DNA of 64,000 nucleotides from Siphlonurus alternatus (Eukaryota > Arthropoda > Insecta > Ephemeroptera > Siphlonuridae): contig OX463787.1 of the NCBI GenBank assembly GCA_949825025.1, positions 3,410,001 through 3,474,000 on the forward strand, written 5' to 3'. The position numbers were made by a program, and so were the translations under genes. The notes below the pieces were generated by a model, which did not search any database, was not told the DNA's origin, and saw nothing but the letters and a program-made list of their open reading frames with translations. Each line of letters begins with the position of its first letter. Positions within the stretch are counted from its first letter, which is position 1. This document shows, piece after piece, positions 1 through 64,000 of this stretch.

Positions 1-314
1 CCAATTAGACCCTTCGTTGCAAAACTGTCAACCAATCAGAGAAGACATTGCAAACACGATGAAAACCTAATTTATATGTAATGTGCAATCAGTGCAATGT
101 TTTAGATTATCGCTATAGAAATTATAGGATTATATAATAATTATATATTAAGGCAGTGCATAATATATTCGCATTAATTGCTATAAAAAAATCATCCACT
201 AATCCATTAATTATGTATATACGTCAAACAAATCACTTTCACTAAAATTTATTTATTTAAGAATGCGACCTTTACTTAATAATTAGTTTGATAACCAAGA
301 TCTCGTTATGTTAA

Positions 315-442
315 TGTACACTCGTCGCCTTGGTAAATTTTCCACTTGCAGCCTTGTTAATCACCTTGCTTTATGTTAATCTTACGGGGCATGGTGATTA
401 ACAAGGCTGCAAAGGGAAATTTTCCGAGGCGACGAGTGTACA
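315..442. repeat. 128-bp perfect-armed foldback
   Basis: TGTACACTCGTCGCCT at the left pairs with the inverse sequence ending at 442. Inner arms GCAGCCTTGTTAATCACC and its complement continue the pairing after a small mismatch. Only a short loop remains. No second copy was recognised. Confidence 0.8.
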
Positions 443-563
443 TATGTGTACATTTGTAATATTATTTGAATAACGTTAATACCGTACTGCAAACAATCTG
501 TATTGAGATCGTGCTACATTTAATTAGCATGTCTCTGAGGCCGTAAAACTGTCATGGCATTGC

Positions 564-885
564 AATGGAGTATCGACCTCAATTTTTTTATTGCAGAAAT
601 GGATAGAGGGTGCAAAGTTATGCTACCCTGATTTTTTTCAGATTTTTTAGAGCCCGGGAAGTATTTTTAAAAAATTATTGAAAGTCCTTTTTGTGACGTC
701 ACGCGGCGGCAAGTCGTATCTTTTTCTTAAGAAGCGGCGTCTCGTGACGTTACAAAAAGAACTTTCAATATTTTTTTTTAAAAAATACTTTCCGGGCTCT
801 AAAAAATCTGAAAAAAATCAGGGTAGTATAACTTTGCACCCTCTATCCATTTCTGCAATATAAAAATTGAGGTCGATACTCCATT
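564..885. mobile_element. Family-A foldback MITE, copy 1
   Basis: About 320 bp. The two halves are inverted copies of each other: termini AATGGAGTATCGACCTCAA and complement, then TTATTGCAGAAATGGATAGA, a GTTATGCTACCCTGA block, an AGAGCCCGGGAA block, and inner arms with TGACGTCAC near the centre. No coding capacity. This is the commonest element of the window and serves as reference copy. Confidence 0.9.
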
Positions 886-1072
886 AAAACACAAGCATGC
901 TAATAGATTTACAATAATAAAATGGTATATCATACGAAAATCATGACATAAAAAATTAAATTAATTAATTAAAAATTATTACAAAATTGATCAAGGTCAT
1001 TTATTTTAAAGAAACTATGTAGTAGCTATTAAAACAAAGAAAAAATAAAGCAAAAATGATTTTCCGTTACAG

Positions 1073-4000
1073 CGATGAAGGAATGCAATGGCAACCACGC
1101 CGTTGACTCTTACACGAGTCAGGATGCTGCTATGGAACACAAGATTTGTGAGGACGAGAAGAAACCCAAAGGTAAAATGATTGTCATTTAATTTCACATG
1201 TGCTTAGAAAGAGATTTTTTTGTCACTGAATATAAATTCAGTGCATAAAATTCTTATATCATGATTATAAATTGCAATGCATTAATAGTGTATGGATTGT
1301 ACAGAGATTAATTGTGTTATTGAAAAGAAAACATCCAATCTTTATTCCCATTAAATAATATAACTGTTATACAAATAGAGAAAATATTATACTTTTTAGA
1401 ATTAAGCACAGTTATATTTTTGCTAAAAAAAAATGTCAATACCATGCAAGATTCATCCCGTATATAAATCACGAGTTCTGCACCTGTAGTGCATGATATT
1501 GTCTGAAAAAAGTGAAAAGTGGTTATTTAATAATTTAAAACAAAGCTTTAATAATGTACCCAGTAATTTTATTCCATGCAAATATGTATTTTACATTATA
1601 ATTTCTTTTACTACTTCTGTCTTTTTGTTCTGTAATAGGAAATTTGTTATTGTAAAATAACGTAATCTATCTTGTCCTGTGTAACGAAATTTATTTGAAA
1701 TATATTCATTATTTCTCTAGTTTAATAGTTTAATAATATACAATGTCATTTTATCAAGCATGGCCTCGCTATGAGAACAATGTATTTCCTATGTTCACCA
1801 TCTAAGTATTTATTTAACAATGATGAAAATAATACTTGTTTACTTTAATATTTAATAGCAAGGATTTTACATTGAAATCTCGTATGACATCATTTTTATT
1901 GAATAAATTATCGATATGTTTTTAAACCATGACATTGTACATTATCTGCACTCAATCGACCTTATGTCCAAATACATAAGGAAATAAAGTGTAGTAAACT
2001 TACATAAGGCAGGGTTTGAAAACATATCTATTACATACATAAATTTACAATGGGGTACTGACCAAAAAAAAAAGTTTCCATTTTTTGTCAACGTTTCAAA
2101 AGGTACAAGAATTTCATGAAGAACAAGCCCTATTACATCATTCTACGACAATTTCCTGATTTTAAATGAATTTTTAAAACCTCTCAAAAATGACGTCATA
2201 GCATTGAATCTTAAATGGGAAAATAGATCAGTTAATGCATTGCCAAATCCCATACTTAATATTGAAATGTAACCAAACCTTAATTTGCAAGGTTTTTAGG
2301 TGTTAGAATCACGATAATGAAGGTTTCAAATTCCTACCTCAATAACTTTCCATTTTAGCAATGTTAACTGATGCATTTTCCCATTTAAGATTCAATGTTA
2401 TGACGTCATCAAAAAAAGTTTTAAAAATTCATATAAAATCAGCAAATTGTCGTAGAATACTCTAATAGGACTTGTTCTTCATAGAATTCACTACTTTTTA
2501 CTAGTATTGCTAGCTCAAATACCGGTCAGTATCCCATTAAATTATTATATTTTGCATTATTTATTCGTTTTGATCAAATCTTGGATTTTATAAATATTAC
2601 ATCTTCAAGACAATAATTTTAACCACGATATTATAAATCTATAAATTCATACCAAAATATACGCTGTAATGTAACCCCTGTATAATATCACTCTAAATGA
2701 CATTTCTAAAATTTAATTTAGGTAGTTATTTTATTATATTTATCATCTCAAATCTTCAAAGAGAAAATTATTTAAAAAAAATTTAAATGTTTAAAAAACT
2801 CTGCCAAGGTCGGGATTTGAACCCCAGTTTCTTTCACAGGACGGTTCAGCTGGGCCCCGGCAGTGCTGCTGTGTTTCTCCGTTCCTCAAAACGCCCGCTC
2901 GATCTTCGACCGTTCTGTGGGCGGAGACACCTTGGCCACCATTCACGGTCTGAGATTCTTCAGCATGGTGTGGGTCATTCTCGGACACTCGTGTATCGTG
3001 GCCTTCAAGTATGCAGGTGGGTCGAAATTTAACCTCGGGACAGTTTTATTTGACTACAGTTAAATTAATTTGATATTCCTTCCGGAAGTAGCCGGAAGTG
3101 TAAGATTTTTAGCCTTCTTATTCATATTTCAGCATTACAATTTCACACATATAAAGTCAGTACTTCTGTTTCAAACCACTCTGTTAAGTTTCAAAAATGA
3201 ATTATAAACAAAATAACTACAAATTGTTACACTTCCGGCTACTTCCGGAAGGAAGTTCATGTAAATTTTACTGTATGTATCCCGCATTACCTACACCACA
3301 TATTTGTTCGTTTGAATTATAATTCTTTTTTTTAATTTTTCTTTTTTTAATTTGTCAATTTAATTATACATTTTTATAATGAATACCTGTAATTTTAAAT
3401 AAATCAAACGCTACATATTTTTTATATTGTTATTAATTGTATATTATAATTTCTTAATTATAATATGCAATTATAAAAAAATATATGTAGAGAAACAAAA
3501 TACACTTAAACAATATCATATAATAGTTTGAAAGAGCCGAAATTGAGAATTTTTAAAATTCGAATCTCCCCAATAGAGGCTTCAAGTGATGCGCTTTTGC
3601 TGCGCAACTGTTTGTCGCTAAGGTCCATCTTGCACTTGAAAATGAAGCAAAGTGTTTTTTTAACTTTTCTCGGTTATAAATCAAGTAAAAAATCTAAATC
3701 TTGAATTATCTGCTGTATTTTTCAGTTTGGACCAAAGTTCCGTAAAGGAATTTTCCCTGAAAAATCTTATTCTTAGTGAAAAAACGAATTCACGTTTTTT
3801 TTACATAGGTTTGGTATAGCGGGTGGGATCACCGAAAAATCAGCTGACTTGATCGAAGCCTCTATATACGATATAATTAACTATCAGCATCATAGTTTTG
3901 AGTTTATAGAAAGTAAAAAATATTTTACCATCTAACATATTTGTCAACGAATAACTAAACTTAAATTTAACTTTTCTTATTATTAAAAAATTAAATACAA

Positions 4001-7000
4001 AATAATTATTCTATTGAATTGTTTATTTTTTAATAAATTTTAAATATAATTTTTTTATTTAATCTAATCAAATACACTTCTAGGATTATTATTTATTACT
4101 ATTATTTTCAAAGTGTTTTTTTATTTGTTGGAAAATGACAATAAATTATATATAATTTTTTTTTATGAAGAAATAAGTTATTTTCATAATTCTTACCCTG
4201 TAACCTGGCTATTAAATTTGATTTAGAATTGGAATTTTTCATTGCTTTAGCAGAATTAAAAGTAATTAAAATAATGAACTTTAAAAGTATAATATGTGTA
4301 ACCCATAATTTGGATTAAATGTATCATTATAATGCAGGGAGTTTTGGCTTTAAAATAAATTTTCTAATTTGAGGAAAAATTTCTTGCTTGAAAATTGAAA
4401 ATAATATAATAATATCTCTAAGTACATGGAGATGTTTCCAAATTTATATCTCTTTAATAAATACTGAGAAAAAATAAAAGCAAATTTTCTAACATGGAGA
4501 CTTATGGAGAAAATTGTATTGACAGTGAACATAGCATTTCTACAATTTAATCTTAATAATTATCTTAAATTAAAAAAAGAAATTATGTATTAAAAAGATT
4601 ATCTAATATAATAAAAAAAATCTGCCAAGGCCGAGACTTGAACCATAGTTTCTTTGATTCAACTGGGCTCCGTAACAAGGTTGTAACGTTAACTTGTGTT
4701 TAAGATAACTCTGACTTCCGCGGAGTGGTGGAGAAAGAATTCCTCTTCCAGACGATCAGCAACGCCGCCTTCTCTGTGGACACTTTCTTCTTCATTAGGT
4801 ACTTTCTAATTACCTGCTGGTGTTTTGTAACTTTGATTTGTACAGAGAAACTATCAATAAAGATTTGTATTACATCATAATGTAAGGAAAATATAGCGGT
4901 AATGATTTTTATTAACATTTTAATTTTATTAAAATCAAAATTTTGACATTTAGATAACAATTTTTGTATCTATTTGTAATTAATTCATTTATTAATTAAT
5001 TTTATTTTTTTTTCATTTTTGTAAGTGGGTTCTGAGAAGGGAAATTAACAATATTAAGTAAATAAACATTCATTCTATTCACAAATCCAGATTTATTAGA
5101 AAATCTACACGCGATTTCTTTATGGTATCTGCAGAAATTGTAAATTATTTTGATAACTAAAAAAAAAAAAAAAAACTGCAAAAAAATGTAATTTTTTTAA
5201 ACTATGTTCATTTTTTGTACCTTTAAAACTATTATATAAGTGATAGATACGTACGTGATCGTGCATATGCCTAAACTTATTTAAAAAGAATAATGAACTG
5301 TGACTTTATGATCTTTGTAGGCCTGATTTTATTGAGGGGATGAGGGACCTCGCCAGACACCAAAACCAGCATTGAATTATTACCATGAATATTCCGTCCA
5401 GAATTTTAGAGTTTCTATAATATAGTCTTGCTAATTGTATTTCAGCTTTGCAATTTCAAATATAGGTCTCGCAATACTTTTATTGTAAACCTTTGTGTTA
5501 TAATATATGTCGTCCCTCATCCCTAGTCCGCAATAATGTGCTATCTGCTACCACGATTACGTAATGGGCGTGATTCACGAAGCAGTTAGCCAGGTTTCTA
5601 ACCACGTTTAACTAGGGTGCTTTAACGCGTAAAACAGTTATATTTAAACGTGATTAAGCTAAACGTGGTTAGAAACCTGGCTAACTGCTTCGTGAATCGC
5701 TCCCATTATTGCTATTTCAGGTGAGAGCAACAATGAACTTTCACCTATATCACTTGATATGGCAAATAACTCATTATTGCGTACTAGGGACATCAAAACT
5801 AAATTACAATCAGAATAGCCACAAACTTCGGATGGAACATAAACAGAGTTGACTCTAATGGTTGCCATGGTTACAGCGGACTGTTGTTTTCGTTCCTCTA
5901 TTTCCGGACGGCGGCCAAGGTGGACCTCAACATCATCACGAGGGCCACGGGACTCAAATCAAAGTTCCTGCAGTTCGTCGGAATGATGGCCTACCGATTT
6001 GGAAGGTGAATATTAGCGGTGATCCATTAATGATCGCTGCAGTTTGTTAGAGGTCAAAAGGTTTATTGTTAGAGGCAGAGTCTTCTGCGCGCAATGTTTC
6101 TAACAAAACATTGTTCTGAACAATGTTTTGTTAGAAACATTGCGCGCAGAAGACTCTGGTTAGAGGTCAAAATAAAAGTTAATTGTTTACATTTTCTAGT
6201 TCAGAGGCTCACCTCAAATAATTTGTTGAAAAGTTTGCTTGGTGTGGAAATCTTTGCCTCTAGAGCTTCGGTCATTAAATGGAGTATTGACCTCAAATTT
6301 TTTTATTGCAGAAATGGATAGAGCATGCAAAGTTATGCTACCCTGATTTTTTTCAGATTTTTTAGAGCCCAGGAACTATTTTTAAAAAATTATTGAAATT
6401 TATTTTCGTGACGTCACGAGACGCCGCTCCTTAAGAAAAAGATAGGACTTACCGCCACGTGACGTCACAAAAAGGACTTTCAATAATTTTTTAAAAATAC
6501 TTCCCGTCGCCTTTGCACCCTCTATCCATTTCTGGAATAAAAAAAATTGAGGTCGATACTCCATTGTATAAGTATATTATAGTGCTATAATAATAATATG
6601 GTAAGCTTAAATCACATGGACAGAAAATAAAAATTGCATTCAAATAAGTAGACTAGTATTTAGCGATAATTATTTATTTTCATAGTTTTATAATACTTAC
6701 TAAAAAGAAACATGAAATTTTTTATAATTTTTAATTGAGCATAAATTAAGTATTGAATAAATAATTTCATGTAAATTAAATTTATTTAAATAAATTAATA
6801 AATAATGAAATATATTAGTCATACAATATATAACTAATTAATGAAATAAATATTATAGTTTATTTTATGTTATATAATTACGTATTTTTTTTTTACTTTT
6901 TCCCCTTGTAAAAAAGTTCTGTAATTAATCATAAATTAATTTGCATTAATTTATAATTCATTATACTTTTTTATAACTATGTTTTACGAAGGTTAAAAGG

Positions 7001-10000
7001 ATTAATTAATGTCACTGTTCAAAAAAAATACCCGATGGAAAACTTAAATTGTTTTAGTCAATTAAATAAAGGACAAAACAACTATTACTTTGTTTGCTGA
7101 TGTAAAACAGCAATTTTTCACTTCAATTTGGTGTAAATTTTGAGAAATTAATTTTTCCGTTGTGAAATAGACACTGATTTGACTCAAAACCACAGCAGTC
7201 GATCCCCATTTAAAACAATGCTATTTTTCAATGCTATATATTTAAAAATGTTCAATAATTTTGGTAATTTTTTTCATGACAAATCATTTCATGGTGTCAG
7301 GAAGGTTTGCTGAAAATTTCAGAGAGATGTACCCTCTACTAAGCTTATTTTTCATACCACAGACATTACCCCTTATAGTTGTTTTAAAAATAAATTCATC
7401 GCGCATTATGTTATTGAAAATTTGACAAGGCGTCACTTCTTAATTAAAAAAGACTGAAATTGAACTAATGACATATTTAACTTATTGCTTTAAGTGAACC
7501 CTGTTAATTCACCATCCGTTCCCTACCTTATCCCGTCGCGAGCTGTAAGCTCTTAAGGGTGTATCCTTGTAAAAAAAAAAAAAATATATATATGTAGAAT
7601 ACTGGGTCACAAATAATGATATTTGGCTTTAACTTTCCGGCTCTTTGTGGACCTTACATAGTATATTGCTAGGGGTTTTTGAAGGCTTCAATATTTTGAA
7701 AATAATAATCGAAGTACCATAATTAACTTTGTATGCTTTAATTTTACAATACATATAACATCTTGATTTGCAGGTTAACCGCCCCCTACCTGTTCGTACT
7801 GGGGGTGGTACAAGTGAGCATGCGCTGGTTCTACCACAAGGGAGTCTTCGAACCTCCGACCCTGGACCACGAGAACTGTCCCAAGTACTGGTGGAGAAAC
7901 GCCCTCTACATCAATACACTGTTCCCCGTCAAGGACATGGTGAGACTCGAGGGTCGTGTCCCAAATCATAATATTTTGTCTCCTACCTTTACTTCGATCC
8001 CTGCAAATTGAATGTCTTTCTCGTCAAGAACATGGTGAGACTGAAGGGTTGTGTCCCAAAACATAATATTTTGCCTCCGACTTCGCTTCACCCCCCCCCC
8101 CCCCAAAAAAAAAAAGGGAATATTTTTTTTGTGACTTTAACTCGTCCCTTCAAATTAGGATCAATCATGCTGTTATAGCATAGTATGAGTGTCACTGACA
8201 TCACAGCTTTGACAACTTATTTTGAGGCCATTCATTGCATAAAGAAATCAAATTTATTAATTAAATTAATTATTGGCTCGTTTCATGTATGCAACACGGA
8301 GAACTATAATATAAAAAACGACTAATTTTCGTGAAAAACCAGTTAGATGTTTTTTTTTTTTAGGAATCGTGATACAATGAGCAAGTTACGGACCCAATCA
8401 TCAACTACTTAATAATATCAAACAATTATTCTGAAGACAAATTATGTTTCAGTGCATGTTATGGAGCTGGTACCTCGCTGACGACACGCAATTCTACGTG
8501 CTGGGAGCAATCCTCATGATCATCGCTATGAGGTAAGTGTTTCCATCCAACTCGGTTTTCTTCGTGTATCTTCGGTTCATGTTCGACCTCTGTTGACCAA
8601 TGACTGAGGACGTTAAATCTGATGTAGGTATTACGTGGGATAGAATAGAAACCAAATGACACAGCAAAATTAAGGTAAAACAATATAAAATTATGTAATT
8701 CATACTGTCTTTTTTATAAGTTAAATGGAGTATCGACCTCAATTTTTTTATTGCAGAAATGAATAGAGGGTGCAAAGTTATGCTATCCTGATTTTTTCCG
8801 ATTTTTTGAGACCGGGAACTATTTTTTAAAAAATATTGAAAGTCCTTTTTGTCACGTCACGAGGCGGCAAGTCCTATCTTTTTCTTAAGGAGCAGCGCCT
8901 CGTGACGTCACGAAAATGACTTTCAATAATTTTTTAAAAATAGTTCCCGGTCTCAAGAAAATCTGAAAAAAATCAGGGTAGCATAACTTTGCACCCTTTA
9001 TCCATTGCTGCAATAAAAAAAATTGAGGTCGATACTCCATTACCAATAAAATATTTTGTATTTTCTAATAAATCTAATATTATTTAAAATATTTTATATT
9101 CAATTAAACCTGTTACTAATTAATTAAGGAATGATTATAATTCCAAGAATTCAAAACTGCTGAAAAAGTTGCATATAATTCAGGCGCTGAAAAATTATAA
9201 ATTAATTTGCTAAATTTGAATTTGACTATTATTTTAAATAGAATTTTTAATCATTTCATTAGATCCTTGTTATCAGAACATAATATATTTTTAAAAATAA
9301 ATTAAAAATTTATTAATTTTAAAATAAAATAACATTAAAACTCTTTCAGACTTTTATAAATTATAATTTTGTGTAAAATAGAAGAACATTCATGTATCTA
9401 ATTTTAAGAGGAAATGATAATTCTAATGATAATAATTAATAATTGTGCAATGTTTAAAAATGTTCTAAAATTCCCCAGTCATTTCCGGACGGCGGCCACC
9501 ATGTTCATCACCTTCATGATCAGCTCGTGGTGCACCACCGCGTACATCGCTTATTCCAACAACCACCAGCCAAGGTAAGGGTCGTGAGTTCGATTCTCCG
9601 TGACGGAATATCTTTTTTTTTAAAAATTATAATGTAACTCAACAATTTTAGTTAATTTTATGCATTGTTTTAGGTGTAATTTAATTGCATTGCAAAATAT
9701 GGCATCAAAACCAATTTAATTATTAAGAGTCATGAATTAAAATTAACACTGGTCTATAATTAACCATATAATATACTTTTAAAAATGCATCCATGGCTCA
9801 TTTCATAATTTAAAAAAAATATATATATTGTATAGACTTAAAAAATTTGACTTATTTCTAAACCTTTAGGACAAATATTAGTAATAAACTTCGTATGATA
9901 GAAATTTAGAACCAATTCTAAGTGAGAAACAATGTCATACATTATACCATATCATGCAAAGCTGTGTGCGCGCAGACACCTTATCACATACAAACAAATA

Positions 10001-13000
10001 TATAAGTAAGTTTATACGCCTGACATGGCTAGACAGGCTGGTGCCCCTTATCTTAGCCATGTTATGACTTTCAATATGGCTGCCGCGCGTAGTCGAATCT
10101 ACATGTAAACTATATAAAGATTTGTTATACTGTAGTTTCTAATTTTTTTAAATCATTTTACGCTGCGAAACCATGCGACGATTTTGTTTGACAGCTTCCT
10201 AATTAAATCCTCTGTTTTCATGTTTTCAGCATGGACGACCCCCTAGCTCTGTTCGACAAGATCTACGACAAGCCCTGGACGCGGCTGGGACCTTACCTTG
10301 TGGGCATGGCCACCGGCTGGTTGCTCTACACCATCGATTGTAAACTTAAGATGAACAAGGTGAGGACAACGAGAGTCAAATATCCTGGCTGAACTTTGCA
10401 ATATTTTAGTACCGAACAGGAGTAAGTGTGAAGTATTAATTTTTAACATATATATTATACTCAATACGTATTATTATATATTATACGTAATCTCGTCTTT
10501 ATTCCTCTTTTTTTCCTATAAAATGGTTGCAAAATAGGAGGGAATTAGACGAGGAGAGAGCTTAATAGCAAATAAAAGATTAACTAATTTCAACCCGGGT
10601 TTGCTAATCGGAAATATATTTTCTTTTTGATTTAAAGGAGGGGAACCGCTTCAGCTTTTATATTTTTAATGTTTTATAAATAATGTCAAACTTACTTGTG
10701 CACCAAAAAAATAGTCACCACCCTCCTCCTTCTGCCAGTACAGCAGTTGACATTTAAAAAGCGCGCCGAAGAAAATTGGGGCGTCTGACGTCAAGATCAA
10801 CGATTGGTTGCGCTTGACCTATCATGGCGCTTTACGTCATAAGCCCCAATTTTCTTTGGTGCACTTTTTGAAAATCAACTGCTGAAATGGTGGAAGGAGG
10901 AGGGTGGTGACTATTTTTTTGGTGCACAAGTAAGTTTGACATTATTTATAAAGCATTAAAAATATAAAAGCTGAAGCGGTTCCCCTCCTTTAAGAAAAAC
11001 CGTATATTAAGCTATTTTTTTTAATTCAATTTTTTTTTCCAGTGCATTAATTAAACGAACACCCCTCCCCATCAGCTCCTAAGTTGTATCGTTTTCAGGG
11101 CGGCATCGCTCTCGGCTGGGCTCTCTGCTCCGGCACTCTGCTCAGCTTGCTCTACGGACTGTACGACTCTCAGCTTGACGCGTACTCCTCGGCAGCCTAC
11201 TCTTCTCTCAGCCACACGGCCTGGGCGCTCGGCACCGCGTGGATCATCGTGGCCTGCAGTACCGGACATGGAGGTAAGAACGTGCTTACGTCAGTATCGA
11301 GAAAATAATGATCAAGAGGGTACCTGAAGTTAATGGAGTATCGACCTCAATTTTTTTTATTGCAGAAATGGATAGAGCGTGCAAAGTTATGCTACCCTGA
11401 TTTTTTTCAGATATTTTAGAGCCCGGGAACTATTTTTAAAAAAATTATTGAAATTCCTTTTTTTAACGTCACGAGGTGGCAAGTCCTATCTTTTTCTTAA
11501 GGAGCGGCGTCTTGTGACGTCAAAAAAAAACTTTCAATAATTTTTTAAAACTAGTTCCCGGGCTCTAAAAAATCTGAAAAATCAGTGTAACGTAACTTTG
11601 CACCCTCTATCCATTTCTGTAATAAAAAAAAAATTGAGGTCGATAATCCACTAAGGTATCTACAATATTATAGATCTTGGTTTACATGTAGATATGACTG
11701 CACGCGACGGCCATCTTATATATTCTATAAAAGCAGAGATAGGGGGCGCCAGTCTGTCTGGACTCTGGTGCCATAGAGTCGGGCGTAAGCTAAAATTTGT
11801 TATACTGTAATCCCAATGAATTTAGCGTAAAAACATGTCAGAAAAATGAAGAAATTTTTTAACAATATTACCTCGAAATAAAAATTAAAAAAGAAATCAC
11901 GAGAAAAAAAAAAAAAAAATGTTGGCACGAATTTATTTATTGCAAAAAGTATTGAAAATAGGTCTGTTCGTAAATACACAATCAGAAAGAATCGATTATT
12001 GGAGATGAACCTTCTGTACATATAACATAAGGTTCATCACAAATAATCGATTCTTTCTGATTCTGTATTTACGAACAGACCTAATATTTATAATTTAAAC
12101 GAAATTTTAAATAACGTACTTAACCATCATATTATTTTTTTTTTTATTTGATCAGATTAATAGTAAATTTGTCCTATATATCCTTAGGTGCAGTAAAAAT
12201 ATTTTATATTTATTGAGAAATAATAAAATTATAAGCAATGGTGTCATAAATCCTTAAATACAAGATATATAAAATTGTTATCTTCACAGGTTTTGTGAAC
12301 AAGATCCTGTCTGCCCCGATCTTGTACCCCCTGAGTCGCGTCACATACTGCGCGTACTTGGTGCATCCCCTGGTGATCAGGGCGATGGTGATGTACGTCG
12401 ATACTCCGCTACATCTCGCCAGAACCACAGTGGTGAGTTGTGATGGGCGAGTTTCAGAAAATATTGGTGTTAAGGTGCATTTCCATGGAGCGAATGTAGA
12501 GCGAGTCTTGGCGCGGCGAGAAAGGCGCACTTGCTTATTCAATGTCATATGGCAGCCATGTTGGCGTGCAGAAATCGCGGTGCGATTTAATCGTTGCGAG
12601 AAAGCGATTTTTTCACGCCAACATGGCCGCAAAATGATATTGATGCAAGTGCGCGCCTTTCTCGCGCTAAGCCTCGCTTGACATCGCTCCGTGAAAATCC
12701 ACCTTTAAAAGGCGGATTCAGATGGCGACAGCGGCGATGCGACGCGATTTTGTCACACAAGCTGTGAAATCCTATGCGGCGATCGAATTCGCCAGTAATC
12801 GCGTTAATTACGATGCTCATTTTCTTTAATCGCCCAATATGGCCGCCAATGGATGTTACAGCAAGTGCGCATTATTCGCGTCGCGTCGCATGGTAAAAAT
12901 CGCCATGTGAATCCACCTTAATTGAGATGACGTTGGAAGCGGACAACCTGCATGAAGTCATATTGCGGAAATGTATAGGGGGCGATTTTCACAAACGAGT

Positions 13001-13995
13001 TATCCAGGTTTCTCACTAACCGCGGTTAGGGCCAACCTAATTTAATGACACTAAACGTGGATGGTAACCTGGATAACTCTTTTCGTGAATCGTGCCCATT
13101 TAGTGTACCAAATTATGATGCTCTGATTTTTTTTAAGATTTTTTTTTTTTAGTCCAGGAACTATTTTTTAATATTATTGAAAATGCGGTCACGTCTCTTA
13201 ATTATAAGCGTCAAATAGGCGTTTTATAAGAGTAAAGTGACACGCCAATGTTAAAAATATTTCCACACATGAAAATTATGAAACTCTTTTCTCCTCTACA
13301 TCCCGTATCAGTAGCTAAAATATCAGGTGTACTACACTGTTCTGTATAATTCGATATAGTTTATGAGTAATGAATTAGTTGACTAATTTAACATCGAGAA
13401 ATGGAACTTCCATGTTAAATTATTCAACTTTAAAAATTAATAACTCAAAAACTAGATTGAATATATTTTGTATACCTGATATTTTAGCTACTGATAGAGG
13501 GTATATGTAGAGAAAATTTTAAGATGTTTCATAATTTTCAACATTGGGCGTGTTACCTTAACCCTTATCCTTTTTATTAAGGATCTAGGGGGTGAACAGA
13601 ACTTTCAATATTTTTTACCGCAAAGAAAAAAGCCAATAAAATATGTCGATTGTACGTCTCTCTGACGTCAGGCGCGGATCCAGGGGGGGGGGGGGCTGCA
13701 GCCCCCCCCCCCCCCCCCCCCGAAATTTTGGATTTAACATGGACAATATAGGCATTTCCCCCACTCCAAATTTTTTTTTTAACATTGGCCTTATGGAAGC
13801 AGCCCCCCCCCCCCCCGAATTTTTTTTCTGGATCCGCGCCTCTCTGACGTCATACTATTGTTGCAGACATTGTTGTTCCTGGGTCACATGGTGCTCTCCT
13901 ACATCATCGCGTTCGCCATCTCTTTGTCGTTCGAGGCCCCCGTCGTGGCGCTTCTCAGGATCATCAGCCCAAAGAAGGACAAGGCAGCGCGCTAA
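1073..13995 (+). CDS. NRF-6-like multi-pass membrane acyltransferase, 5' partial, 11 exons
   Basis: Exons by splice sites and phase: 1073-1171, 2840-3016, 4705-4798, 5877-6005, 7774-7939, 8453-8532, 9479-9574, 10230-10359, 11099-11273, 12290-12432, 13867-13995 (TAA). All ten junctions keep frame; 471 codons are visible. The protein matches the acyltransferase-3 half of the nose-resistant-to-fluoxetine family. Visible motifs are LLCFSVPQNARSIF, HGLRFFSMVWVILGHS (the conserved Gly-Leu-Arg and Gly-His), SVDTFFFISGLLFSFLYF, NCPKYWWRNALYINTLFP, CMLWSWYLADDTQFYVLG, DKPWTRLGPYLVGMATGW and a late YPLSRVTYCAYLVHPLV. About ten hydrophobic segments are present. The family moves acyl groups or lipids across membranes; the substrate of this member is unknown. 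The first visible exon (in frame from 1075) is polar and begins with two bases of a split codon, so the signal peptide and NRF domain exons lie left of the window. Introns carry many foldback repeats. The downstream neighbour Nup214 is convergent. Family assignment is strong; orthology to a specific gene is not attempted. Confidence 0.9.
2049..2538. mobile_element. 490-bp foldback distantly related to family A
   Basis: Termini TGGGGTACTGACC and GGTCAGTATCCCA are inverted and bounded by AA...TT, like the AATGGAGTATCGACC ends of family A. Further inverted blocks include a GACGTCAT pair and TTAAATGGGAAAATAGATCA against TGATGCATTTTCCCATTTAA. Lies in the intron between 1171 and 2840. Confidence 0.75.
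2800..2862 (-). repeat. tRNA-tail-like repeat overlapping an exon border, copy 1
   Basis: On the minus strand this reads AAGAAACTGGGGTTCAAATC then CCGACCTTGGCAG: a T-loop/box-B-like GGTTCAAATCC followed by an acceptor-like end. A diverged second copy is at 4621-4683. The repeat covers the splice acceptor at 2838-2839 and the first codons of the exon at 2840. No full tRNA cloverleaf could be folded by eye. Confidence 0.4.
3057..3273. mobile_element. TA-flanked pogo/Tc1-like foldback
   Basis: Starts CAGT and ends ACTG, flanked by TA on both sides (3055-3056, 3274-3275). It contains a 28-bp inverted pair TTCCTTCCGGAAGTAGCC...GGCTACTTCCGGAAGGAA. TA target duplication plus CAGT ends are typical of the Tc1/mariner/pogo superfamily. 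Confidence 0.7.
3574..3865. mobile_element. Family-C MITE (TAGAGGCTTCAAGT ends), copy 1
   Basis: About 290 bp. Left end TAGAGGCTTCAAGTGATG and right end CAGCTGACTTGATCGAAGCC then TCTA are inverted; TA borders both ends. The interior has GTTCCGTAAAGGAATTTTCC. Homologous copies lie at 14801-15100 and 30948-31260, and fragments near 24830-24897, 30890-30945 and 37895-37955. Confidence 0.75.
4621..4683 (-). repeat. tRNA-tail-like repeat, copy 2
   Basis: Minus strand: AAGAAACTATGGTTCAAGTC then TCGGCCTTGGCAGA, matching the copy at 2800-2862 over about 60 bases with small gaps. It ends about 20 bases before the acceptor of the exon at 4705. Confidence 0.4.
5566..5704. mobile_element. Foldback with GGGCGTGATTCACGAAGC ends, copy 1
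   Basis: Arms of about 50 bp: GGGCGTGATTCACGAAGCAG...CTGCTTCGTGAATCGCTCCC, with inner CCAGGTTTCTAACCACGTTTA paired to its complement. It interrupts another repeat whose halves (CAATAATGTGCTATCTGCT and ATTGCTATTTCAGGTGAG) flank it. Related foldbacks are at 12978-13097 and 29220-29396. Confidence 0.75.
6075..6158. repeat. 84-bp nearly perfect palindrome
   Basis: CAGAGTCTTCTGCGCGCAAT at the left is repeated inverted at the right, with the arms meeting around TTCTGAA, so almost no loop remains. Lies 70 bases after the exon ending at 6005. Confidence 0.85.
6278..6565. mobile_element. Family-A foldback MITE, copy 2 (288 bp)
   Basis: Ends AATGGAGTATTGACC and GGTCGATACTCCATT, inner TGACGTCACGAG and CGTGACGTCAC. 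Shorter than copy 1 because the right arm lacks the CTGAAAAAAATCAGGGTAGC block. Confidence 0.85.
7511..7584 (+). mobile_element. 3' fragment of the 5S-derived SINE
   Basis: CCGTTCCCTACCTTATCCC, then CGCGAGCTGTAAGCTCTTAA and GGGTGTATCCTTG followed by an A run, matching the 3' end of the minus-strand SINE at 16874-17268. The 5' part is missing, as usual for truncated retroposition. Confidence 0.7.
8724..9041. mobile_element. Family-A foldback MITE, copy 3
   Basis: Full-length copy (318 bp) with both termini and both inner CGTGACGTCACG/GTCACGTCACGAGG sites, in the intron after the exon ending at 8532. Preceded by TTAA. Confidence 0.88.
10632..10993. mobile_element. TTAA-flanked foldback TTAAAGGAGGGG, 362 bp
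   Basis: Begins TTAAAGGAGGGGAACCGC and ends GCGGTTCCCCTCCTTTAA. Arms of about 170 bp pair almost completely, including TTACTTGTGCACCAAAAAAA and GTCACCACCCTCCTCCTTC. The TTAA duplication and TTAAAGGRRG start fit Kolobok/T2-type elements better than piggyBac (TTAACCC). Confidence 0.75.
11332..11652. mobile_element. Family-A foldback MITE, copy 4
   Basis: 321 bp, termini AATGGAGTATCGACC and GGTCGATAATCCACT, bordered by TTAATGG at left and CCACTAA at right. Located 60 bases after the exon ending at 11273. Confidence 0.87.
11967..12086. repeat. 120-bp foldback
   Basis: AGGTCTGTTCGTAAATACAC pairs with the inverse ending TACGAACAGACCT, and AATCAGAAAGAATCGATTAT with its complement. The loop is around TTCTGTACATATAACATAA. 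No other copy recognised. Confidence 0.75.
12470..12708. mobile_element. TTAA-flanked foldback TTAAGGTGCATTTCC
   Basis: Left end TTAAGGTGCATTTCCATGG, right end CGTGAAAATCCACCTTTAA, inner pair TTGGCGTG...CACGCCAA and GAGCGA/TCGCTC. CG-rich compared with its surroundings. It begins 37 bases after the exon end at 12432. Its right TTAA is also the left TTAA of the next element. Confidence 0.7.
12705..12921. mobile_element. Second TTAA-flanked foldback abutting the first
   Basis: Begins TTAAAAGGCGGATTCAGATG and ends CGCCATGTGAATCCACCTTAA; the interior has GCGATGCGACGCG against CGCGTCGCGTCGC. It shares bases 12705-12708 with the element to its left. Confidence 0.65.
12955..13620. mobile_element. 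Old family-A copy broken by two younger foldbacks
   Basis: Left part TTGCGGAAATGTATAGGG matches the family-A block GCAGAAATGGATAGAGGG. After the insertion at 12978-13097 the family resumes with CCAAATTATGATGCTCTGAT and AGTCCAGGAACTATTTTTT. A partial TTAAGGGTAAGG-family foldback occupies about 13205-13570, and the family-A end (AACTTTCAATATTTTTTACC) follows. Boundaries are approximate. Confidence 0.5.
12978..13097. mobile_element. Foldback with TTCACRAA ends, copy 2, nested
   Basis: GGGGGCGATTTTCACAAACG at left and TTTTCGTGAATCGTGCCC at right, inner GTTATCCAGGTTTC and complement. Related to 5566-5704. Sits inside an older family-A copy. Confidence 0.65.
13669..13842. mobile_element. hAT-type MITE, copy 1, next to last NRF exon
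   Basis: Ends CAGGCGCGGATCCAGG and CTGGATCCGCGCCTC, flanked by the 8-bp direct repeat TCTGACGT (13661-13668 and 13843-13850). An 8-bp target duplication with CAGGSGCGGATCC termini is characteristic of hAT elements. The inside is mostly C/G runs. The right flank is only 24 bases from the exon at 13867. Confidence 0.75.
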
Positions 13996-14434
13996 CGTTA
14001 TCCCTACCATGGCACTATCCAGCCTGCCAGCCTGTTTAGAAGTCTCAGTAGCTCAGACGTGTCATTACATGAACAATATAAATAATTAACCCCAGCATTT
14101 CCAAGGGAACCCGTAACTCTTTAAAAGCGAGAAAAAAAAAAAGTGTGAAATACTTAAAAAAAAAAAACGTGACCAAATTTGTAATCCTTAGTTAGCTACC
14201 CAGCAATGTATTTCCGTAAAAAAATTAATTGAGAATTTTTTTGAAATCTTATTTAATATGTGATTTAAACAGCGGATCGTTCCGACCTTTAATGTATTTA
14301 AAAAAAAATTATTAACAGTTTATTTCCAATCTCATATTAAATTTAAATTTTAAGATATTTAAATTACTATTCAAAAAATGAAACTAGTAAAAATATATTT
14401 TTTTCCAAAAAATAATAAAACAATAACTTAATAC

Positions 14435-14798
14435 TTAAGGGTAAGGTAACGCACGCCACCGGCCAATGTTAAAAAAAATCCCTGTCACAAAAATTCTGAA
14501 AAAAATTTAAAATGTTCTCCTCTACACCCCCTATCAGTAGCTAAAATATCAGGTGTACAAATACGATCTAGTTTTTGAGTTATGAATTTTTAAAGTTGAC
14601 CAATTTAACATGGGAGTTTCATTTCTCCATGTTAAAGTAGTCAACTTTAAAAATTTATAACTCAAAAACTAGATCGTATTTGTATACCTGATATTTTAGC
14701 TACTGATAGGGGGTATAGAGGAGAACATTTTAAATTTTTTTCAGAATATTTGTGACAGGGATTTTTTTTAACATTGGTGGCCGTTACCTTACCCTTAA
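14435..14798. mobile_element. TTAA-family-B foldback, copy 1
   Basis: 364 bp including TTAA at both ends. TTAAGGGTAAGGTAACGC and GTTACCTTACCCTTAA are inverted, with inner CCCTATCAGTAGCTAAAATA, then TCAGGTGTACAAATACGATC against complements. The loop is around AACATGGGAGTTTCATTTCT. Full homologues at 31829-32183 and 52391-52745. Confidence 0.85.
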
Positions 14799-14800
14799 AA

Positions 14801-15100
14801 AGAGGCTTCAAGTGATGCGCTCTCGCTGCGCAACTGTTGTCGCTAAGGCCCATCTTGCACTTGAAAATGAAGCAAACTGTTTTTTTTTTTTAACTTTTCT
14901 CGGTTATAGATCAAGTAAAAAATTTAAATTTTGAATTATCTACTGTATTTTTCAGTTTGGACTAAAGTTCCGTAAAGGAATTTTCCCTAAAAAAATCTTA
15001 TTCTTCTTAGTGAAAAAACGAATTCACGTTTTTTTTTTTTTTACATAGGTTCGGTATAGCGGGAGGGAACACCAAAAAATCAGCTGACTTGAAGCCTCTA
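14801..15100. mobile_element. Family-C MITE, copy 2
   Basis: AGAGGCTTCAAGTGATGCGC ... CTGACTTGAAGCCTCTA. About 90 percent like the copy at 3574-3865 by eye, and it starts two bases after the TTAA element to its left. Confidence 0.75.
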
Positions 15101-15410
15101 TTGCAGCAATATATCATTAATAAAAAGTACTGGGTTCCTTAGTCAATGTTTAATTAGCAAGTAATGTTCCATATATAAAAAAGCTACTGAGACTATTTTT
15201 ATTGTATTCTGTGATCATCTCATTTGTATATATACTCATAAATTGTTATTTTGTAAAGTTAATATTTTTACTATGATTACATTGTATTAACTATAACATA
15301 ATTTTCGGGATAAAAAGATGAAAGACTACGCAAATAAAGGTAATTATTTTCTTGTCTTTTATATAATTACATAGATGATGAACTTTATTATAATCAACTT
15401 TTATTTTTGA

Positions 15411-15594
15411 TTAAAATATAATAAAATAAAAAATGGACTTTTACCCTCACCGTAGTTATAATCCGTCTCTTGACCACATCGCTGGTGTAGTGTTAGTGAA
15501 TATTAGTGACATTAATTACTTACGCATCAAGAGACGGATTCCAACTACGGTGAAGGTATAATAAAAGTCTATTTTTTATTTTATTATATTTTAA
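15411..15594. repeat. 184-bp foldback
   Basis: Arms TTAAAATATAATAAAATAAA continuing through CTCACCGTAGTTATAATCCG and TCTCTTGA pair with CATCAAGAGACGGATTCCAA then CTACGGTGA and the A/T inverse. Only about 50 unpaired bases lie in the centre. No second copy recognised. Confidence 0.8.
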
Positions 15595-16468
15595 TCATGA
15601 ATAACCTTCACTCGATCGTCAAATTATCTTAACTTTTATTTTGTTTTGTAGAAATAATATAACGTATTATTGGCATTTTATTAAATACACATAAAAATAA
15701 TTACGATGTATAAAATTTAAAGCTAAACAATGTACTTTTGAGTATATTTTAACTTATTTTTAACTGCATATAAAATATATCGTGGTAAATGTTACCATCA
15801 AGCAACAAAAAAAAGCATGAATCCATTCTATTTTTTTTTTTTTAAATTATAAAATGATAATATTAATGTTAAAATTTTTATTAATTATTTGAAAATTCAT
15901 TTTTTTTTTTTTTGTCTTCTATCAAGAAATCACAATCTATCTCTTTATTGTTTTGCTCACATGTTAATTGTGTGAATGTTTAGTTGATTAATTTAATGTT
16001 TGTTAATAATATATAAATTAAAAAAAAAATAAACAACATTTCTTTCTTGACCATTTAATGCACGATTGTAAAAAAAAAATATATATATATTATTTAGACT
16101 TCATTGTATATAATATAACAATAAACATATTTTAATGTACTAATGTACATCATGTACCATATATATATTTATCTATATATACAATTGTTGCATTAGTGAG
16201 AAATTAAAATGTAATAATTATTTTAGACAATTATTGTTGATAAGACATATAATAAAAAAAAAAAACTGTTGTAAATTTATTATGTTTTTCATTTTGTAAA
16301 TAACAAAGATATATTAATAATAAAAGAATTTACTTTTTATACAATGTAAAAACTGTACTTGTTTTATTTTTGTAGTGTTAATTGAATATATACAGCTTGT
16401 TCCTAAAAGTAACCTAAGTTATATTCCACCGTAAGGTAACGCGCGCAACATTACGATAGTAACAATGA

Positions 16469-16770
16469 AATGGAGTACTGACCTAAATTTTTTTTAATGC
16501 AGAAATGGAGAGAGCGTGTAAAGTTATGCTACCCTGATTTTTTTCACATTTTTTAGAGTCAAAAATAATAATAATAATAATAATAATAATCAAAACTTCT
16601 TTTTGTGACGTCACGAGGCGCCGCTCCTTAACAAAAAGATAGGACATGCATGCCACCTCGTGACGTCACAAAAAGTATATTCAATACATTTTTAAAAATA
16701 GTTCCCGGGCTCAAAAAATCTGAAAAAAAATAAGGGTATCATAACTTTGCACGCTCTATCAATTTCTATA
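16469..16770. mobile_element. Family-A foldback, copy 5, with (AAT)n inside
   Basis: Left end AATGGAGTACTGACC is clear; the right end fades near GCACGCTCTATCAATTTCT. A microsatellite of nine or so AAT units (16564-16590) replaces the usual GGGAACTATTTTTAAAAAA block. Confidence 0.75.
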
Positions 16771-16873
16771 TATGTATAATATGATACGGTAACAATCCAC
16801 TTTCCTGGCATAAAAAGGGAAATAAGTGAGATGGGTAAGGACAGAGAGATAGCAACAACCACTATCTCTTGGC

Positions 16874-17268
16874 TTTTTTTTTTTTTACAAGGATATACAC
16901 CCCTAAGAGCTTACAGCTCGCGGCGGGGTACTGGGTAGGGATAAGGTAGGGAACGGATAGTGGCCACGGCCTGCATGCTTACGCGTCCCAGCATTCGCTG
17001 AGGTGAGACTGAGGGAACCGTGGAAAACCTCAGTCAGGACGGACACCTCTACTTTTTCTCAATGGACCAAAGCGATGTCCAAAGCCTGGGGAACCACACA
17101 CAAGTGCATTACTGCACTGGGTGGAAAGCGAGACAAATTTACCCTAGGAAGGGAGCAGCGTATTTTTTACTTGAAACGGTCACCCATCCAAGTACTAACC
17201 ACGCTCGACGTAGCCTGACTTCGGTGATCTAACGAGAACCGGTCAATGCACTGCGCCACGCTCGACCT
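16874..17268 (-). mobile_element. 5S rRNA-derived SINE, near full length
   Basis: On the minus strand, 17243-17179 reads GGTTCTCGTTAGATCACCGA, AGTCAGGCTACGTCGAGCGT, GGTTAGTACTTGGATGGGTG then ACC. This is the inner half of metazoan 5S rRNA with its polymerase III internal control region (box A, intermediate element, box C) nearly intact. It is preceded by GAGCGTGGCGCAGTGCATTG, not by the normal 5S 5' half. A body of about 300 bp follows and the element ends in a poly(A) at 16885-16874. A 3' fragment of the same family is at 7511-7584. The 5S head plus unrelated body and A tail define a SINE3-type (5S-headed) SINE, not a 5S gene. Confidence 0.75.
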
Positions 17269-17749
17269 CTTTAGAAGGGAAAGAAGTAAAATGGGTATAA
17301 AGGACAAAGAGATATCGGGTGAAATGGAACTTCCATATGTTAAATTAGTCAACCTTAAAAATTAATAACTCGAAAACTAGCTCGTTTTTGTATACCTGAT
17401 ATTTTACCTACTGATAGGGGATGTAGGGAGAATATTTTAATTTTTTTTCATAATTTTTATGAATGGGATTTTTTTAGCATTGGGCCAGCTGATCCGTATT
17501 ATCTCTACCTTAACATGGAGAAATGGAACTTCCATTTTAAATTAGTCAACTTTAAAAAATCATAACTAAAAAACTAACTCAAATTTTATACCTGATATTT
17601 GAGCTACTGATAGGGGGTGTAGAGGAGAACATTTTATTTATTTATTTATTTTTTTTCATATTTTCATTTTTGTTTTTTAACATTGGACGTGTCACCTTAC
17701 CCTACCCTTAACTGTTAAGGGTAGGGTAAGGTGACACGCCGGACTTAAC

Positions 17750-17925
17750 CAGGGGCGGATCCAGCCCGCGGCTTTGGGAGGGGCGGTGCCCTATCCCGCA
17801 ATGTTAAATTTTGGAGTGGGAGGGGGGCGACGGGTGGTGGGTGGTAATACCTTCAATGTGTTTCGGGACCTTTTGGGGGGGGCGATCGCCCCCATCGCCC
17901 CCCCCCCCCCTTGGATCCGCGCCTG
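17750..17925. mobile_element. hAT-type MITE, copy 2
   Basis: Ends CAGGGGCGGATCCAG and GGATCCGCGCCTG with an 8-bp direct repeat GACTTAAC on both sides (17742-17749, 17926-17933). Same family as 13669-13842. Confidence 0.8.
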
Positions 17926-18711
17926 GACTTAACTTATCTCAAGAAAAAATGCAGTTCTTTCTTGTTTCTGGCAAATGTTAATTGTGTGAATGTTTGATTC
18001 TGTTATTTCATTAATATTTAATGTTTATACATTTTAAAAGTATAAACAAAAGTCTTATACATCATTTATGATGAATGAATATTAGTATTAAAATGGAGTA
18101 TTTTGACTTTATTTGCATATAAAGTTAATACCCTTGACGCCATTTTACCTTTTCGGGTGTGGCCAGGCCGATATTTAGCCTTATCAGTAAGAGTTATCTT
18201 GCAAAAATGCTGGGACTTACCAGGCTCCCAGAACTCTTTCCTGCACTCTTCTGGGCTCCTACTACCAGATCTGTGCAGCCTGCAGTGGCAGTGCAATACT
18301 GCAGGGCAGCGGAGTATAGACAGCTGTAAGCTGCCTTCCTCCTACCAATTCCATAATCTAGTAATTAGTCACACCCATCCCAAGTCACGAAAAGTCTGCC
18401 GTGTTATTTTTTGTAAAATATATTTATTTGGTGTATTTTTTTTTTATTACAAAGATGTTATTACATTTTTTTTTTAATAATTTTATTACAAATTTCAAAG
18501 CTGGATAAAAAAAAAAAAAAAAGAAAGTTGAATTTAAGACACAAGAGTTCTCGACTGCATCCATCGCACCAATTGGCACCTTTGAAAAAAAATATAATTC
18601 TTGTGAACTAAAATCAAATTTAGAGCAATGTTAATTTGAGTTAGGAGCTTTCATAGTTCAATTTCTGTTGAGAAAAAAGAAAAAAATATTACTCTTTGAA
18701 AATTATTTATG

Positions 18712-18717
18712 TTTATT
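18712..18717 (-). terminator. Nup214: Candidate poly(A) signal of Nup214
   Basis: AATAAA on the minus strand, 70 bases downstream of the Nup214 stop codon. This is the first canonical hexamer after the stop, and a T-rich (minus strand) context follows. Position is plausible for a short 3' UTR. Confidence 0.5.
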
Positions 18718-18786
18718 TTACATGTTGATAAAAATAAGAGAAAATTATAATTCAGTTTAAAAAAAATAAACAACTACAATAACATT

Positions 18787-21700
18787 TTACCTCCAACTTG
18801 AAAAGGAAGTACCGCCAAAGGAGCTTGACTGAGGCGCAGGTGCATTATTGTTACTTTGTTGTTGCTGCTGTTGTTGAGGGGCTCCGAATGCACCGAAGGG
18901 AGGGGGTGCTGCCGTTGGGGCCTGCTGAGCAAGGTTCCCGAATGTTACGGTGTTTTGTGATGCCAGGGCGGTGAAAGTGTTAGCCTGAGGGAAGGCAGAG
19001 GTCTGTTGCTCTGTCGCTCCGAAACTCGGGGTTGGACTGGTGGAACCAAATACGCTACCAAATGCAGGAGCTCCACCGAATGTTGGGGGAGCACCGAAAC
19101 CTCCACGAGATGTGGGACTGCTGAAGGATGATCCTGAAATCAAAGAGGAACGATTGGTTGTAAAAAATGTAACGATCTTTAAGGATAACTGTCATAGAAC
19201 TCATGGAAGAATGAGGGCAAAAGCAAATCTGCCTACCATGATCTTGTTGCAATAATGAGCTATCTGCTATTTCAGATGAGCAGAACAATAAGCTTTATTT
19301 TATACCAATTTACAGATCATAATTATATTTATCTGAAACAGCAGATAGCTTATTATTCTTTATGAGAGAAAATTCAACCAACACATTTTTGTCTCTATCA
19401 AAAACATTTTTATTGCTGCAAAGGGAAAGTAAAAGTTATGAGACAATTGGGACGAGAAAAAAAGTCATCGATGGATCTTCTTCAAATTAACTAGGTAGAC
19501 TTACAAGTTCTTACAACAGTTTTCTTATAAGCCCTGATTTTTTTCAGATTTTTTTAACTGCCGAATTATGAAATATAGGCCGAAGAATAGCAAGTCTCGA
19601 TTTTGATTGACGGTGCTTGGCATGTCTTCAACCAATATGGGCATACATTTCATAATACACTTGTTAAAAAAATCTGAAAAAAAAAAAATCAGGGCTTATA
19701 AGAAAAATGTTGTAGGTCTACCTAGTTAACTTGAAGAAGATCCTTCAATGACTATTTTTACCCATGTTAAATTTTGTCAATTAATAGGTTAAGCCTTAAA
19801 AATAAATTAAAAACAGTAAAAACTCGTTATTATGCAACTTGTTGTTAGGTAAAACTCAATTTTGAATGAAGGAGATCGCGGTCCCGTAAAAAATAATTAG
19901 CATTGCGTGGACAGGAAAAACTTGATATAAGGTAAACCTAATTTCCTGAGTCCCTTGACATTACGTAATAACATAATGTTGTTTTATTATTCTTTTAATT
20001 TTGTTGTAAAATATAAATATGTATTTATGTATAAATTGACATGGGTGAAATAAAATAAAATAAAAAAACAAAAAAAAAACAAGTTTTTACTGAAACGATG
20101 GGACCACAAAAAATGCCTGTACACCGTAGGTTTTATGGGTGACGTCATAAAAGACGTTTGGCATCAAGATACGAGTGATAAGAGAAGGCAGTATCGAATG
20201 ACTTTTGATCAAACAACTTCACAGATACAATACACATCATTGTCGATACCATGTAAACAAATAAGCATTTTTTGTGATCCTGTCGGTACAAAATAAAAAA
20301 AATATTTCCTAATGATGAATGAAGCAACAGCAAGGCTCATAAAAGACTTGCATTTCCCTTACCCCCAAAGATGTTCGATCCCGAGGAAGGAGAGTTTGCT
20401 GGTGATCCGAAGACGCTGCTCGCCTGGAAGGGTACTGAGCCAGCGGCCACCCCGGCGCTGAAGGGACCCGAAGAAGTCTGCCCGAATATCGAGCCACCAC
20501 TCGAACCGAATGTAGAGGGACTGCTGTGACAGAAAAGTGCAATATTTTTTATTTATTTTATTTTTTAGCAATTGTTTTTAGGGCATAGAAATAAAACAGC
20601 ATAGAAATAAAACAAAAATATCATAATGACATTGCTCAATACAGTAAAAACTCTTTGTTACGCAACTTGTTGTTAGGTTGATTTTGAGTAAAGGAGATTG
20701 TAGTCCCGTCAAAAATAATTAGCATTGCAGGTTATAAGAAAAAATAAGGTAAACCTAATTTTCTGGGTCCCTTGACTTTATGAAATAAAAGTTTTTACTG
20801 TATATTTTGATGGTAAACTATAAATATTTTTAGTCTACAAAATAACTCTTACAGTAATTTATTGATAATAAATAAATAAATCTTTATAGATTTTGAGTAA
20901 TATTTTTTGATAATGTAAATCTTAAATATTGAATAGCTCAAAATTTTCACCAATTTTGATATCTTCTTAAAAAAAAAAAAAAAAAAAAAAAATCCACAAA
21001 AATCCGGTTTGATAAAATTTTCAGAGAGCTGTTCCGGTACCATCTACTAAGCTTATTTTTTTTTTACATTTTTTTTTAACATTAAACCTTAATGCTCCAC
21101 CAGCAAGGATGCAGACGCCTGGCGGACTACCGTTGAAACTCCTGATTTGACGTCAAGCATGCAAGCACCTAATAGGTAGAGAGCGGAAAAAAGTAATTTC
21201 GATTTTTTGTGCATATAATGAGGACTATTTTGCTGTCATTTAGGATGTCCACCGATCTCCGGAAGTGAATTAAGATAAGCCTGTATATAAAAAAAAATAC
21301 TATTTAGGTTTTTTTTTTTTGTTTTTTTTTGCAACTAATTTGTCAAAAAGTGACTTTTTTTTGTGACTTTTTGACACTTCTTAGTGCATTTCAGCTATCT
21401 TCTTCAAATCGTCAATAGAAACTACTAAAGAAATATAGTAAAAAAATAAAACTCACAAAACACATCAGAAATTTAAACACAGAATTTTTTTTTGACAATG
21501 CATGCCATCTATGGATGTTCATCTTTTAAAACTAATAAAAATATTTTTTTATTGATAATATTTTTAAAAGCCTATTTGCTGCCTTTTCTAAAAAAAAGTG
21601 ACTTTTTGTAGACTATTCTAAAAAAAAAGGCGACTTTTTTTAAAGACTATTTTCCAAGAAAAAGTTGACTTTTTAGGCGCCTATTTTTTTAAAAAAAAAA

Positions 21701-24700
21701 GATGACTTTTTTCCGCTCTCTACTAATAAGGCATTCCTTCAACACATTTATAGTTCTTACCTTGGGCTTTGTCCAAAGATGGAAGATGTTGATGGCTTGC
21801 TACCTGGAGTAAGTGAGAATGGATTTGAGGCAGCTGGAGTGCCACCACCTCCACCAAACAAGTTCTTACTAGCCGAAGATTTAGTTTCAAATGGACTACA
21901 AGCTTCTGAGCTGCCGAATAAGTTTCCACTTTTATCTGCAGCATTTGGAGATTGCCCTCCGAAAATTGTAGCAGGTGATTTAGCTGCAAAATTTGATGAT
22001 CCAAACAATGAACCTCCCGAAGATCCCATCATTCCTCCGAATAATGAAGTTACTTGAGATGAAGAGTCTGGAGATGTAGCAACTTGACCGAATACGTTTG
22101 TTCCAAACGCACTCGGAGTTGAAGTTGTCACAGGGGTTTCTCCAAATGCATTTGTAGGTTGTCCAAAAGCTGAGGAAGTTCCAAATACAGAGGAAGTTGA
22201 AGAAGTTGGAATACTACCACCGAAGACTGATGGTGATGTTGCAGCATTTCCACCAAATACAGATGTAGTTGTAGTTTGTCCTCCAAAATTACCAGTTTGT
22301 CCAAATAGCGGAGGAGAAGGCGTTACGGTAGGAACACCGAAGACAGAACTTGCTGTAGTAGGAGCAGTTTGTCCAAATACACTCGCAGTAATTGCACCTC
22401 CACCGAATACTGATGGAGTACTGGTAGGCTGGCCAAAGATGGAAGTTGTTCCTGTATTTCCACCAAACACAGTAGCTGCACTTTGTGGGGTTTGTCCGAA
22501 TACATTGGTGGGAGTCGTTACTTCGGTTTTAGCAGCAGATCCAAACACTGATGGTGTACTGATAGTGGGAGCAGTTTGACCGAAAATATTCTGTCCAAAT
22601 AATGATGTCGAAATAGTTTCACTAGTTTTGATTGGGGTCTCCACCGTGGTACTCGGTTTTATTTCTTCTGGTTTATCAGTTGAACTAACATCAGAACTGG
22701 AAATTTTATCTTCTGTTGACGAATCTTCTGCAGGTTTCACAACTTCAGGGGTAACTTTCACGGCAGGTTTTTGTATTTCAGTCGTTGATAAATTTAAAGG
22801 CTTGCTAGGTTGACTTTCTAATATTGATGATGGTGTACTTTGAAGTGTAATATTAGATGTTTCAGAACTAGCTTGTCCAAATATTGGTGTAGATGGTTTT
22901 CCGGTCGTAATTTTTGTTGGTGTGGATGTTAATTGATCTCCAAATAGAGAAGTTGGTGGGGTGGTGCTGAAGGACATAATTGGTTTTTGAGCCGTTTCAA
23001 GATTTCCAAAGAATGATTTTTGCGGTTCAGATTTTGTTGTATCAATTATTTCGGTTGGGGTATTTGGCGGTGCTTGAGAGAAAAATGTTGATTCAGACTG
23101 AGCTTTGTCAGAACTAGTAGCTGGAGTACCAAAGAAAGATGTAACAGGGCTCTTCTGACGTTCAGGTATTGCTCCAAACAGACTTGTTGAATCAGTTTTA
23201 GGAAATGTTGATTGTTGTTGTTCTGGTGCTGATCCAAATAATGCCTTTTCAGATGAGAAAATTGACGAACTTGGTTTCTCAGATCCTGTAAGAGGTTGAC
23301 TGAAGATTGATGGTGTTGCTTTAGTTGTACTGCTGAAGTTTAGAGAAGGGGCAGACTGTGCAGCAAACCCAAAGTTGAACCCCGTGTTCTGCTGAGTGCC
23401 AAAGAAGCTCGGAGTTGTAACAGAAGAAGTTGATGTGGCTTGACTCGTACCGAATAACGTTACGACTATTGGAGTTCCGTGAGCTGGAGGTGCCGATACC
23501 GTTATAAACGAAGCTTTAGGAGGTGGGGCAGCAAACTGGTTTGCAGTGGTAGCAGGAGTCATTTGTACAAAACTGCTAGGTAATGTTGATGTAGTAGGGG
23601 GTAATTTAAAAGCAAATGATGTACTTTGAGCTACAAAAGATGGTGTTGCTTCTTTTGTTGGTTGGAATGCCTGACTAGTTTGAACGACAGGTGATATCGG
23701 TGAGGTTTTAGGTTGGTATATTGTCGAGTTAGGTGTTTTGTTAGTTGAACTAGTGAAGGCATATTGAGGAGGTAAGGACGGAATGGGTTTTCTTTCAGCT
23801 AGCGCTATTGGTTTGTCTTTCAGGAACCTACTGAAGTTCTGTTCAAATTGCTGCGAGAGAGGGCGCAGAGAAGGCTGTGGCATGGGAGTGGAGGCAGGAG
23901 GAGAGTTCAGAGCATCCCTCAGTGACGACATGTCCAATATGGAGCTGTAACAATACGATTAAACAACAATAGCTCCATTTCCGTCCATAACGCCAATGTA
24001 GGCCTCAGTTTTCTCATAACTGATCTGACACTTCAAAATTTGCCAGCTATTGAGCTAAGTAATCTGCAAGTAATTCAAGGGGGCCGATTCCAAGATCTCA
24101 ATCAACTGAGGTCAATCCTTAAAACTTAACACTGAACTTCATGTAACTCTGTTTACACACAAAAAAAAAATATATTGGGGGGGGGGGGGCATTCAAAAAC
24201 ACTTTAACTTTAATTAACAGTTATATTGGATATAATTTTTTATATTTTATCACTTTCCACATACTTTAGTTTGCATTTACAGTTTTTATTACTTTGATGA
24301 AGCAATGGGTTGGTGCAGACACATTGACGATATAGGGAAATACAAAAGATAGGTTAAGAGTAACAATTTTAATTCTGGAATGTTCAAATTTTATCACGTC
24401 AGTTTTGATAGTATTTGACAAATAACTTAAAAGAATTTGGTTGGTGATGTGCATACGGACTGAGTTATTACGGTAGCAAGAGGAACAAAAATGTAACATT
24501 GTTTCCCTATACCACAATTTTGCTTCCTAATAACTCTGTATGTTTGTCACCAACAAAATTCTTTCAGGTTATTTGACAAATACTATCAAGACTATCTTGA
24601 TAAAATTTCAACATTTTTAGAAGTAAAATAAAGGCTTCCCGGACTGGAAATTTTTTAAACATAAACCAACATGTTAAAAAATTTGAATTTTTTCTCCGTA

Positions 24701-27700
24701 ACTATTAAAGCTATTACAGTAATTTGAAACCATCACCTACCCCCCCCCTCATTTAGGGGTCTCCTAACAATGAATGAAGAACTTATTTTCCTCTGAAAAA
24801 TTTCTTTGGTGCCAAAAGCAATTTGGAGTTTTTTTATACATAGGTTTGGATAGGATGGTGGGAACACCACAAAATCAGCTGACTTGAAGCCTTCGTTGTC
24901 ACTTTTTTTTTTTTTTTTTTTATAAAACCTTTCAACTTATTAACTAACCTTTGATGGGTCGTAGTAGTCACTCCCTCGGTAGCCGCCCTGGCAGACAGGT
25001 TAGCCACCTTTCCCTCGAAGTTGTTGAGACACCTTGTGATATGTAGCAGTGTACGATGAAGAGCCATAGTTGAGGTAAGACCGTAGCGATTGTGGCGATT
25101 GTTGCTCTGACACAAAGCTTGATCTACCCCAGCTGCCGCTTGATCTAGCTGGGTGTTCACATATGATGTGAAATTTTCTATGTTCTGCATCACGCTGGCA
25201 GTGGACTGATCAAGAGGACGGTTGCGAACCAATTGAGCATATCTGGAAAACAAGAGTTGTCGATAAGCAGAATTTATGTTATTATCTCTTTCATGGGCAC
25301 CGTACAATAATATAACATAATATTGTAGTCAAAATTAAAAAGAAAACAGACCATGGGGTAAATGAAAAATATTGCTGAGCAGTCCATTCACTTAAGTGTC
25401 CATTCACCCAAATTAATTAATTAAAACTTAAAACACAACACACATTAATAAACAAATAAGAGTTTACAAATACATACAGTAATATAATATACAGTACATT
25501 AAAAAAAAAGAACCACTAATAATGCACAGAATAATGCAAGAACTTATTAAGATTAAGAAGCTTTAATTTAAATTCATTCTCGACCAGAGATAATGGAGTC
25601 TATGGTCTATGCTTTATTAACTATCAATATTCAGTCTATTGTCAAGTTTTGCCAACTCCTTCCCCGTGTTTATAGAGTTTGTTAATGTTTACACTTGGAA
25701 TGTTTTTATTTTATGACTATCTAGGGCTCCTTTGTGCCGTTTAAAGTTTGAGGCACACTCCCCGAGATTTTCGTATTAGATTTGGCGTTGGCTGTACATA
25801 CATACATAACATGATGCTAAATCTGTTACGGGGTAAGCCAGCAGCATTATTACCTGGTCCGTCCACTAAATTGAACCAAACCTTTTATGATCTACCTAAT
25901 CCTTTTACTGTCTTCAAAATAAAATCTTTACCCTGGAAGTTTAAGCTGGTTGACTCTGGTCCTCGCATCCTCAGATAACCTTGTGTTCTCCACATGGAGA
26001 TTCTTGATTTCACTTAATGTTTCCAATGCATCTTTTGTCATTAATCTCAGTGCTTGCACTCGCTCTTGCACTCCCGACACATCATGGTGCAAGTTGGCTC
26101 TTTCGTCTGGAGACCCAACCTGAAATAATAACGTCATTACGATGTGACTTTAAATAAGGCTGACTCAAGGATGTTGCATACTTTTCAGGTGAGCACAATA
26201 CAATAATGGTTGCATTTTTTTATTTCATAATTAGAAAATATAAATAAAATTATGCTTTTCTAAATTTTTTCAGATTTTTATGAGTACAGGAACTAATTTT
26301 AAAACAGTATTTAAATAACTGAATTAGGGTGGTACTACCTGATGGGACAACCGTGACGTCTTTTTCTCACGCTGTAATTGGCTATTGATGACGTCACGGT
26401 TATCCGATCAAGTGGTACCACCCGAATTCAGATATTTAAATACTGTTTTAAAATTAGTTCCCACACCCCAAAAAATCTTAAAAAACTCAGAAAAGTATAA
26501 TTTTATGTATATTTTCTAATTATGAAATAAAAAAATGCAACCATTATTTTCTATTAAGAGCTTTAATTTACATCGATTTACAGCTCTTAATTGTGCTCGT
26601 CTGAAATAGCAGATAGCTCATTATTGCAACAAAATCGTAGTAAGCAGATAGCACATTATTGTGGACAAGGGACGATATACTCGATCTAAAAAAATTAAAA
26701 TAATGATAACTGTACTGGGTAACAACAACAAAAGATTTAATTCGTCTGATTTTTTTTTTTGTAGTTTTTTCAATTAATCTTGTAAACTAGCAAGGAAACA
26801 GAATAACATAAATAAATTATTAACCTATAGTCTCAAAAATGAACGAAGAAGCCCCAAAAGACATAAATTTTAAAATAAAATACGCACCTCATTCACATTT
26901 ATATTGTGGCTATGTTTCAACGATGATTGTATTTCTTCATTAAAATGCTTGAGAACATTTGCTGCAGTTGCTGTGAATGCTTCATTGGAGAGGTCCTCCT
27001 CAGGTTGCGTTGGGTTGGGGGTTTCCACAACCTCAGGTGCCTTCACGGGAGCTGGGTTAATTCGGGGCTGAATTGGGACAGGCTTGGCTGGAACTTCACC
27101 AGCTGGAGAAGAATACTTGAAGCTGATTGGCTGACTCACGGCAGGCGCGAAGCTTGCTGGTTGAGTTACACGTGGAGTCTGGAAACTAATTGGGTTTTGT
27201 TCTTGTTGTAGTTGTTGTTGTTGTTGTAGTTGTTGTTGTTGTGTGTGAGGTGGTGGTGGTGTTTCATGTTGAGGTAGCACCCTGTCAAGAAAATAGACAA
27301 TTTAAATTATACCGGTATTTATTTAGTTACATCTGAAAGGAGTACCGACCTTAAAAATTTTTATTGCAGAAATGGATAGAGGGTGCAAAAATATGCTGCT
27401 CTGAATTTTTTCAGATTTTTCTGAGACCGGGAACTATTTTTAAAACTTATTGAAAGTCCATTTTGATGACATCACGAGGCGCCTCTCCTTAAGAACTTAA
27501 AGGTATACAGGCCTCAAATTACAAATTAGACAGACATTAAGTGTTGCTCAAGTTTATAATCAACATTCGTATTATTTTTACCTGCGCGCGGTGCGTCTGT
27601 GCGAAGTCGCGCTGTAAAGAAAGTCTTTGCTGACGTCACAACTCACAGCTAGCACCGATTAGCATTGAGTTGTGACGTCATCAAGGACTTCGTGACGTCA

Positions 27701-30700
27701 TCAAGGACTAAATTTCTTACTTTGAACTGCGACTTCGCACGGATGCATCACGCGTGGAAAAAAATGATGCGAATGTTGATTATATACTCTAAACCTACTT
27801 GGTGACTGTCTAATTTGTAATTTGAGGCCTGTATGCCTTTAAGAAAAGGACAGGACATTAACGCCCGTGACGTCATAAAGCGGACTTTCAATAATTTTTT
27901 AAAAATAGTTCCCGGTGTCAGAAAAATCTGAAAAAATTCAGAGTAGCATATTTTTGCACCCTCTATCTATTTCTGCAATAAAAAAATTTGAGGTCGGTAC
28001 TCCATTAAATATTCTTAAAATGAAAAGCATTAACTTGTAAGTACAAAATAATGGAAGTTTAATTTTTATTCACAGTTACCAATTATCTTTAGTTTTATTA
28101 TCTTATATTCAAGACAATACAGAACATCTAGGTGGACCTAGGTTTATTTATTTTCTGGTAACACAGAAAATTTTTATGTTTCTGATTATTTAATTTCTTT
28201 TCAGATTTCTGCTAGGATGAAAAGTTGATAGTGACTATAAGAATGGAGTATCAACCTCAATTTTTTTTTATTGCAGAAATGGATAGAGGGTACAAAGTTA
28301 TGCTACCCTGATTTTTTTCATATTTTTTAGAGTCCTGGAAGTATTTTTAAAACTTATTGAAAGTCCTTTATGTGACGTCACGAGGCGCCACTCCTTAATA
28401 ATAAGATACCGTAGGATTTGCCGCCTTGTGATGTCAAAAAATGGACTTTCCATAATTTATTAAAAATAGTTCCCAGGTTCTAAAAAATCTGAAAAAAATC
28501 AGGGTAGCATAATTTTGCAAGCTCTATCCATTTCTGCAATAAAAAAAAAATTGAGGTTGATACTCCATTGCAATATTATTTTGATTTCTAACCTTAGCAT
28601 CACCAAGTTTTTTTTTTGTCCCCACTATACCAAGAGAGGAAGGGGGGGGGGGGGGTCAAACGAACCACTATATAAATCATAGTACTAATGTTTCTCACTA
28701 TTTATATATTATATTTATTATTATTATTATTTTGTGGAATGGTTGGCTAACTAAAGGATTACAAATTCTTTTCATTTATTCGAGCAGTTTTTTTTTTACA
28801 CTTTTTTTCCCCCCTCTTTAAACGAGTTGTCTCCCCACTTTCCGGTAATGGTATATGGTAGGGTTAATACTGTATGTTGAACTAAACTTACTGCTGTTGC
28901 TGCTGTTTCTGAGCAGACTCCGGTAATGTGAAGAGGGTAGGTTGAGCGTTGGGCACGCTGATGGGTGCCGAACAGAGGGTTGGTGCCTGGGGTCTCATGT
29001 ACATTACATGGAATGCACACAGCATGCCACGGTTGGACAACATGAACAGGATGGGCATCGGGGCCAGAAGACTCTCCTCTGTAACAAGACAATCATTATA
29101 AAAACTTTGTGACAGTAAACTTTCCTTCATATTATAATACATATTTAAATAGTAATAAAAACATAGGTTTTAGTTATCCAATTAACTGGAGATTGTGTTG
29201 GCTATTTTAGTACATATGTGGGGGCATTCACAAAGCACTTTAACCCCTACTTTAGCCCCAATTTTTATCCCTGGTACTAAACATGGTGCTAAACTAGGAG
29301 CTTAACATGGTTAGCCCCTGGTTTAGTACCATGTTTAGTACCAGGGATAAAAATTGGGGCTACAGTGGGGGTTAAAGTGCTTTGTGAATGCCCCCCATGG
29401 TTGTTTACTTTTCTGAACTGTCAATTTTTAAAATAATAATATTATAAACAACAAGCTGTGATACTAAAAATACCAAAAGCCATGACAAGATTAAAGTGCA
29501 ATGTCAAGGTCTTTGTCTACCTCTTTGATTATGCTGTAAAGTGTTTTTTTAAGTTTTTTTATTTTTGATTATGAGCCAAGTCTTCCACACAAATATTATA
29601 AATGTGAAAGACTCTCTTTAAAAAAAAAAAAAAAAAAAAATACTTTCCAAAATCTGGGGGCATACATGACCAAAATGTGTCACTTGCCTCAAAATATCAA
29701 CAACTTTCTAAAATCAAAGAATGCAATACTGACATTTAGAAAACTTACATAAAAAAATAAATGTTGCAGAAATGAATAGAGGGCACCAAATTATGCAACT
29801 CTGTTGTTGTTTTTTCAGATTTTTTACAGCCTGGGAATTATTTTTAAAAAGTTGGTCAAACAACTTGAAAACATGCCTATCTTAGTTCCTATTCTTTTAT
29901 TAAGAATTTACACCATTTGACGCCTCTCTATTTATTTTCAATATATTTAAAAAAAAAAAAAAAAGTTTCCAGACTCTAAAAAAAAAAAAAAAAAATCAGA
30001 GGCCGCGTCTCGTTTAAAGAATGCGTACAACTAAAAAGTGTACACACTTCAAACACTAATTAGTGTAATTAGTGTAAATACTTATTTTAAATGAGACAAC
30101 TTTACTGTACACTAGCGCTAACACTTGCTAGTGTCAAAAGTTGGAAACATTTGCATCAGATGATCAATTTTAAAAAAGTTAGTGTCTGTGTTAGTGTTGG
30201 AAGTTGCTATTTCAAACACTAAATACTAGACCCTTCAAACACTTCAAATACTTGAACACTTGCGCTAATTGAGACAACAGTTGGTGTCAATATGGCGTCA
30301 ACACTTCAAAAAACTGACAATCGATAATGTGTTTAGTGTGCATTTTCGTGGATTGGCATGCACTCAGAGTATCATAATTTGGTGCCCTCTATTCATTTCT
30401 GCAGTAAAAAAAAAATGTAATTTGTCCACTGAAATGATTGTGACTCACCCCAGGGTAGCTGGTCTGTGCTGCTCAGGTCAAAAGCCACCCCTAATGGGAA
30501 GGTCTCCGTGGTACCCTCCAAGGGTAGTTCCGCCCTTGCAGAGTCTTCCATGGTCCACTGTTGCCATCCAGTTACTGGCTGGACGGGCACTTTCTGTCCG
30601 AGAACACCGACCTCCATCCCGTTGGCTGACACACACAGAACGATGTCCCTGTACAAAAAAAAAACACCACATCAATACAGGCTATCAAGTGTCCTCAGCA

Positions 30701-33700
30701 GAAAAATGTTCTCCGCAAGCCACTATCTTAGATTTTTTTTTTTTTTTTACTCGGTAACTATTACAGCTATTGATTTGAAACCATCTCCTATATCTCCACT
30801 TAGAGGTATTCTGATAATGAATCAATAGTTTATTTTCCTCTAAATATTTTCTTTAATAGGTACCAAACAAAGATTCAGATTATTTTTTTACATAGGTTTG
30901 AATAGGACGGTGGGAGCACTACAAATTCAACTGACTTGAAAACTCTATAGAAGCTTCAAGTCAGTTAATATTCTTATGTTCCCATCGTTAAATCTATGCT
31001 AAAAAAAGTATTTGTTTTTGTTTTTTTCACTATGAAGATTTTTAGAGAAAATTCCTTTACAGAACTTCAGTCCAAATTGGAAAATATAGAAGATATTGTA
31101 AGATTTACATTTTTTGCTTAATTTATAACTGGAAAAAGTTAAAAAAAAACAAAAAACAAACAAACAAACACTTTGCTTAATTTTCAAGCTTGCAAGATGG
31201 ACCTTGCATTGAAATGAAATGGAAATGAGCATTGCGAGACACACTGACTTGAAGCCTCTATTAAGAAGCTTAGAAACAGTTGAGTTTTGGAACTCACAGA
31301 TTGAACCTATTATTTTATGTAATTAAAAAAACAAACAAAAAAAAATGACCATGTGATATTTATTATTTATCTGTAATTAAAGAAAAAGATAGGCAAAACT
31401 AAATGAAAACACATTTTATCGAAAGATGAAAATTCACAAGGAAAGATACAGTAGCAAAAAACAGGCGAAATTTTGTCTAGCATCATTTGATAAAATCTTC
31501 TTTCACACGTTTTGCTTTTTTTTTTATGTAATGAAAAACAACAACAATGACAAAAGAGTTGTTGTGTTTTCTTGCAATGGAACATAGGGTATCTTAACCT
31601 ACCACGAGAGCTGGTGCAGAAGGTAGAACTGATGAGGTCTCAGGTCCCCAGAGCTGTAGCAGATGTCATCAAAGTCCAAGCACGTCACCGGTCCTTGCTT
31701 GGGAGCGTTCACCACGCACAGACCTGCAGACATTGAAGGTACGGTAAGAACCATCATCGTCATTTAGTACAACTTGGAATTTATTCATCAATGAAAAAAA
31801 AAAAAAAAAAAATAGTTGGGTGTATATATTAAGGGTAAGATAACGCCACCAATGTTAAAAAAAATCCCTCTCACAAAAATTCTGAAAAAAATTTGAAATG
31901 TTCTCCTCTACACCCCCTATCAGTAGCTAAAATATCAGGTATACAAATACGATCTAGTTTATGAATTATGAATATTTGAAGTTGACTAATTTAACATGGG
32001 AGTTTCATTTCTCCATGTTAGAGTAGTCGACTTTAAAAATTCATAACTCAAAAACTAGATCGTATATGTATACCTGATATTTTAGCTACTGATAGGGGGT
32101 GTAGAGGAGAACATTTCAAATTTTTTTCAGAATTTTTGTGAGGGATTTTTTTTTTAACATTGGTGGCGTTATCTTACCCTTAAGGATTATCGTCAGTAGT
32201 CTTAGGAGATGGTGAATCACTCTGATATAGTAAACCTTCCTTACATTACAACATAAATATTCAGCGAAAAAAGTGAAGCAAAAGTCGGTATAATTTTTGA
32301 GATACTCAGGATACAAATAATGAGAATATCATTGGAAATCTGGCGGCCATTAGTCAAATCAAGTCAAATCAGCATCTTTTTCAACTAAAAAAATTGATAT
32401 CTCAAAAACTGGACTGAATAATTGCTTTTTTTACTTCAGAAAGTGAACAGTCATTTTGTTCTTCATGTTCTGATCTAAATTTTATATTTTTTTTTTTACC
32501 ATAAAAAATAATTACCATAGTGACAATAATCTTTAAGGATGTGAGCTTAAACTTGTACACAAAAGTTATTCTTGGATAATTCTAAAGTGCTGTCCAGAAT
32601 TGTGTCAGAAACGGAACGAAAAAGCTCTTGACCAGTCAGAAAATTCAAAATTTCTGATTACTAGAATTGGCCAAGCGATTAGTAATTATTTCTGACTCCG
32701 ACAATTCTGAATGGGGCCTAAAACCACCCAATATTAGAAACTACTTTAACACTCACTGAGTCTGTTGTCATCGCTGACTCCCAGCTTGTAGACGACGGCA
32801 AACTGGTAGCTCGAGAGCCAAGCTATCGCGATGGTCTCTGCAGGCTGCGTCAGACTAACAGGCAGAGGCAACGACTTGACAGGCTTCAGGTCTGGCATGA
32901 ATTGGCTGAGGGAACCGTCGCAATTACCAGTCACCAGCTGCTTGCCTCGAGGACTCCACGCCACACACCTGATGACGTATTCAAGACATTAGCTACTGTG
33001 TTGCTTTTCCATGGAGCGATGTACCAGGGCGGGATTTTATTGCTGCGGGAAAGTGATTTTTCCAAGACAACATGGCCGCCAGGTTAACCAAAAAGCATCT
33101 TTCTCGCCACGACAATCCTTGCTTGACATCTCTTTATGGAAAAGCACCAAAATAAATTTCGTGTCAGGTTAACAGATAGGACTTCGTAAACTTTCCCCAA
33201 GGTAAAAAAAAAAAATCAATTTTACAGACTAATCAAAATGCATTACATATTTGAACATCTTGGACACAGCTTAAAGAATATTTGGTGATATTTACAGTTT
33301 TAATAGATTTGTTGATATTGAAGAGAAATTCTACCAAAATAAAAACTCGTTAATATCAAACCCCAATAACTGAATTCAATTTTACTCATGTGGAATTTTT
33401 AATATTGCCTTTTTTTGTTTCTACTGTTAATTAAAATGTGAATAACTATTGTACCTTGAAATACAAGTAAAAATAAGAGAATAAAAAATGCTACTGTATT
33501 GTAGAAAAAAAAAAAAAAAAAAAAAAGTGATAGTATGGATTATTTTATCATATAGTCTATAGATTTTGAATAGCAATGAAGCAATAAGTTTTTTATTCTA
33601 TCTATTTTCTATGTCATATTTTGTTTTATATATGTGATTATATATATGATATATTATGATGTAACAGGCTGTTAGTATCGTCTGTTATTTTATTTTATAT

Positions 33701-36700
33701 TGTTTTATTATCATTTTCTATTGTTCTATTATTCTGTAACTATTATATATGTTTTGTATGTATGTTTTATGTGTTCTATTGTAATGTTTTCTATAATGTA
33801 TGTTTCTAGTGCTGTTAAGGTAGAGATAATACGGATCAGCTGGCTCAATGCTAAAAAAATCCCATTCATAAAAATTATGAAAAAAATTTAAAATGTTCTC
33901 CTCTACATCCCCTATCAGTAGGTAAAATATCAGGTATACAAAAACGAGCTAGTTTTCGAGTTATGAATTTTTAAAGTTCTCTAATTTAACATGGAGAAAT
34001 GGAACTTCCATGTTAAATTAGTCAACTTTAAAAATTCATAACTCGAAAACTAGCTCGTTTTTGTATACCTGATATTTTACCTACTGATAGGGGATGTAGA
34101 GGAGAACATTTTAAATTTTTTTCATAATTTTTATGAATGGGATTTTTTTAGCATTGGGCCAGCTGATCCGTATTATCTCTACCTTAATATGTACACTTTC
34201 TGTGTTTAATAAAAGACTAATAATATTTTAGAACATAATGGGTATGATCCACTTTTATCTTTGCTGTTATAGAGTTTAGGCTGATGCTAATTTGTTGTTA
34301 GTGCGAAATGTAAAGAAACTATCATAATTTTGTAGCCAGTTTAATTGACTCCTGACGATGAGCTAGTTTCATTAGACTGGCTGCCAAAACTTCTACACTC
34401 TTTCTATGGTAAGAATGAGATATTAGAATGTGAAAATTTTGGTGGCTTAATCGAAAGAAGGGGTAAAAATATGGTACTGTACTGTGAATTTTTTCACATT
34501 TTTCTGAGACAGGGAACTATTTTTAAAAATTATTAAAAGTCTATTTTATGACGTCACGGGCGGCACTCCTTAAGAAAAAGGATAGGGCAGTGCCGCCCGT
34601 GACGTCATCAAAATAGACTTTCAATAAATTTTTAAAAATATTTTTCGGTCTCAGAAAAATATGAAAAAATTCACAGTACCATATTTTTACCCCTTCTTTC
34701 GATTAAGCCACTAAAATGTTCACATTCTAATATCTCATTGAGGATTATGTGGAGGACAATATTTTGTGACTTACGTTGCATTGGCAGTTGGTAGAGAGTT
34801 GATGAGGGTAACGTTGCCCGGTCCCTTGAACTCAAAAGTTGTGATCTTCCCATTTGTCAGGCACACACAGAGCAGGCCAGGGACGGCGGGGTTCCAAGCC
34901 ACCTGAGCAACACTTGCTCCCGGCTGAGACTCGAGAGCCATCTGACCTTGGGGAACTACATCCTGAAATACAAACACCTGGTTAGTCTCCTCCAAAGTCT
35001 TCTACTCGCAATTGTTGTAACAAACCATTGTTTATAATGTCTGTCGCATGATGCCATTTTCATTGTTAAACACGGGACGACGTAGTACCTAATTTTGCCA
35101 CCAGAGCAGAGAACGTAATAGCACTGTTGGCGCTAGGTAACTGTTTTAACTTCATAATTAATGGTTATTTTCCATTAGTTAACATGTAAATCAACAACCG
35201 TCCCATGTTTTTCCTTTCATGCGACAGACATTACACAATAATACAGTACTTTGTTTACTGTTTACTAACAACGAGCAGAAGACTTTAGTCTCCTCTCATT
35301 TTATATTTTCAAAAAAACTTATACAGTAAAAGCTTATTAGTACGCAACTTGTTAGGTGAAACTTGATTTAAAGTTTAGGAGATCTCGGTCCCATAAAGAA
35401 TAATACGCACTGCGTGGTATAGGAAAAACTTTATAAAATTCCTGGATTCCTTAATTGTAAGTAATAACAAGAACCCATGCTCCTTTTAGTCCTATATTTT
35501 TATTAAGAAATGACGCCTGTTGACGCCTCTCTCTCTGTACTTTCAATCATTTTTTTAAAAATAGTTTCAGGGCTCTAAAAAAATCAATGTAGCATAACTT
35601 TGCACTCTCTATTCATTTTTGTAATAAAAAAATTTCATACAGGTTTACTTTTTTTTTTTTTTTTTTTATTCCTTGATCCCTTGATCTGATATCAGCCGCT
35701 TTCCCTCCTTCCTTTTGCACTTCTACGTACATGCCCAGTGACGTCACTGATATTGGAAAGAGGTTGATCTCCATGCTCCGACTTTTGCTAATATCTGAAG
35801 TGGTGGGGGAAGCAAGTAGCTGATATCAGCGGGTCGATCGCGTAAGCTTTTTTTTTCGTTTAGGGGGGCGTGGCCATCGTTTTCATTTCGATAAAGAGGA
35901 CGAGTTCGATAAGTGCGATCATGTAAGCTTTCGTTTTCAATTCGTGTCGTTTCGAATTCGAGTCGTTTTCAAAACGATTCGACGAGGACAAGTTCGATAA
36001 GTGCGATCGCGTAAGCATTCGTTTTCAACTCGTGTCGTTTTCAAAACGATTCGAGCCGCAAAAATCACGTTTTGAAAACGAGTGCTATTTCCTACACGTT
36101 TGCTGAAAACGATGGCGTCACGTCATCTTAAATTAATGATTAAAAATACTTTAACGCTTCAAATCAATTTATAAAAGCTTCTAGAATGTAAAGAATGAAC
36201 CAATGTGCTGCGTGAACCTTCTAATTGCGATGATTAAACCTTCCAAAATTTATAAATAATTTGGAAATAAGGCGACATTAAAAGTGTCATAACTCCATGA
36301 ATTTTTCACACATTTAACTTTTAATCAACTCAATCTCATTTTTATAGTCTAAGGAAGAAGTGTACCAAATTTTAGCAACATTCATTTTAATTAATTAATT
36401 CATTTAAACGGGGCGAATAATGTTCGCGCCTCTCGAGCTCGGCAACGAACGTAACGTGATTTCATCGTGATCGTTTTCGACGGTTTTCGTGTTCGTTAGT
36501 AAACTCGACCATCGTTTAGCAAGAACGATCACGTGGGATATTCAAGCGATTTGATTGGTTGACAACGTAAATCTGGCAACCCTGTCGATCGTTTATGGAA
36601 AGTGTCGATCGTTCACGGAACGATCACTTTTTCGAGCTCGAACGTAAAACGAAAACGAGTTTTAAGTTACGTGATCGCATTTTCGTTGTCGAGCGTTGTT

Positions 36701-38945
36701 GATTGATCTTCAAAACGATATCGTTCTAAACGAATCGTTCAAATCGATAGCCTTACGCGATCGACCCCCTGGGCTTGAGAATATAAAAAAGACGTAGCCG
36801 TTATCTGTTTTCCACTGACCTGCTCTGTGAGGAAGTGCTGAGTGTTAAAGATGAGAGCGTGAGGACAACCAGAGCGAATCAACACGACGGCAAGCAGAGA
36901 GTCGTCACAGTTCACCGTGACATTGGTGATTCCCTCCACGGGAAGACAACGTCGAGGATACATCTCGGAGCCCTCGGTGCCTCCGTGAAGCAAGTCATAC
37001 GTGCGAACAGCTGTAACCAGTAATCTTGTTAGTACATACATAACATGATGCCATATCCCATTACGGGTTAAGCCAGCAGCATTATTACCTCGGACGTCCA
37101 CAGATACAGTCTAACAGATCTTAGAATACCTGTAGACTCTATGGCGCCAGCTCCAGACAGTCTAGACTGAATGGCGGCATCCATAAGATCCTTAATAATT
37201 ATTTTCAAGATGTCCGCCGCGCGCAGTTAATTAAATCTACACGTAAACTAAGATTTGTAATACTGTAGACTTCTACATTCTTACATGAACTATGTACATT
37301 ATTATCACATTACTATTCTTACTAAACTTGTTAGTAAAGATTATATATTTTTGTACTGTATATAGTGTATATATCAACAGATCAACAGTAATTTCATATT
37401 TTTACTTTCGGGAATTAAATATTTAAGGTAGAGATAACGCCGAACAGCTGATCGACGTAATGCCCTTTGATTAACATGTAAACCTTAGCAAATTGACAAA
37501 AATTCTGAAATTTTTTTGAGAGGCAGATATTAGTGCCTAAAATCCATAGAAAAAATTTCAAAACGATTTAACGAGCCGATTTTTTTTAATTAATTTTTTT
37601 AATTTTCAGCATAGGGCTTTCCCATGGAGAGCCAAACTAAAAAATTAATTTACAAAAATCGGCTCGTTAAATGTTTTTGAAACTTTTGCTATGGCTTTTA
37701 GTCACTAATATCTGCCTCTCAAAAAAATTTCAGAATTTTTGTCAATTTGCTAAGGTTTACATGTTAATCAAAGGGGATTACGTCGAACAGCTGTTCGACG
37801 TTATCTCTACCTTTAAGCATCACATTTATCAAGTTAACATTTTTTTTATCAATTATTAATTATTTTATTTTTATCAAAATAATTCACTTTTTTTATACAT
37901 AGGTTTGGATAGGAAGGTGGGAACATAAAAAAATCAACTGACTTGAAGTCTATTGTTTAAGTTATGAATATAAATTAGAATATTCTTGTCTGACGAACCT
38001 TGTAGTCCCGTAGGTGTGGCGATGAAGGTAAGGCCGAGACGACTTGCAGAGGCGACCAAATTCTGGGGAGAGTTTGTGACGTTGGGCCAGGCATCGTGGA
38101 ACACTCGCACCTTTGACGCAAGCTTGAACCGGAAATCCTGGAAAATAAAAAGGTTTTCACTTACTGTATGCATAATTATGCACATAATAATATACTCGGG
38201 GGGGGGGGGGTAATGGTAAGGGCTGGAGAAATGGTAAACTGAGTTTTCTTTGGCTCACAATTAATTTATTTGTTTATCACCATGCAAGTAAATGTGTCAA
38301 AAGCATTCTAAACATCCATGTCCACGATTCTAATGGTGTACAGTATATGCATATGTGTGCTAAAAAATTAATTGCTACCTGTTTAAACCTCAGTTAACCA
38401 TTACTGGATCCAGTTTTTAGCATTACCCCCCCTGTGACTGTACAATCTTTTAACATTTAACCTCAGAGCTATGCATATATCATATTCATACAGTACACAC
38501 ATATACTGTACACAAAAATACAGGATTCTGTATCATTAATTCAAATTCATTCCTGCACGTCATACAAAACATTTATGGCATTTAGAAATATATTTTTTAA
38601 TACTAAATGTATGATATTTAACGATGAAAGAATGCGGCTTACAATATATATATGTTATGTACAGTATGCATACGAGTTGAAGCTTATTGTCAGCGTCTGT
38701 CTGAATTTTCATGCTTCAAAATGGTTCTAAACTTGAATTTAGGTTTAATGATGCACTTAAATACATTTAGCGCATTTAGTGAAAAAAAAAATATGTTTCT
38801 ATTATTTCAAAAATGAAGTATTTTCCTTTTGAGAACGTTACTGTAGGCATACAGTATGCATATTATACGAAAACACAAAACATGCATGCACATTCCTATT
38901 AAGCAGACTCACCGTCACGTCGATGCAAATAGTTTCTTCTGACAT
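18787..38945 (-). CDS. Nup214: Nuclear pore protein Nup214, complete, 14 exons
   Basis: Exons in transcript order: 38945-38913, 38137-37999, 37010-36820, 34962-34775, 32968-32757, 31723-31603, 30648-30449, 29078-28892, 27281-26888, 26119-25932, 25242-24949, 23944-21761, 20523-20363, 19133-18787. All phases join, giving 1,612 residues. The N-terminal third (about residues 1-420) has beta-propeller hallmarks of Nup214: DFRFKLASKVRVF, VAWSPRGKQLVTGNCDGS, DDICYSSGDL, and an SANGMEVGVLG stretch followed by a Trp-rich turn and RAELPLEG. A Gln/Pro-rich linker follows. Then comes a predicted helical/coiled-coil region (about 555-715) that in this family binds Nup88/Nup62 on the cytoplasmic face of the pore. 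The remainder is an FG domain rich in SVFG, FGQ and SIFG repeats ending in FSSWR. The length is near that of insect orthologues. ATG 38945 was chosen because it opens a short exon whose donor matches phase 0 and lies just below an ATGGCG-rich promoter-like segment. Introns contain many mobile elements. Known role of the family: mRNA and protein export at the nuclear pore. Confidence 0.93.
19240..19352. mobile_element. Small foldback TGAGCTATCTGCTATTTCAG
   Basis: CAATAATGAGCTATCTGCTA then TTTCAGATGAGC pairs with TTATCTGAAACAGCAGATAG then CTTATTATT. Pieces of the same family flank nested insertions near 5530-5760, 26165-26640, 46555-46640 and 47885-48350. Confidence 0.65.
19814..20092. mobile_element. 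pogo-like MITE with internal insertion
   Basis: Left end CAGTAAAAACTCGTTATTAT and right end ACAAGTTTTTACTG. About 110 extra AT-rich bases follow the block TTACGTAATAACATAATG, compared with the 154-bp copy at 39769. Termini like CAGTAAAACCTCGTTAT are typical of pogo/Tigger elements. Confidence 0.65.
20642..20800. mobile_element. pogo-like MITE, TA-flanked copy
   Basis: CAGTAAAAACTCTTTGTTAC ... AAAAGTTTTTACTG, bordered by TA on each side. 159 bp, no coding capacity. Confidence 0.75.
26212..26544. mobile_element. Foldback related to family A, nested
   Basis: GGTTGCATTTTTTTATTTCA and inverse TGAAATAAAAAAATGCAACC close a 333-bp foldback with TTTTAAAACAGTATTTAAAT, GGGTGGTACTACCTGAT and a TGACGTCACGG centre. 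It interrupts a TCAGATGAGC-family element whose halves lie at about 26165-26211 and 26545-26640. Confidence 0.7.
27336..28006. mobile_element. Family-A foldback, copy 6, split by a TTAA element
   Basis: Left half 27336-27500 (AAAGGAGTACCGACC...) and right half 27839-28006 (...GGTCGGTACTCCATT) form one family-A copy. The break is at the CCTTAAGAA motif of the inner arm, where 27497-27842 is inserted. Confidence 0.8.
27497..27842. mobile_element. TTAA-flanked foldback nested in family A
   Basis: TTAAAGGTATACAGGCCTC ... GAGGCCTGTATGCCTTTAA, 346 bp with TTAA at both ends. Inner pairs include AATTACAAATTAGACAG and GACTTCG/CGAAGTC. Because the host family has a single TTAA in its CCTTAAGAAAAAG motif, the insertion site is read directly. 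Confidence 0.8.
28242..28569. mobile_element. Family-A foldback, copy 7
   Basis: Complete 328-bp copy with ends AATGGAGTATCAACC and GGTTGATACTCCATT. Confidence 0.87.
29220..29396. mobile_element. Foldback GGGGCATTCACAAAGC, 177 bp
   Basis: GGGGCATTCACAAAGCACTT then TAACCCC pairs with GGGGTTAAAGTGCTTTGTGA then ATGCCCC; inner CCTGGTACTAAACATGG also pairs. Resembles 5566-5704 and 12978-13097 in its TTCACRAAGC end. Confidence 0.75.
29752..30421. mobile_element. Diverged family-A copy split by an inserted repeat
   Basis: Left part TTGCAGAAATGAATAGAGGG to AAAAAATCAGAGG (about 29752-30002) and right part AATTTGGTGCCCTCTATTCATT then TCTGCAG (about 30376-30421). Between them lies an insertion of about 365 bp starting CCGCGTCTCGTTTAAAGAAT, rich in AACACT/AGTGTT motifs. 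Confidence 0.55.
30948..31260. mobile_element. Family-C MITE, copy 3
   Basis: TAGAAGCTTCAAGTCAGTTA ... CACTGACTTGAAGCCTCTA, opposite in orientation to the copy at 3574 (GAAAATTCCTTTACAGAAC inside). A second fragment of the family lies immediately left (30890-30945). Confidence 0.65.
31829..32183. mobile_element. TTAA-family-B foldback, copy 2
   Basis: TTAAGGGTAAGATAACGCC ... GGCGTTATCTTACCCTTAA, 355 bp. The two ends share the same G-to-A change, so the arms have been kept complementary. Confidence 0.88.
33815..34187. mobile_element. TTAA-family foldback TTAAGGTAGAGATAATACGG, copy 1
   Basis: 373 bp with TTAA borders, nearly perfect arms and loop around AACATGGAGAAATGGAAC. Shares CCCTATCAGTAGGTAAAATA with family B, so it is a sister family. 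Copy 2 is at 61040-61433; a half copy is near 17310-17520. Confidence 0.88.
34414..34739. mobile_element. Family-A relative with different ends
   Basis: Ends AATGAGATATTAGAATGTG and inverse; interior TGAGACAGGGAACTATTTTT and TGACGTCACGGGCGGCA match family A, but terminal 60 bases differ. It ends 36 bases from the Nup214 exon at 34775. Confidence 0.75.
35334..35470. mobile_element. pogo-like MITE, decayed right end
   Basis: TACAGTAAAAGCTTATTAGT, CGCAACTTGTTAGG and AGGAGATCTCGGTCCC match the other copies. The right end stops at GTAATAACAAG, after which half of a family-A copy (to about 35640) follows. Confidence 0.55.
35687..35831. repeat. Foldback with GCTGATATCAG ends
   Basis: CTGATATCAGCCGCTTTCCC at left and AGTAGCTGATATCAGC at right, with a central GTGACGTCAC. 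It abuts the CG-rich element on its right. Confidence 0.55.
35831..36768. mobile_element. 0.94-kb CG-rich foldback with repeated inner motifs
   Basis: Ends GGGTCGATCGCGTAAGC and inverted TACGCGATCGACCC. The left arm has repeated TTCGATAAGTGCGATC followed by GTAAGC, and repeated CGTTTTCAAAACGATTCGA. The right arm has CGATCGTT, CGATCAC and AAAACGA motifs in inverted sense. High CpG content contrasts with the intron around it. No coding frame of note. It lies in the Nup214 intron between 34962 and 36820. Confidence 0.65.
37423..37816. mobile_element. TTAA-family foldback TTAAGGTAGAGATAACGCC
   Basis: 394 bp with ends TTAAGGTAGAGATAACGCC and inverse. The interior GATTAACATGTAAACCTTAG and AAATTGACAAAAATTCTGAA pair with complements. 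The terminal 15 bases agree with 33815-34187 but the interior differs. Confidence 0.8.
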
Positions 38946-39028
38946 TGTGACAGATTATATTAATACCCTTTTTTATATTTACTATCAAATTCAGCAGCAA
39001 ATTTCGTCTGATTATTTTTAAATTATAC

Positions 39029-39104
39029 AAAACGGCGACTCCGGCGAGACCAACAAATATCATACACTACCGGCGGCGATCGGCGCCATTCGCCATTTTT
39101 GATT
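39029..39104 (-). promoter_or_regulatory. Nup214: Probable Nup214 core promoter / 5' UTR with ATGGCG motifs
   Basis: A locally CG-rich patch in AT-rich surroundings lies about 90-160 bases upstream of the Nup214 ATG. Read on the minus strand it contains AAAAATGGCGAATGGCGCC, close to the YY1/Pho-type motif (AANATGGCG) common at animal housekeeping promoters, then CGCCGCCGG and CGCCGGAGTCGCC. No TATA box is apparent. Inference from composition and motif only. Confidence 0.45.
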
Positions 39105-39249
39105 TTTATATTAGGTGCTGCCAATTAAAGAAATAGTGTGAGAGTTTTGAACTACATGAACATATTATTTGGCGGGATTAAATTCAAAGTTCCTCTACCG
39201 CCTCTATTATACCAACTAAAAATCTGAATTCACTGAATTCAGAAATATT

Positions 39250-39512
39250 CAGAGACCCTAAAGAAAGAGACCTCCGTGTCTTATGGCCAGAAATTTGACC
39301 AGCTTGGCCGAGCTTCACTGTAACTGAGAGTGGCGGCGCCACTGAATCACAGCGACACGGCCCGGTTCTTGCTGCATGGCTTCGCGGGCAATTTCAGGCA
39401 GCAAGAACCAGGCCGTGCCGAACATTTAGCAGCGCTGCCATTCTCAGAAACAGCAAAACTATAATGATCAAATCCCTGGCCATAAGACAAGGAGGTCTTT
39501 GTAGGGTCTCTG
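39250..39512. mobile_element. Foldback AGAGACC...GGTCTCT, copy 1
   Basis: CAGAGACCCTAAAGA and GTAGGGTCTCTG close the element; inner ACCTCCGTGTCTTATGGCCA and TGGCCATAAGACAAGGAGGT pair, as do GGCCCGGTTCTTGCTGC and GCAGCAAGAACCAGGCC. Related to 55355-55571. Confidence 0.7.
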
Positions 39513-39768
39513 ATTATAGCTGTTAAAATTAAATTAGTCAGGTAACTATATTATAGAAAATAAAAAATTTTTTATTGGTTATTTGATATTTATTATTGAT
39601 GTGTACAAAATGACCACATAAAAAAAAACACTACTAAAAACAATTAATTGTTGTATAAATTTGTAAATAATTTGATTATCATATATGGCATTTAATAATT
39701 ATTATTATAAAAATAGGGAGCAGTTTTTTAGCTTGACTATATGAGACACAAAAAAATATTGTTAAATA

Positions 39769-39922
39769 CAGTAAAAACTCGTTATTGAGTAAAGGAGTAA
39801 AGGTCCCGTAAAAAATAATTAACATTGCAAGTATAGGAAAAACTCGATATAAGGTAAACTTGATATAAGGTAAACCTAATTTCCTGGGTCCCTTGACTTT
39901 ACGTAATAACAAGTTTTTACTG
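39769..39922. mobile_element. pogo-like MITE, cleanest copy
   Basis: 154 bp: CAGTAAAAACTCGTTATTG ... TAATAACAAGTTTTTACTG, with TA on both sides. Contains a short tandem duplication of GATATAAGGTAAAC. Confidence 0.78.
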
Positions 39923-41025
39923 TATTATAATTTATATTAACCTTTTTTAGTTTTTAGCATATATTTTTTTTATAAATTGAATAACATATGGAATGAAGAG
40001 AGCATATGCACATAAAAAGGGGTTAAATAATTATTATAATAAAATTAAACAGATTTGAATTGACAAAAACAATAATTAAAGATGTATATTAAAGTAATCT
40101 GCATATATGGAGACACTTTTTTGCCTTGAACTGAACAGTAAAAATTCACTAAAAATACAAGCAATATGAACACACTAGTTTATGAAAAAGAACAATATAT
40201 TGATATAATATTTAAGGCACTTAATAATATAAACATGCTAAAAATAAGTCTTGCTAGTTAAAAAAAATGAATAATTTCACACCACATATTGTTATTGGGA
40301 CTGAGAGATACGCATTTGGTTTATAATGGATAACATTCATGAAATTTTTTTATTGAATTTTTGGATAAAGGACCTCATGCAATGTTGTCAATATTTTCTT
40401 CAGAACTTTTTAAACCGTCTCTCTAACAACATTAAAATTGTGCTTGAAATTGTTGTGACGTCATTCAAACACGACACCATATCCCTTGCAGGGTAAGCCA
40501 GCAGCATTACTACATCGGTCGTCAATATATAATCTTTGTCATTCAAATATTTAGCACACAAGCATAGGGAAAAATGTTGCATGACAATGACGTCACAGCG
40601 TCTTTCTTCTTGATTTTGAGGGTGTTTCAAGATTAAAAAAATGTAACAATACACCACTTCTGTCTTCAATACAAATATGCAATAAAAAAATTCATAAAAT
40701 CCATTTTGCATGCTTTTAATGAATTTTAAAATTTTTCTTATTGATCTCAAACATTGTAGTGGGAAAAAAAAAAAAAAAAATGATCCATTTTGATCCCTAA
40801 TAACTTACATAACTGTTATAAGAAGAAAAATACATATTATATATTATTGTGCGAATTTTAACAAGTGATATTACATTGAGCAATTGTTCAATATTTATGC
40901 AAGAGCAGATACATAGAGAGCTAAGGGGATGCTGTTCGATCCTTGTAAAGTTTCTAATAAAAAATTATCAATTGTTTAAATCATTAAAGCTTTAAATTAA
41001 CATATAGAAATTTCAATAGGACACC

Positions 41026-42186
41026 ATGGCGTCACAAAAAAAGAAACAGAATCAAGACAAGGGGATCATTGATAAAAAGCTCCATTCTCTAGAGACCAGA
41101 TCTCAACAGCTTATCCCACAAAAGATTATTTTGGCAAATGTAAAGACAACTCCTACACCTGCACTGACTATGACATTTGATGCAATTGCTGATGGTGAAA
41201 CCTTCAACTTTTTTGATTATTCAACACTGCTAGAACAAAGAGAGAAGGATGGGCTACTAGTAAAGGGTGAAAATTTAGCTGCACTCTGCAGGATCCATTC
41301 CATGTACACATACGTGAAGGCACCAACAATTATTTCATACATCAATGCATTAAATGCCATCAATAAAAACAAACTTCCAGTAGATCAAATCAGACAAGTT
41401 ACAAAGCAAGATGGAATTCATCTTAATGCTGTTGTTCCAACCTATGAAGAGATTAAAAAATGTGATCCATTTGTTGATAGTAGTATGGATCCTTATACAG
41501 TTAGTCAAAATCAAGCAAAAACTCTCCTGTTTTTTGCTATCTGTGCAGGAAAATCCAAACCTCAAGTGTTTGAAGAGTTCAAAGCTAGACGTATGAAAGT
41601 GTATGGACCTCTTATTGGTACAAGCCATGAGAGCACTTTTACTATAATGTGCAAAGAGTTTGAGCAAAACAAATATATCAGAGTGATGGTATATGAGATT
41701 GTAAAGGTGATGCAAAAGTCATTCATCTCCAAGGAATACTTGCCAGCTGTTGATGCTACTCTGAACATTTGGTATGGTGCTTTCATGGCTCATATCATGA
41801 TTATAATTGATGAAATCTTCAATGAGAGAATCTACATTGCATGCCATCCTTACCTTAGAAGAGAGGTGTCCCTCTTCTCCAAAGTGCTTGGAGATCTACT
41901 CCCGGATCCAGAATTTGGATACCTCAGAATCCGGAAGACTGACAATCCACTAGCAGCTTTGAGCCAGAGAGAGGTACCTCTTTTGTTTGGTCTAGCCGTG
42001 CATTTCAGGTGTGCAAAGTACCCCTCCATGTCCCAATACAGAGGAGCAGAACTAGTAGGAGAGCAGAAGACCCGACAGCTGGAGCTTATTGAATTTGATA
42101 AGCAATTCATGGCAGGAGTTAACAAGTCCTTCAGACATAGCAATAATGAAGACAAGGAGGAGGATGATGAAGATGAAGAGTTCTAG
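41026..42186 (+). CDS. Endogenous viral nucleoprotein-like gene (bornavirus-like), intact
   Basis: Single uninterrupted reading frame of 386 codons in the 4.8-kb gap between Nup214 and PFAS, in good start context (ACACCATGG). The first 30 residues are Lys/Gln-rich, the centre is alpha-helical and mixed hydrophobic, and the last 14 residues are highly acidic (Asp/Glu). Near residue 320 the stretch PLLFGLAVHFRCAKYPSM followed by SQYRGAE resembles the C-terminal-lobe signature of bornavirus-type nucleoproteins (aromatic pair, then P-[ST]-M-x-x-Y-R-x-[AS]). The length is also close to that of Bornaviridae nucleoproteins. No introns, no stop and no frameshift were seen. The stop is followed 75 bases on by an A tract of 27 bases. 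TTAACAT occurs both 22 bases before the ATG and directly after the A tract, as expected for LINE-machinery insertion of a captured viral mRNA. It could instead derive from a related mononegavirus family (nyamivirus- or artovirus-like), or be an orphan host gene. Viral origin is inferred from motif memory; no search was run. An intact frame implies a recent insertion or retained host use. Confidence 0.62.
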   Translation: MASQKKKQNQDKGIIDKKLHSLETRSQQLIPQKIILANVKTTPTPALTMTFDAIADGETFNFFDYSTLLEQREKDGLLVKGENLAALCRIHSMYTYVKAPTIISYINALNAINKNKLPVDQIRQVTKQDGIHLNAVVPTYEEIKKCDPFVDSSMDPYTVSQNQAKTLLFFAICAGKSKPQVFEEFKARRMKVYGPLIGTSHESTFTIMCKEFEQNKYIRVMVYEIVKVMQKSFISKEYLPAVDATLNIWYGAFMAHIMIIIDEIFNERIYIACHPYLRREVSLFSKVLGDLLPDPEFGYLRIRKTDNPLAALSQREVPLLFGLAVHFRCAKYPSMSQYRGAELVGEQKTRQLELIEFDKQFMAGVNKSFRHSNNEDKEEDDEDEEF

Positions 42187-42261
42187 GACAATGGTACAAT
42201 TATCAATGATTGTCCCATTCATGATTGCGTAGGTGTAGTTTTTTGGTGAAGGTTAGTTATT

Positions 42262-42298
42262 AATAAAAAAAAAAAAAAAAAAAAAAAAAATTTAACAT
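42262..42298 (+). other. Poly(A) tract and 7-bp direct repeat at 3' end of the virus-derived gene
   Basis: The sequence TTATTAATAAAAAA runs straight into an unbroken A tract ending at 42290, followed at 42292-42298 by TTAACAT. The same 7-mer lies at 40997-41003, just before the gene. A host mRNA retrocopy would show AATAAA 10-30 bases before the tail. Here the A tract begins inside the AATAAA itself, which fits a mononegavirus gene-end signal copied by polymerase stuttering on a U tract. The repeat is short and the region is AT-rich, so chance is not excluded. Confidence 0.45.
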
Positions 42299-42495
42299 TA
42301 GTAGCATACAAATTTTCTAATTTAAGTTTTTTTTTTTTTTTTTTTTTTTATTATTATGAATCTCAGTTGATTGAGAATTTAGGTAGAAGTTTAATATTGG
42401 TCTTTTGGAAGGAAACCGGAAATAGAGCTTTTATGAGAAAACTGCTAGATTGAATTTGATTAAACTACAAGCGATAAGTTTTAGAACATTCTCGA

Positions 42496-42952
42496 TTAAG
42501 GTATAACCTGAGAATTTGTCTGTCAAGGTCAAGAGGCGTGGCTATAGTGGCAACACTGTTTGCATTGGAATGCGCATAAATTTTTAGGAGTGGGTGGTGA
42601 CAACAGTCCTTGAGAACGTTGCCACATTTCTCATCACATATAGGAAACGATCATCGCCACGGTTCAAAATATATGAAAACAATTCAGAAAAATAGTCTAA
42701 AAAATTAGGTTTTAGTAAAAAAAAAAGTAAAAGAATCTGTTGTATAGTTTTTTTGCAATGCTAATTAACAAATTTAACATTGGAAGGATACAAAATTCTC
42801 ATTTAAATAAATTAATTATAATTAAACCAACGGTTAAAAAATTCCGAAAAAATTCAGAGCTAATTTGACGATTGTTGTGAGTCCACCAAATTAATTTGAA
42901 GAAAATCTGTTGTAGCGAATTTTTCGTCCAAATTTCTCAGGTTAAGCCTTAA
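42496..42952 (+). mobile_element. TTAA-bounded 457-bp element, copy 1
   Basis: TTAAGGTATAACCTGAGAA ... TTCTCAGGTTAAGCCTTAA. Unlike the foldbacks, the interior is not palindromic beyond the short terminal repeat. An inverted second copy at 57047-57504 matches nearly end to end, including GTGGCTATAGTGGCAACACT. Confidence 0.85.
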
Positions 42953-43442
42953 AAAAAAAAAAAAAAATCATTTGATTAGAAAATTATTCTTTGACTCCAG
43001 TAGTAACTGAGATTTATCGACAAACATTAACAATTCTAGGCTAGCATTTATCCCCACTCCCCTTTCCTATATAAACACATACACTACTAAAATTAATACA
43101 TCAGATTGAAAATCTGGAAAAGTACTAACAACAAATCCCTGTAATGTAAATTAGGGAAGGTAATTTTCTTTTCTAGTCTTCAAAACATACAAAAATAAGC
43201 ATCAACCATCCACCCCTAAAAAGTATTAAAAATTTAGCATTTTATGTTCGACAAATTAAAAATATATTTAAATTTAATAGAAATTTTACCTATAAAATTC
43301 TGTACCATTTAAAAATACACACACAACCTTTTTTTGTATTAATAGGCCATAATGAGATATCATGGATTCTGAGGTAAAAAAAGTTGAAACGAAAAATGAA
43401 AAGAAAAAAATTAAAACACTCAATTTCATAATTATGCTACCA

Positions 43443-43491
<49 letters not shown>

Positions 43492-43712
43492 AAAGTTTAT
43501 TAATTTTGATTCTAAAAATTATTTTTTTAACACTCATAAATTTAGGAACAAATATAAAAATATTTTGATATACTGTAAAAACTAAAAAAAATGCATAATA
43601 TATAAAATGCTATAATAAATGTAAGCAGATTCAACTATGAGTAACTCCTGATTCAAGAAACTCCTTCAAACTTAATGACATTAAAATAAAATTGAGATTC
43701 AAACTTCATGAG

Positions 43713-46700
43713 TTAATTCTCACAGCTCCAAACAAATGCATTTTGGAACATACGTAACCATGGCGAATGAATTTGGTCCTTTTGGAGCCAATTCTGAGGC
43801 ATGTAAGGCCACTGCCAAGTCAGAGTGCACCTTTCAGGATGGGGCATCATCGCAAGATGTCTACCACATGGAGAACAAAGCCCTGCTAAACCTTCAGGAC
43901 TTCCGTTGGGATTCATTGGATATACCTGAGTTGGTTTACCTGAATCATCAATGTACCTGATAGCAAGACAGTTCTTGTTCTTCAAGTTCTGAAGTACTTC
44001 GTTGTCTTTGAAGGTGAATTTACCCTCTCCGTGTGCTACCCAAACTCCTAACGAACTACCTTCCATACCTTTTAGCATGATAGAAGGTGATTTTTCAATC
44101 TTAACAGTACTGAACCTACATTCGAATCTCTCTGATGTATTTTTTTCAAGTGTTATTTCAGGAATAGGGAATTCAGATTCAATATTTTCACCTACCCATC
44201 CAAGTAATGCCATAAGTTGACAACCATTACAAACACCTAAACTGAATGTATCTTTCCTTTGTACGAATTTCTTGAATTGAGATCGTAAATTGGGATGGAA
44301 AATCAAGCTTGCTGCCCAACCTTTTGCAGATCCTAAGACATCAGCGTAACTGAAACCTCCAGGGAAAATCAGGCCTTTGAACATATCAATATTGACTTTG
44401 GAGTCTAGTAGATCTTGCACTGTGATGTCCCATACTTCAAATCCAGCCATGATTAATGACGCTGCCATTTCTCGATCTCCGTTGATTCCTTCTTCACGTA
44501 AGACTGCAACTTTCGGAGGCGTATTGAGAGGTTTCAGAGGTTTTGGTACACTCTTTAAGTCAAATGCAATTTTGTAATTTGGACCCTGTCTTGTTTTCAA
44601 TGACTCATTTTCTTCCTTGATACAACTTTGATCAGCTTGCAAGAGCTCTAGCTGGTAACTTGTCTCTTCCCACGCATACAACAACGTCAACATTTTGTCT
44701 TCGATGATAACTTCATTGTTGACGGAGATTGTCACTAAGGATTCAGGTCCAAATGCTCCGGTATTTCCAATCTCAAAACAAGGAACATTTTTATCATTGA
44801 ATTTATCAACAATTTCTGTAGCATATTCTGGTTTAACTTCTAAAATCCATCCAAGTTCTTCAGTAAATAGAATTTGCAGTGGAGTATTGTTCTTGTGTTC
44901 AATATTAACATTCAATCCACAATTTCCAGCAAATGCCATTTCCAAGATACAAGTTATAAGTCCTCCGTCACTTATATCATGTCCAGATAGGATTTTCTCA
45001 ACTCTGATGAAATATTGTATGATTTCAAATGCTGTAGCGAGTTGTTTTGGATTTTCTACATCAGGTGTCTCATTCCCTAACTGATTGTAACATTGAGCTA
45101 ATGCAGTACCACCCAATCTGGACTTCCCGTTTGAGAGATCAACGTACAGTAATGTTCCTGTTTGTGGAAGTTTCAAATCTGGGGTAATGACACGTCTGAC
45201 GTCCGGGCACGGAGCATAACTTGAGATTACGAGAGTCCCAGGAGCTTTGATTGTCTGTCCTTCAACTCTTGCAGCCATGCTGAGAGAATCTTTTCCACCA
45301 TCCACAGCAATACCTAATTCATTCATGATCTTACACATTGCAGTACAAGCATCATACAAAGCTGCTCCTTCGCCGGGTAACTTGGCAGCCCACATCCAAT
45401 TTCCACTACATTTGACGTCTTTCAAGTCTGAAATTTGTGCCATGGCGAGATTAGTAAGAGATTCTGCTACGGTCATTCTAGCTCCCGCCGCGGGATCAAT
45501 CAGACCTTTGATTGGTTGTTCTCCAATAGCGGTAGCCAGACCTTCAACGTTGAAGTGTGACAACGCAGTGACGGCAACGTCGGCCAGTGGGGTATGTAAC
45601 GGTCCTACACATTGTTGTTGAGCGATCAGACCAGTGACACAACGGTCCACTTTGTTGGTCAGATACCGTTTGCTGGCAACGCTAGGGAGACGTAGGACTC
45701 TTTCTAATGCATCTCGGACTTGTAATGATTTTGGTAATTGTAACAAGGGTAATTTGACATTTGATCTTGTTAATATGTATGTTTTTTGTGGCATTTTTCC
45801 AAGTACAAGTTCTAAATCTAAATTAACAGGATAATTATTTAAATCTTCATTATCATTATTTAAATATTTATCTTCATTAATTTCAGTTTCCTCTGATAAA
45901 ATTACTTTTCCAGTACCTGTAACTCTACCTACAAAATTTATAGGACATCTTTCACGTTTTCCAATCATCTCTAGAACTTTCTTATCCTCAGCCTTACAAA
46001 GAAGAGCATCATTCTCTTGATACTCCGCTCCCCAAAGTTCAAGTACACTGATGGTCGGGTCTCCTAGTTGAAACCGTTGGGTGAATATCACGGCTCCTGC
46101 GGGCTCCACCAGTTCTTTGAGGACATTCCCGTTCCCTCCGGCTCCCTGATCGTGGATGCTACAGATAGGGTTACCGTCACGGCACTCCAAGCAGGCACGG
46201 ATCACACGGTGGAGTTTCTGCTCCATTTCGGCATCGCCACGTTGTACCGCTCCGAAGTCAAGCTCAGACTTGTTATCACCTTGCACCTAAAACATGTGAG
46301 AACTTTGTTATACTTACTTGTTAGTTTAAAAGGATTAAATAAATTACAAACTACAGAAATAATAGAGAAGAATGAAAATAATTTCTCTAACTTACAGGTT
46401 TAAGAAATCAATACAGTAATTCAATTAATTATAATAATGGAAGGAAAGTTAATCTTTTTTCTAGTGGTGTACTTTAAATTCTGGCAGTCCATTTTTTTTT
46501 TTTTTTTAATCATTCCTCGCCCAGAATAATGATTTATTTGTCTACCACTAACAAATACAATAATAAGCTTTCTGCTATTTCAGAGGAATGCAATTATGAG
46601 CTTCAAATTACAGATTATTATTGCATACAACTATGGTAGGCAGTATTACGACGGACGAGGCATGATATCATTGGGCAAAGCTCACCTCAACAGAGCTAGC

Positions 46701-49700
46701 TGATCCTCCTCCAACGCCAATCCTGTAGACAGGGCCTCCCAACTTGACGACTTGCATGCCTGGTTCGACAAAGAAAGAGTACGTTGCAACTCATGTCAAG
46801 AAATTTTGATATATAGTACATAATTAAAAAAACATACACTCAATACAGATATACTGTAGATTGCAACAACATAAAAAAATCATGAATTTATAAAAAAATC
46901 TTCACAATATCAAAATTTAATGCAGTGTATTACTAAAACATAATAATGTTGTTTTTAAAATTTTAAAATTTGACTTTGTCTTTGCTAGAAAAATCATATT
47001 ATTTAACCAATTAAATGTTATGACTTACTGTTAGTTCTAGAGTCTACCACTAGAGGCAGTTACCTTTCTGAGGCATCATCTTGGTGACCATGTCTGCGTC
47101 CAAGGCTCCAGCTCCTCCGCTGAACATGATTGGCTTGACATACTCCCTCCTCTCTCCACCCGGTAACACTTGACCGTACGAGCGAGCAAACCCACAGATC
47201 AACGGCTCTCCGAACTTGTTGCCGTAGTCTGACGCTCCGTTGCTGGCCTCAATGGCAATCTCAAGGGGAGGGGCGAAGTTGCCAGGGTAGATCAGGGATG
47301 TGTCTTCCCAGGGTAAATTGTAACCTGAGAGAAAAAAAATATTGAGTTAATCTTCTAAAAATTAAAACAATAAACTTAACTTTAAAAATTAATACAATAA
47401 TGCTTTCAAAATTGTAGTTTCACTATAAAAAATTATTAAAAAATAAAAATAAAGGAATACATTGACATCATAGTAAGCACATGACATTTTTAAGCTAAAA
47501 GTTTAACATTTTAGCAACTTAAACGATAATAAAATGTTTTGATAATGAATAGATAGGTGAATAAAAGAGACCTTTCACAATAGAGGGGGTGTATCAAGTA
47601 TTTTTTAAAAATAATGATTAGCTTTCAATATCTACAGCACTTTATTCAATATTTTCTCTCAACAAAAGATTTTTTTTAAATACCTTCTCAATTTTCCTTC
47701 GTCAGGTCTTACCTGGTATGTGTAGGTTGCCGAAGCTGTAGCCTGCACTGCCGGCAATGTAGTGGCCACCTCGTCCAACTGCATGAACGTCTCTGATCCT
47801 GCCACCAGTGCCGGTAGTGGCGCCACTGTACAGTGGGAAATGATGTGATTAGTTTCCAGCAACGGAATTTTGTCCCTCATCCGGAAAAATGAGCTGTCTG
47901 CTATTTTAGGCGAGTGCAACATTGAGCTTTATTGCATACTGATTTATAGCTCACCTGCATGAAATTTTATTATTGCAGAAATGAATAGAAGGTGCCAAAT
48001 TATGATACTCTGATTTTTTTCTTTCTTTTTTTTTTTTTTTTTTTTTTTTCCGAGGAACTATTTTTTTAAAAAAAATATTCAAACTGTGTCCAAATTTCCT
48101 GGAGGCATCAATAGGCGTTCATGCCTTATCATTTTTATTAAGGATCTAGAGGAGGCAACAGAACTTGGAGAACTTGCAATGAATTTTAAAAATAATTACG
48201 GGACTCAAAAAAATCTAAAAAAATTCATAGTAACATAATTTGGTACCATCTATTCATTTTTGCAATAAAAAATTGTCATGCAGGTTGTCCATTGCACTTA
48301 CCTGAAACAGCTGATAGCAACAAAATCACGGCAAGCAGAGAGCTCATTAGTCCGGACAGATATTTTATAGTGTAAAGATATAGAACGCTTATGGCCAAAA
48401 TTCTGTTCAAACATCACAGATCTTAAAGGAAGTGCGAGTATGAAAAAATGTGTTATTACAAAGTTTCAGCGCAGGGGCGTTCAGATGGTGTTGCAGCTGC
48501 AAGTTATAAGCATTTGGAGGTGTGCCGGTCGCCATCTGGACGCCCAAATAAAAAGTTCTCATTTTCACTTCCTCTAGACTTTTTCTTTGGTTTATACGTT
48601 AAATGCTAGGAAAAATATTTAACATGGGCGTTCGATCTCTTTACAATGTAAGCTCTTTGGTCCGGACCAGATCACCAACTAACCTGAAAGGAGCGACGCC
48701 CGTGGGAAAGTTATGTGTCTCTGCAGTGAAGATGATGTGCGACTGTCGAGACTCCACCACCAAACTGCTGGCCTGCGTGGAGTCAGAGGGACGCAGGGTG
48801 CGCACACGGTAGCCCTGGATGGCACTGAAACATCAAATTTCAGTACTTTTTACTTTAAACAAGACAATTTACAAAGCACTTAGCTTTAGCAACCTAGAAA
48901 AATTAAATATCAGATTTGGTATATTTTTTTAAATATAACAAATGTGTTTTTCATTCCAAAAATTAATTAGACATTATTATTTTAAATTAATCTACATTAA
49001 GTAAATACTGTATGACAATTTTTTCAAAACAAATATTTTATAAATGCCTTTAGTTTAATCTTAGCATTTTTTTTTTTTTTTTTTTTGTGTATGTGTTGTT
49101 CAGTATTTATTTTATCTTCATAAAAGGTTTAAGTACAAATAGTCTATACTAGATAAATTAATAAAAATAATATAAATTAATTAGTTTTAATAAGAAAATT
49201 TGAGCTAGAGGTTAAATTCTTTGTCAAATTCTTATAAATAAGCAATTAAATTCAAATTTTAAACTCCTAGCTAAACAGTATGTACAACAAAGTGAATTAT
49301 AAAACAGCACTAATTTGACCGACCTGCTGTTATCGTTAAACTTGATGACGTTGTTCTGGTTGGTGTGTTTCTGCGTGGCGATGATCATGTCCAGCAACGA
49401 CTCTGGCTGCTCCTGTCCATCGATGGTCATCTGTCCCTTGAAGAACCAATGACGGCTGTGCTCGCTGTTGGACTGAGCAAGGTCGAAGCACTCGACGCTG
49501 GTGGGGTTGCGACCGAGCTTTTCACGGAATAGATCGGTGTAAAAGTCCAGGTCCCAGTTGTCAAAAGCAAGACCTGAACGAAAAAACTTTAAATTAGAAA
49601 ACTCTTGATCTGGATGAAAAATACCAAAATTCATATATGTCGATATTGCAACAAGTTTAAAAATGTTTTGTCATTCTTTCTTTGCTTTCTTACCTATAAA

Positions 49701-51894
49701 AGCATAAAATTATTATGCTGTAAAAATTTCTGTTCTGTACATGCTTTAAACAATTTTCTTTTCTTCTCCTTTATGTAATACCATAGTACTTCTACGTACA
49801 TATTTGCAATTGTTTAATATCTTTTTATTATTTTCTGATGTTTTTCATTACATTAATTGTCTCCATTAAGTTTGACACTTCACAAAAATGGTATAATATG
49901 CTGTAGTGATATGATTAATAAATAAATAAGCTAAGAATTATAAATTTAAATTTAATGACTGATGGAGGCTTGAAAATTAACATTCTTTCCTTTTAAAAAT
50001 GTGAAATTGATAAACAATATATTCTAAGGCACACTTGTTTTCTACTTACCACTCTTCAATTTTATTTCCTTCATGGAATTTTTTTAAAAAAGTCTAATTT
50101 AGGGTGGAGGGGAAGGGGTAGGGACTAAAATGAAAGGGACTTCACACCCTACTCTAATTATTGTTTAAGGACTTCAGAAATTAGTGTTAGCATTGAAAAC
50201 CCTTTTTTTTTTTTTTTTTTTAGACATCTTGATTTGCAGTACACAAATTAAAAACGTACAACAGCAGCGAAGATTGTTCGTCACTCACCGAGCTTGTCGT
50301 TGACATCCTGGAGGGCCTGTCTGCCGTGGGTCATGACGTCCACCTCAAACCAGGCCTCGGGTTTGGTGCCGAGGGCGAAGGTGGACAGAGGGGTGAGGTA
50401 GCGGCACTGAGTCATGCGGTCGTGGAGGACACCAGCCAGCTGTTGAGGAAAAGTTATAGGTAATAAGGATCTGTCAAATGTTGTCTCTGATGCAGCTTCG
50501 AGGAATGAGTATTATTATTTTTTTTTTTATTGCAGAAATGGATGCAAAGTTACGATTTTTTTAGATCGAGACAAGGAACAAACTATTTTTAAAAAAATAT
50601 TGAAAGTATAGAAAGAGGCATCAATAAAAGGATAGGACCTAAAAGGGGTTTGGGCTCAAACCCAACCTCAGCAAAACTTTTTAGCAATATTTCCTGGTCT
50701 CTAAAAAATTGTAAATCAGAAAAAAAAAAAAAAAAAAATCAGAGTAAATAACTTTGCAACTTTGCACCCTCTATCCATTTCTGCAATAAAATATTTTTTA
50801 GGTCTGTACTCCATTATTATCCTCACCTTGTCCTGATCCTGCGCTGACAGTGACGGAGGTTTGTTCCACGAGAGAAGGAACCTGGTGGAAACCTCGAGTC
50901 TAGTGACACAATCCAGACCCACCGCTCGGCAGATGGACACCGCATTGCTCGAGAACGCTGTCGAGAAGTTCAGTCTACGACAGGATGAACAAATTTGAAT
51001 TCATATGGTAACTTTCAAAGTCAAATCACTTTTTTAGTGCACCTAACAATTGTAAAAAAAAAAAACAGTAAATAATATGATGCTGTGTTAAATTGAATAA
51101 TAATTTCTGTTTTAAAATTTACGTTTTTAATTTACCTTCCTTTTCTACAGTTACAGTTTATTATAGAAAAGAAGAAGAGTTTATTAAAAATTGTCTTTAG
51201 TTGTAATTTGCAGTTAATTAATGTATACATATCTCTTATGCCAAATAGAGACAATACAATTTTGCTTACAATTTTTCCACATCACAGACTTTGATGGCTT
51301 ACATAATGCAAGTGCTTACACACTGTGATTTGTTGCATTTTCTTGCATGCAATTCTTTTATAGCAAAAATGAAAAGAGTGTACCAAATTATGCTACTCTG
51401 ATTTTTTCCCAGATTTTTTAGAGTAGCGACGTATTCAAACCTGAACTTTGAATAACCTTTTAGCAATACTTCCTGACTTCTAAAAAAATTTGCGAAATTT
51501 CAAAATAATTTGGTGCCCTTTATTTATTTTTGCAATTGAAAAATTTCATGCAGTTTGTTCATGCCAGTTTAAATAATTACGTATTGAAAACAAAATTCTT
51601 TTAAGTCATTATTTTAAACAGCTATTACCTTGGTCCTATCTCGACTATCAAGCAGTTTTCGTTCTCCACAAGTCGAGACTTGTCAGTCAGCAGTTCGGGA
51701 TGTTGTGGTGAGCCGAGAATCCAGCGCAGCATTGCCCTCTGGTGGTCGTCTAGAGAAGCTTGCAGCTCAACGTTGAAGCAGAGCTCCGAGCTGAGAGAAA
51801 CGACCGACGGACATACTTTCTGTAGACTCTGCAGCTTCACCGCCGTGGCACCGACACTCAAACCAGGCTGACGGTACAGATGGAGAACCTCCAT
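43713..51894 (-). CDS. Pfas: Phosphoribosylformylglycinamidine synthase (FGAM synthase), complete
   Basis: Catalyses the fourth step of de novo purine synthesis: FGAR + glutamine + ATP to FGAM, in the cytosol. Coding exons in transcript order: 51894-51629, 50974-50827, 50439-50289, 49573-49324, 48824-48684, 47825-47713, 47324-47064, 46759-46686, 46286-43713. All junctions keep frame, giving 1,325 residues, the usual length of the single-chain animal enzyme. Visible landmarks are GPRLNFSTAFSSNAVSIC, AQSNSEHSRHWFFKGQ, FTAETHNFPTGVAPFSGA, TGTGGRIRDVHAVGRGG, GGPVYRIGVGGGSASSVE, and the FGAM synthase core with ISDGGLI. The C-terminal glutaminase has nucleophile region GVCNGCQLMALLGW (Cys near residue 1154) and PHPERC (His-Glu near 1284). 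All key residues are present. The ATG at 51894 is the first Met in a frame that opens right after an acceptor at 51897-51898, so a non-coding 5' exon lies upstream. The last exon alone codes for 857 residues. The 5' end faces a repeat-rich 7-kb gap. Confidence 0.96.
47953..48291. mobile_element. Diverged family-A copy nested in another repeat
   Basis: TTGCAGAAATGAATAGAAGG at left and CATCTATTCATTTTTGCAAT at right, with the AGGAACTATTTTTT block. Flanked by halves of the TCAGATGAGC family at about 47885-47952 and 48292-48352. Lies in the PFAS intron upstream of the exon at 47825. Confidence 0.55.
50504..50815. mobile_element. Family-A copy, diverged
   Basis: AATGAGTATTATTATTTTTT then TTGCAGAAATGG at left; ATTTCTGCAATAAAATATTT and GTCTGTACTCCATT at right. 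The right end is 12 bases from the PFAS exon ending at 50827. Confidence 0.65.
51349..51565. mobile_element. Short, old family-A relative
   Basis: TAGCAAAAATGAAAAGAGTG to TTTTTGCAATTGAAAAATTT; retains the TACCAAATTATGCTACTCTG block and its inverse. About 217 bp, inner arms mostly lost. Confidence 0.45.
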
Positions 51895-52390
51895 GGCTGT
51901 AAACAAAATAACATTTGTATTGTACTTTAATGGGTGAAATGTTGCAAAAACTGTCTGGGTTTTATTAAAAGTTTTCATTTTCAAAAATTACAAAATGACC
52001 AAATTTTAGAAATGTTCTTTAGCATGTTTTTTGTTTATAGAAAATATTTATAGGGATTTGATTGATTGATGGGATTGAAATACATCATCATTGTAGCATC
52101 TGTCTAATTGATAACTTTTGGCAAAACTTAGTAGCTAAATTATAAAATGTCATGTAACTTAAAAACCAAAATTTAAGCAAAATACTGTGATATCATATTC
52201 GTGTATTGTCATAATTAATGGAATATTGCTCTTCAAATTTGACAAGCTTAAAAAACTAATAATATAATAAAATAAAATAGATGAAACTTGACCTAAGATT
52301 CTCTATTCAAAAATGCAATAAAAATGCCGGTTGTCCATTCTCCAAATATTAATGATTTAAAAATACTGTATAACATTTTCCATGCATATC

Positions 52391-52745
52391 TTAAGGGTAA
52401 GGTAACGCCACCAATGTTAAAAAAAATCCCTCTCACAAAAATTCTGAAAAAAATTTAAAATGTTCTCCTAGACACCCCCTATCAGTAGCTAAAATATCAG
52501 GTATACAAATACGATCTAGTTTTTGAGTTATGAATTTTTAAAGTTGACCAATTTAACATGGGAGTTTCATTTCTCCATGTTAAAGTAGTCAACTTTAAAA
52601 TTTTATAACTCAAAAACTAGATCGTATTTGTATACCTGATATTTTAGGTACTGATAGGGGGTATAGAGGAGAACATTTTAAATTTTTTTCAGAATTTTTG
52701 TGAGAGGGATTGTTTTTAACATTGGTGGCGTTACCTTACCCTTAA
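52391..52745. mobile_element. TTAA-family-B foldback, copy 3
   Basis: TTAAGGGTAAGGTAACGCC ... GGCGTTACCTTACCCTTAA, 355 bp, arms almost perfect. Very like the copy at 31829-32183. Confidence 0.9.
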
Positions 52746-53173
52746 AATTGCAACAGAATATTTTTAAATTAATTTTACCTATATTACATATAGTACCATG
52801 CAATGTTTAAGAATATATTAATAATGAACACCATAAAGAACAGTTAATAAGCCAGTACAAACCTGCAGCTTATGATAAGTCCAGCACACTGAAAAAGTTA
52901 CTGGTGCAGCCACTCCTTGCTCAAGTATAGAGATCAAAGATCAGAGGTCAAATTTGTTATCAAGACAATAATAAAAAATGCATTGACATCATGCACTAGA
53001 TAAATAAAATGTTAGGTAATCACAGTGAATAAAGACAACAGTTTTGAAATAATTTATTGGTCAACATATTATAAAATATGAATTTTTCATATTAATATAT
53101 TGAGATCTACAGGTCTCCTACAGTGGGGATGACAAATTTAATTAAAGAAATGAATAGAGAGCACTAAATTATA

Positions 53174-53227
<54 letters not shown>

Positions 53228-55354
53228 TTTTTTAGAGGCCAGGAAGTACTGCCAAAAATCCGAAAGTTCAGGTTTGAACCCATGCCTTTTTCTTTACTTC
53301 TAACAATTTTTAAAAATAATGCAGGCTCAAAAAAAAATCAGAGTAGCATAATTTGGTATCCTTTTTTTATTTCTTTAATTAATAAAAAAATCCCACTTAC
53401 GTAGGTTGTATGCTATCCAAACCTTAGCCTAAATTTAACCTTTATTTTATTTTACTGCCCAGTAGTTAACTAGGGTGAATGATTTTTACCAAATTTCGTT
53501 TTATACAGCAGTACTTTTAACTTTTACTCATAAAAGAAAGTAAACAAACCAGAAAATTGCTCTTTATATACTCAGTAACTTTGCTAGGCATAAAAAAAAC
53601 ATTGCTTCAACTGTATCAGAAGTGGTCAATTTTTGGCTATTTGGAGCTATTTTACGCTGGCACTTTCTGAGCTGATTTATGCTGGCGCAGCACTAATTTA
53701 GGGTAAATTTACATGTTGGTAAGCTACAGTAAAACAGAAATAAATAAAAAAAAAAAATAAATGCTTTCAAAATTTCTCGTTAATAATGTATGGTATTTAA
53801 GAATTTCGAACAAGATATGTAGCAGAGATTGTAAATTTTAATTTTTTTTACATTAAATGAGATCCATAATACAGATATTACACGACATCATAATTAAAAA
53901 TAGTGATTATATAAAAAAATGGATAAAATAGTATGGAAATAAGACACATAATGACAACTTACTATATAAGTCTGACGGAACTCTATCTTGCCTGTAAAAG
54001 TTCCATCTGATTTCCCTGTTAGAGTTCCGTCTGACGGATCTACATAGTACAATATATAGAACTGACGGAACTTTAGCCACGTTCAATTAAAAAAGAGAGC
54101 AGCGGAGCAAAAAGAAATTGCAACATTGCATCGAGTCAGGCTGGTAGGAGTAATAATAATAATAATAATAATAATTTTATTTCGAAGGCAAAGGTTGTAC
54201 AAGACAACATACATCACGTCAAAATTTCAATCAACACACTAAAAAATAACAATAAATTGACACTATCACAACATAATACTAACAGACAAAAAAAAACAAC
54301 AACAATATTTCATATTAACGCTACAAAAAAAAATATCAGCTTACATATGTATTAAATTTTAATACATATTAAAGTGAGAAGAGATAATGCTTTCCCCTCT
54401 CCATCCTCTCTTCCCCTCACATCACTTGAGCGCATCAGGGGCGGTAAGAGAGGCAGCTGTGTTGCAAATTGTGATGTCACAAATCCATGCTCTCGCTGCT
54501 TGTTTACCCTGGGGGACTCGCCACCATACAGCATGTAGTTATGCTCAGTTTGTGGGTAATATTTGATTAAAAATACTTATTTTTAGGGCTCCCTGTCCCT
54601 TTAACATATTATGCATACTGTATCCTCTCTACCGATACCCCTCTCACATTGTGCTGTGTGCATATAGTCCAGCTAGACGTTAACACAGCTAAGCAGGTTT
54701 AAAAATCCTATATGGTGAGGCGTCCGTCTGTAATATGCTACCCGCACGCTATAGAGAACCGTTTTCCTACAAGGCTTGTCGGGTCTCCAATCATACAGTG
54801 ATCATATAATAGTTACTGTATAATCTGTATTTTTGCATACATAAAATAATATGATATGCATACTGTACTGCATGTATGCATATAATAGTGATATGCACCT
54901 TGGCACGGTCCTGTAGAGAGCAAGTTTAGTTCATTAGAAGAAGCCTAATAAATTTAGCCTTCATATTGTAAAAGGCTTACAATGAAGCGTTTTATATTCT
55001 CCTGTATTTAGCTAGCTTTTAAGTCTTCTGATCGAATTTGTATTGCAAAATCTACCGAAATCTACATACGGGCATGCATTACGAACTTTATGAAGCCTAT
55101 ATTTTCATTCAAAGATTTTACATAAAAAATAATTTGGGTGACACAAAAAATAGAAATTCTAAAATCTAATACATTTTTTAAGAATAAGTACCATTTACCT
55201 GAGTGATTTGAGTCTTCAAATCGCTCTAAATTGAAGAATTAAAGCTGCACATAAAAACAATAAAAAAAATGAGGGAAAAGCATGTGATCAAACAGGTGCA
55301 CGATGCTCGTTTTTTTGTGACGTCATCGTGGCGCGAGTTTTAGATTTTACGGTC

Positions 55355-55571
55355 CTGAACGGCTCCCAAAGACCCTTAGAGACCTCCATGTGTTAATTAT
55401 GGCCAGAAATTTGATTGCCTGAGTGGGGTACAAGTGTGGCGGCGCTGCTGCATCTCATGGGTGCAGTTAGGGCCGCATGGCACGGCTCTCACTGGCTCAG
55501 GCCATCAAATTTCTGGCCATAAGACACGGAGGTCTTTAATTAAGGGCTAAAGGGTGTCTCTGAACGGCTCC
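55355..55571. mobile_element. Foldback AGACCTCC, copy 2, bounded by 12-bp direct repeat
   Basis: ACCTCCATGTGTTAATTATG then GCCAGAAATTTGAT pairs with ATCAAATTTCTGGCCATAAG then ACACGGAGGT. CTGAACGGCTCC occurs at both borders (55355-55366, 55560-55571). Related to 39250-39512. Confidence 0.6.
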
Positions 55572-57046
55572 TGAACCCTTCGTACAGCAGCGCGTCTAAG
55601 AATACTCTGCTCACGGATTTAGTTTGATAGAGATATTCTTAATAAGTTAATAGTTATCTCATCTAATAGTAGTTTAAAGTTTATAGAATCTAAAATATTC
55701 AGAGAATGACGGTTTCCAAAGAGGGTAATTCTATGAACGTGCAAACTCAAAATTCGCCGTTTCTCTATAGCTGCTCACATCTAGCTGTCTAAAGGAAAAC
55801 TTTTCTAGCTGTCGGCGCTAATCACCACTTATTGGTCACGCACTGCAATGAAGACCAGCATTACATTATTGACTAACAACTTTTTAATTTAGTGAGGTTT
55901 CATTCAATTGATATATGTATTAATATCACATATATTATAGAAACTTCATTCATTATTTGTGATATTTAATTGGCTTATAAAAATGAAATTTTTACACCAC
56001 ATGAAATCATTATTTAATGGTTCATGAACCTCTCAATTAAATTTAATTAAATAATAAATAATTAACTATAGGTGATGAACTCAGATATATATCAATTTAA
56101 ATTATCATGCATATATACTAATAAATTTGACATCTTTTTTGAAGTATAATAGACTGGATTAATATATTTATATGGCCTTTAAAATAAATATAACAGAATT
56201 TTTTAGATAGATTATATATTTATTTACAAACAATAATATAATAAGTGATTATGAACAAAATTATAGTGAACACAATGATTCTAAAATCTAACGACAAACA
56301 CTTTTACAATTATCAGATCTATATTGATGAACATAATAGATGAAACAAAAAAATAAACAGTTCAAGAAATAAGTATTGATTTAACTTGTCCATTTTCGTA
56401 TTATTGGAATACATGTACAGATCAATTTCCACATATTTTTTTATATGAGAAATTAAAAAAGAATTTACGATTAAAGATATCCGTTTCATATGTAAATTTT
56501 GGGATTGAAAAAAAGTTGGGTACCATCATTGTGGGGCATACCCTTCTTGTCTTCAAACACATGGCAATCCCATATGGTAAGAAACTTGATGTTAAAAAAA
56601 AAAAATAAAAAAATCAAAGAAGAAATTTTAAATTCCTGAGTCCTAGAAAATTAAATTTCATGGCAAGGCAAGAATGTGTGCAAGTGTGGTATATTTAAAA
56701 TACAAATATTTCAAGGCTGTGAGTTTGGCCTACAACATGGCTATAAAATAAATCTATATATTTTAATATACACTTGGAAAAAGGCACTAATAAACTTCAT
56801 TTCATATATTAAACTTTGAGTAACATTAAAACTTCAAAAATTGAAAATCAAAACACTATTTGAAGTCAGTAAGATTAAAATATACAAGGTTTTTATAATT
56901 TTAAGGTAAAATATATTTAAAATTTGTTTAGAATATCAGAGATTAAGGTTTCTTTACATACTACAATATTGCTAAAATTTGTACAATTAGATTAAAGATT
57001 TTAGCTGCTACATTTTGTTCTTAATCTGCATCATTTACGGCTTTTC

Positions 57047-57504
57047 TTAAGGCTTAACCTGAGAAATTTGGACGAAAAATTCGCTACAACAGATTTTCTT
57101 CAAATTAATTTGGTGGAATTACAACAATCGTCAAATTAGCTCTGAATTTTTTCGTAATTTTTTAACCGTTGGTTTAATTAAAATTAATTTATTTAAATGA
57201 GAATTTTGTATCCTTCCAATGTTAAATTTGTTAATTAGCATTGCAAAAAAACTATACAACAGATTCTTTTACTTTTTTTTTTAACTAAAACCTAATTTTT
57301 TAGACTATTTTTCTGAATTGTTTTCATATATTTTGAACCGTGGCGATGATCGTTTCCTATATGTGATGAGAAATGTGGCAACGTTCTCAAGGACTGATGT
57401 CACCACCCCCTCCTAAAAAATTATTCGCATTCCAATGCAAACAGTGTTGCCACTATAGCCACGCCTCTTAACCTTGACAGACAAATTCTCAGGTTATACC
57501 TTAA
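57047..57504 (-). mobile_element. TTAA-bounded element, inverted copy 2
   Basis: Reverse complement of the 42496-42952 element over its whole length, with TTAA at both ends. 458 bp against 457 bp, so the two are full-length members of one family. Confidence 0.88.
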
Positions 57505-58890
57505 CTTAGAGTTATATGCAAAAACACAACATTTCATACTTTTATTGCTCTTTGCTGAGAACAATTTAAAACTTTGCAGATTTTGAAAAATAATTATTTT
57601 TATATAATATCAGAACAGTAGTAAAATTTGTTTTATAACTTTGAAAGCTAAAGAAAAGTTAATTGATCGCAGGCTTTAGCCATTCCCTTTATCATTGATG
57701 TTAAATGCATTTTTGCATTACAGGCTTATAATTTTTGTTGGTCAGCTTAGAACAACATTATTTTTTTACACCTTTTCCTAATTTTTACTATATTCTCTCA
57801 ACAACTTTTCAGTTTTTCACTTTTAATTGATAAAATTTCTAATTATTTGCAAATGAAATTTTAAATCATATATATTTAAAATTTAAAAGTCTTAAAAATT
57901 AATAGAGTAATAACATATATTTACAAAAAAAGAAACTAATTGCTAACTGGCAAAATCTATGGGCACATTTTTGATATGTATTAAGCTCTTAATTATGCAC
58001 AATGGACATTTAGCTAATACACACAAACTAATAATATTAACTGAACATATTTTAATAGCTAGCACATATTTTATATAATAGATATTATTTTCAGTAAATA
58101 TTGTTTTTTACAGGTAAAAGATTTTTTTTTTTTTTTTTTTTAGAGCTGATAGCAAGTAAAACCAGTATTTCATGATAAAATTTTGTAAAAAAAAAAGTTC
58201 TACCTTGCATTCAAGAAATTTTAAATTTTCTTCAACACATTCTACATTAATTTTAAGAAGTTTAACTTACAAGCAAAATTTAAAATTATATAATTCATTC
58301 TGACTGCAACTACAATTCCACAAATATAAAAGTTGTTCATGTGATAGAAAAAGTTAAAAAATTAGAGTGACATATATAGCTTTTACTAACGCTTTCAGGC
58401 AAAAATGTGTGTATTAAAGCTTTTGTGTGCAATTTTATTAAATTAAAAAAAAAAAATCATTAATTTTTGAGCTGTATTAAAACATCAAGTCAAATTAAAA
58501 AATGTTGGTTTAGAAGGAGAAGATGTTAATTTTTATACTATGTATCAAAACACAAAAAAAAAATCACGTGTTTTTCATAAACATATTTGAGTGCAGAAAC
58601 TTACAAAACAATATTAAAATTCAATAAATATAAAGAAAATGAGCAATATTGTTTTTTAATAATGTAATCTCTAACTAATATTTAAGTATATAATATATAT
58701 TTACAATGAATATAAAAGAAATGGTAAGAAATTCAAGTGGCTAAGTAATAAAAAATGACATAAAAAAAGTTTATGATAGGAAATAAGAGAAAAAAACTTA
58801 AACTGCTAACAATACTGATATGACAGGTAAGGTATTTGGGGGTTCTTAAGTTGAGTACTTAAAGGAGTTGCTGCGCGAGTAGACGAGGTC

Positions 58891-61800
58891 TTACAAGTTT
58901 GCACTCCAATCTTTGATTCTGTCCCCTGAAACAGAAATTGTAAACACCAATCAAGATAAAGGATAAGCTGATTTTATAATGGAGGAGTTCAATTTTGAAG
59001 TAGGGGGGGCCACAAATTTTTAGTGCAAATGCAAGATTAAATTACATACAGAATATTGTGAGACTAAACAAATACATTCCCATTTTTAAAAATAAAAGAA
59101 AAACATATCCTCAAGTCTAGGCAAATAGAAAAAAAAAAGCCTGGGCTAAATCTCAGATAACCCAATCCCTCAACCTCAATTGTAAATACTGTATTAAAAA
59201 ATTTCCCACTCAAATACTACCCCTCCAGCTTCTCTTTTCCCTTCAACCCCTCCCCTCCCTTCAATCAGCAAACTAACAACTCAGTTTGAATCATTAAATC
59301 TCTACTTCCAACTGATGAAGCAACTAGACGATGCAAAAAGTGGTGAAAAAATGTAAATAATTTATTGCTAACTTGTGACTACAAGATTTTCTCCTGCTGT
59401 GACTTTTTCAATTGATAAGGCCTTGCTGGTTATTCCTATCCTTTTCTTTCAATAATTTAAAACATATAAGACATTTTAAAAATGGAAATTTAAAAATAAT
59501 AATAATAAGTCAACCAATTCAATGGTTATTTTGTAGCTTGTAAATTTGTTAGAAATCCTAGTGACTCACCAAATGTCTTGCCTTTCTTGTTAACGGTTCT
59601 GTAGTTCTTGAGAAAGAGCAACGTGCTTTTCTCCATCTCTTGAAGGTGCTCGCAAGCTCTGCGTTCAAATATCCCTGCAACAAACAACATCAGTTAGGCC
59701 GGTATTAAACGATACAATTTTTCTAACTATTGCATACAATTTTTTAAACTTGAACACCATTTGTTTGTATGGACATGAAATTTTCTTGCAAGGAAAAATT
59801 GTATGCAAAATTGTATTGTGTAATACAGGCTATAGCATTCAGTGGCAATTTCAGTAATATAGTAACTAGTTGCAGGAGATGCAATTTTTTTTTTGCAAGC
59901 TTTATTTTAAATGGCATTCTTTATTGCAACAAGTTCTGTATAAATTGTAAATACAGTACATGAATAAACTAGCTAATGAATAAGTAATAAACCAAGAAAT
60001 AAATTAATTAAGAAATAAATAAAACATAATTAGATACATAAAGTAATGAACAAACACACCTTGCTCTACGTTCCTCTGCATGCGGGCCTCGATGAAGACG
60101 GAGAACATGGCGGTCTCGGTGAACCACTCGAGGAACAGCTGCTGGCAGTTAGAGGTCGTTGCCTTCACGAATGACTCTCGCTGAGGACAAGAAAGTGTTA
60201 GGTCTTGTTGGTAATGGGAACAAACATAAAAAAAAAAAAAAAATCAAAACCACTACAAAAGGCCCAAATTGTTTATTTAGTTTTAATATACTGTGCATTT
60301 AGACACATATTAATAAAAAAAAAAGTGAATAACAAAAAATATCAAAATATTGAAGTATTTTTTGTTATGAAAAGAGTCAAACAATACAAATGAATGAACG
60401 CTTTAAAAAAAAATATGGGAGTATTTTCTACATTTTTTTTAGGGCATATTTTGTGCATTTTTTTTTTAAGAGGTGAGTAAAATACATATTAATTTTGAAA
60501 TACAAACAAGAAACTGTTAAGCTATTTATTAGTAGAAAATAATTCAAGCTGCAATTAGAAAGTAGCACTACAATTTTTGAAATCTTTTAATAATTTTGAA
60601 GCTGATGTTTTCCAGCCAACCAGTTTAAATAAATAGCAAGAATGGCATCACTCAGTTTAAACTATGATTTGAAAGACTAAAAATTGTTACCTCGAAAACC
60701 CTCCTCCCATCCTGTTGAGTGACGATGTGGTTTCGGTAGTGTCCACACACCTCCACGAACATTCGGATGAAGGCTTCGGACACGAGCACGTTGCGAGAAG
60801 TCTCGTTGGGGGCGGTTGAGGAGGCCACCAGTTGGAGGGCCAGTCTGACGGCACGACGAAGCCGTCTCGGGATGATGTTGTCCTCGTCTCCCATACACTG
60901 CAGCAGTCGAGATTGGTCCAGGTCTACCACCATACCCTGAGAAAGGTGCAGGAGAGTTAGTGAACGAAGTAACTTGATTGTTGCATGATTTTCTAATTTG
61001 GAGATAAAGAAATTAGAATAGATGTAACTACAGAAACTTTTAAGGTAGAGATAATACGGATCAGCTGACCCAATGCTAAAAAAATCCCATTCATGAAAAT
61101 TATGAAAAAAAAAAAAAATAATAATTAATAACATGTTCTCCTCTACATCCCCTATCAGTAGCTAAAATATCAAGTATACAAAAACGAACGAGTTTTCGAG
61201 TTATGAATTTTTAAAGATGACTACAGTAATTTAACATGGAGAAATGGAACTTCCATGTTAAATTAGTCAGCTTTATAAAATTAATAACTCGAAAACTAGC
61301 TCGTTTTTGTACACCTGATATTTTACCTACTGATAGGGGATGTAGAGGAGAACATTTTAAATTTTTTTCATAATTTTCATGAATGGGATTTTTTTAGCAT
61401 TGGGTCAGCTGATCCGTGTTATCTATACCTTAACTGTTTTTTAAAAGAATTCAGTCTAACAAGAGGTAGTAATTGCTTTAGAATCTTCAAAAGTAAATGA
61501 CCATGTGTTTTCTCTGACTTTAGAGTTTTTCTTGGGAACCTTTGAACCTATGTGAGATAGATTTTTTTGATTTCGGATCAGGAGCACTAGAGCTATTTTT
61601 AGAAAATACTAAATACTAACTCATTTCTTTATTGTGTTTTTTGTAGTACTGTAGATACTCTACTTTAAGTCATAACCCTTGATACTGTACATTGAAATTA
61701 AGTCTATTATAAGGAGTCTGTTTAGTGCTATTTCGCCATCCGATTATTGCAATGCATGTATACAAGTATCAACATTAGATACTTGTTGTACATGCATTGC

Positions 61801-62663
61801 AATAATCGGATGGCGAAATAGCACTAAACAAACTCCTTATAATTTAATATCACGCTATCCAGTCAGAAGTAGAATTACAAAAAAATCTTGAATTATAAAG
61901 TCTATTGTTAGACTTAATCCTCAAGAAAAGCTCTCACCTCGTCAATGACTCTGGGTGGCACGGTCCCGTCCTTGTTTTTGAGCAGTCCGATGATGAAGGG
62001 GGTGGGGGCGTCGCACACCTCCAGCATGCTGGCTGGCAGTGCAGGTACGAACGTGTGCTGCCAGGAGAACGGGTAGAGTGCAGACTGCAGCGCCATCACA
62101 CATGCCGTCAGTTTGCTGGGGATTAGATAATGTTAGAAAATACAAGAGGAATTGACCTCAAGTCAGCTGATTTTGTGATTCCCACAATCCAAACCTATGC
62201 AAAAACTCAAAATTGCCTTTTTCATTGAAAGTATTTATTTAAGAGAAAATACTTGATTCATGATGGAAAGACTCCTAAATGGGGGGGAGGGGGGGTTGGA
62301 GATGATTTGTTTTTAAATTTCAAATTAATTAATTGTTACTGAGATATATTTAAATTTTATAGAACAGTGAATTATGGGAAAAAATTTCACCGAAACTTAA
62401 AGCCTCCTCTCTAGCTTCGCTACGTCATGTGCAATTTCACCAATAGCTCTGATATTACATGAATGACAATTTTAGGTTCACTCAGGTTAAATTCATCAGA
62501 TGTCAATACCTGTCTTTATGATGTCATGGAAAACAAAGTCAAAAAGAAACAATTTTACAGTTAAAAAGGAAAATATTCTGATAAATTTTTAAAGACATCT
62601 GTTCAAGGGCTTAGTAATAATGTTCAATTGGAATCTTTGCTGAACCACATGAGCAGAGAGAAA

Positions 62664-62713
<50 letters not shown>

Positions 62714-63972
62714 ACTGAATGATAGTTACTAAATTAGAAAACGTCTATTAACTCTTTTCATCTACAATAAACCTCATTTTTCACAACATTATCTCACCTG
62801 AGAGACCTGCTCACTAGGAGCACCTTCCTTTCTAGCAGCATTGAGGACAGCAGTTTGATCAACAAGGCATCATTGACGCTGCTGAACAGCTCTGCCAGCT
62901 CCCTCTCCTCCAGCCTGGGATCCGGGGGGCGAGAAATGTTCACCCCCATCATGGGCAAACTCTGTCCGGGTGGCGGCAGAGAGCAGGCGTGGAGCTGAGT
63001 CAGGAACGACTGGCGAGATACCTCGGGCTGGCCGTGGCGGGACTCTACCTCTGCCAGAACCTGAGACGGAGGGAGGGTTAGGAGGAGTGCTGTGCTTGTT
63101 AGTCTTGAGTTAAAAAAATAATAATAATAACTAGAGAGTCATACTACAAAATCAAAACAATTATAAATTACAAAGTTGGATTACTTCAACTAACAGTTTT
63201 TTGTATTTTTGATGAAGCTATGATTACAAATTTTTCACTTTCCAACTATAAAAATACGTTATGTCACTGAGTAACAGAAGATTAATGAAGGATGCAAAAT
63301 AAAATCTCCAAATTAATATTTTTATTGCTAAAAAAATTTAATTTCAAACATAGCTTACAAACACTAAAAGTGAACTCTTCTCTGGAAATCATATGTTTAA
63401 TGTATTCAAATCTTAGATTTATTTGAAGGTAAAAATTTAAGATAAAAAATTAAGTCTTCTTCACTAATAGTAAGTAAGAGTAAGAAAAGAATAAGCAGGG
63501 CTCTCTTGAACAGGCTCTATGGGCATTTCCATTATTTTTTTTAAACAAAATTAATTGTTGAATTTGAAGCAAGATTTCCTTTTTAGCCAATAGGAGGGAG
63601 TTTCAACAAAATATTTTTTTTTAAGCCAATTAGAAATCAGTATAAGCCGGAAGGGAGTGATTATACCCTGTTTAATAGAGGATTATCCTTGGGTATGAGC
63701 TGTGTTATCTTTTAGTTTTGAGCTTGACATCCCACCTTGAAGTAGAAGCCGCTGGCCCTGTGTTCGGTGAGGACACAGTATGCGAGGGGGATGCAGGTGG
63801 AGGCTCCTTCAGGCAGAACTCTCCTGCAGTAGCCGTACAGCCTCTCGCCAGCCTGGTCCGTGAGAACCAGACTGTACGAGCGGTGCATCTCCGTCCCCCC
63901 TCCCTCCTCACTTGGGGGCCAGTCGCGACAGTCCGGGAATACAAACAACTCCGTGCCCTGTGGAGCGTCAGC
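58891..63972 (-). CDS. DENND2: DENN domain protein 2-type Rab exchange factor, C-terminal part
   Basis: Exons in transcript order: 63972-63736, 63060-62798, 62115-61938, 60936-60691, 60180-60060, 59674-59570, 58925-58891 (TAA). All phases agree; 394 residues are visible and the N-terminus lies beyond the right edge. The upstream DENN portion shows HRSYSLVLTDQAGERLYGYC followed by RRVLP and a LAYCVLTEH stretch. The central DENN shows NDALLIKLLSSMLLERKVLL, YPFSWQHTFVPALPASMLE and PTPFIIGLL. The downstream part shows VVDLDQSRLLQCMGDED, AFIRMFVEVCGHYRNHI, LFLEWFTETAMFSVFIEAR and IFERRA. This order and the LYPFSWQHT/PTPFIIGLL pair best fit the DENND2 family, which activates Rab9/Rab13-type GTPases in endosomal and exocytic traffic. 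Assignment to a particular DENND2 paralogue is not possible from this part. Introns hold a TTAA-flanked foldback, a short perfect palindrome and a 40-base A run. Confidence 0.87.
61040..61433. mobile_element. TTAA-family foldback TTAAGGTAGAGATAATACGG, copy 2
   Basis: 394 bp with TTAA ends; matches 33815-34187 throughout, with a 20-base AT-rich expansion in the left arm. In the DENND2 intron between exons 61938 and 60936. Confidence 0.88.
61706..61844. repeat. 139-bp nearly perfect palindrome
   Basis: ATTATAAGGAGTCTGTTTAG, TGCTATTTCGCCATCCGATT, ATTGCAATGCATGTA pair with their inverses up to ACTCCTTATAAT. The loop is about 25 bases around GTATCAACATTAGATAC, itself partly paired. Confidence 0.85.
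62669..62709. repeat. 41-base A run in DENND2 intron
   Basis: Uninterrupted A tract, 89 bases from the exon ending at 62798. Comparable runs are at 43444-43488 (A) and 53177-53222 (T). Confidence 0.8.
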
Positions 63973-64000
63973 CTGTGGAGATATGAGATGATGAGAATGA

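Follow-up and report, generated by a model that had tools for sequence, protein, structure and literature searches.

The window analysed here, the whole 64,000-nt stretch of Siphlonurus alternatus DNA at C10:3410001-3474000, belongs to a genome of 455.7 Mb in 102 contigs and carries an intact 386-codon reading frame between Nup214 and PFAS (Table 1). A sequence-only reading had placed the frame there, and exon matches on either side bear this out. PFAS lies on the minus strand with its C-terminal coding exon at 43713-46286, so the gene ends towards the insert. On the other side, Nup214 propeller exons, likewise on the minus strand, reach up to 38254. All five solved-structure chains matching the 37937-38254 stretch at E ≤ 1 were Nup214 (E 0.011-0.051), and at 34774-35001, where the 26 sequences at E ≤ 1 included other WD-repeat proteins, the best match was again Nup214 (E 3.7e-4). 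Judged from these matches, the insert sits outside both genes, on the upstream side of Nup214 and in head-to-head orientation with that gene, whose first exon was not located.

The frame runs from ATG to TAG, and the earlier statement that it carries no disabling change holds: it is free of stops and frameshifts. Chance would not account for this length: among 60 first-order Markov sequences as long as the window, no stop-free stretch exceeded 194 codons. The start context is GACACCATGG, which we take to be good. A short leader and trailer frame the coding sequence, and the poly(A) tail reported before is present as 26 uninterrupted A, separated from the right-hand TTAACAT by a single T. The insert thus has the form of one transcription unit with a poly-A tail at its end, as a LINE-mediated copy of a viral mRNA would.

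Table 1. Coordinates of the insert and of the features around it, in window positions.
Feature	Position	Strand	Basis
FG-repeat exon	21757-23958	-	sequence
Open stretch with N-terminal propeller exon of Nup214	37937-38254	-	residues 15-70 of solved Nup214
Older host repeat, left flank, outside the insert	40538-40700	.	77-88% identity in main matches scored
Left TTAACAT, putative target-site duplication copy	40997-41003	+	sequence
Putative leader (5' untranslated region) of inserted mRNA copy, 22 nt	41004-41025	+	between left repeat and ATG; inferred
Intact 386-codon frame, putative nucleoprotein-like viral protein	41026-42186	+	frame, CpG, C6 relative
Trailer, 78 nt, running straight into the A run	42187-42264	+	sequence
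Putative poly(A) tail, 26 uninterrupted A	42265-42290	+	sequence
Right TTAACAT, putative target-site duplication copy	42292-42298	+	sequence
Young host repeat, ~460 bp, right flank, outside the insert	42495-42955 (end approximate)	.	ends TTAAGG...CCTTAA
PFAS C-terminal coding exon	43713-46286	-	sequence match

The sequence-only reading had also described all other non-gene sequence here as battered by insertions. This is fair for the immediate flanks, the sole area checked, where a host repeat lies on each side of the insert. The left repeat, for which the best 40 of 2022 candidates were scored, is dispersed, with inverted second matches beside many copies, and appears MITE-like. The right repeat is younger: of 41 aligned rows, obtained by scoring the best 40 of 3012 candidates, 38 represent further copies at 98-100% identity. 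It is very abundant and probably a TTAA-targeting MITE, presumably piggyBac-like, and the window holds another copy at about 57042-57504. Scans for bacterial-type promoters and terminators and for Rfam families, and a tRNA scan of the right flank, yielded nothing useful.

Borders of the insert

Direct repeats and a poly-A tail on single-gene mononegavirus inserts are described as signs of LINE-mediated capture (PMC2912400, PMC3205384). Both copies of the TTAACAT said to bracket the insert are present, identical at 7/7 bp as a target-site duplication would be, and their weight as evidence is smaller than had been claimed. The motif occurs 30 times on the plus strand of the window, including an additional copy close by at 42774. 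When a 7-mer following an A run was sought in a 60-nt stretch 1.1-1.5 kb upstream, with the real site excluded, a comparable pair arose in 6 of 500 overlapping trials (~1%). Because the motif recurs in the window and the trials produce such pairs by chance, the direct repeat is suggestive rather than decisive. With one mismatch tolerated and two A of the tail counted in, it may extend to 10 nt; this longer version begins at a TTT/AAA step and would be compatible with a nick of the LINE type.

At the 3' end, none of 12 listed polyadenylation hexamers is present in 42187-42266, and the first AATAAA (42262-42267) overlaps the A tail. With no hexamer ahead of the tail and the first AATAAA running into it, this end agrees better with the end of a viral gene than with one formed by Pol II. 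In mononegaviruses the tail is made by the viral polymerase stuttering on a U tract, and an AATAAA that runs into the tail is what would be expected. The tail itself was dropped as an age clock: A or T runs of at least 20 number 11 in the window, the tail of the insert included, and since such runs are common a clean tail alone is no proof of youth. Uninterrupted A or T runs of 41-46 occur at window positions 43444-43488, 53177-53222 and 62669-62709.

A paralogous empty site was sought by aligning three repeat loci (L007, L008, L011) to the joined flanks and judging the others by their match ranges. There was none among the loci examined, and no flank match reaches across the insertion point.

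Relatives of the encoded protein and CpG content

Searches of the whole 455.7-Mb genome yielded no parent gene, intron-bearing or otherwise, either with the protein (E ≤ 0.001) or with the DNA, a search from which very short exons could escape. No second DNA copy was found either, the sole DNA match of the insert being itself. That no host parent gene was found is likewise as expected of a LINE-mediated copy of a viral mRNA.

A single protein relative was recovered, on contig C6 (C6:10788684-10789541, minus strand; about 4957-5817 on the reverse strand of locus L014); the genome search aligned it to residues 204-343 at 27% identity (E 5.4e-9). Compared pairwise, the two proteins are identical at 42 of 164 positions (E 8e-14), and a reciprocal search with the C6 relative returned just these two loci at E ≤ 1. 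The similarity is significant in the C-terminal half only. The C6 open stretch comprises 287 codons. Where the part ahead of it would be expected, none of the frames matches the window protein significantly. A run of 72 codons, read in a different frame and overlapping the start of the open stretch, looks like the window protein by eye only; this apparent 5' part of the C6 relative lies beside an A run. The CpG observed/expected ratio of the C6 relative is 0.52. It is apparently an older, broken insert with a disrupted 5' end, and its divergence from the window protein implies either at least two separate captures of such genes or an old duplication.

The window protein had been credited with a C-terminal signature resembling bornavirus-type nucleoproteins. 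This was not borne out by any profile, sequence or fold match. The nucleoprotein profile search that had been proposed, run here as Pfam including the bornavirus N profile BDV_P40, returned no viral nucleoprotein, BDV_P40 was absent from the scan of the frame, and neither the window protein nor its C6 relative matched a curated nucleoprotein family. In the genome, BDV_P40 gave nothing at E ≤ 1 and the mononegavirus polymerase profile PF00946 nothing at E ≤ 0.01; since control genomes stayed silent with both profiles, their absence from this genome is not proven by these searches. Membership of the bornaviruses was accordingly rejected as unproven.

Other databases were equally quiet. Among sequences of solved structures there was no credible match (best E 0.34 with the protein, to PARP-1; 0.14; and 0.052 with a two-row profile, to Hsp104). 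NCBIfam gave no match and PHROGs one at E 1.1, and viral contigs and phage records held no relatives of the frame. Across Pfam, solved structures, viral contigs and phages there was thus no significant similarity to a known virus, animal-virus proteins being covered through Pfam and solved structures only. Structure models predicted from one and from two sequences reached pLDDT 32 and 33, too poor for use, and fold comparison was dropped as identity evidence; fold searches with the two-sequence model, whose pLDDT is too low to mean anything, gave nothing below E 0.06.

The frame contains 7 CpG (observed/expected 0.16). Recoding the protein with host codon usage, drawn from two exons of the window, gave 34.7 ± 4.8 CpG with a minimum of 17 in 2000 recodings, and shuffling the frame's own synonymous codons gave 22.6 ± 2.7. 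In PFAS and Nup214 exons, five stretches of 1158 bp hold 20-45 CpG. The depletion is the best sign of an RNA-virus origin. Two observations speak against it: the equally low CpG of some AT-rich DNA, namely at 57.5-58.4 kb of the window and in some tiles near the C6 relative, and the ratio of 0.52 in the C6 relative itself.

Origin and age of the insert

We consider it probable that the insert arose recently as a processed copy of a single viral mRNA, probably that of a nucleoprotein, from what would most likely have been a mononegavirus-like virus. The earlier proposal of a captured viral gene stands in part: mRNA-like borders, the failure to find a host parent, low CpG and the C6 relative all point towards it, and its bornavirus-type identity is not supported. 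The term nucleoprotein is itself a likely guess, made because of the size of the protein, the single-gene poly-A anatomy, the acidic tail at the C terminus and the N copies that such viruses are known to leave behind. Poly-A tails are described on mononegavirus mRNAs and not on bunyavirus mRNAs (PMC6932829), and mononegaviruses are favoured over bunyaviruses because of this feature.

In the mechanism we propose, a germ-line cell would have been infected by an RNA virus with polyadenylated mRNAs, most likely mononegavirus-like. The enzyme of a host LINE-type retrotransposon would then have reverse-transcribed one mRNA, probably that of the nucleoprotein, by target-primed synthesis, primed where AT-rich DNA upstream of Nup214 had been nicked. 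The outcome would have been a leader, the whole frame, a trailer, an A tail and a short duplication left at the site, and the frame would still be intact as the insert is young.

Youth was the first of two explanations offered previously for the intact frame, and it agrees with both the neutral survival figures and the low CpG. In simulations in which indels were assumed to occur at 0.12 per substitution and four-fifths of them to disable the frame, the probability that the frame stays intact without selection is 0.73 at 0.2% divergence, 0.47 at 0.5%, 0.23 at 1%, 0.04 at 2% and 0.013 at 3%. The frame also offers many routes to new CpG: 86 transitions and 77 transversions are synonymous and CpG-creating, and 12 possible synonymous changes would remove one. 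On a rough estimate, which assumes ordinary host mutation and ignores the few losses, silent drift would be expected to add ~12 CpG at dS 0.2 and ~19 at dS 0.3, versus 7 in all. Because survival falls quickly with divergence and few CpG have been regained, we infer that the insert is young and that youth accounts for its intactness. Intact frames of this kind may reflect recent insertion and not selection, as the 2010 survey puts it (PMC2987831).

The second explanation, use by the host, would make the insert an older viral capture kept under purifying selection, for example as a dominant-negative blocker of related viruses, with transcription coming from the Nup214 upstream region. An intact frame with what we take to be a good start context suits this idea, as does its position ahead of a housekeeping gene encoded on the other strand. 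There is also precedent, bornavirus-like N genes being described as kept for >83 My in afrotherians (PMC4982594). A host antiviral role of the captured gene is possible. The count of 7 CpG, however, falls short of what drift at dS 0.2 or 0.3 would have added by itself, which speaks against a long period of co-option (dS beyond about 0.2-0.3), and the tail and repeats look undecayed. We regard co-option as unlikely.

Also unlikely is an origin from another viral or mobile-element gene, such as that of a phosphoprotein, a matrix protein, a gag-like protein or the nucleoprotein of another negative-strand order. Such an origin would sit easily with a protein that no profile identifies and whose predicted models are so poor. 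Against it, the size, the acidic C-terminal tail, the single poly-A gene and the similarity confined to the C-terminal half suit a nucleoprotein, none of them decisively.

A retrocopy (processed pseudogene or retrogene) of a host gene, whose A tail and flanking repeats would look alike and for which the one sub-threshold Pfam score (CDC37_M, residues 66-145, E 0.0059, 17 bits versus a cut-off of 25) might speak, is very improbable: no parent exon was found by protein or DNA although a young copy should match almost exactly, CpG is far under that of the compared host exons, the usual polyadenylation hexamer is missing ahead of the tail, and the C6 relative has no Pfam match, CDC37_M included. 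A CDC37-like host protein was rejected on the same grounds, the score being below threshold and not common to the C6 relative.

Returning to the captured viral mRNA, a more speculative extension, to which we give a low probability, is that the insert comes from negative-strand RNA viruses of a lineage not yet described, with an N that current profiles miss. The copy, which could still encode full-length protein and lies head to head with Nup214 on its upstream side, would then be expressed and interfere with the virus in the germ line.

Comparison with known viral inserts

In vertebrates, N genes inserted singly and bearing a tail and direct repeats are described as well known (PMC2912400). 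The bornavirus-like EBLN elements resemble the window insert in comprising one intronless viral gene of similar size, with poly-A, short direct repeats, which are suggestive in the window insert, and sometimes an intact frame, as set out in PMC2912400 and PMC2987831; they differ in that the window frame has no detectable similarity to the bornavirus N profile. The co-opted EBLN of afrotherians is likewise an intact N-derived frame in a host genome, the N identity of the window frame being putative. For the afrotherian gene, >83 My of negative selection and protein expression are described (PMC4982594).

If the favoured account is true, the insert would be a near-fresh, full-length fossil of a single RNA-virus gene, with both borders visible, that was missed by the nucleoprotein profiles searched. 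Such inserts date and place virus-host contact and reveal the retrotransposon machinery capturing viral mRNAs. If young, this one could reveal polymorphism and early host use before decay or selection blurs the record.

Rhabdovirus, chuvirus and other negative-strand inserts of arthropods also resemble the window insert: according to PMC2987831 and PMC10675110, both ticks and mosquitoes carry nucleoprotein inserts, in some of which the NP frame is intact. The window protein, by contrast, matches no Pfam N family. In the 2010 survey, neither a tail nor a target-site repeat was seen at any insect insert (PMC2987831); the window insert seems to have both.
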